Source of the DNA: Gemmataceae bacterium
Lineage (GTDB): Bacteria; Planctomycetota; Planctomycetia; Gemmatales; Gemmataceae
NCBI GenBank assembly: GCA_019752375.1
Contig: JAIEMG010000004.1
Span: forward strand, 1 to 64,000
Direction of reading: 5' to 3'
Length of the DNA: 64,000 nt
Shown here: positions 1 to 64,000 of the stretch, piece after piece
How positions within the stretch are numbered: position 1 is the stretch's first letter
Layout: each line of letters begins with the position of its first letter
Made by a program: the position numbers and the translations under genes
Notes under the pieces: generated by a model
The model's database searches: none
What the model was told of the DNA's origin: nothing
The model's input: only the letters and a program-made list of their open reading frames with translations

Positions 1-1527
1 GGAACCGCCGGTGCCGCCCTTGCCGCCGTCGCCCCCTTTCCCTCCCGCGCCACCCGCCCCGCCCGCGCCCGCCTGTCCGCCGTGGCCACCAATCACGCTG
101 CCGCCGGAGAGAGAACCACCGACGATGTCCACCACGCCGGCGGCCACATAGATGCTGCCCCCCGCGCTGGCGCCGCCGCTGCCGCCTGCTCCCCCGGTGC
201 CTGCCTGGCTTCCGTCGAAGCCATTGCCTCCATGCCCGCCTCGGCCACCGGAACCCGTGCCGGTGCCGGTGCCGCCCCTGCCGCCCTTACCGCCCGCGCC
301 GCCGGTCCCGCCCGGACCGCCCGAGCCGCCGATGCCGCCTGCGCCGCCCTGCGCTTGATTGGTTGTAAACGCGACCGTCTGGAAATTGACCGTACCCGTC
401 ACGACATAGATGCCGCCGCCCGCGGCACTGCCGCCACTGCCGCCAGCACCGCCATTACCGCCCCGTCCAGCGAAGCCGACTGCATTGCCCCCCGCACCGC
501 CGTTACCGCCGGTGCCGTCGCTGGCGCTGCCGCCGGATCCACCGCTGCCGCCCGCGCCGGCCTTGCCACCCTTGCCGCCGATCCCGCCCTGGCCGCCGTT
601 GCCCCCCGTAGCCATGTTGCCACCGACGGAGCCCAGCGTGATCGTGAGCTGGCCCTGGGCCATGTAGATTCCGCCGCCCGCTGCGTTCCCGCCCTTGCCA
701 CCGATGCCGCCAGGGTGGCCAGGGCCGCCGGAACCTCCCGGTGCACCTGGTCCGCCGTCCGATCCACTGTCTCCGTCCGCGCCGGTGGTGCCGTTGCTTC
801 CCGCAAAGCCGCTCGATCCGGCCGCGCCATTGCCGCCGTTGCCTCCCAGCGCTCGGTTGGTGGTGACGGTTGAGCTGTTCAGATTCAGGCTGCCGCTCGC
901 CACGTAAATGCCGCCACCGTAGGCCGCGCCTCCATTACCACCGGCTCCGCCCGCGATGCCGTTGGCCCCGTTCGCGCCGACGGCGCTGTTGCTCTGCACG
1001 GCGACGTTGCTGAGGGTCACCTGTCCACCATCGATCAGCACGCCGCCGCCCAGAGCGGCGCTGCCGCCCAGCGCGCCGCCGTCCTGGGCCTTGCCATCCT
1101 TGATCGACAAGTTCTGGATGGTGATGCTTGTGCTCGACACATGGATTTCGAAAACACGACTGGCGTGGCTGCCGCTGATTGTCAGGCTGGATGCTCCCGG
1201 CCCCGTGACGGTGATAGCGTCGTTCGGGGCCGTGATGTTCAATTCACCGCCGATCAGTTGAATGATGCCCGTTGCGGAGATGGTGATGGAGTCACTTGTC
1301 TGTCCGCCGCTGTTGATCGCGTTAATGGCATAGCGAATGCTGTTCGGGTCGGCCGGATTGTCCGAGGTGTTGGTCACCGAATAGTTGGCCGGCGCGATGC
1401 GGTCTTCCAACACCTCCAGGATCGGCCGGAACGCTGGGGCCTGTTTTGCTCCGCGGAAGATCTTGTTGGCGGCAGGGGACGTTGGCCTGCGGCGACCGAG
1501 GAGGGAGAGGATCCAAGCACGTGCCAT
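1..1527 (-). CDS. Exported Gly-rich repeat protein (PGRS-like composition), 3' end outside window
   Basis: The frame is open from an ATG at 1527 to the window edge: 509 residues are seen and no stop. Residues 1-47 are a basic N-terminus ending in LEVLEDRIAPA, the LExLEDRxxPA signature common at the start of large exported planctomycete proteins. Residues ~50-150 look like beta-helix turns (IQNLSIKDG, GGGVLIDGG). Beyond that the chain is mostly GGxGG steps, interrupted four times by a GG(G/S)IY(V/M)xxG unit about every 80-90 residues. No enzyme motif is visible; a surface or extracellular structural role is inferred. AAAGGA lies ~10 nt before the ATG. The gene starts 35 nt after the TPR-sulfotransferase stop, so the two may be co-transcribed. 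Proline/alanine-rich frames on the other strand are mirror images of the Gly codons. Confidence 0.8.
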   Translation of the reverse strand, partial: MARAWILSLLGRRRPTSPAANKIFRGAKQAPAFRPILEVLEDRIAPANYSVTNTSDNPADPNSIRYAINAINSGGQTSDSITISATGIIQLIGGELNITAPNDAITVTGPGASSLTISGSHASRVFEIHVSSTSITIQNLSIKDGKAQDGGALGGSAALGGGVLIDGGQVTLSNVAVQSNSAVGANGANGIAGGAGGNGGAAYGGGIYVASGSLNLNSSTVTTNRALGGNGGNGAAGSSGFAGSNGTTGADGDSGSDGGPGAPGGSGGPGHPGGIGGKGGNAAGGGIYMAQGQLTITLGSVGGNMATGGNGGQGGIGGKGGKAGAGGSGGSGGSASDGTGGNGGAGGNAVGFAGRGGNGGAGGSGGSAAGGGIYVVTGTVNFQTVAFTTNQAQGGAGGIGGSGGPGGTGGAGGKGGRGGTGTGTGSGGRGGHGGNGFDGSQAGTGGAGGSGGASAGGSIYVAAGVVDIVGGSLSGGSVIGGHGGQAGAGGAGGAGGKGGDGGKGGTGGS

Positions 1528-1562
1528 GACGGAGAATTCCTTTAACGGGCGACGGATCGCCT

Positions 1563-3806
1563 TCAAGCAGTCGGCAACTGTGCGAACAGGGCGGCCAAAT
1601 CGTGCTCGTAATGCCGCCAGCGCGCCAGCGAGCGGCGGTAGATGGGCTGGCGCACCTGCGCGGCGCTGGCCGTGCGGACCGACCGGGCCGTTTTGTGGAA
1701 GGCGAGGCACGCCGGATCCCACTCCAGACCGCACCAGGACACCAGCCGGCGGGCCACCCCTTCCAGGTTGTCCACCGTTTCCTGATAGTCGATTTCGAGC
1801 AGCAACGTCGGCAGCGTCTGCCCCCAGTGCTCCATCATCCGCCGGTAGTCGGCGAAGCGGGCGGCGATGTGCCCTGGGTCATTGGCCCAGCGGACCTTGC
1901 GAAAGTTGGTCATCCAGCACGAGACGGCCACGTCGCGCAGGTCGCGACGGCAGTGGATGACGCGAGCGCTGGGGAACAGCACCGTGAGCAATCCCAGGGC
2001 CGAGTAGTTGTCGGGCATCTTGTCCACGACCCGCGCGGCCGTGCCCCCCAGCGATTGCAATCGGTCCAGGTAGTTGCCGACCATTTGCTGGACTGCCGCA
2101 TGGTCGAGCCGGTCCGCGCACGCCCAGGGCTTGCCCTGCACGCCCAGCAAGGCCGGCAGCGACTCGATCGCCGCGTGGGCGAGGGGCAGTTCACCGGCGC
2201 CATGGACCTGCGGATGCGAGGCGAGGATCTGTTCCACGAGCGTGGTGCCGGAGCGCGGGAGTCCCACGATGAAGATGGGCAATTCCGTGGCCACGCCCAT
2301 GCCCCGCGTCCGGGCGAACCAGACTGGCGTGCAGGCCGCGATCACGTCATCGATGAAATTGGAGTACTGGCCGGGATCATAGTTCAGGCCGTTCTTGCGC
2401 GCCTCCTCCAGGGCCAAGGCGTTGGCCTGCACCAAGTGCCGGGCGGCCGCCTTGTAGTCCTGGTTGGCATCGCACACTTGCGCCAGGGCAAAGAGCAACC
2501 CGCTCCGCTCCGGGTCGGCGGACTGGCAGCCCTCGATGACGCGCTCGAGAGCGGCCCGGTCGGCATCGGGCAGTCGGCCCCGCAGCAAGGTTGCCAGCTG
2601 GGCGTGGGCATTCAAATGGCCCGGTTCGTGGCGGAGCGCCGAACGAAAATGCTGCTCGGCCCGCTCGATTTGCCCCTGCTCGACCAGCACCGATCCCAGG
2701 TTGCTGTGCGCCGCGGCATAATCGGGGCTGAGGCGCAGGGCCTCCTGCAAATGAGAGGCAGCCTCGTCCGTTTGCCCGAGGCTGTGCAGGGCAGCTCCCA
2801 GGTTGTTGTGCGCCTTCGCATAACCGGGATGCAGGCTCAGGGCTTGCTGGAAGTGAACCACGGCATCGGTCAGCGCTTCCAGCTTCGCCAGCGAGTTCCC
2901 CAGGTTAAGGTGGGCCTCGGGCAGGTCGGGCCGCAAGCGCACCGCTTCCCGAAAGTGGCCTACCGCAGCCCGAATGTTGCCGAGGGCCTGAAACGCCAGA
3001 CCCAGATGGAAGTGTGTGCTGGCATGGTTCGGCTGGCGGCGCAGCACCTGCTGGTAGTGGGCCGCCGCTTCGTCCAGCCTCCCCTGCTCCCGGAGCAGAT
3101 ATCCCAGGCGAATGTGCGCTTCGTCCAGGTCGGGGCTGAGCCGGACGGCTTGCTGGTAGAGAGCGACCGCTTCTTCCCGATGGCGCTGACTCTCGGCGGC
3201 CAATCCTTTGAGGAAGTGCGCCTTCGCATGATCGGGCTGGAGCCGGAGCGCCTCCTGATGATGGGTCAGTGCCTCCTCCGGTTTACCCAACTCGAGAAGG
3301 GCGTTGCCCAGGTTGTAGTGCGCCTTGACGTAGCCGGGCCGGAAGCGGAGGGCGCTGCGATGATGGTCCGCCGCTTCGGCCGGTTTGCCCAGTTCCCGCA
3401 GCACGTTGCCCAGGTTGAGGTGCGCCTCGGCATAGTCGGGCTTGAGCCGCACCGCTTCGCGAAAGTGGGTCGCCGCCTCCTCCATCTTCCCTTGGTCCCG
3501 CAGCGCGATCCCCAGATTCGAGTGAAAGAACGATTGGTGGGGATCGAGTCGCAGTGCTTCCTGAATGTAGCCCGCCGCGATGAATGGTTGCCCGCGCTGC
3601 GAAGCCAGGACGCCCAGCATGTGCAGCGCGTCCGCGTTGGCCGGCGCCGCCTGCAACACCTGCCGGTAGCCTTGCTCCGCACGCTGCCGGTCGCCGGCCT
3701 GATGTGCCTGCAAGGCCGAACCCAGGAGCGCAGCCACGGATGGTTCCAGAGGTGCCTGGGCGCCCATGGCTGCTTCGGGGACGACGAGGGTGCGAGGGAT
3801 TGTCAT
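1563..3806 (-). CDS. TPR-repeat sulfotransferase family protein
   Basis: This is a 747-residue two-part protein. Residues ~40-440 are consecutive 34-residue TPR units (about eleven), recognisable by repeated AHxNLGxxL and EAxxHxxxALRxxP patterns. Residues ~509-747 are a sulfotransferase domain (Sulfotransfer_3 type). The 5'-phosphosulfate loop is IVGLPRSGTTL at ~513-523, and the 3'-phosphate-binding region includes RVIHCRRDLRDVAVS at ~615-629. By family it would transfer sulfate from PAPS to a tyrosine, sugar or other hydroxyl group, with the TPRs binding the acceptor; the acceptor is unknown. No signal peptide is evident, so it is probably cytosolic or peripheral. It lies directly upstream of the Gly-rich exported protein, which could be a substrate, but that is only positional inference. 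The start at 3806 is the first ATG; the MGAQ methionine 13 codons on is an alternative. Confidence 0.85.
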   Translation of the reverse strand: MTIPRTLVVPEAAMGAQAPLEPSVAALLGSALQAHQAGDRQRAEQGYRQVLQAAPANADALHMLGVLASQRGQPFIAAGYIQEALRLDPHQSFFHSNLGIALRDQGKMEEAATHFREAVRLKPDYAEAHLNLGNVLRELGKPAEAADHHRSALRFRPGYVKAHYNLGNALLELGKPEEALTHHQEALRLQPDHAKAHFLKGLAAESQRHREEAVALYQQAVRLSPDLDEAHIRLGYLLREQGRLDEAAAHYQQVLRRQPNHASTHFHLGLAFQALGNIRAAVGHFREAVRLRPDLPEAHLNLGNSLAKLEALTDAVVHFQQALSLHPGYAKAHNNLGAALHSLGQTDEAASHLQEALRLSPDYAAAHSNLGSVLVEQGQIERAEQHFRSALRHEPGHLNAHAQLATLLRGRLPDADRAALERVIEGCQSADPERSGLLFALAQVCDANQDYKAAARHLVQANALALEEARKNGLNYDPGQYSNFIDDVIAACTPVWFARTRGMGVATELPIFIVGLPRSGTTLVEQILASHPQVHGAGELPLAHAAIESLPALLGVQGKPWACADRLDHAAVQQMVGNYLDRLQSLGGTAARVVDKMPDNYSALGLLTVLFPSARVIHCRRDLRDVAVSCWMTNFRKVRWANDPGHIAARFADYRRMMEHWGQTLPTLLLEIDYQETVDNLEGVARRLVSWCGLEWDPACLAFHKTARSVRTASAAQVRQPIYRRSLARWRHYEHDLAALFAQLPTA

Positions 3807-4210
3807 ATGTAGAGGATTTTATGAGTCGCATCAATCGATTAGTCAATGGTTAAGCGCGCCGAACGCGCGTGTCAATCGAGGACTGGGACCGATCGACCAG
3901 ATTCTTTGTGCAGTTGCACTCCCACCGCAAAATTTTGAATTAGGCCGCAAAGACAGCAGCTATCAACAGGTCTTGAGCGAGGCGTAGCGAAGGGCTCATT
4001 TCAGAAGTCAGTCGGCGCCCAATCGCGCACCAGAGCAGCCCCCGGGCCGACGGTCGGGCTTGCGTCGCCCCATGGGGTGAGAAGGGCAGGCAATGAACCC
4101 GGCTCTGGTGGGCTATCCGGCCAAACGAGCATTTCACCAGCCCAACGGGCACGGCGTTTGCATCCATCCGCAACCAGAGTTGATCCGCACCCCCTGGCGA
4201 GGATGTTGTG
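3807..4210. other. Divergent intergenic region, no gene seen
   Basis: About 400 bp lie between the divergent sulfotransferase and YihY genes. They must hold promoters for both directions. Short open frames on either strand lack homology, ribosome sites and coding-like composition. I see no strong hairpin or repeat. Confidence 0.5.
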
Positions 4211-5122
4211 ATGTTATTGGGTGAGGTCTGGAGGATCCTGAAGGAAGCGGTGAAGGACTTTTCCGAGGACGACGCGATCGATCACGGCGCCGCTCTGGCG
4301 TTTTATACCGCTCTGGGGTTGGCCCCGCTCGTCTTGTTGTGCCTGTCGATCAGCGCCTTCTTTGGCGAGGGCACGTCGCAGGCGCTGATCGAGCAGGTGC
4401 GGTCCCTGATTGGCGGGCAGGCGGCGGAGGGCGTCGACTTGGTGGTGCGCAACGCTCAAGAGAAACCGGAGTCCGGCACGATCTCCGCCATCGTCGGCAT
4501 TGTGACGATCGTGTTCTCGGCCAGCGGCATCTTCGCGCAGTTGCAGTCCACGCTGAACCGCATCTGGCACGTCAAGCCCAAGGAAGGGGTTGCCGGCTAC
4601 TGGAACTGGGTCCGCTCGCGACTGTTGTCCATTGGCATGTTGCTGTCGGTGCTCTTCCTGATGCTGGTCTCGCTCGTCCTCAGCGCCGGAATCGCGCTGG
4701 TGTTGCCCACTACTGGTCCGATGTGGAACCTGGCGACGCTGGGATTCTCGACGATGTTGTTCATCGTCCTGTTCGCAATGATCTTCAAGTTTCTGCCCGA
4801 CGTCGAGATCCGCTGGCGGGACGTCTGGTTCGGGGCCACGGTCACGGCAATCCTCTTCGCCGTCGGCAAGTACTTCATCGGACTTTACCTGGGCCAGAGC
4901 GGCGTGGCGTCAAGCTACGGCGCCGCGGGGTCACTGGTGGCGCTGCTCCTCTGGGTCTACTACTCATCGCTTATCTTGTTCTTCGGCGTTGAAATAACGA
5001 AGGCGTACACCGAACTCCAGGGCACGGGGGCTCGCCCCGCTTCTCACGCGGAGTGTGCTCCCAACCCCGCGACGTCGATCGCCCTCACGCAGCCACGGGA
5101 CGGGGCGCCCACGCGGACATAG
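4211..5122 (+). CDS. YihY/BrkB family membrane protein
   Basis: This is a 303-residue inner-membrane protein with about six hydrophobic segments. It matches the YihY/virulence factor BrkB family in length and layout: a short cytosolic N-terminus with DHGAALAFYTALGLAPLVLL near residues 24-45, the conserved FSASGIFAQLQSTLNRIW region near 100-118, a central loop with WNWVRSRLLS, and a final GAAGSLVALLLWVYYSS segment. The family is sometimes misnamed ribonuclease BN; its molecular function is unsettled, with transport or envelope roles proposed. The ATG at 4211 is preferred over the GTG at 4208 because GAGGA lies 7 nt upstream of the ATG. The C-terminal ~40 residues are a polar Pro/Ala-rich tail. 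It appears to be transcribed alone. Confidence 0.88.
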   Translation: MLLGEVWRILKEAVKDFSEDDAIDHGAALAFYTALGLAPLVLLCLSISAFFGEGTSQALIEQVRSLIGGQAAEGVDLVVRNAQEKPESGTISAIVGIVTIVFSASGIFAQLQSTLNRIWHVKPKEGVAGYWNWVRSRLLSIGMLLSVLFLMLVSLVLSAGIALVLPTTGPMWNLATLGFSTMLFIVLFAMIFKFLPDVEIRWRDVWFGATVTAILFAVGKYFIGLYLGQSGVASSYGAAGSLVALLLWVYYSSLILFFGVEITKAYTELQGTGARPASHAECAPNPATSIALTQPRDGAPTRT

Positions 5123-5219
5123 ACCCATCCCGCGGTTTCTTGCCCCGTTAAGCAAGGAATCCACGCCGCAACTTAGTTCTACAACGCTAGGTTGAAAGCA
5201 GGATTCGTCATGAACGTCC

Positions 5220-5298
5220 GTAGCCGCAGGCTTCAGCCTGCGGAAGTGCGTCGAGGGGGCCGGCAGACGCCACTCCGCAGGCTGAAGCCTGCGGCTAC
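5220..5298. repeat. Inverted repeat, 25-bp perfect arms, each arm itself palindromic
   Basis: The arms at 5220-5244 and 5274-5298 are exact reverse complements separated by 29 bp. Each arm contains CCGCAGGCT-TC-AGCCTGCGG, a near-perfect palindrome. This is the layout of a REP/BIME-type element. It lies 97 bp after the YihY stop and may also act as a transcription barrier between the convergent genes. Confidence 0.85.
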
Positions 5299-5341
5299 AG
5301 ACACAGACGCCAATCCTTCCAGTGGACGTAGCGTTGTCGTA

Positions 5342-5632
5342 CTAGCGGATTCCCAGTTTCCGGCTTTCGCGGTCCATGGGCGCATCGGCGGGGTGCCACA
5401 GTTCCTGCTGGAGCCGGGCCCGCTCTTCCAGGATGGCGACCTTCTCGGGCGAGCCGGGCAGGGCGATCGTCGGCGCCGCGGTGTGCGCCTTGCCGTTGAA
5501 ATCGCTCACGCCGCGACGGGCAAACTTGCTGGTGGACGGGTAGAGGTCGCGGACGCCCGGCGTGTAGTAGCACGACCAGCACAGGCCACGGGGACGATTG
5601 CTGCGAACCTGATTGCAGTGCCGACACAACAT
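5342..5632 (-). CDS. Small zinc-ribbon-like protein, function unknown
   Basis: This 96-residue protein carries two C-x-x-C knuckles near its N-terminus (CRHC at 3-6 and CWSC at 18-21), a pattern typical of a small zinc ribbon. A conserved-looking segment YYTPGVRDLYPSTSKFARRG follows, then a charged C-terminal helix. I remember similar small proteins as common in Gemmataceae, without an assigned role. The start is the ATG at 5632 because AGGAGG sits 7 nt before it; a GTG nine codons further upstream has no such support. DNA, RNA or protein binding is possible but not shown. It is probably monocistronic. Confidence 0.6.
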   Translation of the reverse strand: MLCRHCNQVRSNRPRGLCWSCYYTPGVRDLYPSTSKFARRGVSDFNGKAHTAAPTIALPGSPEKVAILEERARLQQELWHPADAPMDRESRKLGIR

Positions 5633-5713
5633 GACACACCTCCTGGGACTTGTATGCACTCGTGAATGCGTCTGAATTCGTTGCTCTCGTGCCTCTTCCC
5701 CTCTAGAAACTGC

Positions 5714-6151
5714 TCAGGCAGCCGCGTTTCCGTCGTCGGCTGCGTTGTCGGCCTTATCGCTTTCGCAAATCCGCTGGGCCAGCGTGCGATTGACTTCCGG
5801 CAAGAGTTGCGTGCGTGCTTCGGCCCGCGGCGTGTCGTCGAACCAGTTCAGGAACCAGCGACATGCGGCGGGCTCGCCCAGCCGCTGATCCGCCTCGAAA
5901 CAGGCGCGAGCGAAGAAGTCTTCCACGTCGGATACCGTTTCCAACCCTTCCCCCTGCCAGCCGCAGTAACCCAGCACGCACGCCGCCTCGACCGGCCAAT
6001 CGCGCACGCACTCCAGCGGCGGGGGGGATGTCGTCGCTCCCTGGATCAACCGCGCGTCATCGCCCTGTAGGGCCCGTTGCAACGCCGTCAGAGCGGCAAT
6101 CGAGAGCTGGGGGGCCAGTCCATCGCGCCACACTTTGCGCCAGCTTTCCAT
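5714..6151 (-). CDS. Hypothetical protein
   Basis: This is a 145-residue soluble protein rich in Trp, Cys and acidic residues, with no recognised domain. Recognisable blocks are LIQGATTSPPP, WPVEAACVLGYCGW and CRWFLNWFDDTPR. It has no signal peptide and no membrane segment. The ATG at 6151 (MESWRK) is chosen because AAAGGAG lies 8 nt upstream; the longer frame to 6226 adds 25 unlikely residues from the AT-rich region. I know of similar uncharacterised proteins in Gemmata-like genomes but cannot name a function. Confidence 0.55.
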   Translation of the reverse strand: MESWRKVWRDGLAPQLSIAALTALQRALQGDDARLIQGATTSPPPLECVRDWPVEAACVLGYCGWQGEGLETVSDVEDFFARACFEADQRLGEPAACRWFLNWFDDTPRAEARTQLLPEVNRTLAQRICESDKADNAADDGNAAA

Positions 6152-6911
6152 GATCGGTCTCCTTTGCGGCCACAGTTCTCGAGATGCTAGTCGGGCGCTT
6201 TCACTGACCGCATAGATAATATACATGCGTACATTATCCGTGTCAATCGGTTTATCGTTCTTTTTGTTATTAAATTAATACTAAATTAATTTATTTAATT
6301 ATTAATGACATTTATTAAACTTAATTGAGTTGCTAAAATTGACATAAATATACAATTATGAACATCGTCCGGCGTTTGCGAGGATGTGGTGGAACCCCAG
6401 CATTTAGTCAACTTGTCGGGGGAGTCGCAGTGCGGGTTGGCGTTGTCCTAAAAAGATGTGGTGGCCAGGACAGTAGCGGTCAAGAGAAGTGATTTATCGC
6501 ATGGTCATCGAGGTCATGAACTGCTTTGCAATGCCAAGTTGATTTGCTAGAGTCCGCTGGAGAAGTTCGACAGGCCGTTTCCTAACGCGGGGGACGGGCG
6601 CAAAACAGTTCATGACCCCACAACAGGGCGGCTGAATCGCGGGTCGGGGCGTTCAAAGCCAAAGGCGAGTTTTCAGCTTCCAGCCCAATTTTTCTCGCGA
6701 AAACGCCAGGCCCTGGGCAGGATGAAACCTTCGACAGTCATCCGTCCATCGGCTCTGTCTTCGCAGTCTATTAACACTTATACATTTATTGTGTGATTTC
6801 ACCTATTCAAGTGACAGCAAGCGATCGATATCGGTATCCTATTTCTTTAGAGGCGATGGCCTCCCTGCCTTCACGGCTCCTGCCTCCGATCCCACCTGCC
6901 GCGAGTCAGTC
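6152..6911. other. Gene-free region with an AT-rich island at ~6235-6365
   Basis: About 760 bp lie between divergent genes. Positions ~6235-6365 are strikingly AT-rich (runs of TTATTAAATTAAT type) in otherwise GC-rich DNA, the remainder being normal composition. No convincing ORF, tRNA or long hairpin is seen. The frame from 6789 to 6911 extends the next gene upstream but precedes a clear signal peptide, so I do not count it as coding. Promoters for the flanking genes should lie here. Confidence 0.5.
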
Positions 6912-9413
6912 ATGAAACGGATTGTCACCTTCACCCTGATGGTGTTTCTATTTCCCGAAGCGGCACGGGCGACGGACGGCGAGCGAATGCCGCTCTTCAG
7001 CCGGCATGTCGTGCCTCTGCTGAGCCGGTTGGGCTGCAACGCGGGCGTCTGTCACGGCTCGGTCAAGGGGCAAAATGGCTTTCGCCTTTCGCTATTTGGC
7101 GTTGACCCCGCCGTGGATCACCACCGAATCGTCCGCGAGGAAATGGGACGCCGCTTCGACGTTGTCCATCCCGACAACAGCCTCTTCCTGACGAAGGCCG
7201 CCGGCAAGGTTTCTCATGGCGGCGGCAAGCGAATGGACGTTGGCAGCCCGGAATATCAGACGCTGCGAAACTGGATTGCCGGCGGAGCCCGACTCGATGA
7301 CGCCAGCCGGTCGAACCTGACGCGACTGACCGTGACGCCGGCCCAGCAGACGCTCAAGAACGGCGAAGGCTTCGCCTTGAAGGTCGAGGCGACCTTTGCC
7401 GACGGCAGTAAGGAAGATGTGACCGACCTGTGTACCTTCGAGGCGCGCGATCCGGCGGTCGCTTCGGTGGACGCCAGCGGGAGAGCCAAGGCGACCGGCG
7501 TCGGGGACACCGCCCTGGTAATTCGCTACCGCGCCGAGCCGGTGATGACGATGGTCCTGGTGCCCGGCGAGGCGAGGGGCAACTTCCCGGAGGTCAAGGA
7601 GCACAACTTTGTCGACAAGCACGTGCTCGACAAGCTTCGCCTCCTCCAGATTCATCCTGCACCGCTTTGCGACGATATCACCTTCCTTCGCCGGCTCTCC
7701 CTGGACGTGACGGGGAGCTTGCCGACGCCCGAAGAGATCCGCGCGTTCCAGGCGGACAAGGACGCCGGCAAGCGGACCAAGAAGATTGACGAGCTACTCG
7801 GCCGCTCCGGGCACGCGGCCCTCTGGGCCACCAGGTTCTCCGACCTGCTGAAGCCGGGCAACTACTTCGCCAACGCCGGACTGCAGGAGTTGCCGAGCAG
7901 TCGCCGGTTCTACGAATGGCTGCGTGCCCGCCTGCAGGAAAACACGCCCTACGACGAGCTGACGGAACGAATCCTGCTGGCCACCAGTCGCGATGGCCGG
8001 TCCGAAGAGGACTGGGTCAAGGAAATCCAGGCGCTGGCGGAAGAGGAAGCCAAGCCCGGCCCCGGCATGGCTGCCTACTCTGGCCGTCGCACGCTCGATC
8101 TCTACTGGCAACGGACCAATGCGGCAGGGGTGAAGGGCACGCTGCAAATCACGCACGCGTTCCTGGGGCTGCGCATGGAGTGTGCCCAGTGCCATCGGCA
8201 TCCCAACGACGTCTGGCAACAGGACGACCTGCTCAGCTTCGCCAACTTCTTCATGCGCGTATCGGCCGGCGGGGGCAACGCCTCCAGTCCCGGCGTCATC
8301 AAACAGGCCGACAAGCTAACGGGCGAAGTCAAGGACCTGAAGGACGAGCTGAAGAAGCTCACCGACAAGGCGAAGGACAAATCGCTCCCCAAGGAGGACA
8401 TGGTCAAGCTTCAGCAGGAAGCCAAGGGCCTGAGCGACCGGGTCAAGATGCTGGAAGACATGGGCAAGCGCCTGAAAGCGACCGAGATCCACACCGCGGC
8501 CAAGGGCGGTTTTGCCAGCGTCACCAGTCCGCTGGGCAAGCAGGAGTCGAAGCAGTATCGCCTGCTGGGCAGCAAACAGCCCGAAACGGTGTCGGCCGAC
8601 GAGGATCCACGGCTGCCGGTGATGGCCTGGCTTCGACAGCCCGACAATCCGTTCTTCGCCAAGGCGATCGTCAACCGCGTCTGGGCCCACTACTTCGGCC
8701 GCGGCATCGTCGATCCGCCCGACCATTTGTCGCCCTTGAACCCGCCCTCGCATCCGGAGCTGCTGGCGGAGTTGACGACGGGATTCATTGCCAACAAGTA
8801 CGACCTGAAATGGCTGCACCGCACCATCCTCCATAGCCGGACCTATCAGCAGAGCGCGCGGACCAACGCGACCAGCAAGACCGACACGCGGAACTACGCG
8901 TCGTTCTACCCCCGCCGGCTGCCCGCCGAGGTCCTGGTCGATGCGCTCAACCACGCGACGGGCGGCAAGGAGACCTATCCCGCCGAGTTGCGGTTGCCGG
9001 CCGATGCCCGCGCGATCGAGGTCGCCGGCAGTGTCGAGGCCGGCAAGGAACGGGCGTCGCTGGCCTACGCTTTCCGCATCTTTGGCCGGCCGCTTCGTGC
9101 CGGGGACGTCCAGTGCGACTGCGAACGCGACAGCACGCCGACCGTTGTGCAGACGCTCTACCTCGCCAACCATCCGCGCGTGCTTGAGAAGATTAACAGT
9201 CAACAGGGACGGCTCGCCCAGATCACCAAGGACCTGGCCGACGACGGCAAGCGTATCGAGGAGTTGTTCCTGTGGACGTTGAGCCGACTGCCCACCGACG
9301 AGGAACGACAAGCGTGCTCGACCTTGTTGAAGGAAAGCAGTTCCACCAAGCAAGGGATGCAGGACCTGCTGTGGAGCCTGTTGAATACCAAGGAATTCTT
9401 GCTGAACTACTGA
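6912..9413 (+). CDS. Secreted PSCyt1/Big2/DUF1549-DUF1553 (PSCyt2-PSD1) protein
   Basis: An 833-residue exported protein of a family very abundant in planctomycetes. It has a signal peptide (1-20, ending AARA), then a PSCyt1-type heme-like motif CNAGVCH (42-48). A bacterial Ig-like (Big2) region follows at ~128-215, then DUF1549 from ~230 with a second motif CAQCH (424-428). A Lys/Glu-rich coiled-coil insertion sits at ~465-525, and DUF1553 runs from ~565 to the end. Family knowledge associates these with periplasmic or paryphoplasmic electron transfer or polysaccharide handling, but the function is unproven. The DUF1501 gene begins 13 nt downstream, the usual pairing. The start is the ATG at 6912 because it directly precedes the signal peptide; an upstream frame to 6789 is not credible. 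Confidence 0.88.
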   Translation: MKRIVTFTLMVFLFPEAARATDGERMPLFSRHVVPLLSRLGCNAGVCHGSVKGQNGFRLSLFGVDPAVDHHRIVREEMGRRFDVVHPDNSLFLTKAAGKVSHGGGKRMDVGSPEYQTLRNWIAGGARLDDASRSNLTRLTVTPAQQTLKNGEGFALKVEATFADGSKEDVTDLCTFEARDPAVASVDASGRAKATGVGDTALVIRYRAEPVMTMVLVPGEARGNFPEVKEHNFVDKHVLDKLRLLQIHPAPLCDDITFLRRLSLDVTGSLPTPEEIRAFQADKDAGKRTKKIDELLGRSGHAALWATRFSDLLKPGNYFANAGLQELPSSRRFYEWLRARLQENTPYDELTERILLATSRDGRSEEDWVKEIQALAEEEAKPGPGMAAYSGRRTLDLYWQRTNAAGVKGTLQITHAFLGLRMECAQCHRHPNDVWQQDDLLSFANFFMRVSAGGGNASSPGVIKQADKLTGEVKDLKDELKKLTDKAKDKSLPKEDMVKLQQEAKGLSDRVKMLEDMGKRLKATEIHTAAKGGFASVTSPLGKQESKQYRLLGSKQPETVSADEDPRLPVMAWLRQPDNPFFAKAIVNRVWAHYFGRGIVDPPDHLSPLNPPSHPELLAELTTGFIANKYDLKWLHRTILHSRTYQQSARTNATSKTDTRNYASFYPRRLPAEVLVDALNHATGGKETYPAELRLPADARAIEVAGSVEAGKERASLAYAFRIFGRPLRAGDVQCDCERDSTPTVVQTLYLANHPRVLEKINSQQGRLAQITKDLADDGKRIEELFLWTLSRLPTDEERQACSTLLKESSSTKQGMQDLLWSLLNTKEFLLNY

Positions 9414-9426
9414 CCGGGAGTAACCC

Positions 9427-10746
9427 ATGAACGGTTGCAGGGATTATCGGCAATTGAACCGTCGCGATTTCCTCCGCGTCGGCGGCGCCGGACTGTTCGG
9501 CGTGACGCTCGCCGACTTCTTCCAGGCGCGGGCCGCAGCCAAGCCGGCCGGCAAGGCCAAGCAGATGATCCTGCTCTGGATGTCGGGCGGGCCGCCGCAC
9601 CAGGACATGTTCGACATGAAGCCGGAGACGCCGCCGCCCTTTGGCAGCGAGCTGAAGCAGGGACAAACCAAGGTCCCCGGCATGGACTTCTGCGACCTCA
9701 TGCCTCGGCTCGCCCAGAATGCGGACAAGTTCACGATCCTGCGTTCCGTCGGCATCGGCACCGAGAAGTGGGAGCACTCCGGCGGCCTCTACTGGCTCAG
9801 CGGCAACCCGCGCACCAAGGACACGGTCAAGCATCCCGCCTATGGCAGCGTGTTCGCCAAGGAGCGGCCGCCCGTGCGCGGCTTGCCAAGTTACGTCACC
9901 TTCGGCCCCTATGGCGATGCCGGCGACATCCAGACCAACTTCCTGGGGCCTGCGTACGATCCGTTGACGTTCAAGCCGGGCGACGCCAAGGATGAAGTCG
10001 GCGCCATGCTCGCGCCGCCGGCCCAGCTCGACATCCCGGCCCAGGAACGCCGTGAAAACCTGCTCAAGGTGCTCGACAAGCAATTCCGCCGCCTGGATGC
10101 CGCGGAGCCGCTGGTGCAGGGGCTCGATCAGTTCCAGCAGAGCGCGTTCGACGTGCTTCGCTCTCCCAAGCTGCGCGCTGCCATCGATCCGGCCAAGCTC
10201 GATCCCAAGGACGTCGAGCGCTATGGCAAGAACGAGAATGGCCGCAACATGCTCTACGCCCGCCGGCTGATCGAAGCGGGCGTGCCGTTCGTCGGCGTGC
10301 CCTGGCCGGGCTGGGACATGCACGGCAGCGTCACCGACTCCTGCAAGCGAGTGCTGCCATCCTTCGATGCCCTGCTGGCAAGCCTGCTGGAAGACCTGCA
10401 CGACCGCGGCCTGCTGGAGACGACGATCGTCACCGCCCTGGGCGAGATGGGGCGCAACAAGATCTGGAAAGACTCGGCCTACTCCGGACCGCCCGGCCGC
10501 AATCATCATGGCACCTGCCAGTTCGTCATCGTCGCCGGCGGCGGCTTCAAGAACGGCATGGTCCTGGGCAAGACCGACAAGACCTCGCTGCAAGTGGTCG
10601 AAAACGCCTATTCGCCAATCAGCTACGGGCGGACCCTGTACCATCTGCTCGGCATCGACGCCGACAAGGAGTTGTACACGACCAACGGACGGCCGATCAA
10701 GATCGTGGCGGACGATGCGCCGCTGATGAAAGAAGTCCTGGCGTGA
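9427..10746 (+). CDS. DUF1501 domain protein with Tat-like signal
   Basis: This is a 439-residue member of DUF1501, a sulfatase/alkaline-phosphatase-fold family massively expanded in planctomycetes. The N-terminus has a twin-arginine-type motif (NRRDFLRVGGAG, residues 11-22), so export in folded form is likely. Family blocks seen are LLWMSGGPPHQDMFDMKP, GVPWPGWDMHG, VTALGEMGR and GRNHHG, followed by a C-terminal DDxPLxKE-like tail. It starts 13 nt after the DUF1549/DUF1553 stop, with GGGAG before the ATG, so the two form an operon. The catalytic activity and substrate of the family are not established. Confidence 0.88.
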   Translation: MNGCRDYRQLNRRDFLRVGGAGLFGVTLADFFQARAAAKPAGKAKQMILLWMSGGPPHQDMFDMKPETPPPFGSELKQGQTKVPGMDFCDLMPRLAQNADKFTILRSVGIGTEKWEHSGGLYWLSGNPRTKDTVKHPAYGSVFAKERPPVRGLPSYVTFGPYGDAGDIQTNFLGPAYDPLTFKPGDAKDEVGAMLAPPAQLDIPAQERRENLLKVLDKQFRRLDAAEPLVQGLDQFQQSAFDVLRSPKLRAAIDPAKLDPKDVERYGKNENGRNMLYARRLIEAGVPFVGVPWPGWDMHGSVTDSCKRVLPSFDALLASLLEDLHDRGLLETTIVTALGEMGRNKIWKDSAYSGPPGRNHHGTCQFVIVAGGGFKNGMVLGKTDKTSLQVVENAYSPISYGRTLYHLLGIDADKELYTTNGRPIKIVADDAPLMKEVLA

Positions 10747-10836
10747 GTGATTCCTTGCATCCGAAATTGTGCTCCGTTACACTCCGCGCTCGACGCGGGA
10801 GTTGCACGTTACAGTAGGCGGCAAACGGGGACGCTC

Positions 10837-11292
10837 ATGCTCAAGCCCAAAAATTCGGCCAAGCCTCAGTCGAACAATTCCCACCTTGCAGGAGAGTATT
10901 TTGTTGCAGCGGAGCTATATAAGCGAGGGTATTCAGTTGCCATGACACTGGGCAATGCCAAGGCGATTGACTTGTTCGCCGAAAAAGGGCTCCGAACAGT
11001 TAATGTGCAAGTGAAGGCGATATCATTCCGGAAGAATGTTGGCTGGCCAATGCTGAAGGCCAAGATCTTCGATCGCATTGTGTACGTAATGGTCTGTTTG
11101 AACGACGAAAATACACCTCCAACCTACTTTATCGCTCGCGCCGATGAAATTAGAGACAAAGTCAAGGAATACGACTCAAAGGGCGGCTATCGCGGGATCC
11201 TGAATTACGGCGCAATTAACTCAGATGAGTTCAAATCGCGCTGGGACAAGATCGACGCGGCGCTTCTGAGCCCCGATGCTTCTGCAGTGTGA
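10837..11292 (+). CDS. PD-(D/E)XK nuclease-like protein
   Basis: A 151-residue protein. The N-terminal half shows the order of a PD-(D/E)XK core: HLAGEYFVAAELYKRGY (helix with E20 and E26), AIDLFAEKG (D45 on a beta strand) and VNVQVKAIS (Q58-x-K60). Many stand-alone proteins of this type are uncharacterised; a nuclease role is inferred from motif order only. The local base composition is lower in GC than its neighbours and it sits next to a VapBC-like pair, which suggests an accessory mini-island between the DUF1501 and hydrolase genes. The ATG at 10837 (MLKPKNS) is preferred to the 30-codon longer frame from 10747, which starts immediately after the DUF1501 stop with no ribosome site. Confidence 0.55.
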   Translation: MLKPKNSAKPQSNNSHLAGEYFVAAELYKRGYSVAMTLGNAKAIDLFAEKGLRTVNVQVKAISFRKNVGWPMLKAKIFDRIVYVMVCLNDENTPPTYFIARADEIRDKVKEYDSKGGYRGILNYGAINSDEFKSRWDKIDAALLSPDASAV

Positions 11293-11302
11293 ACGTCGAG
11301 AC

Positions 11303-11695
11303 CTAGGCGAGCGGCAGGAGTGTAACTGGGTAACCTCGTACCGCATCATCCACCGTCACCAGGGTCAGGCCATGCTGAAGTGCCTGCGCAACGAGGACGC
11401 GGTCGAACGGGTCACGGTGTAACGGGGCGAGGCCAGCGAGATGCGTAAGGGCTGCTTCCTCGATCGGCAAGCTGGTAATGCGGTGTGCTTCGCGCTGCCG
11501 TGGAAGATATTCCGCCGGCGCCTCTGGCAGGGGCAGTTTCCCCAGCGCGTACTTGATGACCGACTCCCATTCGGATGCAACGCTGAGGTACACCTCGTTG
11601 ACCGGATCGCGAATCGCGTCCCGAAAAGCGACTGGCAACTGGGGATCGGCGGTGATGTACCAGAGGAATATGTGAGTATCCAGCAGCAGCCTCAT
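11303..11695 (-). CDS. VapC-like PIN-domain toxin
   Basis: This 130-residue PIN-domain protein has the acidic residues expected for a metal-dependent RNase: D6 in LLLDTHIFLW, a Glu in SVASEWESVIKY (~residues 38-49), an Asp in HRDPFDRVLVAQA (~93-105) and a C-terminal TVDDAV. The length and the DTHxxLW start fit the VapC subgroup paired with Phd/YefM-type antitoxins. Its ATG overlaps the antitoxin stop by 4 nt (ATGA at 11695-11692), the standard arrangement for translational coupling. The toxin probably cleaves a tRNA or other RNA; the target is unknown. Confidence 0.85.
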   Translation of the reverse strand: MRLLLDTHIFLWYITADPQLPVAFRDAIRDPVNEVYLSVASEWESVIKYALGKLPLPEAPAEYLPRQREAHRITSLPIEEAALTHLAGLAPLHRDPFDRVLVAQALQHGLTLVTVDDAVRGYPVTLLPLA

Positions 11696-11931
11696 TGCCC
11701 CTCAAACTCCTGCAGGATTTCCTCGGGAAGAGGTCGGTCAAAGTCAGCGGGAACCGTGAATCGGTTAGCGCAAAGACCAAAGGGACGGAGCTGAGTCGAG
11801 GGTGCCTGGACGGGCCGGACTTCGGCGAGTGGATGCTCGCCGCGGACGACAAGGAACGATTCTCCCGCCTCGAGTCGTCGGAGAAAGCTCAGGGGATCGA
11901 ACTCAATCTCTTGCATGCTGATGGTGCTCAT
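11692..11931 (-). CDS. Phd/YefM-like antitoxin
   Basis: A 79-residue protein that ends in the 4-nt overlap with the PIN-domain gene. The N-terminus (MSTISMQEIEFDPLSFLRRLEAG) has the short strand-helix form of Phd/YefM dimers, followed by ESFLVVRGEHPLAEVRP, typical of the family core. The C-terminal half is less structured and acidic, as expected for the part that wraps the toxin. It would neutralise VapC and autoregulate the pair. The start at 11931 is chosen over upstream codons because the extra residues do not fit the family; ATG 11916 is a second option. Confidence 0.78.
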   Translation of the reverse strand: MSTISMQEIEFDPLSFLRRLEAGESFLVVRGEHPLAEVRPVQAPSTQLRPFGLCANRFTVPADFDRPLPEEILQEFEGQ

Positions 11932-12005
11932 ACGTGAATTGTACCAGAGTTTCCGAGCCGAACAACAAACTGCCCCTGTCCGCGGCAACACTCAGGAGTG
12001 AAATC

Positions 12006-14357
12006 ATGAGCTACCAACGACGCGCATTCGGCCGACCGTTCGTCTGGGTGCTAGGCCTCGTGATTCTGGTGTTCGGCCTCGCGCCGCTGACCGCGGCCGA
12101 CGATGCCGCGGATCTCGGCAAGGTCGTGCCTGAAGTCCTCACGCCGGAGCAGCGCAAGGAAGCGAGCGGCATGATCGACCGCGACATCAACCGCCGGTCG
12201 ACCGCGGTCAATGCTCGCAACCGCGACGAATGGGCCAAGATTACCACCCGCGAGCAGTGGGAGAAGTTCCGCGATGAGCGTGTGGCCGCGCTGCGGCGTT
12301 CGCTCGGCGACTTTCCCGCGGCGCCGGTCAAGCTGAATGTGCGGACGACGGGAACCGTGGACGGCGACGGGTTCAAGATCGAAAACACGGTCTTCGAGAG
12401 CCGGCCCGGGCAATGGGTGGCGGGGAACCTGTACGTGCCGGCCAAGCCAAGCAAGTCGATGCCGGGCATCCTGATCGCCCATGCCCATCACGGCGGCAAG
12501 CGCGACAGCGAACTGCAAGACATGGGCATGACCTGGGCGCGGGCCGGCTGCCTGGTCCTGGTCATTGACCAGGTCGGCTACGGCGAGCGCCGGTCGCATC
12601 CCTTCAACAGTGCCGAGGACTATGCCAAGCAGTACCGGACCGGCCGGCAGGATTACTTTTTCCGCCAGGACACCGGAGTGCAGCTCCAGCTGATGGGCGA
12701 CAGCCTGATGGGCTGGATGGTCTGGGACCTGATGCGCGGCGTCGATCTGCTGCTGGCACGCGACGGCATCGACCCGAAGCGCATTGCCATCCTGGGAGCG
12801 GTCGCCGGCGGCGGCGATCCGGCGGGAGTGACGGCTGCTCTCGATCGTCGCATCGCTTGCTGCGTGCCGTTCAACTTCGGCGGTCCCCAGCCGGAATCGC
12901 GCTATCCCCTTCCCGACGATTCCGAGACCAGCTTCAACTACCTGGGCGGCTCCTACTGGGACTCGACGCGCGGCCTTCGCCTGGGCGGGCGCGACGATTT
13001 TCTTCACTGGGTCATCGTGGCCAGCACGGCGCCGCGCCGCCTCATCCACGCGCATGAATTTTCCTGGGACCAGGAGCACGATCCGGTCTGGAAGCGCTAC
13101 CAGAAGATCTGGGGCGAGTTTTACAAGGACATGGACAGTCTCGGTTTCGCGCACGGCACCGGCACGCTGAAAGGCAGGCCGCCGGAAGCATCGCACTGCA
13201 ACAACATCGGCAAGATCCATCGCCGGCTGATCCATCCGCTCTTCGAGCGCTGGTTCGACATCAAGGTCGCGGAGAAGGACGAATACAGTGCGCCGCGCAA
13301 ACCCACGGAACTGGTTTGCTTGACCGACAAGGCCCGCGAAGAGCTGAAGCCGAAAGGCCTGAACGAGCTGATGAGTGCCGTGGGCCAGGAGCGAATCGAT
13401 GCGGCGCGCAAGCGGCTGGCGGGCAAGACGCCGGACGAGCGCCGTCAGCTCCACCGCGACGACTGGAGCAAGCTGCTCGGCCCGGTGACGCCGGCCAAGC
13501 CGCCGGTCGTCAAGGCGAGCGCGACGGACGAACAGCCCGCTGCCGGCGCCAAGGTCGAACGCATCGTCCTGGAAGTGGAGCCGGGCATCGTGGTGCCGGT
13601 CCTCGTTCTCACACCGGCCAAGATGACCGGTCGGGCGCCGGTCGTCGTCGGCCTGGCCCAGTCCGGCAAGGCCGGGTTCCTGAAGGAGCGGGCCGGCGAG
13701 TTGGAGAAGCTCGTCAAGGGTGGCACGATCGTCGTCCTGCCCGACCTTCGCGGCACGGGCGACACGCGTGCCGGCGATACCGATCTATCCACCAACCTGC
13801 AGCTCTTCGGTGAGACGCTGCTTGGCCAGCGGCTTCGCGATCTGCGCTCGGTCCTGACCTACGTGCGCGAGCGGAAGGACGTCGATACGAAGCGCGTCGC
13901 TCTCTGGGGCGACGCGTTCGCGCCGACCAATCCGGCCGACACCAATTTCAAGGTGCCGCGCGGCGTCGAGGGCTGGCCGCGCGGTCCGGAACCGCTGGGC
14001 GGGCAACTGGCGCTGCTCGGAGGTCTTTTCGATGATGACATCCGCGCCGTCTACCTGGCGGGCGGCCTGAGCAGCCACCATGGCGTGTTGACGCACTTCG
14101 CGGTGCTGATCCCGCACAGCGCATCGGTGCCTGGAGCACTGACGACGGGCGACCTGTGCGATCTGGCAGGGAGTCTGGCGCCGCGGCCGCTGCGTCTGGA
14201 GGCCTTGGTCGATCATCGGAATCAACCGGTGACCGCAGATGCCATGAAGAATGCCTACGATGCGGCGGTGCAAAGCTACTCGGCCAAGCCGCAGGCACTG
14301 AGCCTGGCCGAGTCGCGTTCCTCCGCGGCAGCGTGGCTGCTGGAGCAGCTCAGGTAG
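12006..14357 (+). CDS. Secreted double alpha/beta-hydrolase-fold protein, both nucleophile serines absent
   Basis: A 783-residue exported protein with a hydrophobic signal near residues 10-30. The N-terminal half (~100-460) resembles acetylxylan-esterase/dienelactone-type alpha/beta hydrolases: strand GILIAHAHHGGKRDS, VLVIDQVGYGERRSH, then the nucleophile elbow. At that elbow the sequence is GAVAGGGD (264-271), with valine where GxSxG needs serine. The C-terminal half (~530-783) repeats the fold (RAPVVVGLAQSGKAGF, IVVLPDLRGTGDT), but its elbow reads GDAFA (635-639), alanine for serine. It is therefore probably a non-catalytic or differently catalytic duplicated hydrolase. The ATG at 12006 leads straight into the signal peptide. 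Its start is 74 nt from the divergent antitoxin start. Confidence 0.72.
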   Translation: MSYQRRAFGRPFVWVLGLVILVFGLAPLTAADDAADLGKVVPEVLTPEQRKEASGMIDRDINRRSTAVNARNRDEWAKITTREQWEKFRDERVAALRRSLGDFPAAPVKLNVRTTGTVDGDGFKIENTVFESRPGQWVAGNLYVPAKPSKSMPGILIAHAHHGGKRDSELQDMGMTWARAGCLVLVIDQVGYGERRSHPFNSAEDYAKQYRTGRQDYFFRQDTGVQLQLMGDSLMGWMVWDLMRGVDLLLARDGIDPKRIAILGAVAGGGDPAGVTAALDRRIACCVPFNFGGPQPESRYPLPDDSETSFNYLGGSYWDSTRGLRLGGRDDFLHWVIVASTAPRRLIHAHEFSWDQEHDPVWKRYQKIWGEFYKDMDSLGFAHGTGTLKGRPPEASHCNNIGKIHRRLIHPLFERWFDIKVAEKDEYSAPRKPTELVCLTDKAREELKPKGLNELMSAVGQERIDAARKRLAGKTPDERRQLHRDDWSKLLGPVTPAKPPVVKASATDEQPAAGAKVERIVLEVEPGIVVPVLVLTPAKMTGRAPVVVGLAQSGKAGFLKERAGELEKLVKGGTIVVLPDLRGTGDTRAGDTDLSTNLQLFGETLLGQRLRDLRSVLTYVRERKDVDTKRVALWGDAFAPTNPADTNFKVPRGVEGWPRGPEPLGGQLALLGGLFDDDIRAVYLAGGLSSHHGVLTHFAVLIPHSASVPGALTTGDLCDLAGSLAPRPLRLEALVDHRNQPVTADAMKNAYDAAVQSYSAKPQALSLAESRSSAAAWLLEQLR

Positions 14358-14377
14358 TTCGTAACAAGGTCACCTTG

Positions 14378-15472
14378 TCACGCATTCACCGCGTTCAGTG
14401 CCGCAACCAGCTCGCCCGGTGTCGGGTAGCGGTCTTCGGGTCGCTTTGCCATCAGGCGTCGCACCACAGCCCCCACGGCGGGCGGGACGTCGGGTCGCAG
14501 TTGTTCCAGCGGCCGGGCGACCTCGAACTGGTGGCGGATGACTTTCTCCATCTTCGTGCCGCCGGGGTAGGGCACCACGTTGGTCAGGAGGAAGTAGAAG
14601 GTGCAGCCCAGGCTGTAGAGATCGGAGCGCGTGTCGGCCTGGTGGGCGTCGCGGGCCTGCTCGGGGGACATGAAGTCCGGCGTGCCCATGATGACGCCGA
14701 ACTGCGTGATCGATTTAACGCGTGCTTCCTCGCCCGGCAGATTGGCCCGTGCCAGGCCCAAATCGAGGATCTTCACGAGCGGATTGTGTCCGCCCCACAT
14801 TGCCTTGGCTTGCTGCTGCACCGAGCCGGAAGGCAACGGCCCGCCAGGCGCCGAGGTCCAGGTCAGCAGGATGTTGGACGGGTTGATGTCGCGATGCACC
14901 AAGCCGTGCTCGTGGGCGTACTGCAAGCCGACGGCCGCCTGGCGGATACACTCGCAGGCCAGCGGCACCAGCATCGGGCCGGAGGAACGCACCAGGCGTG
15001 CAAACGTCGAGCCTTCCACAAATTCCATGGTGTAGAAGTGAACGCCGTCCACTGCGTCGGCATCGTACGCCATGACGACGTTGGGATGCGAGAGCGACGC
15101 GGCCAGCTGGATTTCGCGGTGAAAGCGCATCACCGCGGCCGGATTGGCGAGGCGCTCCTTGCGGATCAGCTTCAAGGCGACCACGCGACCTAGCCGCCGA
15201 TGGCGCGCCTTGTAGACCTGCCCCATGCCGCCTTCGCCCAGCCGTTCGAGCAGGATGTAGGAGCCCAGCACCAGGTCGTTACCGCGGCCCTGGAAGAGTT
15301 GATTGACCTGATACGGGGTCAGCCAGCCGCGCTGGATGAGCTCCTTGGCAAGTGGTTGCGGATCGTGGAAGCGCGACCGCAGCGTCCGCACCAGCTCCTC
15401 GTGCTGAGACGGATCGAGCAGCCTGGTGTGGCCGAGCGTTTCGATAAAGCTGGCAAGCGAGGCAATCGTCAT
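14378..15472 (-). CDS. Serine/threonine protein kinase with altered catalytic loop
   Basis: A 364-residue soluble kinase. Residues 1-67 are the pre-kinase segment seen in many Gemmataceae kinases (WLTPYQVNQL at 50-59). The kinase domain runs from ~72 to 364: Gly-loop GEGGMGQVY (79-87), ATP lysine K101, alpha-C glutamate E120, catalytic loop HRDINPSN (193-200), DLG at 237-239 and SPEQARD in the activation segment. Asn197 replaces the lysine of HRDxKxxN. About 30 extra residues (~204-232) lie between the catalytic loop and the DLG strand. No membrane segment follows, unlike typical PknB-type receptors. It starts 15 nt after the membrane-protein stop, so it probably ends the rsfS-argS operon. 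Confidence 0.88.
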   Translation of the reverse strand: MTIASLASFIETLGHTRLLDPSQHEELVRTLRSRFHDPQPLAKELIQRGWLTPYQVNQLFQGRGNDLVLGSYILLERLGEGGMGQVYKARHRRLGRVVALKLIRKERLANPAAVMRFHREIQLAASLSHPNVVMAYDADAVDGVHFYTMEFVEGSTFARLVRSSGPMLVPLACECIRQAAVGLQYAHEHGLVHRDINPSNILLTWTSAPGGPLPSGSVQQQAKAMWGGHNPLVKILDLGLARANLPGEEARVKSITQFGVIMGTPDFMSPEQARDAHQADTRSDLYSLGCTFYFLLTNVVPYPGGTKMEKVIRHQFEVARPLEQLRPDVPPAVGAVVRRLMAKRPEDRYPTPGELVAALNAVNA

Positions 15473-15487
15473 GCGGCTTATCTTACT

Positions 15488-16924
15488 CTATTGCAAGGCG
15501 ATTTTCGCCATCGGCACTCGGTAGCGAATCAAGAACCCTAGCGCCCGAAAGCCGCGCGCCAGCCAGAAGACAACCAGGATGCCGAGGAACATCGCCGCCC
15601 CGCCCGCCACCAGCGCGCCCAGGTAGTTCGGCGGATTGTCGTGAGCAAAACCGCGCACGGCGGCCTGGATGCCGGGCCACGCCAGGTAGATGAACAGCAA
15701 CGGCAACAGCTGCACCCAGATCATCGACAGCGTGCCCCATTTCCAGAACGGGGCATGGCTCCATAGCGCCTGCTTCTGATGAAAGCGCAGGCGCAGGATG
15801 CGCAGCGCCCAGTTTAGGTATAGCATGACTGCCAGGGTCATCACCACGATGTTGAACAGGTAGAAGAGCCCCACGGCGGCCAGTGACGAATACAGCAGAA
15901 GGTACGATGGTGCCGGCTCGTGGCCGAGGTAATCGAGGGCAACGAACAGCAGGTTGAGCATCGATTCGGTGCCGGGCTCGGCCACCGAGGTCAGGACCAT
16001 GTCATTGCCGATCACGATCAGGATCCAGATGAGCAAGAAGCCGAAGAGTGCCAGTACCTCGCGCCACCAGTTACGCAGCGCGAGCTTGGCCACACGGCGC
16101 CCTTCGCGCGGCTCGCCCTCGCAGGCATGCAGGGGCAGCTGGACGATCGCCTTGAAGATCGGATAGAGCGGAATCACAAATAGCAGGGCAAAAAGCAGGC
16201 ACTGGATCTTGGGCAACGAGCCAAACAGCCAATCCAGCCGACGGTAGAACGTGACGAGTGGCTCGAGGACGGCGAACTGATCGCTGATCTGCGACAGATT
16301 TTGCAACAGGACCGTGACGAACGAGTCCGCGCGGCCGCCGGCGACCTGCTCCAGCGTCGAGCCCAGCGGCAAGTCGCGGCTCAGGAATTCCTCCGCGTTC
16401 TGGTCCATCAGGTCGAAGGCAGCGTCCATGGTGCGCAGCCGCGGATCGACGCCCATCGCCAGCTCCTCCCACAGCGACGACAGCGCGTAGAGCGGCCCGT
16501 AGAAGAGCGCGACCGTCAGCGAGAAGAGCCCCGCGGCCAGCAAGCTGTAAGCACACAGGACATGGAATTTACCGGGATAGCGCCTGAAGAAGAGCAACGG
16601 CGTGAAGAGGAGCAACGGACCGGCGCAGATCAGGCCGACCACCGCATCCTCGATCGGCTGCCAGGCCACCGCGTGGCGTGCCTTCAGCTTGTTGTAGACC
16701 GGCGTTTCGACTGCACCGCGGATTTCCGGCAAGTGCTCGCGGAACTGCTGGGCAATCTGTTGCCGTTGCTCCGGTGTCGCGTGGTCCCAGGCCGCAGCGC
16801 CTTTCTTGAGCACATCGACCAACTCCGGCGGCAGGGCTGGCGGTTCTGGACGGGCCGGCTCGTCCGCGCGTGCGGCAAGCGTGAAGTTCGCCAAGTACGC
16901 GATGACGAGCAACGATCGCAACAC
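15488..16924 (-). CDS. Polytopic membrane protein, function unknown
   Basis: A 478-residue protein with a signal-anchor-like N-terminus (LLVIAYLANFTLAARA), a proline-rich and Gln-rich periplasmic-type segment at ~25-85, and about eight membrane-spanning segments. These include the pairs GLICAGPLLLFTPLLFF and LLAAGLFSLTVALFYGPL, and a C-terminal pair near 415-465. I recognise no family. A GTG at 16924 with GGGAG 7 nt upstream is taken as the start; the frame extends 31 codons further but would overlap argS. It begins 20 nt after the argS stop and ends 15 nt before the kinase start, so it is co-transcribed with both. Confidence 0.7.
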   Translation of the reverse strand: MLRSLLVIAYLANFTLAARADEPARPEPPALPPELVDVLKKGAAAWDHATPEQRQQIAQQFREHLPEIRGAVETPVYNKLKARHAVAWQPIEDAVVGLICAGPLLLFTPLLFFRRYPGKFHVLCAYSLLAAGLFSLTVALFYGPLYALSSLWEELAMGVDPRLRTMDAAFDLMDQNAEEFLSRDLPLGSTLEQVAGGRADSFVTVLLQNLSQISDQFAVLEPLVTFYRRLDWLFGSLPKIQCLLFALLFVIPLYPIFKAIVQLPLHACEGEPREGRRVAKLALRNWWREVLALFGFLLIWILIVIGNDMVLTSVAEPGTESMLNLLFVALDYLGHEPAPSYLLLYSSLAAVGLFYLFNIVVMTLAVMLYLNWALRILRLRFHQKQALWSHAPFWKWGTLSMIWVQLLPLLFIYLAWPGIQAAVRGFAHDNPPNYLGALVAGGAAMFLGILVVFWLARGFRALGFLIRYRVPMAKIALQ

Positions 16925-16944
16925 GAAGGACTCCCGGCGCCTGC

Positions 16945-18720
16945 TCACATCCGCTCGACCGTGCGAATGCCAAGCAGATCGAGGCTCTTCTGGATGATGC
17001 GTGCCGTCAGGTCGCACAGGAGTAAGCGACTCTGGCGCAGCGCGGGCGATTCGGCCTTGAGCACCGGACAGTTCTGGAAAAAGCCGCTATACGTCTTCGC
17101 CAGGTCCCAGAGGTACCCGGTGATGACGTGGGGCCGATAGTCCGTCGCCGCCGCTTCCAGGGCTTCGGGAAACCGCAGCAGTTGAATCGCAAGTGCACGC
17201 TCGTGTGGACTCTCCAGGGACGGGAGAGGGGGCCGTGCGCGAAGCGGTTCGACATCCTCGTCGCCTTTACGGAAGATACCGCGAGTTCGGACGTAAGCGT
17301 ACTGCATGTAGGTCGCAGTGTTGCCCTCGGTGGCGAGCATCTTGTCCCAGCTGAAGATGTAGTCCGAGTCACGGTTCTGCGACAGGTCGGCATATTTGAC
17401 TGCACCGAGTCCAACCGCCTCATAGATTTGGGTCAGTTCCTCGGCGGCCAGCGCGGGCACGTCTTCGCCGCGTTCCTGGCGTTCCTTTCGGGTCAATTCG
17501 TAGCGACGAGCCGCTTCTCGCACGCCTTCATCGAGTAACTCGCTTAACTCGATGGCACCGCCCTCGCGCGTCTTGATCGGCTTGCGATCGTTGCCAAGCA
17601 CCGAGCCGAACGAAACGTGCTCCAGGGCAACGTCCTGGTAGCCCCAGCGACGCGCGATCTCGAACAGGTTCTTGAAGTGCAATCCCTGCCGAAAATCGAC
17701 GACATAGAGCACGGTCTGCGGCTGCCATGTTTCCGCACGGTAGCGAATCGTCGCCAGGTCAGTGGTCGTGTAGGTGAAGGCGCCATCGCGTTTGCGGACC
17801 AGCGCCGGCGGCTCGCCTTCCTTGAGGAAGATGACGACCGCGCCTTCGCTATTCCGCGCGATACCCCGTTTCTCCAGGTCCGCCACGACGCTCGGCAGCT
17901 GCGGATTGTAGAAGCTCTCGCCGTGCGTGTGATCGAAGTGGATATCAAGACGTTTGTAGACCGTGTCGATCTCGGCCTGACACCAGGGCATCATCATCTG
18001 CCAGAGGCGCACGTTCTCCGCATCGCCCGCGTGGAGCTTGGCGGTCTCCTGCCGGCATGCTTCCGCGACAGGATTGACGGCATCTTCTGCGTCCTCATCA
18101 TCGCGCACGCTCATCAGCTGGCGGACGTGCACGTAGATCCGCAGCATCTCGCGCACGGGATCGGCCTTCAGCGCCGCTTCGTCGAGAAAGTTCTTGTAGC
18201 CGTACAGCAGGATGCCAAACTGCGTGCCCCAGTCGCCCAGGTGATTGTCCGTGATGACCTTGTGCCCCTGAAAGCGGAGCAATCTCGCCAGCGCATCGCC
18301 GATGATCGTGCTGCGCAGATGCCCGACGTGCATCGGTTTGGCGACATTCGGCGAACTGAAGTCGATGACGAACGTACGCGGCGTCTTCGGCGACTCCACG
18401 CCCAGGCGGGGATCACGGCCCAGTTCCTGCACCTGTTTCGCCAGCCAATCGCTGCGAAAGCGCAGGTTGATGAACCCCGGTCCGGCGATTTCCGGCGGGT
18501 CCAGAACATCGTCCAGTGGCAAGCGTTGCACAAGGTCCTGCGCGATGTCGCGCGGCTTCTTGCCGAGCGCCTTGCCCAGCGCCATGGCGCAATTGGCCTG
18601 GTAGTCGCCGAAGCGCGCGTCCTGCGCCGGTTTGATCATCGCCACGTAGGGCGTCGGGTCATCGACCAGGCCGGCCAGGGCCGTCTGGAAACGCTGCTGC
18701 AAGATATGGAGGAGGTTCAT
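16945..18720 (-). CDS. argS: Arginine--tRNA ligase
   Basis: A 591-residue class I aminoacyl-tRNA synthetase that charges tRNA-Arg. An N-terminal Add1 domain (~1-110) is followed by the catalytic core with SSPNVAKPMHVGHLRST, which contains the HIGH-type motif HVGH, then DNHLGDWGTQFGILL and TTDLATIRYR, both typical of ArgRS. The KMSKS region is the usual degenerate ArgRS form (NDRKPIKTREGG). The C-terminal all-alpha anticodon domain ends LDLLGIRTVERM, a standard ArgRS terminus. The ATG at 18720 (MNLLHIL) matches family length; the upstream 22 codons are excluded. It lies 77 nt after rsfS. Confidence 0.96.
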   Translation of the reverse strand: MNLLHILQQRFQTALAGLVDDPTPYVAMIKPAQDARFGDYQANCAMALGKALGKKPRDIAQDLVQRLPLDDVLDPPEIAGPGFINLRFRSDWLAKQVQELGRDPRLGVESPKTPRTFVIDFSSPNVAKPMHVGHLRSTIIGDALARLLRFQGHKVITDNHLGDWGTQFGILLYGYKNFLDEAALKADPVREMLRIYVHVRQLMSVRDDEDAEDAVNPVAEACRQETAKLHAGDAENVRLWQMMMPWCQAEIDTVYKRLDIHFDHTHGESFYNPQLPSVVADLEKRGIARNSEGAVVIFLKEGEPPALVRKRDGAFTYTTTDLATIRYRAETWQPQTVLYVVDFRQGLHFKNLFEIARRWGYQDVALEHVSFGSVLGNDRKPIKTREGGAIELSELLDEGVREAARRYELTRKERQERGEDVPALAAEELTQIYEAVGLGAVKYADLSQNRDSDYIFSWDKMLATEGNTATYMQYAYVRTRGIFRKGDEDVEPLRARPPLPSLESPHERALAIQLLRFPEALEAAATDYRPHVITGYLWDLAKTYSGFFQNCPVLKAESPALRQSRLLLCDLTARIIQKSLDLLGIRTVERM

Positions 18721-18797
18721 GGGTCCTTGAAAAAAAGCGCCGTCCCTGACCCGCGGGCAGTCGCCCGTGGGCTTGGTTCCATTCACTCCATTCGATC

Positions 18798-19187
18798 CTA
18801 GCCGCGTTCCCAGTCGAGCTTCGGGGCGTCGGCCCAGAGGTCTTCCAGGGCGTAGAAGGCGCGCGCCTCCTCATTGAAGACGTGGACCACCACGTCGCCG
18901 TAGTCCTGCACGACCCATTTGCTCGCTTCGTAACCTTCGATGCCCAGGCGGGTGTCCCCTTCGGCGTGAAGGGCGGCATCAATTTCCTCAGCGATGGTGT
19001 GAATCTGGCGCCGGCTGCTGCCGGTGGCCAGCACGAAGAAGTCGTAGAGCACGGTCACTTTGCGCATGTCGAGCACGACGATGTCGCGCCCTTTGTTCTC
19101 CGCGGCCACGCGGGCACACAGGAACGCTCGCTCGAGCCCGCTCTCCATGCGCAGCGTTGGCTCGCCTCTCGCTGTTGCGATTCTCAA
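18798..19187 (-). CDS. rsfS: Ribosomal silencing factor RsfS
   Basis: A 129-residue protein of the RsfS/Iojap family, which binds ribosomal protein uL14 and blocks subunit joining during starvation. Family blocks are clear: DIVVLDMRKVTVLYDFFVLATGSSRRQ, then EGYEASKWVVQDYGDVVVHVF and a C-terminal YALEDLWADAP. No ATG suits the start. A TTG at 19187 is preceded by AAAAGGAGG at ideal spacing, whereas a GTG at 19235 has no site and the ATG at 19148 lies inside the helix preceding the core. The gene leads a minus-strand run with argS, a membrane protein and a kinase. Confidence 0.93.
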   Translation of the reverse strand: MRIATARGEPTLRMESGLERAFLCARVAAENKGRDIVVLDMRKVTVLYDFFVLATGSSRRQIHTIAEEIDAALHAEGDTRLGIEGYEASKWVVQDYGDVVVHVFNEEARAFYALEDLWADAPKLDWERG

Positions 19188-19751
19188 GAGACCTCCTTTT
19201 GCGGTTGGAAACCAGGCGGGGAGGTCGTTCGGCACGCGGCAAACGTAGCGAGATGAATTGCCGTGGGAACCACCTCCGGGCCGGGTCGCTGCCAGCCCCG
19301 TGACGCCAGTGTTTACGTTTCAACCCTGTGCCGCTTCAACCCCTTGGGGGCCAAAGCCCTCTTCCACTTCGTATCATCCTCCCGCGACCCGGAGCGGTCA
19401 AGCGTCCAGATTTCCGAACGCGTCGTTTCCCGCCCCGCCGACCGATACGTCGCCATTTACCCGGCCGAAGTGCAGACACGGAGAATGCCTTTGAGGTTCT
19501 CCATGACATCGGGTGACACCGAAGCTTTCATCTGCATTCTATGCGCCGGTGAAGGGGCACAACGGTGCGAAACGGGAAAACTGCGGGAAAAACGCGTGGT
19601 TGAGCCGGCTCAACTGCTCTGGCACCGCAATAACTCCGCCGCTATAGTCCCCGCCCGCTGGACGACGGTGCCGAGCATCGCCCCGTCCGCATGCGGTCGT
19701 TGATGGATGGTCATCCGTCAACTCTCCCATTTTTCGGAGCAGGGTGAGACC
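19188..19751. other. Divergent intergenic region with a small imperfect hairpin
   Basis: About 560 bp lie between rsfS (minus) and the acidic anchored protein (plus). I see no credible ORF. An imperfect dyad (arms 19699-19709 and 19712-19722, one wobble position) lies 29 bp before the downstream start and could be an operator or 5'-UTR hairpin. Promoters for both directions are expected here. Confidence 0.4.
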
Positions 19752-20774
19752 ATGCAAAAGCTGTTCTGGTTTGGCTCTCTGACGGCGATCACCGCAGCGG
19801 CCGTCGTCTACATGGCGGCGGACTACGCGGAACAGTATCCCGACTCCATGCCGGGACGCTGCTTCTACGCCGCCTACTCGATGGTGGAAGACTGCAACCC
19901 CATCTTCGGCGTCTGCCCGAAGGTCTGCGTGCGCGCTTGCCACGCGGTCAGCGATGCGGTTGCCTCCAAGAGCGAGACGCAACACGCGTCCCGCAGCTGC
20001 CCCGTGCCTCAGAAGCACGACATCCCCAGCCGGGCGCCGGTGGAGATCATTGATCTGTCCATGGTTGAATCGAAGTGGGAATCTGTCGGCGACCTGAACG
20101 CCCACGAGGGCGAAGAGAGTGCTCCCGAGTACTATCGCGGCATGCCGGTGACGGTGCCGCCGGGCGACTTCGAGGAGAGCGAGGACGTGCCTGCATCGAT
20201 GCCGCCGGCCGACGAACCGGAGGAGATTCCGGCCCCGTCCGAGTGTGTGGACGACGTGCCGACCATGGAAGACCTCATCCAGGAGTCGACCGAAACGGAG
20301 TGCAAGGAAGGCTGCAGCTGGTGGAATGCGTTCTTCGGCGGTTCGGACGAATGCGAGAAGGTCGTCACGCCGGAAGAAGTGCCGATGCCGACGGAAGCGC
20401 CCGTCGAAGAGTCCCAGGACCAGGCGGGCATGCCGCCCGATTGCCACGAAAACCCGCACCACCATCACGAGTACCAGGGTTGCCCGTACATGGGTGGCTG
20501 CCCCCGTTCCTGCCCCGTCGTTCCGGCGACGCCCGCGGAAGAAACTCCCAAGGTGAAGAAAAAGAAGGTCAAGGTCGTTCCGAAATCCGCCATGGAACAG
20601 CCGATCAAGCCGGTCCACTACGAAGAGGCGCAGGAAATCCAACCGAGCCTGGTCAACCCCGAGGAATACGATCGCACCAAGGGCGAGTCCCTGCCGATGG
20701 AGCCTTCCATTGATACGATGGAATTCCGCTCCAGCGACGCCCACAAGGGCGAGTTCGATCCGAAGCCGTACTGA
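19752..20774 (+). CDS. Membrane-anchored acidic Cys-rich protein, unknown function
   Basis: A 340-residue protein with one hydrophobic N-terminal segment (FWFGSLTAITAAAVVYMAA, residues ~5-23) that can act as an uncleaved anchor. A Cys-containing stretch follows (GRCFYAAY, VCPKVCVRACH), then a long acidic and proline-rich linker at ~100-250, a His cluster (NPHHHHEYQGCPYMGGCP at ~237-254), a basic patch KVKKKKVKVV and an acidic C-terminus. Composition suggests an extended envelope protein, perhaps metal binding through Cys and His; this is inference only. The ATG at 19752 precedes the anchor, with AGGGTGA upstream. It is followed by the hairpin at 20800. Confidence 0.65.
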   Translation: MQKLFWFGSLTAITAAAVVYMAADYAEQYPDSMPGRCFYAAYSMVEDCNPIFGVCPKVCVRACHAVSDAVASKSETQHASRSCPVPQKHDIPSRAPVEIIDLSMVESKWESVGDLNAHEGEESAPEYYRGMPVTVPPGDFEESEDVPASMPPADEPEEIPAPSECVDDVPTMEDLIQESTETECKEGCSWWNAFFGGSDECEKVVTPEEVPMPTEAPVEESQDQAGMPPDCHENPHHHHEYQGCPYMGGCPRSCPVVPATPAEETPKVKKKKVKVVPKSAMEQPIKPVHYEEAQEIQPSLVNPEEYDRTKGESLPMEPSIDTMEFRSSDAHKGEFDPKPY

Positions 20775-20799
20775 AATCTGCCGCTGATTGTTCGTTCGT

Positions 20800-20850
20800 A
20801 GCTCCGCCTTGAGGCGGTCTTCTGGCAGAAGACCGCCTCAAGGCGGAGCT
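20800..20850. repeat. Long perfect hairpin (25-bp arms, 1-nt loop), possible terminator
   Basis: The arms 20800-20824 and 20826-20850 are perfect reverse complements around G20825, and the right arm is followed by TTT. It begins 26 bp after the preceding stop codon, so it may terminate transcription. The same design and a related core (GTAG-TCCG-CTT-AGGCGGT) recur at 42792-42868, showing a repeat family rather than a unique terminator. Confidence 0.85.
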
Positions 20851-20872
20851 TTTGTCCATGCGCGAACCTGGC

Positions 20873-20941
20873 CAGACAGAAATGTCCGGTCCACATGCCC
20901 GCCGTCAACGCTCACTACTGTGGCACGGACATTTCTGTCTG
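20873..20941. repeat. Inverted repeat with 16-bp arms
   Basis: The arms CAGACAGAAATGTCCG (20873-20888) and its exact reverse complement (20926-20941) flank a 37-bp spacer. A partial further copy of the arm (GGACAGAAATGT) occurs near 21073. The element is part of a cluster of dyad elements filling 20800-21085. Confidence 0.75.
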
Positions 20942-20985
20942 TGCGCGATGCTATACTGCACGCAGGCCATATTGAGACCTCGTAA

Positions 20986-21037
20986 GGTGGGCCAGACACT
21001 CTTGTCTGGCCGGCCAGACAAGAGTGTCTGGCCCACC
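20986..21037. repeat. Perfect 52-bp palindrome
   Basis: Positions 20986-21011 and 21012-21037 are exact reverse complements with no spacer. The core is GCCAGACACTCTTGTCTGGC and its complement. Such a palindrome can extrude a cruciform; it is REP/MITE-like and lies in the gene-free stretch before the HzsA-like gene. Confidence 0.85.
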
Positions 21038-21232
21038 CAACACAGCCATTCTCTACCGCGCGAAGTATAGTCGGACAGAAATGTTCCTTCCGCCCCTCGG
21101 ACCACCTTCCGCTCATGGCCTTTTGTACACTAATCGGCGCGACTTTTCGCGCCGATTCGGCATTTGCCCGTTTTGCCATCTGCACTATAAGGTCGAAAGC
21201 CCGCAAACCCTCCTTCTCCGGGAGCCACTCCC

Positions 21233-24200
21233 ATGCAACCCACCACTCGCAGACTGCTCGCCGCCCTCTCCCTCCTCGCGGTCGCCGTCGTCTCCGCCAC
21301 CGTGCTGAGCTACCAGGCCCCCGCGGCCGAGAAAGTCGATACCAAGAAGCAGTTTCTCGAACCCATCAACGTCGAGCCGCCGCATATCTCCAAGGACAAG
21401 GCGGTGAAATACAATTACGACATCGTCTACGTCCGCGCCCCGCGCAAGGGCGACAAGGGCCGCACCACTTGGGCCGATATCGCCCACCCGGCACTGACCG
21501 AACCGAACGCCGACCTGATGCTGCTCAAGCCCGACGGGACCGAAGAAGTGCTGGTCAAGGGCGGCGAGGATGGCGCCATCGTCGACCCGTTCGTCAGCCT
21601 CGACGGCGAATGGGTCTTCTACTCGCACATCCAGGGGCTCAAGGGCACCAGCCAGCATGGTCAGTCGCCGTTCAAGGGCGCCGACATCTACAAGCTGCAC
21701 GTGAAGACGAAGAAGCTGGTGCGGCTGACCAACCAGGAATGGACGCCAAACACGGGTGCAGCCCACTGGTCCAGCGACTTCCGCACGCCGGAGAAGGATC
21801 GCAACCACTTCACCTACGGCGTCCTGAACATGGGGCCGTGCCCGCTGCCCGGCGGCAGGCTGGTCTTTGTCTCGAACCGCAACGGCTTCCGGGCGCCGAA
21901 GCACCCTTCGCCGTGCTTGCAGCTGTTCGTGATGGACGACGACGGCAGCAATGTCGAGTGCATCGGCCACCTGAACCTCGGCATGGCGCTGCACCCCGTC
22001 GTGCTGACCGATGGCCGCATCATGTTCAGCTCGCTCGAATCGCAAGGACTGCGCAGCGGAATTCTCTGGGGACTGTGGTCCATCCATCCGGACGGCACCA
22101 ACTGGGGGCCGATGATCTCCGCACTGCTGCCCGGCGAAGGGGCGCCGAACGCCTTCCACTTCCAGACGCAGCTGAGCGACGGCTCGATCGTCGCGGAGGA
22201 ATACTACAACCAGAACAACAGCGGCTTCGGCACCTACCTGAAGCTGCCGCCCACGCCCGCGGATGGTTACGCTCCCTTCGGACCGGGCTACATGAACGAT
22301 CCGCGTAATCCGCCGCTGCGGAATGGCCGTTTCGACAATGGACTCGGCCAGTATCGGCGGCTGCCCTTCAGCCCGTATGGCATCGAAGCCCTGACGCGTT
22401 TCGCGCCGGCCGACGACCGTCCTTCGGGAACGTCGATTCGCAACAAGAAAGACTCGCCGGCGGTCGGCAAGTTCACGCATCCATCCGGAGCGCCCGATAA
22501 CCACCTGCTGACCTGCTATTCGCCCGGCCCGGCCAACCACCAGTACAACCACTTCCCGATGGTCGATGGCGGCATCTACCTCATCAAGGACGGCAAGCCA
22601 ATCGACGAGCCCGGCGAGATGCTGCTCATCAAGAATGATCCGAATTACAACGAGATGTGGCCGCGTGCCCTGGTCGCTTACAAGCGCATCTACGGCACGG
22701 CCGAGCCGAAGACGATTGCACCGGTCAAGAACGACGGCAGCCTGTCGCCGCACCTTCCCGAAGGCACGCCCTTCGGCCTGGTCGGCACGTCGAGCCTGTA
22801 CAAGCGCGAGAGCTATCCCAATGGCGTGGTGCCCGAAGGCAAGGTGTCGTCGACCTACGCTGGCGGCGCCGATTCGCGCGGCTTCCGCGGACTGGATCCG
22901 TTCAACACGTCGGAGAACGGCGCCTCGCTCAACTGGGTCAATCAGGGCAGCGATGCAGGGCTCTACAGCAACGACGAGATTCACGCCATTCGCATTCTCG
23001 TCATGGAAGGCGCCACCGATCGCCGGGGTGGACCCAAGGCAGGACGCCTCTTCTACAACCACGCCCACGAACGCCTGCGCATCCTGGGTGAGGTTCCGGT
23101 CCGTAAGTTCCAGAGCGACAAGCAGCCGATTGACACCGACGGCAATCCCGACACCAGCTTCCTCCTCAAGATGCCGGCCGACGTGGCCTTCACGTTCCAG
23201 ACGCTGGACAAGGACGGCATGGTGCTGAACATGGCACAGACCTGGCATCAGCTCCGTCCCGGCGAGATCCGCAACGATTGCGGCGGTTGCCATGCCCACA
23301 GCCAGAAGCCGGCGCTCTTCAAGGACACCGCGGCCGCCAAGGCGGACTATCCGGTGCTCGACCTGTCCAGGCAGACGCCGCTGTTGACGACGAAGAAGGC
23401 CGACCAGTCCGGCAAGAAGTGGGATGCCAAGGACGAGACGGGCCTGCGCTTCGAGAAGGGCGTCAAGAACGTCGAATTCTATCGCGACGTCAAGCCGATC
23501 CTGGATCGCAGCTGCGTCGCCTGCCACACGCAGAAGTCCGACAAGCCGGCCGGCAACCTGGTGCTCGACGACGACAAGGAAACGAACATCAGCTACGTTG
23601 GCAAGGTCTCCGGCACCTACTTTCGTCTGGCAGCCGACCAGCAGGCGAAGTTCGGTTACAAGCCAGTGATCCACAACGGGCACTGGCGGCAGACCAACGC
23701 GTCACGCTACATCCGCATGTTCCAGTCGCGCCGCAGCCTGCTGACGTGGAAGATCCTTGGCCGGCGCACCGATGGCTGGCAGAACGAGGACTTCCCGCAC
23801 GAGACGATTCCCGGCGACGCCAACAGCCTACAGCAGAACGGCCAGCCGGTCGCCAACACGCACGCCAACCAGAACCGTTCGCACCTGATCTACAACGGCA
23901 ACCCGATGCCGCCCGCAGAAGCCGTCGCCGGCACCTACGTCGGACCAGATGGCGCGAAGATCAAGGTCGAGCCGCTTTCCGACGAGGACAAGCGCACCAT
24001 CATCCGCTGGATCGACCTGGGCTGCCCGATCGACCTGGATTTTGCCAGCGCAAAGCCGCAAGCAGCAGGCTATGGCTGGATGCTGGACGATCAACGCCCG
24101 ACGCTGACGCTGACCGAACCGAAAGCCGGCGGCAACGAGACTCTATCGCGGATCCTCCTCGGCATGTACGATTATGCCGGCCTCGACGAGAGCAGCCTGC

Positions 24201-24412
24201 AAGTGGTCGCCGACTTCGCCGTCGACGGCGTGCCGGCTGGGCAGAACCTGGCCGCGAAGTTCAAACCGAAGAGCAACGGCGTCCTGGAGCTGAAACTCGC
24301 GTCGCCGCTCGACTCGCTGGCCAAAGGGAAGTTGACGGTTTCGGTCAAGGATAAACAGGGCAACTGGTCGCGCATCGAGCGGACCTTCAGCGTCGGCAGA
24401 CTGAAGAACTGA
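21233..24412 (+). CDS. Secreted HzsA-like WD40/PD40 protein with two CxxCH motifs
   Basis: A 1059-residue exported protein. The signal peptide is residues 1-32 (ending APAAE). Residues ~60-420 contain beta-propeller-like TolB/PD40 steps (DIYKLHVKTKKLVRLT, QLFVMDDDGSNVE, LWSIHPDGTNWG). A middle domain resembling the hydrazine synthase alpha-subunit family follows. Two cytochrome c heme-binding motifs are present, CGGCH at 683-687 and CVACH at 761-765, and the C-terminal ~100 residues form a beta-rich domain. Planctomycetes that do not make hydrazine also carry such proteins, so hydrazine synthesis should not be inferred; a periplasmic redox role is more likely. A DUF1501 gene follows 229 bp downstream, matching the pairing at 6.9-10.7 kb. 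Confidence 0.8.
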   Translation: MQPTTRRLLAALSLLAVAVVSATVLSYQAPAAEKVDTKKQFLEPINVEPPHISKDKAVKYNYDIVYVRAPRKGDKGRTTWADIAHPALTEPNADLMLLKPDGTEEVLVKGGEDGAIVDPFVSLDGEWVFYSHIQGLKGTSQHGQSPFKGADIYKLHVKTKKLVRLTNQEWTPNTGAAHWSSDFRTPEKDRNHFTYGVLNMGPCPLPGGRLVFVSNRNGFRAPKHPSPCLQLFVMDDDGSNVECIGHLNLGMALHPVVLTDGRIMFSSLESQGLRSGILWGLWSIHPDGTNWGPMISALLPGEGAPNAFHFQTQLSDGSIVAEEYYNQNNSGFGTYLKLPPTPADGYAPFGPGYMNDPRNPPLRNGRFDNGLGQYRRLPFSPYGIEALTRFAPADDRPSGTSIRNKKDSPAVGKFTHPSGAPDNHLLTCYSPGPANHQYNHFPMVDGGIYLIKDGKPIDEPGEMLLIKNDPNYNEMWPRALVAYKRIYGTAEPKTIAPVKNDGSLSPHLPEGTPFGLVGTSSLYKRESYPNGVVPEGKVSSTYAGGADSRGFRGLDPFNTSENGASLNWVNQGSDAGLYSNDEIHAIRILVMEGATDRRGGPKAGRLFYNHAHERLRILGEVPVRKFQSDKQPIDTDGNPDTSFLLKMPADVAFTFQTLDKDGMVLNMAQTWHQLRPGEIRNDCGGCHAHSQKPALFKDTAAAKADYPVLDLSRQTPLLTTKKADQSGKKWDAKDETGLRFEKGVKNVEFYRDVKPILDRSCVACHTQKSDKPAGNLVLDDDKETNISYVGKVSGTYFRLAADQQAKFGYKPVIHNGHWRQTNASRYIRMFQSRRSLLTWKILGRRTDGWQNEDFPHETIPGDANSLQQNGQPVANTHANQNRSHLIYNGNPMPPAEAVAGTYVGPDGAKIKVEPLSDEDKRTIIRWIDLGCPIDLDFASAKPQAAGYGWMLDDQRPTLTLTEPKAGGNETLSRILLGMYDYAGLDESSLQVVADFAVDGVPAGQNLAAKFKPKSNGVLELKLASPLDSLAKGKLTVSVKDKQGNWSRIERTFSVGRLKN

Positions 24413-24546
24413 ACCACGGATCACACGGATCACACGGATCACACGGATAAAAGGAATTCAGAGTTTTCCAACAATGCCACGGTGTTCACGGCAAAATCAC
24501 ACGCACTGCCTGGTCTTTTGACTTATCCGTGTGATCCGTGGTTCAG
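24409..24546. repeat. Inverted repeat with 22-bp arms plus tandem GGATCACAC units
   Basis: The left arm 24409-24430 and the right arm 24525-24546 are exact reverse complements. The left arm is extended by tandem 9-bp units (GGATCACAC three times, then GGAT). The left arm includes the TGA stop of the upstream gene. It is a small non-coding MITE-like element or a recombination scar between the HzsA-like and DUF1501 genes. Confidence 0.75.
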
Positions 24547-24641
24547 TTCTTCCCTTGCCTTTTGCGGGGCGAGGGAAGCTAAACGAGTAACGTCCCACCG
24601 CTTGAACCCTCACCCACCTTTGTTTCGGGGGTAGTCGAGTC

Positions 24642-25970
24642 ATGTTGAACATCAGCGGAACGAAGCAACGGCTCTGCAACGGTCTGTCGCGCCGCGATTT
24701 CCTCAAGGTCGGCGCCCTCGGCGTCGGCGGCTTCTCCCTGGCGAACTTGCTCCAGCTCAAGGCGCAAGGCGCTGTCCGGCCGGAGTCGTCCAGCAAGGCC
24801 ATCATCATGGTCTACCTGAACGGCGGCCCCAGCCACATGGACATGTACGACCTGAAGCCCGAAGCGCCGGTCGAGTACCGCGGCGAGTTCAAGCCGATCC
24901 ACACCAATGTGCCCGGCATGGACATCTGCGAGCTGTTTCCCCTGCAGGCGAAGATTGCCGACAAGATGGCGATCATTCGCAACATGAAGTTCCAGCAGCA
25001 GGGCCACACGTCGCCGGAACTTTACACCGGCTTCCTGAACGGCAATCGGCCGTCCATCGGCTCGGTCGTCAGCAAGCTGCGCGGCGATGCCGGCGTCCTG
25101 GGCACGCTGCCACCTTACGTGGCACTGGGCGACGCCAACCACGTCGGCAGCCCCGGCTTCCTCGGCACCGCCTATCAGCCGTTCCTGCCCGGTTCGCAGT
25201 CGGCCGCCAGCATGGGCATGCGGGCTGGCTTCACGATGGACCGCATCGGCGACCGCAAGACGCTGCTGAGCTCATTCGACACGCTGCACCGCGACATGGA
25301 CGACGGCCACGGCAGCCTGAAGGGCATGGACGCCTTCACCACCCAGGCGATGGAAATGATCACGACGACGAAGGCGCGCGACGCCTTCGACCTGACACGC
25401 GAGCCGCTCCGTGCCCGCGAGAAGTACGGCAAGCAGACCGAGTACCTGCTGGCCCGCCGCCTGGTGGAAGCCGGCGTCCCCGTGGTGACATTGACGCCGC
25501 AGAACCACGGCATCGACGAGAAGTCCAAGTGCAACGGCCAGTGGGACCATCACGATCACATCTTCAAGTGCCTGCGCATGGTCCTGCCGCAGCTCGATCA
25601 GTCCGTGTATGCCCTGGTGACCGACCTGTACGAACGCGGCCTGGACAAGGACGTGGCCGTGGTGATCTGGGGCGAGATGGGCCGCACGCCGCGTGTCGGC
25701 ACGCAACAAGGCACCAGCGGCGGCCGCGACCACTGGCCGCAATCCGGCTTCGCCCTGATGATCGGCGGCGGCCTGCCCATGGGCCAGGTCATCGGCGCCA
25801 CCGACCCCCGCGGTGAACGCCCCAAGGGCCACGGCTACACCCCGCAAAACGTCCTGGCCACCCTCTACGGCGTCCTCGGCATCGACGCCAGCCAGACAGC
25901 CCTGCCCGATCACATGGGGCGGCCGATCCATCTGCTCGAAGATCCGGAGAAGATCAAAGAGCTGGCGTAG
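24642..25970 (+). CDS. DUF1501 domain protein with Tat-like signal
   Basis: A 442-residue DUF1501 protein, a paralogue of the one at 9427. The N-terminus carries SRRDFLKVGALGVGG (residues 16-30), a twin-arginine-type export motif. Family blocks are MVYLNGGPSHMDMYDLKP, VPGMDICELFP, VTLTPQNHGID, WDHHDHIFKCLR, VIWGEMGRTPR and GRDHWPQSGFALMIGGG, with a final DHMGRPIHLL. The two-His WDHHDH block and GRDHW are usual for the family, which has a phosphatase/sulfatase fold; activity is unknown. The start is the ATG at 24642, 18 residues before the RR pair. It likely works with the preceding cytochrome-type protein. Confidence 0.88.
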   Translation: MLNISGTKQRLCNGLSRRDFLKVGALGVGGFSLANLLQLKAQGAVRPESSSKAIIMVYLNGGPSHMDMYDLKPEAPVEYRGEFKPIHTNVPGMDICELFPLQAKIADKMAIIRNMKFQQQGHTSPELYTGFLNGNRPSIGSVVSKLRGDAGVLGTLPPYVALGDANHVGSPGFLGTAYQPFLPGSQSAASMGMRAGFTMDRIGDRKTLLSSFDTLHRDMDDGHGSLKGMDAFTTQAMEMITTTKARDAFDLTREPLRAREKYGKQTEYLLARRLVEAGVPVVTLTPQNHGIDEKSKCNGQWDHHDHIFKCLRMVLPQLDQSVYALVTDLYERGLDKDVAVVIWGEMGRTPRVGTQQGTSGGRDHWPQSGFALMIGGGLPMGQVIGATDPRGERPKGHGYTPQNVLATLYGVLGIDASQTALPDHMGRPIHLLEDPEKIKELA

Positions 25971-26067
25971 TAGAATTGAAGCGGAGCTGAAGCTCGTCGC
26001 GCAGTCCCAAGTATTGAGGGGCTGCGCGACGAGCATTTTTTGCGCGGATGCGGTCGCGCCGTGATGA

Positions 26068-26830
26068 GACCAGACGCTCGCTGGTGTCCCGTGACGTGCC
26101 GAACACCACATTGAGTTGCCCGCGTTCGACTTCCAGGATACCGGCGGGCACCAGCACCGCGTCGGGATGCATGTCGTGATCGGCCGCCGCTACCGCTTCT
26201 TGGCCGCGTGCCTCACCGCCCCGGGAGAACGCGCCGATCTTTACCTTGGCCTTGGTGTCGAGCGAAATGCGGAGCGTTTCCGGGTCTTGAGCCGCTTGGC
26301 TATGCACCTGCTTCAAGTGGTCGAAGATGGCGTCGGTTTCGGGGATTTTTTTGGGGCTTGGTCTTGCACACGCGCCGCAGTCGATAGCCCAAGCGATTCA
26401 AGATGGTATGCACCGTGCGTTCCGCGGGCACGTGGCGATCGGTCCCCTGGGCGTTGGCCGCGAGTTGCCGGTGCACCGCCCTTGCGGTCATGCGCGTATA
26501 AGCCAGCGGTGTCTGGAACTTGGGGTCGGCCTGACTCGCCGGTTCCACGAGGGCGTGGATCGCGTCGATCAGTTCCGGATGCTCTTCCTCGGTCTTGTGA
26601 CGCCCACGCGCGGAAAACCCATCCACACAGCGAATACCGGTGCGAAGTTCGTTCAAGCCGGTGCGGACAGCATCGCGCCCCCAGCCGAACAGTACCTCGG
26701 CACGCCGCGGACTCCCTGCACAATACTTGAGCGCCATCTCGGCCTGAAACTGCCGCCGGCGAAATCCCGTCAGCTTACACGCCGCCAACTTGATGGTGTC
26801 CATCACCGATTCAGATAACTCAGCCAGCAT
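26068..26830 (-). pseudogene. ISAzo13-family transposase remnant (frameshifted and 3'-truncated)
   Basis: The first part (from ATG 26830) reads MLAELSESV, then TGFRRRQFQAEMALKYC, LFGWGRDAVRTGLNELRTG, DPKFQTPLAYTRMTA and LNRLGYRLRRVCKTKPQ, all blocks of the ISAzo13 transposase N-terminal half. At a run of seven A (T at 26346-26352 on the plus strand) the frame shifts. The second frame then continues with IPETDAIFDHLKQVH, LRISLDTKAKVKIGAFSRGG (first catalytic Asp) and AADHDMHPDAVLVPAGI. Similarity fades at ~26068, before the remaining DDE residues, so the element cannot encode a full transposase. No terminal inverted repeats were found. The A7 run could also be a slippage site, but the 3' truncation makes that moot. 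Confidence 0.8.
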
Positions 26831-26888
26831 GGTCTCGTCCCTGAGACACAAAGGGTACGCATCCTGCCCAAGCAACGTCTCCTACCAC

Positions 26889-27218
26889 ATGGGACCAATC
26901 CGTGGTAGATCATTTGCAGCTGGCTGCCTTAGTGCTGAGTGGCTGGATATCGTTTCTCCACTCCGGATTCGGTCGCCACTTGTGGGCCGATGCTACATGA
27001 ATCCAGTGCCGAATGCCGCACCCTTCGCTACAGCGGGAGAATACGTTGCCCCTGAAACCGTTGTATGTCTGATCGAGAGTATGAGTATTTTCAACGAGAT
27101 CACGGCCGGCGTCCATGGGGTTGTGACTGAGGTTCTCGTGTCCAATGGCGACCCTGTCGAATTCAACCAAGTTCTGTTTCGAGTGAGCCGCCCTCCCGAC
27201 CCTCTCGATCTGTGGTAG
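26889..27218 (+). CDS. Biotin carboxyl carrier (AccB)-like domain lacking the biotinyl lysine
   Basis: This 109-residue frame aligns over ~75 residues with the C-terminal biotinyl domain of AccB: RSPLVGRCYMNPVPNAAPF, GEYVAPETVVCLIESMS, FNEITAGVHGVVTEVLV and NGDPVEFNQVLFRV. In functional BCCP the biotin attachment turn is E-A-M-K; here it reads E-S-M-S with Ser66 at the lysine position. The N-terminal linker domain of AccB is missing, and no accC gene is adjacent. It is either a decayed accB copy left next to the ISAzo13 remnant or a repurposed biotin-free domain. The start is uncertain (ATG 26889 or 26997). The frame is intact through the whole domain, which argues against long decay. Confidence 0.55.
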   Translation: MGPIRGRSFAAGCLSAEWLDIVSPLRIRSPLVGRCYMNPVPNAAPFATAGEYVAPETVVCLIESMSIFNEITAGVHGVVTEVLVSNGDPVEFNQVLFRVSRPPDPLDLW

Positions 27219-27332
27219 ATTGACATAGCCAATCAGGCTTCACCAAACTGAAATCCCAGTCAGCGATTTCTAGTTCAAGGTCTCACCGGTTTGTGTAGCG
27301 CTTGCAGGTCCTGCCAGTGAGGACTCGTTCCA

Positions 27333-28196
27333 ATGCCCGACGAACGGCACATTCTCCGCGACTGGCACCGTCTTTTCGGCCTGCTCCTGACCGACTTCTT
27401 CACCGACTCGCCGTTCCTCGTCGAGGTCGAGCGCGACCTGTCGCAGCAGCAACAATTCCTCGACGTCGTGGTCTTGCGCCGTGGACGCGGGCGAATGGCC
27501 ATCCGCCTGCCCGATGGGCTGAACGACCTGCGGACACACAACCTCATCACGTTCAAATCGCACCGCGAATCGCTGGACAACTGGGCGATGAAGGAACTGA
27601 TCGGCCACTACGTTGGGTATCGCAAGCTGGTCAGCCCATCGCCGTCGGAACTATTGCCCGAGGATCGCTTCCGGCTGTACGCCGTGTGTGCACGCTTCCC
27701 GGAGACTCTGTCGGCGCGGGTTCCGTGGCACCAGCGGCAGGCGGGCGTGTATCATTGTCAGTGGGGGACGGACGAGGTGCGCGTCGTCGTGGCGGGACAG
27801 CTGTCGCGGGAGCCGCACAATGCGCCGCTGCACTTGTTCAGCGCATCGCCGGAGCTGATCGGCTTCGGTCAGAGTGCTTACCGGCAGCGATCGGAAAACA
27901 CCAGCCTGCTGCTGGGGCAATTGTTCGAGCATTTTCGAGGGGAGGGTTTCGCCATGTCGTACACGATGGAAGATTTCAAGCGCGACTTGCTCAAGAAGCA
28001 AGTCCTCGAGTTATCACCAGCGGAGACACGGGATTTCGTGGAGTCGCTGCCGCCGGAGAAGCAGCAGGAAATGCTCGAGTCGCTGCCGCTGGCGAATCGC
28101 CTGGCGGGCTTGTCCCCCGAGCAAATCCGTCAGTATCTGGACCAGTTGACCGCTGGCCAACCATCCACACCGCGCAAGCCACGGCGGAAGAAATAA
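27333..28196 (+). CDS. Hypothetical protein, possibly Rpn/PD-(D/E)XK-related
   Basis: A 287-residue soluble protein. The N-terminal half has DWHRLFGLLLTDFF, an Asp-bearing strand LDVVVLRRG and NLITFKSHRESLDNWAMKELIGHYVGYRK. That layout resembles the D...(x)xK core of Rpn/COG5464-type PD-(D/E)XK proteins, but the motif is not clean. The C-terminal ~75 residues are helical with LSPAETRDFVESLPPEKQQEMLESLPL and LSPEQIRQYLDQL, short heptad-like repeats seen in the tails of related transposase-associated nucleases, then a basic tail. No signal or membrane segment is present. The ATG at 27333 is the first after the AccB-like frame. Function unknown. Confidence 0.6.
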   Translation: MPDERHILRDWHRLFGLLLTDFFTDSPFLVEVERDLSQQQQFLDVVVLRRGRGRMAIRLPDGLNDLRTHNLITFKSHRESLDNWAMKELIGHYVGYRKLVSPSPSELLPEDRFRLYAVCARFPETLSARVPWHQRQAGVYHCQWGTDEVRVVVAGQLSREPHNAPLHLFSASPELIGFGQSAYRQRSENTSLLLGQLFEHFRGEGFAMSYTMEDFKRDLLKKQVLELSPAETRDFVESLPPEKQQEMLESLPLANRLAGLSPEQIRQYLDQLTAGQPSTPRKPRRKK

Positions 28197-28267
28197 CGGA
28201 ATGGATGCCGCTTGTTGAAAGTGGAAAGGCTGCGCCGGCTCATTGAGGCGTGCCTCCCGAGCACGAA

Positions 28268-31006
28268 TTATTCCGCCGGTGGGGCGACGGGAGCGTCTGC
28301 CACATTGGCTCCGGGTGGAACATCCTCATCTTCGCGCGCCACCTTGGCGATCGACACGATCTTGTCGCCCTCCTTCAAACCCATGACGCGGACGCCCTGG
28401 GCGTTGCGGCCCGTGACACGCACCTCGTCGACGTGGGTGCGGTTGACCATGCCCTGCGCGGTCATGAGCATGATGTCGTCGCCGTCGCGGACCGAGACGA
28501 CGCGGACGACCATGCCGTTGCGCTCGCTGATCCGGATGTCGCGGAGGCCCTTGCCGCCGCGCCGTTGCTTGCGGTAGCGCGTGTTGCCGCGATAGACCTG
28601 GGCTTCCCCCTCGGCGGCCGCTTCCTCGACCGGCTCTTCCGGGGGTTCCTCGACCACTTCTTCGGTCTCCGCCACCTCGACGCCGGCGATGTTGGCCCCG
28701 AAGGGCGTTCGCTTGCCGTAGCCGTTCTCGCACACTGTCAGCAGGTAGCCCTGCGGGTCGGCCACGACCATGCCGATCACTTCGTCGCCTTCCGCCAGGT
28801 TGATGCCCTTGACGCCGCGGGTGTTGCGGCCCATGGCCCGCGCGTCGGCCTCGTCGAAGCGGATGGCCATGCCGTTGCGGGTGCTCAGGACCACCTCGTC
28901 GCCGGCCTTGGTCATCGCCACGTCGATGAGTGTGTCGCCTTCGTCCAGGCTGATGCCGATGATGCCGCCGCTTTTCGGCCGGCTGTAGTCATCCAGTGCC
29001 GTCTTCTTGACGATGCCGCGCCGCGTTGCCATCAGCAGGTAGTGCGTCGAATCGAAGCGGCGCACCGGGATGACGCTGGTGATCTTCTCTTCGGGCTTGA
29101 GCGACAGCACGTTGGCGATGGCTCGCCCGATGGCGGTGCGGCTTTGCTGCGGAATGTCGTAGACCTTGAGCCAGTACAGCTGGCCGCGGTTGGTGAATAT
29201 CAACAGGTAAGCATGGGTTGAGGCGACGTAGAAGTGCTCGATGAAGTCGTCTTCGCGGGTACCGCCGCCGGAGACGCCCTTGCCGCCGCGGTGCTGGCTG
29301 CGATACGTGTTGAGCGGCAGCCGCTTGATATAGCCGTTGTGGCTGATGGTGACGGCGTTGTCCTCTTCCGCAATCAGGTCTTCCAGCGTCATCCGGTTGG
29401 CGGGCGCATCGATGATCTGCGTCTTGCGTTCGTCGCCGAACTTCTCGCGCAGCGTCGTCAGGTCGGTGCGGATGACGGCAAGGATGTTGCGCTCGCTGGA
29501 AAGGAGCTCCTCGTAACCGGTGATCTGGCGGCGCAGCTCGTTGTACTCCTTGAAGATCTCATCGCGTTCCAGGGCCGCCAGCTGGCCGAGCTGGAGGCGG
29601 ACGACCGCTTCCGCTTGCGCCTCGCTCATGTGATAGCTCGCCTGGGTACCGATCTCGCGCTGCAAGGCGGTGAAATGCTCGTCGCCCAGGGCACGCTGGA
29701 GCACCGTGGCAGCCACTTCGAGCGCGACCAGCCGTTCCTTGGCCAGCGACCGGCTGGACGAGCCGCGGCAGATGGCAATCACTTCATCCAGCGACGAGAT
29801 GGCGATCAGCTGGCCTTCGAGGATATGTCCACGCCGCTTGGCCTCACGCAGCAGGAACTCGGTGCGGCGCCGGATGACGCGGATCCGGTGCTTCAGGAAT
29901 TCCTCCAGCATCTGCTTGAGCGTCAGCGTGCGTGGCCGACCGTCCACCAGGGCCAGGAGGATGATGCTGACCGTCCGCTGCAAGGGTGAATACTGGTACA
30001 GCTGATTGAGGATCAGATGCGGGTCGCCGTCGCGCTTGATGTCGAGCACCAGGCGGACGGGCTCGCCGCTGCGAGCGCTGGATTCGTCCCGGACGGCGCT
30101 GACGCCCTTGATGCGCTCGTCCTTGATCAGTTCGCCAATCGCCTCGTGCAGTCGGTTGCGCGTCTGCTGGAACGGCACCTCTTGAATGATGATCTGCGCC
30201 TTGTTGCCTTCTTCGCGGATGTCGGCCCGGGCGCGCAGGGTGACCCTGCCGCGGCCGGTGCTGTAGCCTTCGAGGATGCCTTGCCGGCCGCAGATGATGC
30301 CGCCCGTCGGGAAGTCCGGTCCCGGAATGATCCCCATCAGCTCGTCGAGCGTTATCTCGGAGTTGTCGATCAGCGCGATGAGCCCGTCGCAGACTTCACG
30401 CAGGTTGTGCGGGGGAATTTCGGTCGCCATGCCGACAGCAATACCGTCGCTGCCGTTGACCAGCAGGTTGGGGAACTTGCTGGGCAGCACCAGCGGCTCG
30501 CGATACTTGCCATCGTAGTTGTCGATGAAATCGACGGTGTCGTGCTCCAGGTCAGCCAGCATCTCGGCGGCGACGTTGGAGAGTCTTGCTTCCGTGTAGC
30601 GCATCGCGGCAGGCGGCAGACCGGCGATCGAGCCGAAGTTGCCCTGCCCGTGGATCAGGCGATGGCGCATGGCCCAGTCCTGGGCCATGCGCACCAGCGT
30701 GGGATAGATGGAGGCATCGCCGTGCGGGTGGTAACGCTTCATCGTTTCGCCGACGATGCCGGCGCACTTGCTGGTGGACGATGCGGGGCCAAGGTTCAGG
30801 TCGTTCATCGCCAGCAGGATGCGCCGCTGCGACGGTTTCAGGCCATCGCGCACGTCCGGCAGCGCGCGGCTGATGATGACGCTCATCGCGTAGGTCAGGT
30901 AGCTGTCCTTGAGCTCGTCGGCGATGTTGAGAGGCGGATGGCCGTTGCCATTGCCGGCGTCTGGAACAGCGGGCGGCGGTGGATTGGGCGGCAGTTGGTC
31001 CGACAA
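28268..31006 (-). CDS. gyrA: DNA gyrase subunit A
   Basis: A 912-residue type IIA topoisomerase subunit that breaks and rejoins DNA and, with GyrB, introduces negative supercoils. The N-terminal breakage-reunion domain shows [41 protein letters not shown] and the catalytic Tyr137 in [11 protein letters not shown]. The C-terminal beta-pinwheel has the GyrA box as QHRGGKG, with a second QRRGGKG further on, identifying gyrase rather than topoisomerase IV. Residues 98 and 102 (E. coli 83 and 87) are Ala and Pro. An acidic Glu/Pro/Val insertion ([18 protein letters not shown]) interrupts the pinwheel just before the second box. The start is a TTG at 31006; no ATG exists before the conserved core. 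Confidence 0.96.
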
Positions 31007-31244
31007 GATTCGAGCCCTCTGACTGGCGGAAATGACAGCGCCGACGCTCCCGTCGGCGGCACCCGGTTCACTCGTTTCGTATCTCGATATGATACGAAAA
31101 ATGGGTCATTTTCTCCAGAGCGCGGCAGCGGGTTGCGGAACCATTTTTCTTTGCTTTACCACTAAAGCTCAGTAGGATGAGCAGCGGTTCCAGGGCCGCT
31201 CTGCACCCGATTTTTCTCACTATCCGAAGCAGGAGGACTCACAC

Positions 31245-31682
31245 GTGCGCCGTCTTATCGCTGCCCTCACCCTCGTGGTGGCCTGCGGCATCGCCGCAGC
31301 TGACGACACTGACTCCCAGGCCAACATGCGCAAGGCGGTCAAGGCCACCAAGATCAGCGTCGACTGGAAGGACGCCTTGATGCAGGACGTGGCCAAGGAA
31401 CTCGCCGAAAAGCTCGAAGAGACCGGCAAGGTCAAGGGTGCTCGCGTCCGCGTGGACAGCATCGTCACCGGCCTGACCCAGAACATGAAGGTGAGCCTCA
31501 CCGTCAAGGACAAGCCGGTCGCCGACGTCCTGGAGGAGCTCTGCAAGAAGTACAACCTCGGCTACGTCATCCTGGGCAAGCAGGACGCCAAGAGCAAATA
31601 CAAGGCTTTCAAGAAGAAGGAAGACGACGGCACCCTGCTGCTCACCAAGGGTGACAAGGAACGCGGCGATCCGAAGGATTGA
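31245..31682 (+). CDS. Small exported protein, secretin/STN-like fold suspected
   Basis: This 145-residue protein has a signal peptide (RRLIAALTLVVACGIAAADD, residues 2-21). The mature part contains ISVDWKDALMQDVAKELAEKL, VRVDSIVTGLTQNMKVSLTVKDKPVADVLEELCKKYNLGYVI. The pattern of a target strand, then 'xxVSLxVKDxPxxxVLxxL...gLxYxI', resembles the short STN/secretin N-terminal repeat used for protein-protein contact at the envelope. The C-terminal tail is Lys-rich. A GTG start at 31245 is supported by AGGAGG 8 nt upstream. It is divergent from gyrA and ends 108 bp before aat. Confidence 0.68.
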   Translation: MRRLIAALTLVVACGIAAADDTDSQANMRKAVKATKISVDWKDALMQDVAKELAEKLEETGKVKGARVRVDSIVTGLTQNMKVSLTVKDKPVADVLEELCKKYNLGYVILGKQDAKSKYKAFKKKEDDGTLLLTKGDKERGDPKD

Positions 31683-31790
31683 TTTCGCCTACCCACGGGC
31701 CGCGCCCGGATGGGGCCGGACATCTTGCGGGCCGCGAGGGGATGATTCATCCGCTCGCGGCCCTTTGTCTCCTCGGGACAGGAGGCGTCC

Positions 31791-32432
31791 ATGCTGTTCG
31801 GCTCTCTCTTTTTTCCGCAGCTGGCCAACGAGTATGGCCTGGTCGCCATTGGCGGCGATCTGAAACCCGATCATCTCCTCAAGGCCTATCGCCGCGGCAT
31901 CTTTCCCTGGTACGACGAGGGCGATCCCATCTGCTGGTGGTCGCCGGACCCCCGCGCCATCTTCGAGCTGGATGGCCTGCGTGTCTCCCGGCGCCTGGCC
32001 CGCACGGTGCGTTCGGGCACGTTTGGAATCACGGTCAACCGCGACTTCGCGGGAGTCATCCGCGGCTGCGGGTTTCGTCCCGGCGAAGGCACCTGGATCA
32101 CGCCGGAAATGATCGACGCCTACGAAGAAATGCATCGCCGCGGCCATGCCCATAGCCTGGAAGTCTGGCACGGCGACACACTGGCCGGCGGCATCTATGG
32201 GGTCGCCATCGGCGGCTTCTTCGCCGGCGAGTCCATGTTCACCCGCGTGCGCGATGCTTCGAAGGTGGCGCTGGTGCATCTTGTGGAGCGGCTGCGCCAG
32301 CGAGGATTCCAGCTGTTCGACACGCAGTTCGTGACCGATCACACGCGCGGTCTGGGCGCCATCGAGATTCCGCGGGCGGCGTACCTGAAACGGTTGAAAA
32401 AAGCGTTGGCTTGCGCGGTGACATTTGCGTGA
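31791..32432 (+). CDS. aat: Leucyl/phenylalanyl-tRNA--protein transferase
   Basis: A 213-residue enzyme that adds Leu or Phe to proteins with N-terminal Arg or Lys, marking them for ClpS/ClpAP degradation (N-degron pathway). All family blocks are present: GLVAIGGDLKPDHLLKAYRRGIFPWY, CWWSPDPRAIFEL, GTWITPEMIDAYEEMHRRGHAHSLEVW, GGIYGVAIGGFFAGESMF, SKVALVHLVERL and LFDTQFVTDHTRGLGAIEIPR. Length is normal. AGGAGG lies 6 nt before the ATG. It sits downstream of the small exported protein; a shared transcript is possible. Confidence 0.95.
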   Translation: MLFGSLFFPQLANEYGLVAIGGDLKPDHLLKAYRRGIFPWYDEGDPICWWSPDPRAIFELDGLRVSRRLARTVRSGTFGITVNRDFAGVIRGCGFRPGEGTWITPEMIDAYEEMHRRGHAHSLEVWHGDTLAGGIYGVAIGGFFAGESMFTRVRDASKVALVHLVERLRQRGFQLFDTQFVTDHTRGLGAIEIPRAAYLKRLKKALACAVTFA

Positions 32433-32609
32433 GTCGATGGGCCCTGCCGGGCGCGCTCCGGGCGATGCTGCACCGGGACAGCCTGCGATTCCGCACGTTG
32501 GATGATTTCATACAAAGGCACTGGCAATCACCTGCCGCGCGGAGCGGCCCGCTCGCGTTCGGAGCTCTTGATTGACATCGTCTCTCGAAAGATCCACGAG
32601 TAGCTCACC

Positions 32610-33587
32610 ATGCGTGTTCTGCTGACCGGCGGCTATGGGTGCATCGGCACCTGGATCGTTCGCAACCTCCTCCAGCGCGGCGACGACGTCTGGATCTACG
32701 ACTTGAAGGAAGACCCGCACCGCCTCGACCTGATCCTGACGCCCGAGCAGATGCGGGCCGTTCACTTCGTCCAAGGCGACGTCACCGACTTGCCGCGCCT
32801 GCGTCAGGCGCTGGATGAGAACAAGATCACGCACGTCGTTCACCTCGCCGGCTTGCAGGTGCCCGTCTGTCGAGCCGATCCAATGCTCGGCGCCAAGGTC
32901 AACGTCCTGGGCACAATCGCCGTCTTCGAGGCGATCCGGCAAGCGCAAACGAAGGTCGAGCGCCTCGTCTATGCCAGCAGCGCCGCGGTGTTTGGACCGC
33001 CAGAGCACTATCCCGCCGGCCGCGTCGGCGATGACGTGCACCTGACGCCCTCGACGCACTACGGCGTCTTCAAGTGCTGCAACGAGGGCAACGCGCGGAT
33101 CTACTACCAGGATCACGGCCTGTCGAGCGTGGGACTGCGGCCGTGGACGGTCTTTGGCGTCGGCCGCGACTTCGGCATGACCAGCGAGCCGACGCGTGCG
33201 ATCAAGTGCCTGGCGCTGGGCCGCAAGTGCCACATCACCTACGGCGGCTGGCAAGACCTGCAGCACGTGGACGATGTGGCGAAGACGTTCGTGCGCTGCC
33301 TGGAAGCCCGCTATCAAGGCGCCAAGTCGTACAACCTGCGCGGCAACGTCGTGGACCTGGCGACCATGCACGCGGCCCTGTGCGCGGTCGATCCGGCGGC
33401 GAAGGACCTCATAACCTTCGGCAAGAGCCAGATTGCCATCGCCTTCGACCTGGACGACGCCGCCCTTCAGCGCGACCTCGGGCCAGTGCCCTGCACGCCG
33501 CTGGTCGAGGGCGTGCGGCAGACGTACGACCTCTTCCGGAAACTGCACGCGGAGGGGCGCCTCGACACGCGAGATGTGGACGGGTAG
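32610..33587 (+). CDS. NAD-dependent epimerase/dehydratase (extended SDR)
   Basis: A 325-residue extended short-chain dehydrogenase. The NAD(P)-binding glycine motif is LLTGGYGCIGTWIVRNLL (residues 4-21, GxxGxxG form), followed by an acidic residue after beta-2 (VWIYDLKED). HVVHLAGLQVPVC precedes the active-site region: Ser in LVYASSAAVFG and the YxxxK pair in THYGVFKCCNE. The central TTFGxG-like step reads LRPWTVFGVGRD. Substrate is not predictable; nucleotide-sugar epimerisation or dehydration is likely by family. The Rpn-like gene starts 10 nt downstream. Confidence 0.85.
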   Translation: MRVLLTGGYGCIGTWIVRNLLQRGDDVWIYDLKEDPHRLDLILTPEQMRAVHFVQGDVTDLPRLRQALDENKITHVVHLAGLQVPVCRADPMLGAKVNVLGTIAVFEAIRQAQTKVERLVYASSAAVFGPPEHYPAGRVGDDVHLTPSTHYGVFKCCNEGNARIYYQDHGLSSVGLRPWTVFGVGRDFGMTSEPTRAIKCLALGRKCHITYGGWQDLQHVDDVAKTFVRCLEARYQGAKSYNLRGNVVDLATMHAALCAVDPAAKDLITFGKSQIAIAFDLDDAALQRDLGPVPCTPLVEGVRQTYDLFRKLHAEGRLDTRDVDG

Positions 33588-33596
33588 AGGCCGATC

Positions 33597-34448
33597 ATGC
33601 ACGACGACTACGACCGCAGCAGCAAGTGGTTGGTCGAGCACTTCGGAGCCGTGCTCTTGCGACTCGCTGGCGTGATGGAGATTGCCAGCTGCCGCGCGGC
33701 ACCACCCGAGGTGGTCCTACCTCGCCAATTGCCCGATGGGTTGCTGGAGGTTCATTTCACAGGTCAAAGCGACCCCGATTGGTTTCTCGTCGAAATCGCG
33801 ACCGACCCGGGGCGTCGAGCCAGTGAGCAGGCGATGCGAGACGCGATGTCCTTTTGGCTGGCGCGCCGAGTGCTACCCGAAGTCGTGACGCTGGTCCTGC
33901 GCCCGAAAGGCACATACCAGATCCCGAGGACCGTCGCTTTCGAAAGCCGTCTCAACTTCACACGGCTGGAATTGCGCTGGCGTGTGATAGAATTGTGGAC
34001 GTTGTCCGCTGAACAACTCGTAGCCGCCCAGGAGGTGGGGCTGGTTCCGTGGGTGCCGCTCGCGCGATTCGATGGGCCCGCGGAGCCAATCCTGCAACAG
34101 TGTCGCGCCCTGATCGACCAGAAAACAACGGGCGACTTGCACGCCAACTTGCTGGCAGTCATGCAGGTGATGTTGCGCATCAATTTCACGGACGACCGCC
34201 TGTTCGCCCTTTTTGGAGACAGACAGGTCATGATTGAGTCACCGCTGATTCTGGAACTGGTTGCGCAAAACAAGCAAGAGAGCATTCTGGAGTTTCTGGA
34301 TGCACGCTTCGGCTCAGTACCGCCCGACGTCGAGACGGCCCTGAAGGGCGTTGTGGATCTCGAACAGCTCAGCCGGTTGAATCGGTTTGCCGCGCTCTGC
34401 AACAGCCTGGAAATTTTCCGCCTCCAGCTGACTTCGCTGAATCAATAA
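33597..34448 (+). CDS. Rpn-family (COG5464-like) PD-(D/E)XK protein
   Basis: A 283-residue protein belonging, by recall, to a large planctomycete family. It begins DDYDRSSKWLVEHFGAVLLRL, then PEVVLPRQLPDGLLEVHF and DWFLVEIATDP (an acidic strand with E-x-A in the Rpn core position), LPEVVTLVLRPKG, and VIELWTLSAEQLV with VPWVPLARFDGPAEPIL. The C-terminal helical part includes ESPLILELVAQNKQESILEFLDARFG, the transposase-like C-terminal segment found in Rpn proteins. Rpn proteins are DNA endonucleases that promote recombination; activity here is inferred. The canonical catalytic lysine is not obvious, so it may be degenerate. Confidence 0.68.
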   Translation: MHDDYDRSSKWLVEHFGAVLLRLAGVMEIASCRAAPPEVVLPRQLPDGLLEVHFTGQSDPDWFLVEIATDPGRRASEQAMRDAMSFWLARRVLPEVVTLVLRPKGTYQIPRTVAFESRLNFTRLELRWRVIELWTLSAEQLVAAQEVGLVPWVPLARFDGPAEPILQQCRALIDQKTTGDLHANLLAVMQVMLRINFTDDRLFALFGDRQVMIESPLILELVAQNKQESILEFLDARFGSVPPDVETALKGVVDLEQLSRLNRFAALCNSLEIFRLQLTSLNQ

Positions 34449-34475
34449 AGTGCTCCTTCCGCTGAGTCCTCACTC

Positions 34476-35378
34476 ATGCCTGACACCCAGACGCCGCAAC
34501 AGCAACCACTCCTCGACTCGCAATTCCTCGCGCGCCTCGAGCAGCTCGAGCTTGTCTCGCGCAAAATCTTCATGGGGCGCATGAAGGGCGAGCGGCGCAG
34601 CAAGAAGAAGGGGCAGTCGGTCGAGTTCGCCGACTATCGCAATTACGTCATCGGCGACGACCTGCGCCATCTCGACTGGAACTTGTTCGCTCGCCTCGAA
34701 CGCCTCTTCATCCGCCTGTTCATGGAAGAGGAAGACCTGCACTTCTACGTCCTGATCGACAACAGCCTGTCGATGGACTTCGGCAAGCCGACCAAGCTGC
34801 ACTTCGCCAAGCAAGTGGCCGCGGCCCTGGGCTTCATCGGCCTGGTCAACATGGACCGCGTCGTCATCGAGGCGTTCAACGATCGGCTGACGCAGAGCCT
34901 GCCGGCAATCCGCGGCCGGCGCAGTCTCTTCCGCTTGCTCGATTTCCTGAGGAAGATTGAACCGGCTGGTCCCAGCGACTTGAAGCGGGCGCTGCGCGGG
35001 TTCAGTCTCAAGTGCAGCGGCAAGGGCATTGTGGTGCTGCTGAGCGACTTCATGGATAAGAATGGCTACGAGGAAGCCCTGCGCTACCTCGTCGCCCGGC
35101 AGCTCGACATCTATGTGATTCAGATCCTGTCGCAGGAGGAGATTGAGCCGGAAATCGTCGGCGACCTAAAACTGGTGGACATCGAAGACGAAGACATGGC
35201 CGAGATCACCGTCAGCGGCCCGCTCCTCAAACGCTACAAGCAGAACCTGGCAGCCTATCGGGCAGGGATTCACGAGTTCTGTACCCGACGCGGAGCGTCG
35301 TACCTGTTCACGAGCAACCAGGTGCCTTTCGATCGGCTGGTGATGACGTATCTGCGGCAGCGGGGGTTGGTAAAATAG
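34476..35378 (+). CDS. DUF58 domain protein (VWA-like)
   Basis: A 300-residue cytosolic protein of the DUF58 family. It opens with FLARLEQLELVSRKIFMGRMKGERRSKKKGQ, then FADYRNYVIGDDLRHLDWNLFARLERLFIRLF, the diagnostic DUF58 block (DxRxIDWxxxAR type). A VWA-like MIDAS follows: VLIDNSLSMDFG near residues ~96-107. DUF58 proteins are encoded with a MoxR AAA ATPase and BatA/VWA membrane proteins and are thought to be adaptors in a chaperone-like envelope system. The BatA-like gene is downstream, but a RAYT gene has been placed between them. MoxR is not in the window. Confidence 0.88.
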   Translation: MPDTQTPQQQPLLDSQFLARLEQLELVSRKIFMGRMKGERRSKKKGQSVEFADYRNYVIGDDLRHLDWNLFARLERLFIRLFMEEEDLHFYVLIDNSLSMDFGKPTKLHFAKQVAAALGFIGLVNMDRVVIEAFNDRLTQSLPAIRGRRSLFRLLDFLRKIEPAGPSDLKRALRGFSLKCSGKGIVVLLSDFMDKNGYEEALRYLVARQLDIYVIQILSQEEIEPEIVGDLKLVDIEDEDMAEITVSGPLLKRYKQNLAAYRAGIHEFCTRRGASYLFTSNQVPFDRLVMTYLRQRGLVK

Positions 35379-35419
35379 CCCGGCGAGCCGAGCCGCGTCA
35401 GCGGCCGGTTTGAACTCCT

Positions 35420-35992
35420 ATGGACCGCCATTGGTTGCTCACCTGGACGTGCTACGGCACCTGGCTCCCCGGCGACGCGCGTGGCTTCGTAAGTCATGTC
35501 CGCGACGAGGACGGTTCGCTGGTCATCCACAATATCCCCGGCACGCCTTATGATGCCGACATGCCGGCCCTGGAAAAGTACGCCCGCTCGCAGATGAAGG
35601 GACCACCGCTTCGACTGGAGCAACCTGAGGCCGACGCCCTGATCGTCCAGTACCAGGAAACGTCTCGAATTCGACAGTGGGAACTTGAGGCAGCCAGCGT
35701 CATGTACAACCACACCCACCTGGTCGTTAGCGTTGGCGGTGATCCGGACCCACAAGATGTCCTGGAACTTTTGAAGAGCTGGGCGACGCGTGCGGTCAAG
35801 AAGTTGCGTCCGTTGCCCGCGAACGGGACTTTTTGGACCGCCAAAGGGTCCAAGCGGAAACTGCCGAATGAACGCGCGGTTCGAGATGCCGTGATCTACG
35901 TGGTGCGAAAACAGCCGAACCCGCTCGCGGTTTGGTATGCGCCGCGGTGGGAGACGGCGATCCAAGAATACGACCACCGGAGCCTTACGTGA
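35420..35992 (+). CDS. RAYT-type Y1 transposase (REP-associated tyrosine transposase)
   Basis: A 190-residue HUH-superfamily protein of the IS200-like Y1 transposase group. The N-terminus reads WLLTWTCYGTWLPGDARGFV, typical of RAYTs. The HUH metal-binding pair is H98 and H100 in MYNHTHLVV, and the likely nucleophile is Tyr160 in AVIYVVRKQ. No flanking subterminal hairpins of a mobile IS200 element are obvious; RAYTs are single-copy, domesticated-looking genes associated with dispersed REP hairpins, several families of which occur here. It sits inside the DUF58-BatA unit; its TGA overlaps the GTG start of the next gene (GTGA at 35989-35992), so it is translated as part of that operon. Confidence 0.85.
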   Translation: MDRHWLLTWTCYGTWLPGDARGFVSHVRDEDGSLVIHNIPGTPYDADMPALEKYARSQMKGPPLRLEQPEADALIVQYQETSRIRQWELEAASVMYNHTHLVVSVGGDPDPQDVLELLKSWATRAVKKLRPLPANGTFWTAKGSKRKLPNERAVRDAVIYVVRKQPNPLAVWYAPRWETAIQEYDHRSLT

Positions 35993-38289
35993 TTGCTTCA
36001 AGATACCATCCGGCCGCTTACGCGGCTCGGCTCGCCCAGTATTGGTTTCCTGTTGCGCTGGGTCTCCTCTTCCTCATCGCATTGCCGGGCCTGATCCTGT
36101 TCGCCATGAACCTGCTCGGACTGGAGGCTGACGCCAATACCTGGCTGCAGCAGAACTTCAAGCTGACCTACAGCATCGGCCTGCCCTGGTGGGGCATCCT
36201 GATCTTGCTGCTGATGCCGTTCCTCATCCTGCTGCTCTACTTCCTCAAGCTGAAACGCAAGCCGATCCAGGTACCGAGCACATTTCTGTGGCGCAAGAGC
36301 ATCGAGGACCTACACGTCAACAGCCTCCTCCAGTGGCTGCGGCAAAACGTGCTGCTGCTGCTCCAGCTTCTGATCGTCGTCGTTTGCATCTACTCGGTGA
36401 TGTCGTTCCGCTTTCATGGCCGGGTTGGCGAAGGCAAGTACTACATCCTCATGATCGACAACTCGGCCAGCATGTCGGCCGTCGACATCAAGCCGAATCG
36501 ACTCGCCTGGGCCAAGGAAGAGGCGCTCAAGGAGATCGACGCGGCGGGCGAGGACGACGTCGGCATGGTCATCGTCTTCAACTCCAGCGCCCAGACCATC
36601 CAGTCGCGCACCAGCAACCGCGACCTGCTCCGCAGCGCCGTCCGCGGCATCGAGCCCACGCAACGGCCGACGCGCATCGACCAGGCCCTGGAACTGGCCG
36701 AAAGCCTGGCGAACCCGAGCAAGAGCGCCGAGAACGAGGCGAGCCGGCCAGCCGGCGACAAGCCCGAAGGCGTCGAGCTCACCTTTGCCCCGACCGAGGG
36801 CACCGCAACCGAAGTGCATCTCTTCAGCGACGGCCGGTTTCGCGACGTGGCCGAATTCAACCTCGGCAACTTGAACATTCAGTATCACATGGCCGGAAAC
36901 GCTGATCCGGAGAAGACCAACAACGTCGGCATCATCGCCTGCAGCGCCCTGCGCGACGAAACCGATCCGACGAGGCTCCAGGTCTTCGTCAGCGTGCGCA
37001 ACTTCCGCGCGGAAGAGGTCAAGACGCGCGTCGAGCTGGAGTACACGGTCAACGGCCAGCGCGACTTCCTGCCGAACAAAGAGTTCGTCCTGCCGGCACG
37101 TGTCGTCAAAGAGGAGAAGGAGGACGGCAAGGACACGCCGCGCATCAACGACACGCCCGGCGACGCGTCCGACACCTTTGAGCTGAAGGACCTCGACGAG
37201 ACGGCCGACGTGACCATCCGCGTCCGCCTGCTCGACGTGCAGGACGACTTCCCGCTGGACAACGAGGCCTGGCTGGTGGTCGGCGTGGTGCGGCGCGGGC
37301 GCATCCTAATCGTCGGCAAGCCCAACGAGATCCTCAAGGCCTTCTTCGACGACGAAGCGACAAAGAGCGTGGCGAAGGTCGAGTACCTGACGCCCGACAA
37401 GCTTGGCACCGAGGCCTACCTGAAGCCGGCGATGGCCGGCGCCTATGACCTGGTCATCTTCGACCGGTGCAGCCCGACGAAGGAAGAGGAGATGCCGCGG
37501 GCGAACACGTTCTTCATAGGCCACCCGCCGCCGCCGTGGAAGCCGGTCGGCAGCGAGGACAAGGAAGGCAAGCTTGTCGAAAAGCTGGAGAACCCCCATA
37601 TCAAGGGCTGGATGGGAAAGCACTCGGTCATGAAGTACCTGACCGCCCTGCACGAAATCGGCATCAGCGAGGGCTTCCGCATGAAGGTGAAGGACCTGCC
37701 CGATCGGACGCCCAAGCTCCTGGAAACTGACGGCGACACGGCCCTGATGCTGACATTGCCGCGCCAGTCCTTCGTCGACCTGGTGATGACGTTCCCGATC
37801 CTCAACGACAAGAACGAGTGGAATACCAACTGGCCGCTGATGCCGAGCTTCCCGCTGTTCCTGCGTAACGTCCTCTATTCGCTCGGCAACGTCAGCGACG
37901 CCGTCAGCGAAGCGCCGACGCAGCCGGGCGACGTGAAGCAGATCAAGCCCGACGCCGCCGTGGAAGAAATCCAGGTGATCCCGCCCGGCGGCAAGCCGAT
38001 CTTGCTAAAGCGCGGCTCCCGCTCCGATTTCTCCTTCGGCGGCACCGACAAGGTCGGCATCTATCATGTGGCATGGGAAGGCGCGATCCAGCGGAGCTTC
38101 GCGGTCAACCTGCTCGATTCCGAGGAAAGCAACCTGGAGCCGCGCAAGACGGTGCAGATCGGCAACGAGGAAGTACAAGTCGGCAAGACCCGCGGCCTGC
38201 CGCTGGAGCTATGGCGCTGGTTTTTGCTGGCGGTGATGGGGCTGCTGATGCTGGAGTGGTACATCTACAATCGACGGGTGTATATTTGA
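35989..38289 (+). CDS. BatA-like membrane protein with VWA domain
   Basis: A 766-residue membrane protein. Two N-terminal hydrophobic segments (~14-40 and ~60-85), with LKRKPIQVPSTFLWRKSIEDLHVNS between the second and third, match the BatA/aerotolerance-regulator N-terminal domain. A third segment (LLLLLQLLIVVVCIYSVM) follows. A VWA domain starts near 150 with MIDAS motif LMIDNSASM and continues through VFNSSAQTIQSRTSNRDLL. A long extracytoplasmic part leads to a C-terminal membrane segment (WFLLAVMGLLMLEWYIY). The GTG at 35989 overlaps the RAYT stop and has GGAG 6 nt upstream. Partner of DUF58 and MoxR in a proposed envelope-maturation system. Confidence 0.85.
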   Translation: MIASRYHPAAYAARLAQYWFPVALGLLFLIALPGLILFAMNLLGLEADANTWLQQNFKLTYSIGLPWWGILILLLMPFLILLLYFLKLKRKPIQVPSTFLWRKSIEDLHVNSLLQWLRQNVLLLLQLLIVVVCIYSVMSFRFHGRVGEGKYYILMIDNSASMSAVDIKPNRLAWAKEEALKEIDAAGEDDVGMVIVFNSSAQTIQSRTSNRDLLRSAVRGIEPTQRPTRIDQALELAESLANPSKSAENEASRPAGDKPEGVELTFAPTEGTATEVHLFSDGRFRDVAEFNLGNLNIQYHMAGNADPEKTNNVGIIACSALRDETDPTRLQVFVSVRNFRAEEVKTRVELEYTVNGQRDFLPNKEFVLPARVVKEEKEDGKDTPRINDTPGDASDTFELKDLDETADVTIRVRLLDVQDDFPLDNEAWLVVGVVRRGRILIVGKPNEILKAFFDDEATKSVAKVEYLTPDKLGTEAYLKPAMAGAYDLVIFDRCSPTKEEEMPRANTFFIGHPPPPWKPVGSEDKEGKLVEKLENPHIKGWMGKHSVMKYLTALHEIGISEGFRMKVKDLPDRTPKLLETDGDTALMLTLPRQSFVDLVMTFPILNDKNEWNTNWPLMPSFPLFLRNVLYSLGNVSDAVSEAPTQPGDVKQIKPDAAVEEIQVIPPGGKPILLKRGSRSDFSFGGTDKVGIYHVAWEGAIQRSFAVNLLDSEESNLEPRKTVQIGNEEVQVGKTRGLPLELWRWFLLAVMGLLMLEWYIYNRRVYI

Positions 38290-38334
38290 GCGCGGCGCTG
38301 GATTCGCTAGCTCAGCGAGGAGTTTCATTAGAGC

Positions 38335-38739
38335 ATGGCGCAACTGGAACGGCTGGCGTCGTACATGTGGCCAACCGACGCTTTCCCCATTGCTTCTCTG
38401 AATATTCGCGTCCAAGAACTGGCATCCCGCCTTGGCTTGGCCGTCTCGGACTGGGAGGTCGACGGGCTTGGCCCCGCGAGTGGATTCGGTTGTCGCCTGC
38501 CGTCCGGCCGGGTTCTCCTCTTGGAGGAACTCGAACTTTCCGTCAAGTACCAGGGCTCGACGGGACCGTATCTCTATTTGGACGCCGCGGAAGTAGCGGA
38601 GAACGAACCCGAAGACCTGATGATCGATATTCTCGGAGCGCTGGGCCTCTCCGATTCGGACGTCAGATGGGTAAACACGGTTGGCCGGCAAGAAGCTGCG
38701 AGGCTTACGTCAATTGTTCGTGCGGCAAGGTCACCCTAA
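38335..38739 (+). CDS. Hypothetical protein
   Basis: A 134-residue soluble protein with no recognised domain. It reads as alpha/beta with a hydrophobic core (GFGCRLPSGRVLLLEELELSVKY, YLYLDAAEV) and acidic patches (ENEPEDLMID). There is no signal peptide and no Cys pair. Its stop directly abuts the stop of the convergent small gene (38739/38740), with no room for a terminator between them. GAGGAG lies ~14 nt before the ATG, a rather long spacing. I cannot assign a function. Confidence 0.5.
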   Translation: MAQLERLASYMWPTDAFPIASLNIRVQELASRLGLAVSDWEVDGLGPASGFGCRLPSGRVLLLEELELSVKYQGSTGPYLYLDAAEVAENEPEDLMIDILGALGLSDSDVRWVNTVGRQEAARLTSIVRAARSP

Positions 38740-38997
38740 TCAAGGCTGGGCTGCGATAGGCGGTGAAGCCACAGGCAAATCGCGCAACTCGGTCACATGC
38801 AAAATCGCCACCCGCGTCACCTGGTCCGCCACGGTCGGATTCCTGCGATCCGGTGTGCCAACGTCAAGAAAGCGTCGGGCGACAAAGACCAGGTTCGGAT
38901 GGTACACGTCGTAAGTCTCTCCCGTAGTGGTGACAATGCGCATGGGAGTGAACGGGCGAGTTTTTAGACGTGCAAGAATATCTTCAGCACTAAACAT
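38740..38997 (-). CDS. Small planctomycete protein, function unknown
   Basis: An 85-residue protein. The block ILARLKTRPFTPMRIVTTTGETYDVYHPNLVFVARRFLDVG is characteristic of a small family common in planctomycetes ('PFxPfRIxxxxGxxYxVxHPxxxxV'), which looks like an SH3-like beta barrel. The ATG at 38997 (MFSAED) is chosen since the conserved part starts right there; longer frames to 39168 run through unrelated sequence and overlap the methyltransferase promoter. Role unknown; regulatory or toxin-antitoxin-like use is only a guess. Confidence 0.6.
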   Translation of the reverse strand: MFSAEDILARLKTRPFTPMRIVTTTGETYDVYHPNLVFVARRFLDVGTPDRRNPTVADQVTRVAILHVTELRDLPVASPPIAAQP

Positions 38998-39102
38998 GGT
39001 GCGGTGTCCTGACTGGGATCGGTGTATCATAACGACTGACTGCGGCGGATTGAAGCTGTGAATGCTGCTGCACGTCGGTCGCCTTGAGGAGTGACTGCAC
39101 CG

Positions 39103-39807
39103 ATGAGTTCGCATCCCGAAACGCCGCGTTCCGGCCTCGGCGCCGCCCTGGAGTCCAAGCAGCAACAACAGCGTTCATTCTCCGACTATCGCCGCTTCAT
39201 CCAGAACCACTACGACGGCTTGCCCGGAGCGCTGACCCGCTTCACCGGCCTAGTCACCGGGCACGAAGCGCTGGCTGGGCGCCTCATCCGCGAGAGCGGT
39301 TTTGACGTGCGCGGCTGCAAATCGATCCTCGACGCCGGGTGCGGCAACGGGCGCTATTCCTGGTTCTTGCTTCGCCATGCCGACGCCGACGCGAAGCTCA
39401 CCGCATTCGATTTGTCCCAGCAGATGCTCAAGCGCGCTCATGCCCGGCTCAAGAGCGAACGCGTCAGCCATGTCGCCGCCGATCTGACGAAGCTGCCCTA
39501 TGCCGACGCCAGCTTCGATGCGGTCGTCTGCGGCTGGGTGCTCGAGCACCTTCCCGATCCACGGCCGGGATTGCACGAGCTGGCCCGCGTGCTGCGGCCC
39601 GGCGGCAAACTTCTACTGCTCTGCACCGAGGACACGCTGACCGGGGCCATGTGCAGCCGCATGTGGCATTGCCGGACGTACAATCGCGCAAACCTCAAGG
39701 ACGTGTGTAAGGAGTGCGGACTGGCGTTCGAGCGCGATCTGTGGTTCTCGCGGCTGCATTCGTGGCTGCGCCTGGGTGGGATCATCATCGAATTACGGCG
39801 GGCGTGA
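39103..39807 (+). CDS. Class I SAM-dependent methyltransferase
   Basis: A 234-residue methyltransferase of the Methyltransf_11 type. Motif I is ILDAGCGNGRYSW (~residues 74-86), motif II region LTAFDLSQQML, then HVAADLTKLPYADASFDAVVCGWVLEHLPDP (motifs III-IV) and ARVLRPGGKLLLLCTEDTL. The N-terminal ~40 residues are Gln/Ser rich and may be disordered. The substrate is unknown. The ATG at 39103 is chosen with TTGAGGAG ~12 nt upstream; the GTG at 39091 overlaps that site. Divergent from the small minus-strand gene. Confidence 0.85.
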   Translation: MSSHPETPRSGLGAALESKQQQQRSFSDYRRFIQNHYDGLPGALTRFTGLVTGHEALAGRLIRESGFDVRGCKSILDAGCGNGRYSWFLLRHADADAKLTAFDLSQQMLKRAHARLKSERVSHVAADLTKLPYADASFDAVVCGWVLEHLPDPRPGLHELARVLRPGGKLLLLCTEDTLTGAMCSRMWHCRTYNRANLKDVCKECGLAFERDLWFSRLHSWLRLGGIIIELRRA

Positions 39808-39860
39808 AGGCCAGGGTCCCCGGATCAATGGTCCACACAGCGGACCCTATAAGGCCCGCA

Positions 39861-41318
39861 TTAATCCACACGCGCCGTCCGCGTGACGTCCCCATCGTGT
39901 GCCCAAGCTGGCCCTGACGTGATGGGAACGTACAGATACACTTCCGTCGCGTTCTCGTAGTAATCGAAGCGCTTGCCGCACGTGCGCAGCTCCTGCGAGC
40001 AGTGCGTGCCGAGCCACTTGCGCAACGGCTCCGGCTTGCCACCGCGGAAACTCGGCACCACGATCCATAGGCGCCCCTCGCCTTGCGCCAACCGGCGCAG
40101 GGCCGGTACCGGGTTGTCCGCGTTGATGCCAATGGGCTCGACGCCCGACCGGGTGTAGTGCTGGAGGAGCCCTGGCGAGACTGCGGCGACACGGTCGCCC
40201 GGCTGCCAGCGCGCGCCGACGTGCTCGGCCGGCGTGCGATAGTCGAGCCGGGATCCATCGCTGTAGTGGCTCACCAGGCTCGGCAAGCTGAACAAGCACG
40301 CCAGCGCGACCCAGGCGTAGCCGGCCATCGCCGACTGAGTGCGCAACCCTTCGTAGACCTGAGCGACCGCCCGGCCCGCCAGCACCAGCACGCCCAGGCT
40401 CAGCGGAAAAACGTAGGCTGGGTGATATGCCACCACCAGCGGCAAAAGCACGCTTGCCCCGGCCCACACCGCGGCCCAGCTCGCCCAGTAGCAGTCAAGC
40501 GCGTCGCCATTTCGACACAGCAACAGGAAGCCAAGCAACGCCAGCAAGAGGATCGGCCATCCCAGCTGCGATGCGGATGCCATCACGCTATGACTGACCG
40601 GGTAGCCCCAGCTGCCGCCGCCGTTCCAACCGCGCACGATTGGCAACAGGTAGATGACGAAGACTCCAGCCGCGATCACACCGCCTGCCGCCACGATGCC
40701 CAGCAGCCGCACCAGCCGCCCATCATTCGCCCGCCAGGCCGCCACACCAATCCCCAGGAACAGGCCGCCGAGCAGCATGCCTTGCAGCGTGTGCGCGAAG
40801 ACTGCGGTGAGGGCCGCACCGCATGCCAGCGCCGCCCACCATCCGGACCGCTTTTGCACCGCCCGCGCCCCGGCAAGCATGCACAGCGCGGCTGGCACGG
40901 CGGCGATCATGTAGAAGCGGTTCTCCTGGCTGCGATAGACGTGTTCCGGCCAGAAAGCAAGCAACAGCGACGTCGCCAGTGCCGTCGCGCGGCCCATGGT
41001 GCGGTCGAGCAGGACGAAGACCATCACGATGTAAAGCGTTCCGAGCAGGGCCGGCAAGACGCGGCTACCGAATTCGTTGCTGCCAAACAGCGAATAGCTG
41101 ACGAACTGGGCACCGTAGCTCAGCGGAATCAGGCGCGGCAAGCGATCGGCCTGGAGCGTTGAAGCGGGATCGGGGCCGCGGCCGAAGATGGCGACCTCCG
41201 CTTGCATCGCCAGCTCGTCGCCGTGGAAAGGCCAGGCGCCCAGGCGAAAGAACCGCAAGCCGCCGGCCAAGACGGCGAGGACGAGAATGAGCAGGAGCAG
41301 AGTACGGCGAGGGGTCAT
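39861..41318 (-). CDS. PMT/ArnT-type membrane glycosyltransferase
   Basis: A 485-residue polytopic protein of the GT-C fold (PMT_2/ArnT-like). The first loop after transmembrane segment 1 has FRLGAWPFHGDELAMQAEV with the catalytic-type acidic residue (D/E after H), as in dolichyl- or polyprenyl-phosphate-sugar-using transferases. About eleven membrane segments follow, then a soluble C-terminal part (~380-485). It probably moves a sugar from a polyprenyl carrier onto lipid or protein on the outer face of the membrane. The ATG at 41318 (MTPRRTLL) has GGAGGA 8 nt upstream. It converges on the methyltransferase gene. Confidence 0.78.
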   Translation of the reverse strand: MTPRRTLLLLILVLAVLAGGLRFFRLGAWPFHGDELAMQAEVAIFGRGPDPASTLQADRLPRLIPLSYGAQFVSYSLFGSNEFGSRVLPALLGTLYIVMVFVLLDRTMGRATALATSLLLAFWPEHVYRSQENRFYMIAAVPAALCMLAGARAVQKRSGWWAALACGAALTAVFAHTLQGMLLGGLFLGIGVAAWRANDGRLVRLLGIVAAGGVIAAGVFVIYLLPIVRGWNGGGSWGYPVSHSVMASASQLGWPILLLALLGFLLLCRNGDALDCYWASWAAVWAGASVLLPLVVAYHPAYVFPLSLGVLVLAGRAVAQVYEGLRTQSAMAGYAWVALACLFSLPSLVSHYSDGSRLDYRTPAEHVGARWQPGDRVAAVSPGLLQHYTRSGVEPIGINADNPVPALRRLAQGEGRLWIVVPSFRGGKPEPLRKWLGTHCSQELRTCGKRFDYYENATEVYLYVPITSGPAWAHDGDVTRTARVD

Positions 41319-41375
41319 GAATCGGTCCTCCGTGACCTTGTCGGGCCTTGAGATCACTTCAACCCTTGCTTGCGC

Positions 41376-41527
41376 GTTTTGAAGTTGCGCGTTACGAAAA
41401 CCCCAAGGAAAATCGCTGGCATCGTTAGCCGGACGCGCAAGCGACGGTGGAGCGTAAACCCTTCCGTCGCTTGCGCGTCCGGCTAACGACCCTGGAGCAT
41501 GTTTTTCCTGGCGCGCAACTTCAAAAC
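41376..41527. repeat. Nested inverted repeats (25-bp inner arms, 16-bp outer arms)
   Basis: The inner arms 41423-41447 and 41464-41488 are exact reverse complements around a 16-bp loop, with core GCCGGACGCGCAAGCGACGG. The outer arms 41376-41391 and 41512-41527 are also exact. Related GACGCGCAAGC arms occur at 48003-48055. It fills the space between the glycosyltransferase start and metallophosphoesterase stop. Confidence 0.85.
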
Positions 41528-41540
41528 TTGCGCGTCGGGC

Positions 41541-42767
41541 TCAATGCAATGGCATCGCTTGTTCCTTCACCCGTGCCGGGGCGTCCGCGTTCACCAACGG
41601 AATGGCACGCAGAACGAGTCGCGTCACCTCGGGGCGACAGTTGTAGCGGATCGGTTGTTGCCCGCTCAGCCCACGGCTGACGTGCATGAGCGTCGGCGGC
41701 TCATGAAAGGTGCCGCAATCGTACCGTCGGCTGAAGCGGCTGGGACAGAAGACCGAGCCGAATAGCGGGATGCGCACTTGCCCGCCGTGGACGTGGCCGG
41801 CCAGCATCAGGTCGATGCCGTGCTGCCGACCCCACGGCAGGTTGTCGGGCGTGTGGCTCAGACACAGGCGGAACGGCTCTGGCGGGCAGTTCGACAGGTC
41901 CGGTGCGGGCTGAAACCACGGGCCCTCGTGGCCTACGATGACCAGCGGTTCGCCGCGCACGTCGATCTGCTCCCAGCGATTCTCCAGGACGCGAAAGCCA
42001 ACGCGCTGCAAGCGCCGCCGGGTCAATTTGGGCTCGAACCACGAATCGTGATTGCCCAGGACCGCATAGGCCGCGACGCGCCAGCGCAGCCGGCCCAACA
42101 CCGGCACGACCCAGCGATGATGCTTCTTGCTGTCCACGACGTCGCCGGTCAGGGCGACGAAGTCCGGCTCCTCGTCCCGGCACAGGTCCATCACCTGCTG
42201 GAAGAACTTCCGGTCCGGACAGCCGCGCAAGTGCAGGTCGGTCAGGTGGAGGATGGTCAGTCCGTCCCAGGCCAACGGCAAGCGCGGCACGGCCAGCGTG
42301 CGCTCCGAGAAATCGACTTGAAACACTTCGTTGCCCGGCCAGTGACAGACCGGCCGATACTTGCCCGTGCCCGCCGGCTTGAACCCGAGGCGCTCCGCAA
42401 TGTCCACGGTCTCCGCGCGATCGCGCAGGAGCGCGGAGGGTGCATGACGCAGGTTGCGCAGGAGCGTCATCAGCGGAAAGAGGCCAAACGCCATGATCCA
42501 GCATGCAAGCAGATATGCCGAGAAAAGCGAGCGCCATCCCGCCGAAGGATGCATGCTCCAGTTCGCCGTCAGGTCAAAACCGCCCAGGAGCCAGAAAGCA
42601 ATCGGGCCGACCGGCAGAAGGACCGCATGCAGGATCTTGAGGTTGTGCAACAGCGGACGCGGCCACGGTTTGGAATAGAACCAGTTCAGCGTGACGGTCA
42701 GCCACGCGCCATGGCCGATGCAGGCACCGAGGAAGAGGAGCGCGGCTATGAAGAAGGAACCGAGCAT
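41541..42767 (-). CDS. Membrane-anchored metallophosphoesterase
   Basis: A 408-residue protein. Four hydrophobic segments occupy ~1-150. A calcineurin-like phosphoesterase domain follows with the full metal-ligand set: LTILHLTDLHLRG (D-x-H), FVALTGDVVDSK (GD), AVLGNHDSW (GNHD), VGHEGP, LCLSHTPDN and LMLAGHVHGGQ (GHxH). It resembles YkuE/YaeI-type enzymes of the envelope, which act on lipid or phosphodiester substrates. Cytoplasmic or outer orientation is not determinable. The ATG at 42767 has AAAGGA 6 nt upstream; the longer frame to 42989 reads through the hairpin repeat and neighbouring gene and is rejected. Confidence 0.87.
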   Translation of the reverse strand: MLGSFFIAALLFLGACIGHGAWLTVTLNWFYSKPWPRPLLHNLKILHAVLLPVGPIAFWLLGGFDLTANWSMHPSAGWRSLFSAYLLACWIMAFGLFPLMTLLRNLRHAPSALLRDRAETVDIAERLGFKPAGTGKYRPVCHWPGNEVFQVDFSERTLAVPRLPLAWDGLTILHLTDLHLRGCPDRKFFQQVMDLCRDEEPDFVALTGDVVDSKKHHRWVVPVLGRLRWRVAAYAVLGNHDSWFEPKLTRRRLQRVGFRVLENRWEQIDVRGEPLVIVGHEGPWFQPAPDLSNCPPEPFRLCLSHTPDNLPWGRQHGIDLMLAGHVHGGQVRIPLFGSVFCPSRFSRRYDCGTFHEPPTLMHVSRGLSGQQPIRYNCRPEVTRLVLRAIPLVNADAPARVKEQAMPLH

Positions 42768-42791
42768 GCATGTCCTTTCGAGCAGTTCTCC

Positions 42792-42868
42792 GGCATTGGT
42801 TCGTAGTTCCGTCTTCAGGCGGTTCTCTGGCAGAAAACCGCCTGAAGACGGAACTACGAACCAATGCC
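42792..42868. repeat. Long hairpin repeat (38-bp arms, 37 of 38 matched, 1-nt loop)
   Basis: The arms 42792-42829 and 42831-42868 pair around G42830 with one mismatch. The architecture and part of the sequence match the hairpin at 20800-20850. It ends exactly at the last base before the stop codon of the downstream-coded PAS-GAF-REC gene (42869) and could terminate its transcription. Confidence 0.85.
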
Positions 42869-44572
42869 CTACACCCGTGCCGGCTCCACCGCCGTCGTCG
42901 CCCCACTCTCCGGCTTCTCCAGCGCCTCCAGGAGCTGATCGACGCGAAACGGCTTGTACAGCACCGATCGCAGTCCCTCCTGCCGGCACTTGACGATCGA
43001 GTGCGACGGGTCATATCCAAACGCGGTCATCAGGATCACGCGCGCCTTGGGCTGCGAGTCGCGCAGCTTGCGCCACGCCTCGTAGCCCGAAACGTCCGGC
43101 AGGCGGATGTCGGTCAGGATGGCGTCGTAGGTGCTCAGCCGCGCCATCGTCAGCGCTTCCTTGCCGTCGCGGGCCGTTTCGACGACGCAGCCCAGGCCGC
43201 CCAGGATGCCGTGGGCGGAACGGCGCACGCGCTCGTCGCTGTCGGCCACCAGCACACGCATGCCCTTGAGGGTGAAATGCGGCGTGACGGCCGGGGCGCC
43301 GGCGGCCGACGGCGGCGCCAGGTTCTCGCCCACCTTCTGGATACACTGCTTGATGGACCGCGCACTGGCCAGGATTTGCCGGAGTTTGTCGGCCATTTCC
43401 GGCTCGTGGCCGATGTATTGGTCGAGCACCGCGGCGGCAGCGGCCAGGATGTCATCCACCGGCAGCGCGACCTCGCGGCTGATCGCTTCGACCGAGCGCG
43501 TGGCCGTGCTGCGTTTCTCCGCGGTTAGCAGCTCCAGGGTGTGCAGGGCCGCGGCAATCTCCCGGCTGAAGATCTCGGCGAACTGGAGGTCTTCCTCGCC
43601 GAAGGCGTTGACACGCGGGCTCTCCACGTTGAAGGTGCCGATCACCTCGTCCTGGTAGACCAACGGCACCGTCATCGAGCTGCGCGCTCCCGCTGCACCT
43701 TCGATGTAGAGCGGGTCGGTCGCGGTGTCGGCACAGACGTAGCTCTTGCCGCTGGCGGCGACGAAGCCAGTCACGCCGCTGCCGTCGGGGCTGGCGTGGA
43801 GGACGCGCTGGCTTGCGGCCGGGGTCATGCCTTCTTCCAGCAGCGGTTCCAGGCGGTTGGTCTGCCGGTCCAGCAGGCGGACTTCCACCACGTCGTAGTG
43901 CAAGAGATCGCGCGTGAAGCGGCGGATGTTCAGCTTGAGCAGCTCGACCCGCTCCTCGACGCTCATCTCGGCGAGCTGCTCGGGAGCCAGTGCGGCCAGC
44001 TCTTGTCCGGCCTGGTGCAGCGCGGCCAGCTTCTGCTGGTACTGGAGGATGGCGGTGATGTCGCGGCACAGACAGATCAGGTGATGCACCTTGCCGCCAG
44101 CCTCGCGGACCGGCGTCACCATCAGTTCGAGATAGCGGTCTTGCCGGGTGTGCAGACGCGTGACTACTGCCTTGCCTTCGCCCAGGGCGGTGTGAAAGGG
44201 CGAGTAATCCGGACCGAGGATTTGCGGCGAGCCGAGTGCTTCGTAGAAGCCCAGGCCGCTGACCGGCCCATCGCACCAGGCCTCGAACATCAAGTTCGCC
44301 CAGGTGATGCGGAGCTGCTGATCCACCAGGGCAACACCCTCGGCCAGTGTTTCAAGGATGCTCTCGGATTGAAAGAGCTGGCCGACGCGTTCCCAGATAG
44401 CGGAATTGCGGGTGTCGAAGTAGATGGCATCGAAGCGTTCGCTGGAGGAAGGCAGATTGGCCGTGGTGCCGTCGACGCGTACGACGTGCCAGTCGGGCCG
44501 CCGCTCGAGGATCAAGTCGCCAGCGGTGCGGTCCGGCCCTTCCAGGACCAGAATGCGCGGTCGGTCCGCCAC
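42869..44572 (-). CDS. PAS-GAF-receiver signalling protein without kinase domain
   Basis: A 567-residue cytosolic protein. A short N-terminal pseudo-receiver-like segment is followed by a PAS domain (~70-180, ILETLAEGVALVDQQLRITWAN, with PAC-like ITAILQYQQKL), a GAF domain (~205-355), and a helical region (~365-425) at the position of a HisKA dimerisation domain but with no phospho-acceptor His. A receiver domain closes the protein (~435-555: DSDE acidic pair, phospho-Asp in AILTDIRLPD, MTA and YKPF). No HATPase is present, so it probably receives phosphate from another kinase. GTG 44572 after GGGGGGAACT is chosen; GTG 44584 is an alternative. Confidence 0.82.
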   Translation of the reverse strand: MADRPRILVLEGPDRTAGDLILERRPDWHVVRVDGTTANLPSSSERFDAIYFDTRNSAIWERVGQLFQSESILETLAEGVALVDQQLRITWANLMFEAWCDGPVSGLGFYEALGSPQILGPDYSPFHTALGEGKAVVTRLHTRQDRYLELMVTPVREAGGKVHHLICLCRDITAILQYQQKLAALHQAGQELAALAPEQLAEMSVEERVELLKLNIRRFTRDLLHYDVVEVRLLDRQTNRLEPLLEEGMTPAASQRVLHASPDGSGVTGFVAASGKSYVCADTATDPLYIEGAAGARSSMTVPLVYQDEVIGTFNVESPRVNAFGEEDLQFAEIFSREIAAALHTLELLTAEKRSTATRSVEAISREVALPVDDILAAAAAVLDQYIGHEPEMADKLRQILASARSIKQCIQKVGENLAPPSAAGAPAVTPHFTLKGMRVLVADSDERVRRSAHGILGGLGCVVETARDGKEALTMARLSTYDAILTDIRLPDVSGYEAWRKLRDSQPKARVILMTAFGYDPSHSIVKCRQEGLRSVLYKPFRVDQLLEALEKPESGATTAVEPARV

Positions 44573-44784
44573 AGTTCCCCCCACCCCTTCCGCATGGCCA
44601 CGTTGTCACGGTTTCCGCGTAAATTATAGGAACCCGCGTTCATCGCCACAAGGCGATGCCAATGCGCCCTTGCCTCGCTTGCCTGGTTGACCTAATCCAT
44701 AATGTCCTGGCATTTCCACTGCCGAGCGCTCATAATTCAGAAAGTGGGTCGAACGAAATTCCTTCTTCCTGCGTAAGGGAAGGT

Positions 44785-45162
44785 ATGAACCCGGTGTCGC
44801 GACTCTTGGTTTTCACCTACAGCCTCCTGCTGGCGTTGCCAACGGGTTGGTGCTGTGTGACGCCGCGACCGGCGCCGGTGGAAGCGGGGCCGCAGACGCA
44901 CTCGTGCTGCTGCCCCGAGGAATCGCGTCCGTCCGAATCGCCGGACTCGGACGATTCGCGCCTGCCCACGACCCGCTGCTGCGAAAAGGACTCGCTCCCG
45001 CCGCCCACTGTGGAATCGCTTAAGCCCGTTCTTTCAGCCGTCATCGTTCCGCCGGTTTCACTCGCAGACGTTCCGATCGACGGCATGTGCGTCCTTTGCG
45101 ACACGTCCGCACCCTTCATATCGCCACCGCTTCAGGTCCTCCAGTGCGTCTGGCGTTGTTGA
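44785..45162 (+). CDS. Small exported Cys-rich protein
   Basis: A 125-residue protein with a signal peptide (LLVFTYSLLLALPTGWCC; a C after the hydrophobic core might be a lipidation site). The mature part has CC and CCC clusters (WCC, HSCCC, RCCE), a proline/serine-rich acidic linker and a C-terminal MCVLCD plus CVWRC. Such composition suggests metal binding or disulfide-stabilised structure; no family recognised. AAGGGAAGG precedes the ATG. The next gene, another exported Cys-rich protein, follows after 111 bp, so they may work together. Confidence 0.6.
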   Translation: MNPVSRLLVFTYSLLLALPTGWCCVTPRPAPVEAGPQTHSCCCPEESRPSESPDSDDSRLPTTRCCEKDSLPPPTVESLKPVLSAVIVPPVSLADVPIDGMCVLCDTSAPFISPPLQVLQCVWRC

Positions 45163-45273
45163 GCGCCCGCTCGTGCGCCTGCTGAAGCGCGAGGCAGCCA
45201 GCCTCTGCGCTCACGCCATCTTTCGCGCATGAACGACACGTTTCAACCACTGTCATCGAACTGGAGAATCTTC

Positions 45274-45636
45274 ATGTACACGAACATTTTCGCCGGCCTG
45301 CTGCTGTCCCTGGGTCTGATGTTCGTCGGCGGCACGACTACGACCACCGCGGACGACAAGGCCGAGCCGGCCGACTGCTGCGTCAAGAAGCTGGCCTGCT
45401 GCGGCAAGGACAAGGCGTGCTGCGTGGCCACCAAGAAGCTCGGTTGCTGTGCCAAGGGGATGGACTGCTGCACCAAGAAGCTGGCCTGCTGCAGTGCCGT
45501 GCAGGAATGCTGCCGCACCGGCGAAGCGTGCTGCGCCCAGGCCAAGGCATGCTGCGGCCCCGCGGCCAAGACCACGACGAAGGAAAGCAAGGACTGCTGT
45601 TCGGCCGTGAAGGAGTGCTGCACCAGCGCCAAGTAG
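45274..45636 (+). CDS. Exported protein with tandem Cys-Cys repeats
   Basis: A 120-residue protein. A signal peptide (~1-28, ending TTADD-like) is followed by tandem short units each ending or starting with CC: DCCVKK, ACCGKD, ACCVAT, GCCAKG, DCCTKK, ACCSAV, ECCRTG, ACCAQA, ACCGPA, then DCCSAV and ECCTSA. The 22 cysteines are spaced about every 7-8 residues, with Lys between. This looks like a metallothionein-like or disulfide ladder protein; a copper, zinc or heavy-metal role is inferred, not shown. A strong terminator follows at 45651-45705. GGAGAA lies before the ATG. Confidence 0.72.
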   Translation: MYTNIFAGLLLSLGLMFVGGTTTTTADDKAEPADCCVKKLACCGKDKACCVATKKLGCCAKGMDCCTKKLACCSAVQECCRTGEACCAQAKACCGPAAKTTTKESKDCCSAVKECCTSAK

Positions 45637-45650
45637 TCCGTGATCGAGTA

Positions 45651-45705
45651 ACGCAAACAAACGAGGCGACGCGGTCCCCGACCGCGTCGCCTCGTTTGTT
45701 TGCGT
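45651..45705 (+). terminator. Rho-independent-like terminator hairpin
   Basis: Exact 25-bp arms (45651-45675 and 45681-45705) with a 5-nt loop CCCCG lie 14 bp after the stop of the CC-repeat gene. The lower stem is A/T-rich with a CGTTTGTTTGCG run on the 3' side rather than a plain U tract, so it may act in both directions. It sits between two same-strand genes. Confidence 0.7.
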
Positions 45706-45755
45706 GCAGGTTTGCGGCGGTTAGAATGACGGACTCCTCTGGCGGAGGCTTGCCG

Positions 45756-47495
45756 ATGCGATCCATCCTACCCCTGGCGATCAGCGTGTTTCTGGGGCTG
45801 GCGGCGCACGCCGATGAAGCTGTGATGCCGAATGGAAAGATCATTACCGGCGTGATACGCATTGAATCGAAAGGGCGCGTGAACTTCTTTGGTGGCAAAG
45901 ATCTCGTCCATCCCCTCGATGAAGTCCATTGTCTGCGCTTCCCGGCCACGGACCAACCGCCGCTTCGCGCCGGCGTCGTGCATCGCGTGCTGCTGCGCGA
46001 CCAGCAACAGCTGACCGGTGAACTGCTCGAATGGAAGGCTGATGTCATTCGCCTGAAGCCCATCTGGTCGGACCGGCCGATTGAGGTGCAGCGCTCGGCA
46101 GTGGTGGCGGTCACCCACTTGCCTGGTTACGTCAGCGTGTTCGACGACGACTTTGAAGGGGATGACAAGGCGTGGAAGCTGGCGAAGGATCCGCGTCTCG
46201 TGGGGGACAACGAATGCACGTCGGGGACGGGCAGTTTGCTATTGAGTGCCGTGGGGCAGGCCGCGGAGTACACGCTGCCGGCACCTATGGAAGCGGGCCG
46301 CTTCGGCATCAATTTCCGCGATCCCGGCGACACGCCGGCTGGCCGCTGGCTCGTCGAGGCGGAGTTTGTAGGGGCGAAAGACGCTCGCATCGTGGCGGTC
46401 ACTGTCGTTCATGAGGGCGAAAGCTATCCCGTGCAGATTCCCGATGCAGGCAAGGTGAAGCCGAGGCTGGAGCGACAGAAGGGCTGGCGCCGGCTGAGCG
46501 TTGAGTTCACACCGAAGAAGCTCTGCATCTTATTGGACGAACAAGTGCTCTGTGCGACGCTGGAGCAAGGACCAGGCGGACCGCTACGGAAGGTTCGCCT
46601 GCGCTGCGAGCAGTCGCCGGAGGGCAGGGGGCCGCCGGGACGCGTCTGGTTCGATGATTTCAGCGTGGAACGCGCGGTGTCCAAGCCGCGCCGAGACGTT
46701 GGCGACATCAAGCAAGACGAGCTGGTCCTGGTGTCGGGCGATCAGCTCTTTGGCGAAGTCATCCGCGCCAACAGACGAACCATCGAGGTCCAAGGCCGCT
46801 TCGGCAAACGTTCCATCCCCTGGTCGGAGGTGTTAGCTGTCCACCCGCGTCGGGAGAACGCGGCTGGCACAAGCACCAAGGGCGAACACGTCCGACTCTG
46901 GCTGAGGCCTGGAGTTGGCGTCGAGTTCGATCAGCTCGAAGGGGCAATCGGTCAGGCGGGGGACAAGTTGGAACTGCTGCACCCGGCATTGCAAATGGAC
47001 CGTCGTGAACCGGATCCACCTTTTATCCATCTCGCCCGACTTCATCAAATCAAGGGCGTCTTCTATGGCGAACGCATCGAACTGGACAACGCTCTGCACC
47101 ACCTCGGCCGCAACGACCTGCCCGCATCCCCGGTGCCGCAACCGGACGGCCTTTCGTTTCGCACCGAATTCAAGCTGACCGCCGTTGAAGGCGACGCACG
47201 CCTCTTGTTGGACGCATCCTTCCTGAAAGGCGCTGGCGATGGGCCGAAGATCGCCAAGGCGCTGGAGCGCGGCGGCCTGCGCACCGAGGTTCTGCTCAAC
47301 GGCAAGGTCATCGATTATCTGAACCGCCATGTTGGCCGAGCATCCAGCGAACCGGCCCGTCTGTCTATCGTCCTGCCGAAGGCGCAACTGAAAGTCGGCG
47401 CGAATGCTCTGGAACTGCGGCAGACACTGGACCGGGACAGCGGATTGTACGAGGACTGCGTGATCGGCAATCTCGTCCTGGAAATGCCGCGCTGA
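45756..47495 (+). CDS. Exported protein of unknown function (579 aa)
   Basis: This protein has a signal peptide (RSILPLAISVFLGLAAHADE, residues 2-21). The mature N-terminus (~25-125) contains two beta-rich units around GKIITGVIRIESKGRVNFFGG and QLTGELLEWKADVIRLKPIW; a third similar unit appears near 320 (DQLFGEVIRANRRTIEVQGRFG). Between them, FDDDFEGDDKAWKLAKD to DDFSVER (~130-310) looks like a LamG/concanavalin-type jelly roll. The C-terminal ~150 residues include HPALQMD and are beta-rich. The repeated 'GxxxxGxI...F' unit suggests a carbohydrate- or matrix-facing adaptor, but I know of no named family. GGAGG before ATG 45756. Confidence 0.65.
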   Translation: MRSILPLAISVFLGLAAHADEAVMPNGKIITGVIRIESKGRVNFFGGKDLVHPLDEVHCLRFPATDQPPLRAGVVHRVLLRDQQQLTGELLEWKADVIRLKPIWSDRPIEVQRSAVVAVTHLPGYVSVFDDDFEGDDKAWKLAKDPRLVGDNECTSGTGSLLLSAVGQAAEYTLPAPMEAGRFGINFRDPGDTPAGRWLVEAEFVGAKDARIVAVTVVHEGESYPVQIPDAGKVKPRLERQKGWRRLSVEFTPKKLCILLDEQVLCATLEQGPGGPLRKVRLRCEQSPEGRGPPGRVWFDDFSVERAVSKPRRDVGDIKQDELVLVSGDQLFGEVIRANRRTIEVQGRFGKRSIPWSEVLAVHPRRENAAGTSTKGEHVRLWLRPGVGVEFDQLEGAIGQAGDKLELLHPALQMDRREPDPPFIHLARLHQIKGVFYGERIELDNALHHLGRNDLPASPVPQPDGLSFRTEFKLTAVEGDARLLLDASFLKGAGDGPKIAKALERGGLRTEVLLNGKVIDYLNRHVGRASSEPARLSIVLPKAQLKVGANALELRQTLDRDSGLYEDCVIGNLVLEMPR

Positions 47496-47498
47496 ACG

Positions 47499-47609
47499 TC
47501 AGGGTAATAGGTCGGCTGCGGCAATCTGGGCCACTTCGCGGCCATCGAGCACCAACGGCAGGATGTCGCCAGCCCGGTAGTCGAACGCCCCGGGTTGTAC
47601 GAGGATCAT
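47499..47609 (-). CDS. Possible very short ORF (36 aa), uncertain
   Basis: An ATG at 47609, 14 nt after the stop of the ArsC-like gene, opens a 36-codon frame with protein-like composition (LVQPGAFDYRAGDILPLVLDG) and a TGA at 47501-47499. There is no clear ribosome site. It may be a real small protein in the same transcript or the decayed end of a larger gene. Confidence 0.25.
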   Translation of the reverse strand: MILVQPGAFDYRAGDILPLVLDGREVAQIAAADLLP

Positions 47610-47623
47610 CCGCGATGATTCGC

Positions 47624-47977
47624 TCAGCGGCCGAGCACCTGCTTGTAAGCCTCTTCGTTGAACCCCACGAGCAGTGTCTTTCCGTGCTTTAGCGTTGGAG
47701 CTTTCAGGTTTCCCGTCGGGCCAAGGATGTGTGCCAGCAGCGTCTCCTCGTCCGGCGGTTCGTGCTTCATGTCGAAGACGACGATCTTCTTGCCCTTCGA
47801 CGCGATCACCTTGTCCGCCGAACGCGCCAGTGCCAGCGCCTCGTCGCGGCCCTTGCGATGCTTGGTCGCGTCGGTCGTGTCGGCCACCTGCACGGCCTGC
47901 GTCTCAAGGAACCCCTGAGCCTTGACGCAGCTCATTCAGCCCTTGCGGTGGTACAGCCAGTCGATCTTGCCCGGCAT
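47624..47977 (-). CDS. Probable selenocysteine-containing ArsC-like (thioredoxin-fold) protein
   Basis: Read through an in-frame TGA at 47938-47936, this gives a 117-residue protein. Residues 1-13 (KIDWLYHRKG at 4-13) are the first strand of an ArsC/Spx-like fold. Codon 14 is TGA, followed by M-S-C17, so translation as Sec gives the redox motif U-x-x-C. The rest shows VKAQGFLE, RKGRDEALALA, KIVVFDMK and GNLKAPTLKHGKTLLVGFNEE, the family's C-terminal part with the cis-Pro-type APT step. AAGGGG precedes ATG 47977. A bulged hairpin at 47930-47897 lies at SECIS distance. A gene caller would start at ATG 47935, losing the first strand and half the motif. A nonsense mutation is the alternative. A role in thiol/arsenate-like redox chemistry is inferred. 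Confidence 0.75.
47897..47930 (-). promoter_or_regulatory. Candidate bacterial SECIS hairpin
   Basis: Five bases after the TGA the mRNA reads CUGCGUC, AAGG, a 10-nt loop CUCAGGGGUU, CCUU, a GA bulge, then GACGCAG. The 7-bp lower stem is perfect and the 4-bp upper stem is perfect; the loop begins 16 nt after the UGA and contains a run of G. Bacterial SECIS elements lie immediately downstream of UGA inside the coding sequence, with a G-containing apical loop bound by SelB, so the geometry fits. Confidence 0.65.
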
Positions 47978-48002
47978 ATTCGCCCCTTCTGAACGCGGCA
48001 AG

Positions 48003-48055
48003 GAGCCCGACGCGCAAGCAAGGGATACATCGACCCTTGCTTGCGCGTCGGGCTC
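48003..48055. repeat. Inverted repeat, 22-bp perfect arms, 9-nt loop
   Basis: The arms 48003-48024 and 48034-48055 are exact reverse complements, with core GACGCGCAAGCAAGGG. Fragments of the same arm flank the nested repeat at 41376-41527 (CCCTTGCTTGCGCG near 41363 and TTGCGCGTCGGGCTC near 41529). It separates the moeB-like gene from the ArsC-like gene. Confidence 0.85.
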
Positions 48056-48065
48056 GAGTCGTTGT

Positions 48066-49244
48066 TTAATACTTCGGCATACCTGGATCCACCCGATCCG
48101 CCCACGCCAGGATGCCGCCCTTGAGGTTCTTGAGCTTGGTGAAGCCTTGCTGCTTGAGAAATGCAATGGCCTTCTGGCTGCGCATGCCGCTCTTGCAGTG
48201 GACGATCATCTCGCGGGCCTTGTCCAGCTCGCCGAAGCGTTGCGGCAGTTCGGGTAACGGCAGCACCGTGCTGCCGGGGATGCGGCAAATCTGGATCTCC
48301 TCCGGATTGCGCACGTCGAGGATGAACAGGTCCTCGCCGCGGTCCAGGCGTCGCTTCAGGTCTTCGACGGTTGCCTCGCCGTCTGTCGCGGCGGCGGCTG
48401 GCTCTTCCTGGCCGCGCATGCCGCAGAACTGCTCGTAGTCGATCAGCTGCGCGATCGTCGGCTGGTCGCCACAGAGAGGGCACTTGGGATTACGGCGGAC
48501 CTTGAACTCGCGGAAGCTCATGGCCAGCGCGTCGTAGAGGATCAGACGGCCGATCAACGGCTCACCTTTGCCGAGGATCAGCTTCACCGCCTCGGTCGCT
48601 TGAATGCAGCCGATGAGGCCCGGAAGGATGCCGAGCACGCCGCCCTCGGCACAGCTTGGCACTTCGCCCGGCGGCGGCGGTTCCGGATAGAGGCAGCGGT
48701 AACAGGGGCCGTGCGGCGGATGGAAGACGGACGCCTGGCCATCGAAGCGGAAGATGCTTCCGTACACGTTCGGCTTCTTGAGTAGCACGCAGACGTCGTT
48801 GACGAGATAGCGCGTCGGGAAGTTGTCGGTGCCGTCAATCACGATGTCGTAGGGCTTGCAGATGTCGATCGCGTTGGCCGCGGTCAGCCGGGTGGAGTAC
48901 AGATCGACCTTCACCTCGGGATTGATCGCGTTGAGCCGATCCCGAGCGGATTCGAGCTTGGTCCGGCCGACGTCGGGCGTGCCGTGAATCACTTGCCGCT
49001 GCAAGTTGCTGAAATCGACGATATCGAAGTCCACCAGGCCCATGCGCCCAATGCCCGCCGCGGCCAGGTACAGGGCCAGCGGCGAGCCAAGGCCGCCGGC
49101 GCCGATGAGCAGAACGCTCGCGGCCTTGAGGCGCTTTTGCCCGTCCATGCCGACCTCGGGCATGATCAGGTGGCGGCTGTAGCGGGCGACTTCGTGCTGG
49201 GAAATGGTGATTCGATCGATCGGGAGATCAAGGTGCGCGGTCAT
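48066..49244 (-). CDS. moeB: MoeB/ThiF-type adenylyltransferase with C-terminal rhodanese domain
   Basis: A 392-residue E1-like enzyme that adenylates the C-terminal Gly of a sulfur-carrier protein (MoaD or ThiS type). The ATP loop is VLLIGAGGLGSPLALYLAAAGIG (~44-66); DFDIVDFSNLQRQ and an Arg-finger follow, then the FPTRYLVND block. Zinc-binding pairs are YRCLYP-type and CPLCG. Residues ~285-390 are a rhodanese domain with active-site CKSGMRS, which would supply persulfide sulfur, as in MoeBR/MOCS3-like fusions. The ATG at 49244 fits family length; the longer frame is rejected. Adjacent to the predicted redox selenoprotein, a possible sulfur-chemistry link. Confidence 0.92.
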   Translation of the reverse strand: MTAHLDLPIDRITISQHEVARYSRHLIMPEVGMDGQKRLKAASVLLIGAGGLGSPLALYLAAAGIGRMGLVDFDIVDFSNLQRQVIHGTPDVGRTKLESARDRLNAINPEVKVDLYSTRLTAANAIDICKPYDIVIDGTDNFPTRYLVNDVCVLLKKPNVYGSIFRFDGQASVFHPPHGPCYRCLYPEPPPPGEVPSCAEGGVLGILPGLIGCIQATEAVKLILGKGEPLIGRLILYDALAMSFREFKVRRNPKCPLCGDQPTIAQLIDYEQFCGMRGQEEPAAAATDGEATVEDLKRRLDRGEDLFILDVRNPEEIQICRIPGSTVLPLPELPQRFGELDKAREMIVHCKSGMRSQKAIAFLKQQGFTKLKNLKGGILAWADRVDPGMPKY

Positions 49245-49402
49245 GGTGCCGATTCCGAGTAAGAGTGGATTGCCTGTCGATATGATACGGCGCGCTTCAT
49301 GTGGTGGAACGGGGGTACTGGCGGCAGTGGTTGTCGGCAATCCGCATGATCGCATCGCAACGATATCGCACCAAGATTCACCGCGGCCCTGTGAATTCGC
49401 TG

Positions 49403-49723
49403 TCAGGAACGTGGCTTCTTGCGGTGCTTGGCGCGGTGGTCGAGCCAGCGCTGGAATGACTGTTGGCTCTCTCGTGATGCCCTTCCCGCGAGCAAGCTCA
49501 CGACGCTGACATCCTCGTCCAGATCGGGCCAGTGGATTCCTTCGCCTTGGCCGATCAGCCGCCAGTGCTTTCGCTCCTTGCTCGTGCCATGCGTGAGCCG
49601 CGGATACCAGGCCAGGGGAACGGCGATGGTTCGTCCATCCTGGAGATCGACGGAGAGGGTATCCTCCGTGACTTCGATGTGTCGAGCCCGTGCCGCTTCC
49701 AGTTCATTGGCCGAAATAGTCAT
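49403..49723 (-). CDS. DUF2442 domain protein
   Basis: A 106-residue protein with the DUF2442 core: IEVTEDTLSVDLQDGRTIAVPLAWYPRL, followed by WRLIGQGEGIHWPDLDEDVSV. These small proteins usually follow a DUF4160 gene, as here, where the two frames overlap by 20 bp (49704-49723). The pair is often discussed as toxin-antitoxin-like, with DUF2442 the probable neutralising or DNA-binding partner; this is inference from gene linkage. C-terminal residues (WLDHRAKHRKKPRS) are basic. Confidence 0.82.
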   Translation of the reverse strand: MTISANELEAARARHIEVTEDTLSVDLQDGRTIAVPLAWYPRLTHGTSKERKHWRLIGQGEGIHWPDLDEDVSVVSLLAGRASRESQQSFQRWLDHRAKHRKKPRS

Positions 49724-49940
49724 TCCAGCTATCCATCAAGAGTTCTTGATGGTCCTCAATGATCCCCTTGATGCGATTGATCTCTTTACGGTTGAACCCT
49801 CGGCTCTCTTGCAGCCTCGGCGGCGCGAGCCATAGCTTTGCAGTCTTGTCGTCGTGCTCTACATGGATATGCGGAGGTTCGTCGCGGTCTCCGGCATAGA
49901 AGAAAAACCGATATGGCCCGACCCGGAGAATCGTAGGCAT
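49704..49940 (-). CDS. DUF4160 domain protein
   Basis: A 78-residue protein with the complete DUF4160 pattern: MPTILRVGPYRFFFYAGD, EPPHIHVEHDDKTAKLWL, then FNRKEINRIKGIIEDHQELLMDSWNDYF. The HIHVEH segment is the family hallmark. The ATG at 49940 is 8 nt after the fabF stop, so the gene sits at the tail of the fatty-acid operon and is probably read from its transcript. It overlaps the DUF2442 start. Possible toxin-like half of a two-gene module; unproven. Confidence 0.82.
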   Translation of the reverse strand: MPTILRVGPYRFFFYAGDRDEPPHIHVEHDDKTAKLWLAPPRLQESRGFNRKEINRIKGIIEDHQELLMDSWNDYFGQ

Positions 49941-49948
49941 GGGTCTGG

Positions 49949-51187
49949 CTACGACAGCGCCCCGATCACCAGGCAGCAGTTGTGCCCGCCGAAGCCGAAG
50001 CTGTTGGAAATGGCCCGCTTCACCCGGGTCTCGCGTGCCGTGTTGGGCACGTAGTCGAGATCGCAGCCGGGGTCGGGCGTCTGGTAGTTGATCGTCGGAT
50101 GGATGACGCCGTGCTTGATCGTCAGTGCGGTGGCGATCAGCTCCACGCCGCCGGAGGCACCAAGCAGATGGCCGATCATGCTTTTGGTGCTGCTGATGGC
50201 AAGCTTCTTGGCGTGTTCGCCGAAGACCTGCTTGACGGCCTTGGTCTCCGCCTCGTCGCCCAGCTCGGTGCTGGTGCCGTGGGCGTTGACGTACTGAACG
50301 TCTTCGGGGTTGAGCTTGGCGTCGCGCAGGGCCATCACCATCGCCTGGGCGGCGCCGGCGCCGCAAGGGTGCGGAGCGGTGATGTGATGGGCGTCGGCGG
50401 TGCTGCCGGCGCCGAGGACTTCGCAGTAGATCTTGGCGCCGCGTTTCTTCGCGCGTTCCAGTTCTTCGAGGACGATGATGCCGGCGCCTTCGCTGAGGAC
50501 GAAGCCGTCGCGGTCCTTGTCGAACGGCCGGCTGGCAAGCTGCGGGGCGTCGTTGCGGCTGGACAGGGCCCGAGCCGAGCAGAAACCGCCCAGACCCATC
50601 GGCGTGATGCCGGCTTCGGAGCCGCCCGTGACCATGACGTCCGCATAGTCCCACTGGATGGCGCGAAAGGCGTCGCTAATGGCATTGGCGGCGCTGGCAC
50701 AGGCCGTCGAAACCGCGGTGTTGGGGCCGCTGAGACCGAAGTGGATCGACACATTGCCGGCGGCGGCATTGGCAATCATTTTCGGGATGACGAAGGGGCT
50801 GATGCGGCCGGGGCCGTCCTTGAGATGCCGCGTGTGCTGCTCTTCGAATTCGTTGAGACCGCCGATGCCGCTGCCGATGATCACACCGGAGCGGTAGGGG
50901 TCTTCCTTTTTGAAGTCGAGGCCGCAGTCGTTGACCGCATGGATGGCCGCGATCATGGCAAACTGGCTGAAGCGGTCGAGCCGCCGGGCCACCTTGCTGT
51001 CGATCAGGGCCTCCGGCGCGAAGTGCTTCACCTCGCCGCCGAAGCGGACCTTGAAGGCGGTGGTGTCGAACTGTTCGATGGGCGCAATGCCGCTTTTGCC
51101 GGCGAGCAGGAACTTCCAGTATTCCTGCACGTCGGAAGACAACGGATTGACCGTTCCCATGCCGGTGATAACGACGCGACGCGTCAT
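49949..51187 (-). CDS. fabF: Beta-ketoacyl-ACP synthase II
   Basis: A 412-residue condensing enzyme of fatty-acid elongation (malonyl-ACP plus acyl-ACP). The catalytic triad is visible: Cys in [12 protein letters not shown], His in [12 protein letters not shown], and His in [14 protein letters not shown]. The N-terminus [14 protein letters not shown] and NSFGFGGHN near the end are typical. Length is normal. Its ATG overlaps the acpP stop by 4 nt (ATGA, 51187-51184), indicating translational coupling. The operon order here is rpmF, plsX, fabD, acpP, fabF. Confidence 0.96.
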
Positions 51188-51426
51188 TTCTTGGCCAACT
51201 CCCGTTCGATGTAATCAATCGCCTCGCCGACGGTTTTGATTTTCTCGGCTTGCTCGTCGGGGATGGTGATCTCGAACTCCTCTTCCAGCTCCATGACCAG
51301 CTCGACGATGTCGAGGGAGTCGGCGCCGACGTCTTCGATAAAGGAAGTGGAGCGCGTGACCTGTTCCTTGTTCACGCCCAGGTTCTCGCAGACAATGTCG
51401 ATGACTCGTTCTTCAACGGAAGGCAC
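51184..51426 (-). CDS. acpP: Acyl carrier protein
   Basis: An 80-residue acidic helical protein that carries growing acyl chains on 4'-phosphopantetheine. The attachment serine is in [18 protein letters not shown] (DSL motif at ~37-39). The remaining helices ([18 protein letters not shown] and [17 protein letters not shown]) match AcpP. The start ATG at 51426 follows GGAGGAA. It overlaps fabF by 4 nt and lies 285 bp from the fabD stop, leaving room for an internal promoter. Confidence 0.96.
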
Positions 51427-51656
51427 GTTTCATTCCTCCAGGACGGACACAGGCCGGCCGAAACGGCGGCGACGGCCCGCAATCACCTCCGTTGCTCGGT
51501 TATGTACCACAGCGTACACACGCCAGGCAAGCGATCTTCACATCTCGCGCAAGACAAGAGGGCCAGCAAAGGGCGTTGCGCGGGGGTAAAACAGAAAAGT
51601 TATCGAGAACGAACGCAAAAGGAAAGGGGAAGCGGGAAAACGACACGCCAACCCAC

Positions 51657-51711
51657 GTGGGTCCGGCTTCCGGCCGGCCAGCGGTCACGGCCGGCTGGAA
51701 GCCGGACCCAC
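51657..51711. repeat. Inverted repeat abutting the fabD stop (21-bp arms, one mismatch)
   Basis: The arms 51657-51677 and 51691-51711 pair with a single mismatch around a 13-nt loop; the core is GTGGGTCCGGCTTCC. The right arm ends one base before the fabD stop codon (51712). It lies inside the fab operon between fabD and acpP and may attenuate read-through. Confidence 0.75.
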
Positions 51712-52617
51712 TCACACCGTCACGTTCTGACAGTCCACCTTGCGCTGCACGCGCTTGAGCAATCCTGTCAGGACCCGGCCGGGCCCCAGCTCGTAGAAGC
51801 GATCGAAGCCGGCCGCCAGCAAATTACGAATCGTCTGCTCCCACAGCACCGGTTGGAGCACCTGGCGCACCAAGAGCTTGCGCACTTCTTCGGGTGCGGT
51901 GTGCGGCTGTGCATCCACGTTCGACCAGACCGGCACTCGCGCCGGCCGCAGCTCCATGCCGGCAAGGGCCTGGGCGAGCACATCGTCCGCCGGCTTCATC
52001 AGTGCGGTGTGGAACGCGCCCGCCACCGCCAGCCGCACCGTCCGTCCACCCGCTTCCTGGACCAGGCGGTCGGCCTCGTCGCATGCCGCCTTGCTCCCGG
52101 AGATGACGATATTTCCAGGGCATAACAAATTGGCGACTTCCAGGGTGCCGGCGCCACGCGCTTTGCCGCACAATTCTTCGATTTTCTCGCGCTCCAGTCC
52201 CAGGATGCTGATCATCCCACTCGGTGTGGCGTCGGCGGCCGCCTGCATCGCCTCGCCGCGTTTCTGCACCAGGCGCAAGCCATCGCGGAAGCTCATGACG
52301 TCGGCGAAGACCAGGGCGGTGTATTCACCCAGGCTCAGTCCTGCCGTGGCCGCGCAGGATTCCACGGCCGCGGCGTCACTGGCACGCAGCGATTCCAGGG
52401 CGGCAAGGCTGGCGACGAAGATCGCGGGCTGGCTGACGGCGGTGGAGTTGAGACGCTCGGCGGGGCCTTTGGCGCAAACTTCGAGGAGGTTGTAACCGAG
52501 CACGTCGGCAGCGTCGTCGAAGTGCTTCTTCGCGGCCGGCAGCGTGTCGCACAGTGTCTGCGCCATGCCGACGGTCTGCGCGCCCTGACCGGGGAACAGG
52601 AAGGCAGTTTTCGGCAT
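51712..52617 (-). CDS. fabD: Malonyl-CoA:ACP transacylase
   Basis: A 301-residue enzyme that loads malonyl groups onto ACP. LFPGQGAQTVGMAQTL is the standard N-terminus. The nucleophile is the Ser in GLSLGEYTALV (GxSxG), the catalytic His is in VAGAFHTALM, and the ending YELGPGRVLTGLLKR is typical. Length matches E. coli FabD. It starts 88 bp after the plsX stop, with a hairpin repeat in between. Confidence 0.95.
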   Translation of the reverse strand: MPKTAFLFPGQGAQTVGMAQTLCDTLPAAKKHFDDAADVLGYNLLEVCAKGPAERLNSTAVSQPAIFVASLAALESLRASDAAAVESCAATAGLSLGEYTALVFADVMSFRDGLRLVQKRGEAMQAAADATPSGMISILGLEREKIEELCGKARGAGTLEVANLLCPGNIVISGSKAACDEADRLVQEAGGRTVRLAVAGAFHTALMKPADDVLAQALAGMELRPARVPVWSNVDAQPHTAPEEVRKLLVRQVLQPVLWEQTIRNLLAAGFDRFYELGPGRVLTGLLKRVQRKVDCQNVTV

Positions 52618-52640
52618 CGCAACCTCTAAAGAGCAATGGT

Positions 52641-52703
52641 GAGCCGTGGGGCGTCAGCCCCCGGATTTTACACCAAAATCCGGGGGCTGACGCCCCACGG
52701 CTC
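52641..52703. repeat. Perfect inverted repeat, 29-bp arms, 5-nt loop
   Basis: The arms 52641-52669 and 52675-52703 are exact reverse complements with loop ACACC; the core is GTGGGGCGTCAGCCCCCGG. It lies between plsX (stop 52706) and fabD on the same strand, 2 bp from the plsX stop, and could form a terminator-like or mRNA-stabilising hairpin inside the operon. Confidence 0.85.
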
Positions 52704-52705
52704 GC

Positions 52706-53725
52706 CTAGGAATCTTCCTCGACGCCGACCGGCGTGGTCGCTTCGAGTTCCTGCACGATCCGCTCGTTGAGCTTGACGCGTGCATAGTTGGCTGCGACCG
52801 CCAAGGCGTTCTTGATCGCCTTGGCGCCGCTGCTGCCGTGGCAAATGATGCAGATGCCGTCGATCCCCAGCAGCGGCGCTCCGCCGTGTTCGCTGTAGTC
52901 GTAGCGGTCCACCAGGTTTTGCAGTGCTTGCTGGCCCTGGCCACGCTCGGTGTTCAAGGCGCCCAGGACCTCCTTGAACGTCATCTTCATGAGGAACTCG
53001 AAGACGCCCTCGCAGACCTTCAGCACCACGTTGCCGACGAAGCCGTCGGTCACCACCACGTCGGCGGCGCCCCGGTGGATGTCGCGGCCTTCGATGTTGC
53101 CGACGAATTGCTCGCGCAACGTGCTGCTGTTGAACAACGCGTGCGTCTCCTTCGCCAGGTCGTTGCCCTTCGCTTCTTCCGAGCCGACGTTCATCAGGCC
53201 GATGGTCGGCTTCTCGCGCTTCAGGACGTGCTTGACGAAGATCTCGCCCATGACGCCGTACTGGAACAGGTGTTGCGCCTTGGGACTGACGTTGGCGCCG
53301 ACGTCGATGAGGACGCACGGTCCGCGCAGCGTCGGCATAACGGCCGCGATGCCCGGTCGGCGCACGTTCTTGAGGAAACGGCGCAGGCGCAGGCCGCCGG
53401 CGACCATCGCCCCGGTGTTGCCGGCACTGACGATGGCGTCGACCTTGCGCTCGGCCAGCAGTTGCCAGCAGCGGCTGATGGAGTTGTCGGGCTTCTTGCG
53501 CAGCGCCTCGACGGGAGTTTCCTCCATCGTGACGACCTGCGTGCAGTGAAAGACGTCCAGCCGGTCGGAAGGAGCACCGGCGGCGGCAAGACAGGTTTCG
53601 ATCTGGGCCCGGTCGCCAACAAGGACGACACGAATCTCGGGATCGGCCTGAACCGCCTGCACCGCGCCGGCAACGATCGGACCGGGCGCATGATCGCCGC
53701 CCATCGCGTCCAGCGCGATCTGCAT
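52706..53725 (-). CDS. plsX: Phosphate acyltransferase PlsX
   Basis: A 339-residue enzyme that makes acyl-phosphate from acyl-ACP as the first step of phosphatidic acid synthesis through PlsY. Family blocks are IALDAMGGDHAPGPIVAGAV at the start, SAGNTGAMVAGG, RPGIAAVMPT, CVLIDVGANVSPKAQHL, GLMNVGSEEAKGN, VVTDGFVGNVVLKV and EHGGAPLLGIDGICIICHGSS. Length is normal. It starts 3 nt after the rpmF stop, the conserved rpmF-plsX arrangement. Confidence 0.95.
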   Translation of the reverse strand: MQIALDAMGGDHAPGPIVAGAVQAVQADPEIRVVLVGDRAQIETCLAAAGAPSDRLDVFHCTQVVTMEETPVEALRKKPDNSISRCWQLLAERKVDAIVSAGNTGAMVAGGLRLRRFLKNVRRPGIAAVMPTLRGPCVLIDVGANVSPKAQHLFQYGVMGEIFVKHVLKREKPTIGLMNVGSEEAKGNDLAKETHALFNSSTLREQFVGNIEGRDIHRGAADVVVTDGFVGNVVLKVCEGVFEFLMKMTFKEVLGALNTERGQGQQALQNLVDRYDYSEHGGAPLLGIDGICIICHGSSGAKAIKNALAVAANYARVKLNERIVQELEATTPVGVEEDS

Positions 53726-53728
53726 GGG

Positions 53729-53914
53729 TTACTTCTCCTCTACGATCTCGACCACCTCGCGCCCCTGGTAGAATCCGCAGTTGGTGCAGACCCGGTGCGG
53801 CAACACGGGTTCATTGCACTGGCCACAGTACTGGACCTGGATCGGCGTGAGGTGCTGGTGGCTCCGTCGCTTGCCTTGACGGGCCCGGGAGGTGCGTCGC
53901 TTGGGGACTGCCAT
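53729..53914 (-). CDS. rpmF: Large ribosomal subunit protein bL32
   Basis: A 61-residue ribosomal protein. MAVPKRRTSRARQGKRRSHQ is the hallmark N-terminus, and the zinc ribbon is C-x-x-C at CGQC and CTNC. As usual it heads the plsX-fab operon. GAAGGCGA lies upstream of the ATG. The zinc-binding (C+) form implies no zinc-free paralogue need be expected nearby. Confidence 0.95.
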   Translation of the reverse strand: MAVPKRRTSRARQGKRRSHQHLTPIQVQYCGQCNEPVLPHRVCTNCGFYQGREVVEIVEEK

Positions 53915-53999
53915 GATACGTCGCCTTCTCGCGTGGTGGGCTGGTAAAGTAGGGTATCGTAGGGCGGCCAGAAATAGCTGTCAAGATGAATGACCGAGG

Positions 54000-56228
54000 C
54001 TACTTGCCGTCTACCTTCTTGAAATACTCACTGGGCGAACGGTCATTGATGAACTCGAGCGATTTGATGGCGCGAAAGACCTCGGCATCGCGTTCGGGCT
54101 TGAATTCGACCGATACACGTCGAAGGGGCATCTCCCTCAACACGCTCACGTCCTTGACCAGAGTGCCCCGATATTCGAAGGTTTCCAGTTTCATGCCTTG
54201 CAGCGGTTTGATGTCTGAAACCTGCGTGGCACTGATGGCCAGGTGCTTCAATGGCAGGTTTTTGAGCGGAGTCAGGTCCGAAATACGCGTCGCGGAAACG
54301 TCCAGTTGTTGCAAGGGCAATCCGGTGAGAGGACTGATGTCCGTGACGCCGGTGCGGCTGCACGACAACCGGGCCAACGGCATTCCCTGAAGCGGTGTCA
54401 GGTCCGCCACAGGCGTATTATCGATCAGCAGTTCCTTGAGCAGCATGCCGCGCAAGGTGCTCAGGTAGCCAACCTTGGTGCTCGAGCAATAGAGGATTTC
54501 CAGCTTCATGCCCTGAAGCGGCGACAGGTCGAGCACGGCCGTGTGGGAGATGTCGAGTTGTTTGAGGGGCATTCCCTTCACAAAGGCCAGGTCGCGGATC
54601 GCGGTATGCGAAATATGCAGCGATTGCAGCGGCAATCCTTGCAGCGACGTGAGATCGCTCAAACCTGAATATTCGTTGGCGGCGAGATAGAGCACCTTCA
54701 AGTTTGGGAACGCGTACAGCGGAGCCAGCGTCGTCAAGCTGCGAGCGCCCACCCGTTTGCCGGCCACCGTCAGTTCGATGCGGACGACGGCGCCGTTATC
54801 CACCCCAGGCTTGAGGACCACCTCCGCGCCGCGGTTCAGGTCGCGCAACTTGGCCTGCACGGACTCGACCTGTTTATCGGCAGGCAAGCTCTGTACTTGC
54901 TTGACCCACTCTTGGGTGATCCCGCGCGGCGCCGATGTGGATCGCGTTGGCTCCGTGGCAGCCCCCTGGGTCGGATCGCCCTGAGCGACCGACCGGCGCC
55001 CTGCCAGCAGCGCCACCGTGCTCAGGCCGACGAGCAGGACCGCGGCAATGCCGGCGGCCGCTAGCCAACGTCCGCGGCGACCCTTTCCTGGCAGGGTCAG
55101 CGGCACGGCGTCGGCGGCCGGCACCGCAGGCATCGGCACGGCCCTGGGCGGTGCGGCAGTAATCTCTTTCAAGGCGGTGCCGGGCCGAATCCGGGTTGTG
55201 GGGCGAACCGCGAGGAACGGCTCCAATGCGTCGACTAACTCGGCGGGCGTCTGAAATCGGTCCGCGGGCTGCTTGGCCATCAGCTTGCGCACGACGGCAG
55301 CCAGCGCCGGGGACACTTCCGGCCGCACTTGTTCGACCGCGGCCGGCTCGTCCATCTGGTGCTTGATCAGCTTTTCCGTCAACGTGCTGCCCGCGAACGG
55401 AACCTTGCCGGTGAGCAGGAAATAGAAGCTGCACCCCAGGCTGTAAAGGTCCGAACGAATGTCCGCCGTGTGGGAATTGCGTGCTTGCTCCGGTGCGATG
55501 TAGTCCGGCGTGCCCATCACCGCGCCCGCCGCCGTCACGCCGCCGACTTCCTCATCCCGTTCACTCGCGTGCAACCGTGCCAGTCCCATGTCGAGCACCT
55601 TGACGACACCTTCCCGGCTGACGAGCAAATTGGCGGGTTTGATGTCGCGGTGGACCATGCCTTTTTCGTAGGCATGCTGCAAGGCCTGCGCCGTCTGATG
55701 CATGTAGTCGCAAGCCTGGGCGACCGGCAGCGGGCCGTCCTTGCGCACGCGCTGCGCCAGGTCGGTGCCCTCGACGTACTCCATGGCGAACAGCCAGGTG
55801 TCGTCGACCTGGCCGGCGTCGTGGGCGGCAACAATGTTCGGATGCGCCAGCTGCGCCGCTGCCTTGATCTCGCGCTGAAAGCGCGCGATGGCCTGACTGT
55901 TATTCAGGTAGTCCTTCCGGATGATCTTCAAGGCGACGATGCGATCCATGACCCGGTGCCGCGCCTTGAACACCTGCCCCATGCCGCCTTCACCCAACCG
56001 CTCGAGCAGCACATAGGGGCCGAGCACCAGCTTGGCGCCATTGCCTCCGAGGAGCTGGTTGATCTGGTAGGCGGTCAGCCACTCCCGCTCCATCAGCACC
56101 TTTGCCAGCGCACGCGAGTCGGGGAACCGCGCCTGCAGACGTCCGCGCACTTCTTGAAGTTGCGGAGCCGTCAGCAGTTCGTGACGACCGAGGGCTTCCA
56201 GGAGGTCGGGAACGGTCGCGGCAGGCAT
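54000..56228 (-). CDS. Receptor-like Ser/Thr kinase with C-terminal leucine-rich part
   Basis: A 742-residue protein. Residues 1-67 form the pre-kinase segment shared with the kinase at 14378 (WLTAYQINQL at 50-59). The kinase domain (~72-340) is complete: Gly-loop GEGGMGQVF, K101, E120, HRDIKPAN (193-200), DMG (213-215) and APEQARN. A proline-rich linker precedes one membrane segment (388-410). The outer part (~480-742) consists of ~23-residue leucine-rich steps such as LPLQSLHISHTAI, MPLKQLDISHTAV and LPLQQLDVSATRI. It likely senses a ligand outside and phosphorylates inside. It starts 253 bp from the divergent HIT gene. Confidence 0.9.
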   Translation of the reverse strand: MPAATVPDLLEALGRHELLTAPQLQEVRGRLQARFPDSRALAKVLMEREWLTAYQINQLLGGNGAKLVLGPYVLLERLGEGGMGQVFKARHRVMDRIVALKIIRKDYLNNSQAIARFQREIKAAAQLAHPNIVAAHDAGQVDDTWLFAMEYVEGTDLAQRVRKDGPLPVAQACDYMHQTAQALQHAYEKGMVHRDIKPANLLVSREGVVKVLDMGLARLHASERDEEVGGVTAAGAVMGTPDYIAPEQARNSHTADIRSDLYSLGCSFYFLLTGKVPFAGSTLTEKLIKHQMDEPAAVEQVRPEVSPALAAVVRKLMAKQPADRFQTPAELVDALEPFLAVRPTTRIRPGTALKEITAAPPRAVPMPAVPAADAVPLTLPGKGRRGRWLAAAGIAAVLLVGLSTVALLAGRRSVAQGDPTQGAATEPTRSTSAPRGITQEWVKQVQSLPADKQVESVQAKLRDLNRGAEVVLKPGVDNGAVVRIELTVAGKRVGARSLTTLAPLYAFPNLKVLYLAANEYSGLSDLTSLQGLPLQSLHISHTAIRDLAFVKGMPLKQLDISHTAVLDLSPLQGMKLEILYCSSTKVGYLSTLRGMLLKELLIDNTPVADLTPLQGMPLARLSCSRTGVTDISPLTGLPLQQLDVSATRISDLTPLKNLPLKHLAISATQVSDIKPLQGMKLETFEYRGTLVKDVSVLREMPLRRVSVEFKPERDAEVFRAIKSLEFINDRSPSEYFKKVDGK

Positions 56229-56481
56229 GAAGACAGTCCTTCGTGGGGCAAGTGAGCCAACATTCAGCCACGATCTTAATCTTAGTGCGGAGCGCGAAGG
56301 GATGCCACCTATACCTTCGCCCCGTTGCGGATCGAAAGAGAGCCTTCAGGATGAACCCGCAACGGCAGGACAGGTTTCGGCGGCTCCGCTGCAAGCTCCT
56401 ACAATAGATAGGATGCGGACCGAAGGTTTTGGGGCTTCGGTCGCCTCGTTTTCTATATTTTCGGATTCGCTCGACCTTCCT

Positions 56482-56991
56482 ATGAATCAACTCTGGGCTC
56501 CCTGGCGGCTGTCCTATGTCACGACTGCGAAACTTCCGGCAGCGGAGGGCGATTGTTTCATTTGCCGCGGCCTTGCCGAGCAGGACGACCGCAAAAACCT
56601 GATCGCCCTGCGCACCCCCGGCAGCGTGGTGGTGCTCAATCGCTTCCCTTATAACAATGGCCATCTCCTCATCGCGCCCCGCGCCCACAAAGGCCGCCTC
56701 GACCAACTCGAGGCAGCCGAGGTCCTCGACACGCAACAGACCCTGACGCGCATGGTCGCCGTGCTCGATGAGCTGATGCATCCCGATGGCCACAACATCG
56801 GTCTGAACCTTGGCACCGCGGCCGGTGCAGGACTGCCGGGACACCTGCACTGGCACATCGTGCCGCGCTGGAACGGCGATACCAACTTCATGCCGGTGCT
56901 GTCCGATGTGAAGGTCATCGTGCAGTCATTGGACGCGCTGTACGATTTGCTGGCACAGCGACTGGCGGTGGGTGACAAGGTGACAAGGTGA
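56482..56991 (+). CDS. HIT-family nucleotide hydrolase, C-terminus rewritten by repeat
   Basis: A 169-residue HIT protein. The N-terminus MNQLWAPWRLSYV and CFICRG are typical of the Ap4A phosphorylase-like subgroup; GSVVVLNRFPYNNGHLLIAP and the triad HLHWHIVPRW (H-x-H-x-H) carry the catalytic histidine. The likely reaction is cleavage of dinucleoside polyphosphates or related phosphoramidates. The last codons, GDKVTR, come from the 8-bp tandem array at 56971-57034, which provides the stop; the original C-terminus seems to have been replaced. ATG 56482 is preferred; the frame to 56227 covers the upstream region shared with the divergent kinase. Confidence 0.88.
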   Translation: MNQLWAPWRLSYVTTAKLPAAEGDCFICRGLAEQDDRKNLIALRTPGSVVVLNRFPYNNGHLLIAPRAHKGRLDQLEAAEVLDTQQTLTRMVAVLDELMHPDGHNIGLNLGTAAGAGLPGHLHWHIVPRWNGDTNFMPVLSDVKVIVQSLDALYDLLAQRLAVGDKVTR

Positions 56992-57034
56992 CAAGGTGAC
57001 AAGGTGACAAGGTGACAAGGTGACAAGGTGACAA
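56971..57034. repeat. Tandem array of eight GGTGACAA units (left flank of cassette)
   Basis: Eight perfect 8-bp copies run from 56971 to 57034, followed by one degenerate unit GGTGAAAA whose GTG (57036) is the start codon of the four-helix-bundle gene. The array overlaps the HIT gene end and its stop codon. The reverse complement, TTGTCACC, forms a second array at 57431-57470 on the other side of the gene. Confidence 0.9.
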
Positions 57035-57035
57035 G

Positions 57036-57419
57036 GTGAAAATACTCTCTCATCGAGATCTCGAGGTCTATCGCAAGGCATTTGACACTGCGATGAACAT
57101 CTTCGAGCTGTCACGAGCATTCCCGAAAGAGGAGACGTATTCCCTGACCGACCAGATTCGAAGATCATCGCGTTCGGCGTGTGCCAATCTTGCGGAAGCC
57201 TGGCGCAAGCGGCGCTACCGGGCTGCATTTATCTCCAAGCTTTCCGACCTCGAAGGGGAGATGGCCGAAACTCAGGTTTGGATAGAGTTCGCGGTCAAAT
57301 CGGGCTACATGGATCGCGACAAGGCTGCCCATCTCTACCAAGGCTACGAAGAGATGCTCGGAACCATCTTTGGCATGATCACCCATCCTGAGACGTGGGT
57401 TATCGGCGGCGAGAAGTAA
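57036..57419 (+). CDS. Four-helix-bundle protein (23S rRNA intervening-sequence protein family)
   Basis: A 127-residue protein of the TIGR02436/IVP family: DLEVYRKAFDTAMNIFELSRAFPKEETYSLTDQIRRSSRSACANLAEAWRKR is cut here into its hallmark blocks DLEVYRKAFD, FPKEETYSLTDQIRRSS and ANLAEAW, followed by AFISKLSDLEGEMAETQVW. The fold is a basic four-helix bundle related to the Avd accessory protein of diversity-generating retroelements; its role is unknown. It starts with GTG in the last unit of the upstream octamer array. No reverse transcriptase or variable-repeat gene is near, so a DGR is not present. Confidence 0.85.
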   Translation: MKILSHRDLEVYRKAFDTAMNIFELSRAFPKEETYSLTDQIRRSSRSACANLAEAWRKRRYRAAFISKLSDLEGEMAETQVWIEFAVKSGYMDRDKAAHLYQGYEEMLGTIFGMITHPETWVIGGEK

Positions 57420-57430
57420 CTTCAGACGTA

Positions 57431-57470
57431 CCTTGTTACCTTGTCACCTTGTCACCTTGTCACCTTGTCC
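57431..57470. repeat. Inverse octamer array (right flank of cassette)
   Basis: Five tandem CCTTGTxx units (TTGTCACC register, the first and last slightly degenerate) lie 12-51 bp after the four-helix-bundle stop, inverted relative to the array at 56971. The dGTPase start follows 17 bp later. Confidence 0.85.
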
Positions 57471-57487
57471 TCCGAAACAGGGCTGCA

Positions 57488-58663
57488 ATGTCTACCGAGG
57501 AGAGCAACCTGTTCGAGCCGCCCGATTGGCTTGCCCGCGAAGACGAGGCGCTGGCGCCGTACGCCATGCGCACACGTCTGAGTCGGGGTCGGCGTCACCC
57601 CGAGGATCCGCATCCGTTTCGCACGCTTTACCAGCGCGACCGCGATCGGGTTGTCCATTCCACTGCGTTCCGCCGGTTGATGTACAAGACGCAGGTGCTC
57701 GTCAGCCAGACGAATGATCATCACCGCACGCGGCTGACGCATACGCTCGAAGTGGCTCAGATTAGCCGAACGGTTGCCCGGCAGCTCGGCCTCAACGAAG
57801 ACCTGACCGAAGCGATTGCACTGGCCCACGACCTTGGCCATCCCCCGTTTGGCCACGCCGGGGAAGCGGCCCTGGATGAGTGCATGAAGGAGCACGGTGG
57901 TTTCGAGCACAATCGCCATGGGTTGCGCATCGTCGAAGTACTCGAATACCGGTACGTCCAGTTTCCGGGCCTGAACCTCACGTGGGAAGTGCTCGAAGCG
58001 GCGGCCCTGCACAGCAAGCGGCGCGATACTCCTGAGGTCCGGGAGTTCAGCGGTGTCGGGCAGCCGCTCCTCGAAGCCCAGGTCGTGGACGCCGCCGACA
58101 GCCTGGCCTACGACACGCACGACATTGACGACGCGCTGAGCGTCGGACTGATCTCCTTCGCCGACCTGGACGAGGCCGCCTTCTGGCGCGAAGCGCTGGC
58201 GCGGGTGCGGGCGGAACATCCCGGCATCGGGCCGCTCCAGTTGCAGCCGGCGACGGTCCGCGCTCTGATCGACTGGCAAGTGCGCGACCTGTTGGAACAC
58301 ACCCGGCAGCGGCTCCGTCAGGAGAAGGTGAGCAGTGTTGCGGACGTGCGCCGGACGCGCGAGCCGGTCGTCGGCCCTGGTCCCGATGTGCAGGCGTTGA
58401 AGGCGGAGCTGGAGGACTTCCTGCGCCGGCGCGTCTATCGCCACCACCGCGTGCAGCGCATGGCGTCGAAGGGCAGCCACTTCGTTCGTGAGCTGTTTCA
58501 CCGCTTCTGCGCGGCGCCGCAACTGCTGCCGGCACGCTACGCCGTGCGGGCCTTTCAGGACGGCATGCTCCAGCGCACCGTGTGCGACTACCTCGCCGGC
58601 ATGACGGACCGCTATGCCCAGGACGAGTTCCTCAGGCTGTTCCAGCCGTATACAGACGTGTAG
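57488..58663 (+). CDS. dgt: dGTP triphosphohydrolase-like protein
   Basis: A 391-residue HD-domain dNTP triphosphohydrolase, which converts dNTP to deoxynucleoside and triphosphate. HD ligands are in RTRLTHTLEVAQISRT (H), IALAHDLGHPPFGHAGE (HD), and the later Asp in VVDAADSLAYDTHDIDDA. The opening DPHPFRTLYQRDRDRVVHSTAFRRLMYKTQV is the classical Dgt block. Length is that of the shorter Dgt group. ATG 57488 matches; GTG alternatives upstream run into the repeat array. Confidence 0.93.
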   Translation: MSTEESNLFEPPDWLAREDEALAPYAMRTRLSRGRRHPEDPHPFRTLYQRDRDRVVHSTAFRRLMYKTQVLVSQTNDHHRTRLTHTLEVAQISRTVARQLGLNEDLTEAIALAHDLGHPPFGHAGEAALDECMKEHGGFEHNRHGLRIVEVLEYRYVQFPGLNLTWEVLEAAALHSKRRDTPEVREFSGVGQPLLEAQVVDAADSLAYDTHDIDDALSVGLISFADLDEAAFWREALARVRAEHPGIGPLQLQPATVRALIDWQVRDLLEHTRQRLRQEKVSSVADVRRTREPVVGPGPDVQALKAELEDFLRRRVYRHHRVQRMASKGSHFVRELFHRFCAAPQLLPARYAVRAFQDGMLQRTVCDYLAGMTDRYAQDEFLRLFQPYTDV

Positions 58664-58696
58664 AATACCCGTCCGGAAGTGCCCAGATCACCAGGA

Positions 58697-58805
58697 TCAA
58701 TGCCGAATGACGACCGTCCAATGAATAGACAATTGTCCAATGCCCAAGCCCCGAATACGCACCGGCATCCCAGCGAGGGTTTGGGCTTGGTCCTTCGGCA
58801 TTGAT
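58697..58805. repeat. Nested imperfect inverted repeats
   Basis: Exact outer arms ATCAATGCCGAA (58697-58708) and its complement (58794-58805) enclose smaller inner arms (58744-58751 and 58783-58790). Related GAATGAC and GACGAATCAATG pieces recur at 60797-61050. Non-coding. Confidence 0.6.
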
Positions 58806-58852
58806 TAGACGTTAGTCATTCGACATTCGTCATTTTCGCTGGAGGCTCCCTC

Positions 58853-59941
58853 ATGCTTCTCTGGCTGTTGCGCGGCCTCTTCGCCATCCTCATTGTCGGC
58901 CTGGCAATGGGTCTGCTCCTGAGTTTCCAGAGCATCAACCAGGACTACCTGGGACTCTCCGCCCTGGGCGGCGTCATCTTGCTCGGCATCTTGACCGTCG
59001 TGGTCGACATTTCCGTCAAGAACAAGCAAATCACCACGGTTTCCGCCGTTTACTTCGGTTTGCTTCTCGGTTTCTTCCTCGGCACGCTCATCTGGATGGC
59101 CGTGGAGCCGGTCATCGCGGAGAACCCGGTCTACAAAGGCTCCGGACTCGGCATGCTGCTGCGCCTGCTGGTCACGCTGGTCTGTTGCTACATCACGGTG
59201 TCCACGTTGCTGCAGACCAAGGATGAATTTCGCTTCATCATTCCCTACGTGGAATTCTCGAAACAGGTGAAGGGGGGAAGGCCGCTGGTTCTGGATACCA
59301 GCGTCATCATCGACGGCCGCATTGCCGATATCTGTGATACGCGCATCATCGACGCGAAAATGGTGGTGCCGCGCTTCGTGCTCCAGGAACTCCAGGCGAT
59401 TGCGGACAGCTCCGACAAGCTGAAACGCAACCGCGGCCGACGAGGCCTGGACATGCTCAAGCGCATGCAGAACAACCCCAAGGTGGAACTGCAGGTCCAC
59501 GAGGCCAACTTGCCCGAGCTGCGCGACGTCCACAAGGTCGACGAACGCCTGGTGGTCATGGCAAAGGTGCTGGGTGGCCGCGTGGTGACGAACGACTTCA
59601 ACCTGAACAAGATTGCCCAGCTCCAGGGAGTCGAGGTCATCAACCTGAACGAGGTGGCGAATTCGCTCAAGTCGGTGGCCTTGCCCGGCGAGGCCATGAT
59701 GGTCCGCGTCGTCAAGCCCGGCGACCAGATGGGCCAGGGCGTCGGCTACCTCGAAGACGGCACGATGGTGGTGGTGGAGCAGGGCCGTTCGCACCTGGGG
59801 CAGGAAGTGGCGATCTCGGTGACGAGCGTGCTGCAAACGCCGGCGGGTCGCATGATCTTTGGACGCGTGGAGGCCCGGCCTTCAGCATCGCCGGGCGACC
59901 CCAAGGAAGGCAACGGCCCGCCTGAAGCGGCCCGGAATTGA
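58853..59941 (+). CDS. Membrane PIN-TRAM (YacL-like) RNase family protein
   Basis: A 362-residue protein. Four N-terminal membrane segments (~1-115) are followed by a PIN domain starting RPLVLDTSVIIDGRIADI (first acidic Asp), with VPRFVLQELQAIAD (Glu), KVDERLVVMAKVLG (Asp) and VVTNDFNLNK (final Asp). A TRAM RNA-binding domain (~285-345, KPGDQMGQGVGYLEDGTMVVVEQG) follows, then a polar tail. This is the architecture of Bacillus YacL. It is probably a membrane-anchored endoribonuclease. The next gene starts 10 nt downstream. Confidence 0.88.
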   Translation: MLLWLLRGLFAILIVGLAMGLLLSFQSINQDYLGLSALGGVILLGILTVVVDISVKNKQITTVSAVYFGLLLGFFLGTLIWMAVEPVIAENPVYKGSGLGMLLRLLVTLVCCYITVSTLLQTKDEFRFIIPYVEFSKQVKGGRPLVLDTSVIIDGRIADICDTRIIDAKMVVPRFVLQELQAIADSSDKLKRNRGRRGLDMLKRMQNNPKVELQVHEANLPELRDVHKVDERLVVMAKVLGGRVVTNDFNLNKIAQLQGVEVINLNEVANSLKSVALPGEAMMVRVVKPGDQMGQGVGYLEDGTMVVVEQGRSHLGQEVAISVTSVLQTPAGRMIFGRVEARPSASPGDPKEGNGPPEAARN

Positions 59942-59951
59942 AGGTCCCACA

Positions 59952-60794
59952 ATGAAAACCGGCAATTGTCCGTGGCATCGGAACTGGACCTGCTACCGCA
60001 TCCTGCCTTTCCGCTCAACCCACGCGTATTCCATCGCCTGCTCCGTCGCGGGCGCTTTCCTCGGCCTGGCGGTTCTCGGAACCACGGCCTGCGCCCAATC
60101 GCCCCCTCCCCCCGGCGTGCCGCGCCCGGCCGTGTCGGCGCCTGCGGTACCCGCCCCGGCGACCGCGGGACGTGGCGACCTGGAACTGGTCGAACGCGTG
60201 CTGGCGGCCCGTCGCGATTATCACACGACCCTGGAGGCACTGCGGGCGCACTACCAGTCTACGGGCGACGTGGAAAAGACGCGCTGGGCCGAAGAAGAGC
60301 TGCGCCAGTACCATCGCATCAGCAAGCACGCGTACTCCCTCGAACTCGACGTGCCGCCGCCGACCTTGCAGGCCGCCCAGAACATTCCCGAGGCCAACGA
60401 GCTATATCGCCGCGCCCTGACCTACAAGGACAAAGGCTGGGGCAACGACTACATCGACAACCAGCGCCGCGCCGAGTTGCTCCTGCAGCAGTTGCTCACC
60501 AATTACCCCCAGAGCGACAAGATCGGCGACGCCGCCTACCAGCTGGGCGATCTCTACGAAAGCAAGGCCTACAAGCAGTATCGCCGGTCGGCCCAGTACT
60601 TCGAACGCGCCTTTCAGTGGAACCCCAACACGCTGCTCGACGCCCGGCTCCGCGCCGCCCATCTGTACGACCGCCAGCTGATGGAACGCAGCAAGGCGAT
60701 GGAGCTGTACCGCGAAGTCGCCGCCCGCGAAACCGATCCCAAGCGCCTCCAGGAAGCGCAAAAACGGCTCGCCGAGATGAGCTCTGGCCGGTAA
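59952..60794 (+). CDS. Exported TPR-like repeat protein
   Basis: A 280-residue protein. A hydrophobic segment near 27-48 (with a cysteine at 47) acts as a signal or lipoprotein-type anchor, preceded by an unusually long N-terminal stretch. A Pro/Ala-rich linker follows, then helical repeat steps: ANELYRRALTYKDKG, AELLLQQLLTNYPQSDKIGDAAYQLGDLYESKAYKQY and SAQYFERAFQWNP, typical of TPR/Sel1-type scaffolds. It is likely a periplasmic adaptor. GAAGG lies before ATG 59952; it starts 10 nt after the PIN-TRAM gene, so the two are co-transcribed. Confidence 0.72.
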   Translation: MKTGNCPWHRNWTCYRILPFRSTHAYSIACSVAGAFLGLAVLGTTACAQSPPPPGVPRPAVSAPAVPAPATAGRGDLELVERVLAARRDYHTTLEALRAHYQSTGDVEKTRWAEEELRQYHRISKHAYSLELDVPPPTLQAAQNIPEANELYRRALTYKDKGWGNDYIDNQRRAELLLQQLLTNYPQSDKIGDAAYQLGDLYESKAYKQYRRSAQYFERAFQWNPNTLLDARLRAAHLYDRQLMERSKAMELYREVAARETDPKRLQEAQKRLAEMSSGR

Positions 60795-61057
60795 GTGAAT
60801 AGAATGACAAAGGACGAATCAATGGCCACTATCCAAGCTCCGGCTTGGGTACGCAGCAGAACTCGTCAGAGTTCCGAACGGCTGTCACACGGAAGTCTGG
60901 TGACTTCCGCTACACGGCACGCGACAGCCTGTTTGGCAATCTCTCTCGTTCCCAAGCTCCAAGCTGGAGCCCTGCTCCAGGTCATTGGGGATTGGTCATT
61001 GATTCGTCATTCGGGCTTCGTCCATCGTCATTCCGCACGGCACTCGTCATTCTCTTC

Positions 61058-62026
61058 ATGGCCGACCGGGACCTGCGCAATCCCATCCTCCTGTCGATTC
61101 TTGCCGCGGTCTTGACGCTCGGCCTCAAGTTCGGTGCGTACTTCCTGACGGGCAGCGTGGGCTTGCTGTCGGACGCAGCCGAGTCCGTCGTTAACCTGCT
61201 GGCGAGCACCACCGCCTTCTTTTCACTCCTCTACGCCGCCCGGCCCGTGGACGAATCGCATACCTACGGCCACGAAAAGATCGAGTTCTTCTCCAGTGGC
61301 GTGGAAGGTACGCTGATCTGCTTCGCGGCCGCCGGCATCGCCTGGTACGCCATCCGCCGATTGCTGTGGCCCGAACCCTTGGAAGACCTCGGCATCGGCC
61401 TGGCGCTGGGCGTCGTGGCGTCGGCGATCAACCTGGCCGTGGGCCGACTTCTCCTTCGCGTGGGCAAGGCGCGTCACTCCATCGTGCTGGAAGCGGATGG
61501 CCAGCACCTGATGACCGATGTCTGGACATCCGCGGCTGTTCTGGTCGGCATCGGACTCGTCTGGCTGACGCGCATCGATGTGCTCGACCCGATCTGCGCC
61601 TTGCTGATGTCCGCGAATATCGTCTGGACCGGCTTTGGTTTGGTGCGCCGTTCGTTCGACGGCCTGATGGACCATGCGTTGCCCGCCGACGAGCAGGCAA
61701 CCGCGCGCTCGGCGATCGAGGCTCAACTCCAAACCGGCATGACCTACCACGCGCTGCGGACCCGCCGCGCCGGCGGACGGCGTTTCATCGACTTTCACCT
61801 GCTGGTGCCGGGCGCCCTCAGCGTAAAACAGGCCCACGAAGTGGGCACGCGAATGGAGGTGGCCATCGCCCGCGCCCTCAGCGGCGCCGAGGTGACCGTC
61901 CATATCGAGCCCATCGAGGAGCGGGCCGCCTGGGAGGACAGCGCCCTGCTGTCGGTCGAGCAAGCCGCCCCGATCGCGAAGTTGCAAAGCGACCCGCCCC
62001 AGGCAACACCGCGGGAGGATTCGTAG
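61058..62026 (+). CDS. Cation diffusion facilitator family transporter
   Basis: A 322-residue CDF transporter with six membrane segments, exporting Zn2+, Fe2+, Mn2+ or a related ion by proton exchange. Motifs: LLSDAAESVVN (metal-site Asp in transmembrane segment 2), HTYGHEKIEFFSS (CDF signature), HLMTDVWTSAAV (H-x-x-x-D in segment 5), and a cytoplasmic domain with FIDFHLLVPGALSVKQAHEV and VTVHIEP. The Asn-for-Asp in SVVN may shift ion choice. The ATG at 61058 (MADRDLRN) is the family start; the 71-codon longer frame reads intergenic repeats. Its TAG stop lies within the repeat at 62025. Confidence 0.9.
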   Translation: MADRDLRNPILLSILAAVLTLGLKFGAYFLTGSVGLLSDAAESVVNLLASTTAFFSLLYAARPVDESHTYGHEKIEFFSSGVEGTLICFAAAGIAWYAIRRLLWPEPLEDLGIGLALGVVASAINLAVGRLLLRVGKARHSIVLEADGQHLMTDVWTSAAVLVGIGLVWLTRIDVLDPICALLMSANIVWTGFGLVRRSFDGLMDHALPADEQATARSAIEAQLQTGMTYHALRTRRAGGRRFIDFHLLVPGALSVKQAHEVGTRMEVAIARALSGAEVTVHIEPIEERAAWEDSALLSVEQAAPIAKLQSDPPQATPREDS

Positions 62027-62134
62027 GGTGCGTCAAGCGTACTCGCGCGGACGCACCGGAATGCAAACGCGCCGGGATATCATTCGGCGCGGGTCGGTTG
62101 CGGTGCGTCCGCGCGAGTACGCTTGACGCACCCT
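62025..62134. repeat. Long perfect inverted repeat (34-bp arms, 42-bp loop)
   Basis: The arms 62025-62058 and 62101-62134 are exact reverse complements; the core is GCGTCAAGCGTACTCGCGCGG. The left arm begins inside the TAG stop of the CDF gene. It is a MITE-like element in the gene-free stretch before the NlpC/P60 gene and may terminate the CDF transcript. Confidence 0.88.
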
Positions 62135-62375
62135 GCGAATCGACGAATCTTCCAGATGGTGCTCGCGGGGAGCCCGTCCTCGCTCGGAAGACCACTCCTG
62201 GCGCGCTTTTGTGGCGTATCGGGCTTGTGCCGCTAACGCCACGCGTGCACCCTGGGCAAGCAGGGTAAAACGTCTAGACATCGCTCAAGCGTTACGGAAC
62301 AATCAGGACGGCAGGCGCTGTCAATGGCCTGTCATGTCATCACGCTGTCAGCGAGTGCGTCCCCGGAGCGGCATC
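62135..62375. other. Remaining intergenic sequence, nothing recognised
   Basis: After the inverted repeat, ~240 bp run to the next start (349 bp in all between the CDF stop and the next ATG). I see no ORF with a ribosome site, no further hairpin of note and no tRNA. The promoter of the downstream gene should be here. Confidence 0.4.
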
Positions 62376-64000
62376 ATGTCCAAAACGTCTTCGTCATCCG
62401 GCATGTTCGGCACAATCCTCATGCTCGGCCTGGGCGCGTGCCTGATCCTGTCTCCGGACAGAGCGGTCGCCCAGAATGAGGTCCGTGGACTGGAAGCCTG
62501 GCTCGACAAGGCGGCCACCGCTGTACCGCGCAACCCCGCGGATTGCCGCGACGGCAAGCGTGCGGACACGGTTGAACAGGCGAGCCGCGAGATCGATGGC
62601 GCCGCCGCTCGTGTGTGCATGCCGCCAAGGGACGCCACGATTGACGACGTACTCAAGCGCGTCGAACGTCTGCTGCTCGCCAAGGCCCAGGTGGACCGCC
62701 TGCTGGACGAGTTGCTCGGCTTGCGGAAGGAGTTCGCCAAGGAAGCGGAAGGCGAACCGCGCCGTGCGGGCCTGCGAAACTACCTGCGCGCGTGCGGCAC
62801 CCTGACGGACCTGTCCGGCCGCCTGCGCGGCCACCAAGAAGAGATTATTACCGACGCGGCCTACCGCGTGGCAGCCTCGCCGCCGGCACGCGAGAAGCTC
62901 ATCGACTTGCTGGTCCGGCATCGCAGCGGCATCGGCGCCGAGGTGATGGCGTGGGTCCTCTTTGACCCGCCGGCTAATGCGATGAACGGGGCCAAGCCGG
63001 CCAGCGCCGCAACCAAGCAACGTGTGCTGCAGCTGATTGCACAGACCGGCAACTTCCAGGTGTCGCCGATGCTGGCTCGCTTCGTACGCGAGGAACGCCG
63101 TTATCCCGATCTTGTCGTGACCGCCGCCGACGTGCTGCGTCGCGTCGGCTTCCCGCAGGAGCAACGACCGGGCGACAAGGACGAGCAATCGCAGCCGCCG
63201 ATCACTGCCCTCCAGCTCTTGCCGGTCCTCCAGCAGATTCCCGCCACGGCACTGCGTCCTGAATCGGTCAAGCTTCGCGACGACGTCGTCCAGTGGCTGA
63301 CGGCCCGCAAGGACCACGGCCTTGCCGAAGACTCATTCCGCCTGGGCACCTACGAGGTGCGGCCCGGCGACTGGATGCTGCTGCGCAACCCGTCGCCGTA
63401 TAACCGCGTGACCGATGTGTCGCCAGGGCTGTTCACCCACGTCGGTGTCGTGACCGTGGAGAAGGGCAGCGACGGCCGCCGTCGCCTCGTCGTCGCCGAC
63501 CTGACCGTGCGCGGCACCCACATCCGCGTGACCAACGTCGATGTGCTCATCCGGCAGTACCGACACTACTTGTTCCTGCGCCACCCCGACACGGCGACGG
63601 CGAAGACCATGGCCGACGTCGCCGCCAGCATTCTGGGCAACGAGGCAGCCTTCGACCTGAACTATCGCATCGACAACGTGGTGGCCCTCAAAGGCCAGTT
63701 GAAGCAGGGGAAACTGATCAAGAGCTATTGCGCCGGCCTGCTGCTCCTGTGCGGCCAGGAAACCAACGTCGCACGCGCGCGACTCTTCCCGATCGAGGAA
63801 CGCATTGCTCCCGGAAAGACGGCCAAGAACCTCGGCGACATCGGCATCTCTTTTGGCGCCAATTTCGTCTCGCCGACCGGGCCGCTGTTCTCGTCGGAGC
63901 TGACGCTGGTCGGGCAACGCGAGCCCGTGTATGACCCAGCCAACGAGATCGAACAGGCCGTCTACGATCGCTTCGCCGAGTGCCTGGCGAAGTACGACCT
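62376..64000 (+). CDS. Exported permuted NlpC/P60-type (YiiX-like) protein, 3' end outside window
   Basis: The frame is open from ATG 62376 to the edge (541 residues seen). Signal peptide at ~8-36 (FGTILMLGLGACLILSPDRAVAQ). A helical region (~70-320) precedes a permuted papain-like domain: GTYEVRPGDWMLLRNPS, then the catalytic-type His in GLFTHVGVVTVEK, and a downstream Cys in LIKSYCAGLLLLCGQE, giving the H-before-C order of the YiiX/YebB (permuted NlpC/P60) clan. It would cut an amide or thioester bond, perhaps in peptidoglycan or a lipidated substrate. GGAG lies 9 nt before the ATG. Only antisense frames of it are long ORFs by other counts; codon use and motifs identify this strand. Confidence 0.82.
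   Translation, partial: MSKTSSSSGMFGTILMLGLGACLILSPDRAVAQNEVRGLEAWLDKAATAVPRNPADCRDGKRADTVEQASREIDGAAARVCMPPRDATIDDVLKRVERLLLAKAQVDRLLDELLGLRKEFAKEAEGEPRRAGLRNYLRACGTLTDLSGRLRGHQEEIITDAAYRVAASPPAREKLIDLLVRHRSGIGAEVMAWVLFDPPANAMNGAKPASAATKQRVLQLIAQTGNFQVSPMLARFVREERRYPDLVVTAADVLRRVGFPQEQRPGDKDEQSQPPITALQLLPVLQQIPATALRPESVKLRDDVVQWLTARKDHGLAEDSFRLGTYEVRPGDWMLLRNPSPYNRVTDVSPGLFTHVGVVTVEKGSDGRRRLVVADLTVRGTHIRVTNVDVLIRQYRHYLFLRHPDTATAKTMADVAASILGNEAAFDLNYRIDNVVALKGQLKQGKLIKSYCAGLLLLCGQETNVARARLFPIEERIAPGKTAKNLGDIGISFGANFVSPTGPLFSSELTLVGQREPVYDPANEIEQAVYDRFAECLAKYD

Follow-up and report, generated by a model that had tools for sequence, protein, structure and literature searches.

The window analysed here, the whole 64,000-nucleotide stretch of Gemmataceae bacterium DNA, carries on its minus strand a short gene that is crossed near its 5′ end by an in-frame TGA codon, with a conserved hairpin shortly downstream of that codon. 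The following features were assigned at this locus, all of them on the minus strand.

47624..47977, minus strand: predicted ArsC/Spx-like selenoprotein gene, family NF041106, 117 codons plus TGA stop, motif U-x-x-C with Sec as residue 14
47936..47938, minus strand: predicted Sec-UGA codon, residue 14, the first CxxC position and a TGA/Cys column in relatives
47983..47988, minus strand: Shine-Dalgarno-like AAGGGG, 5 nt upstream of ATG 47977, read from the sequence
47903..47919, minus strand: bacterial SECIS apical hairpin CUCAGGG-GUU-CCUUGAG, 7 bp, supported by covariation, RNAalifold and a synonymous-recoding control
47897..47930, minus strand: extra lower stem CUGCGU/ACGCAG, SECIS positions 9-14 with 37-42, found in the minimum free energy (MFE) fold and peculiar to the window
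48066..49355, minus strand: MoeB/ThiF-type adenylyltransferase with rhodanese (429 aa), upstream and codirectional, matching PRK07411 with 573 bits, under the cut-off of 633

The frame starts at ATG 47977, passes through the TGA at 47938-47936 and ends at the terminator TGA at 47626-47624. A preliminary description of this DNA had read the gene in just this way, with the UGA at the first residue of a C-x-x-C motif and an AAGGGG Shine-Dalgarno sequence before ATG 47977; the coordinates and the upstream site were confirmed, and the motif is U14-M-S-C17. The read-through product, MPGKIDWLYHRKG-U-MSC-VKAQGFLETQ..., has 117 aa. If the TGA is not read through, what is left is a 103-aa ORF from an ATG 3′ of the TGA, which has neither beta-strand 1, as the preliminary description had also implied, nor the residue of column 14. 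GGAG-type sites were found upstream of the equivalent start in many relatives.

The upstream moeB/rhodanese gene has a homologous counterpart in a cluster of 6 of the 47 loci examined, from several genera of the window's own family. Beyond it lie fabF, acpP, fabD and plsX, named from their translations alone, and a FabF-type gene was found near the family member in 5 loci of own family and order relatives. A neighbour conserved phylum-wide, which would give an operon logic, was not found. Between moeB and the selenoprotein gene, at 48003-48055, there is a near-perfect 22-bp inverted repeat with a 9-nt spacer. Its arm, GCCCGACGCGCAAGCAAGGG, occurs 182 times in the genome with up to 2 mismatches, often in facing pairs of equal spacing, while the reversed pattern occurs once; judging from these copies, the repeat is a member of a REP/MITE-like family. 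A degenerate copy with 3 mismatches per arm is located at 41428-41483. Elsewhere in the window, on the plus strand at 45229-45636, a small Cys-rich ORF shows repeated CC pairs (DCCVKKLACCGKDKACC...) and a hydrophobic N-terminal stretch.

The read-through protein scored 138.6 bits with the NCBIfam model NF041106, 'ArsC family (seleno)protein', whose curated cut-off is 85. The match covered residues 5-111 and profile positions 1-107 of 107, thus lying on both sides of the TGA, and the protein has the U/C-x-x-C motif, so that both the full-profile score and the motif place it in the family; Spx and ArsC models gave much weaker matches. The preliminary description had suspected an ArsC-like selenoprotein of a perhaps known family, and NF041106 is indeed a named selenoprotein family.

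We then compared the codon at the UGA column among family members, for which Cys or Sec in homologues had been proposed as a check. In a phylum set of 392 genomes, 80 had a member over the cut-off, giving 81 members, and the column was TGA in 70, Cys in 10 and Asp in 1. The Asp (SSDATC) belongs to a second family copy (L063) in a genome, G045, which also has a UGA copy. Apart from this copy, the column was Sec or Cys throughout, and the UGA of the window is thus aligned with Cys or Sec of its relatives. Among 59 close relatives, 42 genomes had a member over the cut-off; in the own family, the order and one same-class genome, 27 TGA and 11 Cys members were counted besides the window, using readable columns and omitting one contig-end sequence (L153). 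L153, from genome G427, has an intact SECIS-like hairpin, Ser at the Sec column and unrelated sequence 5′ of the hairpin, and is probably a misassembled contig end. Scanning contigs with a single sequence found no relatives, and an alignment-based scan gave 577; the best 80 of these, as named GTDB loci, had 71 TGA and 9 Cys codons at the column, and they partly overlap the genome set above, so their independence is incomplete. The best 80 are mostly Planctomycetota, such as Gemmata, Zavarzinella, Singulisphaera and Phycisphaerae; the other labels are Acidobacteriota, Tectomicrobia, Melainabacteria, Rokubacteria, Eisenbacteria, Wallbacteria, a Bacteroidota and a Proteobacteria MAG, although MAG labels may err, and by these labels the named loci fall into about ten phylum-level groups. 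The viral contigs searched held no relatives. Cys17 was invariant in both alignments, of 41 and of 50 sequences, and R11, C/U14, G62, G86, G89, L91, P94 and G105 were invariant in the 50-sequence set.

For the region downstream of the UGA we numbered positions from the T of TGA, so that position k corresponds to window coordinate 47939-k. RNAalifold, applied to 28 Sec sequences from the own family, order and class, returned a single hairpin in which positions 20-26 pair with 30-36 around a GUU loop; in the window its arms are 47919-47913 and 47909-47903, and the loop starts 23 nt past the UGA. In the same 28 sequences 93.4% of the cells were paired, and both sides changed in 4 of the 7 pairs. 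The covariation score was 0.350, compared to 0.193 ± 0.019 for shuffled alignments, with none of 500 shuffles as high, and shifting the partner arm by 1-3 columns lowered pairing to 30-65%. Covariation came mainly from pairs 21-35 (U-A, G-C, C-G) and 26-30 (G-C, A-U). A Phe codon has its wobble base at position 30, and position 26 tracks it (G-C in 18, A-U in 17, A-C in 3 and C-U in 1 of 39 sequences); since this is a wobble base, the protein sequence does not dictate the covariation.

Synonymous recoding, with own and pooled codon usage and counting the better of two stem registers, gave the same picture. Sec members kept 5.27 of 7 pairs, where 4.32 ± 0.09 were expected and the highest of 1000 recoded runs reached 4.59, and 27 of 71 distinct Sec sequences were fully paired versus 3.4 expected, whereas Cys members showed no excess (3.73 pairs versus 3.65 ± 0.17). 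A hairpin with six or all seven of its pairs was present in 25 of 28 Sec members versus 1 of 11 Cys members in the window's own family, order and class, and in 68 of 71 TGA loci versus 0 of 9 Cys loci among the best 80 of the 577 relatives. Of four supported, phylogenetically independent pairs, a number too small for a test, none was contrary to an association of Sec with the hairpin.

The preliminary description had also placed a SECIS hairpin downstream of the UGA. The element is present, conserved and covarying, but its stem and loop differ from those drawn. All the drawn bases are there: 5 nt past the TGA, a lower stem CUGCGUC/GACGCAG, an upper stem AAGG/CCUU, a GA bulge and a 10-nt loop. 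Across 28 relatives, however, this 11-bp structure with its 10-nt loop (positions 9-19 with 30-42) had 47.4% of its cells paired, equal to shuffled columns (48.3%), and what was drawn as the loop serves as the 5′ stem of the conserved hairpin. In the published bSECIS model the upper stem has 4-16 bp and the apical loop 3-9 nt, 16-37 nt from the UGA, with a G in the first two loop positions and the pattern N1-G-[G/U]-N-N2 (PMC13188914). The window hairpin agrees with it (7 bp, 3-nt loop, GGUUC as N1-G-U-N-N2, 23 nt), and the drawn version, with a 10-nt loop starting CU, fails the loop criteria. As to energy, the threshold is an MFE of -7.5 kcal/mol or lower; together with its lower stem the element (39 nt) reached -16.6 kcal/mol, and the bare 17-nt apical hairpin -7.2. 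The lower stem (9-14 with 37-42) has 6 of 6 pairs in the window and 0-4 of 6 in 38 relatives. Taken by itself, the window gave no significant folding energy (z -1.2 to -1.9), and Sec and Cys members could not be told apart by their MFE relative to synonymous recoding (mean z -1.54 for Sec, -1.21 for Cys). We therefore did not count energy as evidence for the SECIS, which is comparative only. An Rfam search at the locus gave chance or repeat-driven matches only.

Other lineages, including loci L027, L040, L059, L067, L083, L087, L091 and L094, show a second SECIS register, with stem 19-25/30-36 and an AGUU loop, and a third group, of DAFL type, shows neither register. About 40 distant Sec members, mostly of DAFL or DAFM type, are without the conserved register and presumably use another hairpin. 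Two registers together with a DAFL group that has neither suggest, at the level of sequence comparison, that the SECIS has shifted within the same gene.

Decoding of the UGA as Sec requires a host equipped for it, and the preliminary description had accordingly expected selA, selB, selC and selD. Three of the four were found in the window's own genome, a draft of 8.46 Mb in 391 contigs that is 92% complete: selB on contig C62 (378 bits, cut-off 242), selD on C273 (287 bits, cut-off 125) and, on C138, a tRNA-Sec gene (selC) with anticodon UCA (74.9 bits), with which ARAGORN agrees. SelD (L109:929-3466, G000 contig C273) follows a pyridine nucleotide-disulfide oxidoreductase domain in a fusion protein and has the Cys-type motif RCGGCGSK. 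Neither a profile search nor a same-family SelA query turned up a true selA in this incomplete draft; the best selA-profile match, 37 bits, was a DgaE-type SelA relative on C138. This DgaE/SelA-like PLP enzyme (L108:3791-4984, G000 contig C138) has 397 aa and a putative secretion signal; the tRNA-Sec gene lies about 2.4 kb away. Since 39 of 42 close relatives and 65 of 70 UGA genomes have a selA over the cut-off, the simplest reading of its absence is an assembly gap. There is a very slim chance that the organism is truly without canonical selA and that its Sec-tRNA(Sec) is made by the C138 enzyme, which would then be a non-canonical bacterial Sec synthase.

In the phylum set, selB was found in 68 of 70 UGA genomes versus 2 of 10 Cys-only genomes (Fisher p 7e-8, with shared ancestry ignored and 6 of the 10 Cys-only genomes belonging to one family). 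Within the window's own family, the nearly complete Cys genomes G401 and G403 have neither selA nor selB; both genes are retained in other Cys genomes, as is expected if these have other selenoproteins. In a tree of 120 members, built from few columns and with many unresolved forks, at least 12 changes between Sec and Cys were counted, of which well-supported branches require 4. The supported group to which the window belongs there has 10 Sec and 2 Cys members, and the window's nearest members, in the tree and among the best 80 of the 577 relatives, share 64-68% protein identity.

Two explanations without Sec were weighed against these data. The gene could be a decayed descendant of a Cys gene, or the TGA a sequencing error for TGC or TGT, with no Sec inserted; one base change turns either Cys codon into TGA, and the assembly is a draft without selA. 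We regard this as very improbable, since the TGA stands at the same column in 70 of the 81 phylum members and 71 of the best 80 named loci, relatives share the frame and the start, and the hairpin is kept at synonymous sites in TGA members only; on sequence comparison, the conserved TGA and hairpin already contradict it. Alternatively, the UGA could be read by near-cognate suppression, for instance as Trp, or through genome-wide UGA recoding. Nothing specific speaks for this, and it is hardly credible, because UGA also terminates the same gene, relatives have a redox-active Cys and not Trp at the column, and the genome has tRNA-Sec(UCA) and SelB. The gene almost certainly encodes a small redox protein of ArsC/Spx fold with a catalytic Sec14, its UGA being decoded via the intragenic hairpin.

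An AlphaFold2 model from 50 family members (mean pLDDT 94.5) shows its elements in thioredoxin-type order; residue 14 falls immediately before helix 1 (15-26). Profile searches and Foldseek led to Spx, YffB and ArsC-related proteins (profile E 4e-10, Foldseek probability 1.0, TM about 0.54). Going by the model, the protein is most likely a selenol/thiol-disulfide oxidoreductase, or one acting on peroxide or an oxyanion. It is unlikely that Sec is inserted into a true arsenate reductase serving arsenic detoxification. The match to the ArsC-family Pfam model is barely at the cut-off (24.1 versus 24 bits), and Sec aligns with the well-established position of the ArsC nucleophile; on the other side, an invariant Cys closes the motif (UxxC), the nearest folds and profiles are Spx and uncharacterised ArsC-related proteins, and no ars genes were recognised adjacent in the window, where the gene has moeB/rhodanese and genes of fatty-acid synthesis beside it. 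From the U-x-x-C at the N-terminus of helix 1 and the lack of recognised ars genes nearby, we favour a dithiol-type (selenol-thiol) oxidoreductase over arsenate reductase. That the Sec protein is instead an Spx-like, redox-sensing regulator of RNA polymerase is quite unlikely. The nearest solved structures are those of Spx, CxxC/UxxC falls at the Spx redox switch and, in the alignment, an LRAP motif resembles the LRRP region of Spx; still, the Spx models are far under their cut-offs (PRK01655 23.6 versus 123 bits, TIGR01617 26.1 versus 75), and the TM-score is only 0.54 with an rmsd of about 7 Å.

In the explanation that we infer for Sec insertion itself, the redox chemistry and the substrate, the UGA at 47938-47936 would be decoded as Sec once the hairpin within the coding sequence, 16-33 nt past the UGA (7-bp stem, GUU loop), has recruited SelB:GTP:Sec-tRNA(Sec), and translation would then end at the second UGA. 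In the finished oxidoreductase, Sec14 would attack the substrate and Cys17 would resolve the selenenyl-sulfide.

A 2026 review (PMC13188914) gives NF041106 (ArsC_rel_Se_1) under the name 'Arsenate reductase-like protein, UxxC' and refers to the 2008 GOS survey, whose table has 'Arsenate reductase 2' as UxxC and ArsC 1 as UxxS (PMC2398784). The window gene resembles this family in its full-length match over the cut-off, UxxC, in-frame UGA, downstream bSECIS and alternation of Sec and Cys, and differs from it in nothing of substance. ArsC-like selenoproteins in Desulfotalea and Desulfuromonas (Zhang et al. 2006, PMC1794560) and GOS ArsC 1 share the ArsC fold and Sec at the first motif position, but ArsC 1, unlike the window gene, has UxxS. 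Spx/MgsR and YffB-type ArsC-related proteins (PDB 6gho, 3gfk, 1z3e, 1rw1) share the thioredoxin-type fold, CxxC at helix 1 and an LRxP motif, but have 21-25% identity, TM about 0.54 and no Sec, and the window gene is far below the Spx cut-offs. Selenoproteins and sel genes of planctomycetes were reported in 2016. The finding is correct and well supported, and it is not new in kind because ArsC-like UxxC selenoproteins have been catalogued since 2008; new here are one more Planctomycetota member and the SECIS covariation of the family. A covarying SECIS in two or more stem registers and some 12 switches between Sec and Cys make the family useful for building SECIS models. The main importance lies in annotation, as ORF calling that halts at the UGA yields a 103-aa protein without its catalytic residue.

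Follow-up and report, generated by a model that had tools for sequence, protein, structure and literature searches.

REPIN/RAYT systems are small palindromic, non-autonomous elements that are dispersed between genes and tied to a single-gene partner. Proteins of the S23/IVP family have been structurally solved since 2006; to our knowledge they have no known function, and we know of no catalytic domain in them. The closest described system is the intervening sequence (IVS) of 23S rRNA genes. In Warrier 2016 (PMC4990558), the Coxiella IVS is presented as a selfish element of 428 nt, which is excised by RNase III and whose 28-bp stem bears an S23p gene in its loop. According to the same paper, 2 to 3 tandem heptamers precede the start codon, their number varying between strains, IVSs replace the tetraloops of 23S rRNA helices 9, 25, and 45, and S23p is probably not made in vivo in Coxiella. 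The idea that the S23p gene served mobility is credited there to Ralph and McClelland 1993. A solved relative is a homopentamer, as stated in that text and in the title of reference 25 in PMC10053308, a paper whose accessible portion also notes that PF05635 resembles Avd. PMC11637426, PMC10910872, and PMC5524665, in their accessible portions, merely name such proteins. Rehm 2015 (PMC4692102) reported G-rich heptamer tandem repeats of unknown function between genes of Xanthomonas and Nostoc; convergent pairs numbered 70 and 75 in the two Xanthomonas genomes counted and were few in their Nostoc strain. In the available text no link to such a gene family is made, and neither "four helix" nor "S23" appears. 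No literature joining the gene to tandem-repeat arms outside rRNA was found in a search that mostly did not cover subscription journals and is thus weak evidence of absence.

Here, we analysed a stretch of 64,000 nucleotides (the window), positions 1 to 64,000 of contig JAIEMG010000004.1 of a Gemmataceae bacterium. Between a HIT gene and a dGTPase-like gene it holds a block that is probably a one-gene transposon-like element, belonging to a widespread class that is related to the 23S rRNA IVS and dispersed between protein-coding genes. Its features are as follows.

56482 to 56991, plus strand: HIT gene, with its final codons and stop inside the left arm.
56971 to 57469, plus strand: whole cassette (left arm, four-helix gene, right arm).
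56971 to 57042, plus strand: left arm, 8 perfect GGTGACAA units (56971 to 57034) followed by GGTGAAAA (57035 to 57042).
57036 to 57419, plus strand: four-helix-bundle gene (PF05635/TIGR02436, S23/IVP family), GTG start, 127 aa.
57416 to 57432, plus strand: inner right end GTAACTTCAGACGTACC, overlapping the stop codon of the four-helix gene.
57430 to 57469, minus strand: right arm, inverted array (TTGTCACC)n with 3 perfect units, 1 variant unit, and 1 partial unit.
57488 to 58663, plus strand: dgt, the dGTPase-like gene, just downstream of the right arm.

The first-pass annotation had described eight perfect units leading into the gene and a GTG start within a ninth, degenerate unit; both are seen, as (GGTGACAA)8 at 56971 to 57034 and as the GTG at 57036 in GGTGAAAA. 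As a tandem array, the left side runs from 56971 to 57039. It had also counted five units of opposite orientation after the stop. TRF reports 5.0 copies, and the order is TTGTTACC, three perfect TTGTCACC, and a partial unit; since just 3 units are perfect, "five" is correct only when the variant and partial units are counted. The window contains 14 GGTGACAA units, 11 of them within the cassette arrays, against 1.5 expected, and at least 14 were reached in 0 of 100 shuffles.

The window protein matched PF05635 (E 1.6e-28) and TIGR02436 (90.4 bits, cut-off 24), and gave sub-threshold matches to the bAvd and Avd families. Its AlphaFold2 model (pLDDT 95.3) consists of four helices and superimposes on XCC0516 (2GSC; TM 0.82 by query length) and, more weakly, on Avd (4DWL; TM 0.77 by query and 0.90 by target length, Foldseek E 0.038). 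The model also matches the fold of one chain of the ribonucleoprotein of diversity-generating retroelements (DGRs). The kinship to Avd proposed in the first-pass annotation is upheld by the 4DWL fold match, the family score against DivGenRetAVD being only 28.4 bits, below the cut-off of 80. Pfam and NCBIfam scans of the window gene returned no transposase domain, only IVP/four-helix and the sub-threshold Avd matches, and no Y1 (HUH) transposase was found in the family scans. A block, DQIRRSSRSVCANLAEAWRKRRY, is nearly invariant across 30 proteins from six phyla, and Q40, R43, S47, N51, E54, and E78 are 93% to 100% conserved over a wider protein set. A dN/dS ratio was obtained for 13 of 19 pairs, dS being saturated or zero in the remaining 6; it was 0.03 to 0.15 in 12 pairs and 0.54 in one very close pair (dS 0.026). 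These ratios show that the four-helix protein is under purifying selection. In a tree of 74 proteins the phyla are mixed (17 changes versus the least possible 5) with few forks resolved, and the cyanobacterial rows can form one group.

A search for the dGTPase in 59 genomes, among them the window's own, gave 30 loci, one being that of the window and 29 belonging to relatives. HIT lies directly upstream of dgt in 18 of these 29, with gaps of -40 to 733 nt (below 100 nt in 15 of the 18); for the other 11 the HIT pair was not established within 1.5 kb of sequence. With the window protein as tblastn query, the four-helix gene was found at 0 of the 18 HIT-dgt loci, and a TIGR02436 search of the relatives' genomes likewise gave no match at those places. 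The orthologous loci thereby support the earlier suggestion that the block was inserted and do not show an ancestral, immobile block here; as judged from this comparison, the cassette is an insertion in this lineage. The HIT frame continues into the left array, ending in ...LAQRLAVGDKVTR*. The HIT protein of the 18 relatives terminates 1 to 19 residues past the aligned part, and therefore only the final few residues and the stop appear to have been replaced. The annotated replacement of the HIT C-terminus and stop by the array appears to hold for the stop and last few residues and not for a larger C-terminal part. By eye, the HIT-dgt gap of two relatives contains different repeat elements (L181 and L182; TGGGTGGCA units and a long palindrome), so that this gap has acquired repeats more than once.

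Each locus was examined for complementary arms by setting the 250 nt on the left side of the matched gene segment against the reverse complement of the 250 nt that follow the gene on the right; same-geometry pairs elsewhere in the same loci served as controls, and a score above 30 marked clear arms. Such scores were obtained for 138 of 169 testable loci versus 32 of 3380 controls; 10 of 179 loci were untestable because the flank was short or masked. The 138 comprise 67 of 73 loci from named genomes (the best 80 of 321 relatives found), 7 of 8 from the own genome, and 64 of 88 from relatives (part of the TIGR02436 matches in their genomes). Clear arms were absent in 31 of the 169. Arms were present in named loci of Cyanobacteriota (33 of 34), Chloroflexota (16 of 18), Planctomycetota (7 of 7), Armatimonadota (5 of 6), Acidobacteriota (3 of 4), and Verrucomicrobiota (3 of 4), with phyla assigned from record titles. 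The arm period among the 138 was 7 in 72, 8 in 57, 9 in 6, 6 in 2, and 10 in 1. When two duplicates (L223 = L087, L240 = L094) are left out, 136 of 167 distinct testable TIGR02436 loci carry complementary arms on both sides, with a unit that is not fixed and varies, mostly between 7 and 8 bp, by protein subfamily. The statement in the first-pass annotation that TIGR02436 genes stand beside such repeats in planctomycetes holds and proves broader, with named examples in six phyla. Its counter-case, the same gene elsewhere without arrays, does occur in part, at the 31 loci without clear arms, and array pairs without the gene exist too. The TIGR02436 gene is present in 50 of 99 genomes, own included, at 0 to 8 copies each. 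At gathering scores, Rfam gave 0 matches in 20 loci (L001 to L008, L005 being the window locus, and 12 relatives' loci). Phages gave no match, and plasmids were represented by 32 records, mostly cyanobacterial.

The arm unit goes with the protein subfamily. Arm similarity correlated with protein identity between genomes (Mantel r 0.63, 0 of 2000 permutations, in a run that still contained both duplicate loci), and also among own and relatives' loci only (r 0.40, 0 of 2000). Paralogues of one genome that are below 80% identical have unlike arms (mean cosine 0.05). Moreover, the eight genes of the own genome show the arm types GGTGACAA (two genes), GGTCAGT (just below threshold), GGGAATA, AGTTCCG, AAAATGC, CCCGTG, and AATGACG. 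Arms follow the protein, not the genome. The correlation is also expected from shared ancestry of whole cassettes, which amounts to the very point at issue, that arms and gene travel together. A seemingly significant mirrored order of unit variants in the two arms (84 of 98), found with arms that had been selected by their alignment, fell to 46 of 85 (p 0.52) with independently found arms and was rejected.

In the own genome, the arms also occur without the gene. The two-unit pattern GGTGACAAGGTGACAA has 201 matches genome-wide and its reversed control 0. Among 27 inspected GGTGACAA array loci, a part of the total, were 15 convergent array pairs with spacers of 23 to 390 nt and 0 divergent pairs; 2 of the convergent pairs enclose a four-helix gene and 13 do not. 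A single array was present in 12 of the 27 loci, 6 of these at a contig end. Contigs C19, C28, C75, C111, C120, C159, C178, C267, C276, and C371 of G000 start or end inside GGTGACAA arrays; the repeats therefore seem to break assembly, and draft genomes may miss gene-bearing copies. Both gene cassettes (that of the window and L040) have the core GTAACTTCAGRCGY at their inner right end, and this core adjoins an array in the gene-less L050, L056, L061 (both ends), and L063; none of three other fuzzy matches of it adjoins an array. With the own genome left out, the TIGR02436 gene was found in 10 of 12 genomes that have at least 5 array matches versus 39 of 86 others (p 0.028), a modest link between arrays and gene. 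The array-rich genomes lacking a TIGR02436 match are G011 (123 array matches, an 84%-complete MAG) and G036 (5).

A second type is defined by the AATGACGA-type end pattern, with 148 matches genome-wide and 0 for the control. On another contig, a four-helix gene is enclosed in cassette L008 by a perfect terminal inverted repeat, the 36-nt end AATGACGAATGACGAAGCCCGAATGACGAATCAATG on each side. We sampled 20 gene-less AATGACGA-type elements, picked for both ends being present, and the AATGACGAATGACGAAGCCCGAATGACGAATCAATG end with at most 3 substitutions stands on both sides in 18 of them. Seventeen of the 20 are 115 to 141 bp long and have related interiors (median identity 0.76 after trimming 22 nt per end, versus 0.57 shuffled), and their outer flanks are unlike (identity 0.58). 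On sequence grounds, the relation of L008 to the gene-less elements is that of an autonomous element to its MITEs, with no gene recognised apart from the four-helix gene. AGTGGTC is a third type, with 44 matches (control 0). Two further AATGACGA-type elements, L314 (512 bp) and L315 (585 bp), are of gene-cassette length and have no match to seven four-helix proteins of the own genome; they would hold either other cargo or decayed genes. The window itself contains a diverged gene-less AATGACGA-like inverted repeat pair at 58696 to 58834, just downstream of dgt, and a single 36-nt AATGACGA-type end with 2 substitutions at 60997 to 61032 on the minus strand, for which no clear partner end was found nearby on the plus strand. 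Hairpin loops as the insertion target find no support in the own genome, where the outer flanks are complementary in 1 of 20 AATGACGA-type elements and 0 of 11 GGTGACAA pairs at the 99th percentile of controls. Some Nostocales cassettes, however, are nested in a longer inverted repeat.

Cassettes were then compared across surroundings in 35 locus pairs with cassettes at least 84% identical and at least 400 nt of flank. Only the cassette was shared in 23 pairs (13 loci, 11 cyanobacterial and the own two, which are the well-documented cases), where the median distance from the matched gene segment to the end of homology was 44 nt on the left and 49 nt on the right; both flanks were shared in 7 pairs, and one side or a mixture in 5. 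Cassettes that are 84% to 98% identical thus lie in unrelated flanks, and three contigs of Nostoc sp. WHI (L137 to L139) carry an identical cassette with differing left flanks. Searching the flanks of five Nostocales cassettes in 20 genomes yielded 20 orthologous sites. Mojavia pulchra (L294) has an empty site where L125 has its cassette, the aligned flanks lying 6 nt apart; L295 and L296, from two further species, hold gene-less G-rich/C-rich arrays there around a 21-nt repeat, and these arrays are clearly complementary in L295, while L297, from a fourth species, holds another repeat. The gene is present in 0 of 4 other species at the L122 site; one of these, L298, has other cargo between outer arms that are clearly similar. 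The four-helix cassette was found in 0 of 3 other genomes at the L121 site and in 2 of 9 at the L133 site. The near-identical cassettes in unrelated flanks, together with the gene-less copies, support the mobile-element reading offered in the first-pass annotation, and the cassettes are likely mobile or formerly mobile one-gene elements with MITE-like derivatives.

By tblastx, 34 locus pairs from different genomes are similar on both flanks; their proteins are 40% to 76% identical in 16, unrelated in 7, and not computed in 11. The 16 pairs look vertically inherited, and many of this bacterial family's cassettes seem old and sedentary; an ancestral, immobile state, not seen at the window's HIT-dgt locus, partly holds elsewhere in the family. 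The 7 pairs combine unrelated proteins with unlike arms (e.g., L008/L156), as expected if one spot had received independent insertions or had its cassette replaced. The own genome's two GGTGACAA gene cassettes are dS 0.90 apart, and therefore neither is a recent copy of the other. No target duplication was evident by eye at the GGTGACAA pairs, whose outer units are degenerate, or at the single empty site. Some Nostocales cassettes (L127, L110, L137 to L139) are nested in or beside a longer, GGGAGCAATGCGATTTTGTGAGAT-like repeat, which is inverted in L127 and L137 to L139. L127 has a direct GGTGACAGG outside both ends, a possible target duplication, and by eye the left flank of L137 resembles part of a transposase gene.

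As RNA, the cassette is predicted to fold at -213.8 versus -170.6 kcal/mol for shuffled sequences (z -7.6, 0 of 100 shuffles), the arms forming a predicted long stem with the gene in the loop. At loci with callable neighbours, called by a simple script rather than a gene finder, the gene shares the strand of its upstream neighbour in 101 of 116 and of its downstream neighbour in 93 of 116, and it is in sense in 84 of 90 codirectional neighbour pairs. For ordinary genes of the same loci, the baseline is 169 of 247 among adjacent pairs and 30 of 36 among middle genes; upstream agreement exceeds it (p 0.0001), and agreement within codirectional pairs does not clearly do so (p 0.10). We do not take this strand bias as proof of RNA-level movement, because ordinary middle genes have nearly the same bias.

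Like the 23S rRNA IVS of Coxiella and Leptospira, the element has a single gene of this family in a stem-loop formed by inverted ends, a length of about 430 to 500 nt, and a sporadic occurrence; in Coxiella, too, tandem units (heptamers) stand ahead of the start codon. The S23/IVP gene in a stem loop is common to both, as judged from the PF05635 match and the predicted fold. Unlike IVSs, which sit in rRNA helices, these cassettes lie between protein genes, at up to 8 per genome among relatives, and have arms of 7- to 8-bp arrays as well as gene-less copies; the window cassette is located between HIT and dgt, with no Rfam match, and not inside an rRNA gene. REPIN/RAYT systems share the small dispersed palindromes with a single-gene partner, but here the partner is a four-helix protein with no transposase domain in the family scans. 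As in MITEs, terminal inverted repeats are shared (the 36-nt ends of L008 in 18 of 20 sampled gene-less elements, and the inner end common to both GGTGACAA gene cassettes and 4 gene-less loci), but Pfam and NCBIfam detect no known transposase in the window gene as partner. Avd of DGRs has the same four-helix fold and a weak family match, and differs in that the four-helix gene here is placed between its own repeat arms. Rehm 2015 (PMC4692102), in its available text, describes similar 7-bp G-rich tandem repeats, intergenic and in convergent pairs.

Three other explanations have to be weighed. Arms and gene might be separate, the inverted repeats dispersing anyway and the bare gene inserting in hairpin loops as a passenger, much as IVSs replace the tetraloops of helices 9, 25, and 45 (PMC4990558, available parts). 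We regard this as unlikely, although it is in keeping with the similar arms around other cargo in L298 at a site where 0 of 4 species have the gene, with the arms around other content in L295 at the L125 site, with arrays in two genomes that lack a TIGR02436 match, and with the nesting of some Nostocales cassettes in a longer inverted repeat. It does not account for a unit type that tracks the protein subfamily across genomes, nor for the L008 gene having the exact 36-nt end of its gene-less family, and the sequences outside gene-less elements show no complementarity (99th percentile of controls reached in 1 of 20 and 0 of 11).

Still less probable, in our judgement, is an ordinary host operon gene with slippage-prone regulatory repeats, for example with TRAP-like autoregulation via its own leader, and without mobility. 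Strong purifying selection, a start codon within the left arm, the 16 pairs with similar flanks over genera and related proteins, and a sense orientation near that of ordinary genes (84 of 90 versus 30 of 36, p 0.10) would suit such a gene, though upstream agreement exceeds the baseline (101 of 116 versus 169 of 247, p 0.0001). However, the presence is sporadic (50 of 99 genomes, 0 to 8 copies), near-identical cassettes stand in unrelated flanks, gene-less copies carry the same ends, and for 7 pairs of loci one and the same gene pair has, in different genera, unrelated proteins with unlike arms. A retroelement seems very improbable; in this reading a reverse transcriptase acting in trans would copy the hairpin RNA, and the Avd-like protein would have the accessory role that Avd has in DGRs. 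The fold matches to Avd and to a DGR ribonucleoprotein chain, the sense orientation, the stable predicted hairpin RNA, and four RVT_1 matches in the own genome (the three listed ones being on other contigs than the window cassette) are consistent with it. Yet reverse transcriptases showed no association with the gene, being present in 35 of 50 genomes that have it and in 32 of 49 that lack it (p 0.67), and a reverse transcriptase in trans was rejected on this ground; PF00078 is absent in 15 of the 50 gene-bearing genomes, some of them with 3 to 5 gene copies (G009, G013, G020, G026, G034, and G049).

We therefore return to the one-gene transposon-like element. It consists of an S23/IVP four-helix gene between two inverted arms of 7- to 8-bp tandem repeats, and these arms can form a stem whose loop contains the gene. 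The gene may be read through host operon transcription. That the protein recognises its own arms is a natural inference: by analogy with the homopentamer of the solved relative, a pentameric protein may bind the tandem units of its own arms protomer by protomer, in the form of an RNA hairpin or of single-stranded DNA. Binding would enable copying or insertion of the element with the help of host enzymes, and the protein may act in trans on gene-less arm pairs.

A wider reading, which we put forward tentatively and at somewhat less than an even chance, is that these cassettes form an element class of their own in at least six phyla, whose sole gene encodes a small pentameric protein without a known catalytic domain and in which each subfamily recognises its own 7- to 8-nt unit. 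The class would be the source of many short tandem-repeat families in planctomycetes, cyanobacteria, Chloroflexota, and perhaps Xanthomonas, and the rRNA IVSs would be its stranded ribosomal members. S23/IVP proteins, rRNA IVSs, and the heptamers of cyanobacteria and Xanthomonas are each unexplained, and they may be tied together by one testable rule, namely that the gene lies within arms of its own repeat type. This rule offers a source for the dispersed palindromes in many genomes and, possibly, a case of DNA movement without a known transposase.
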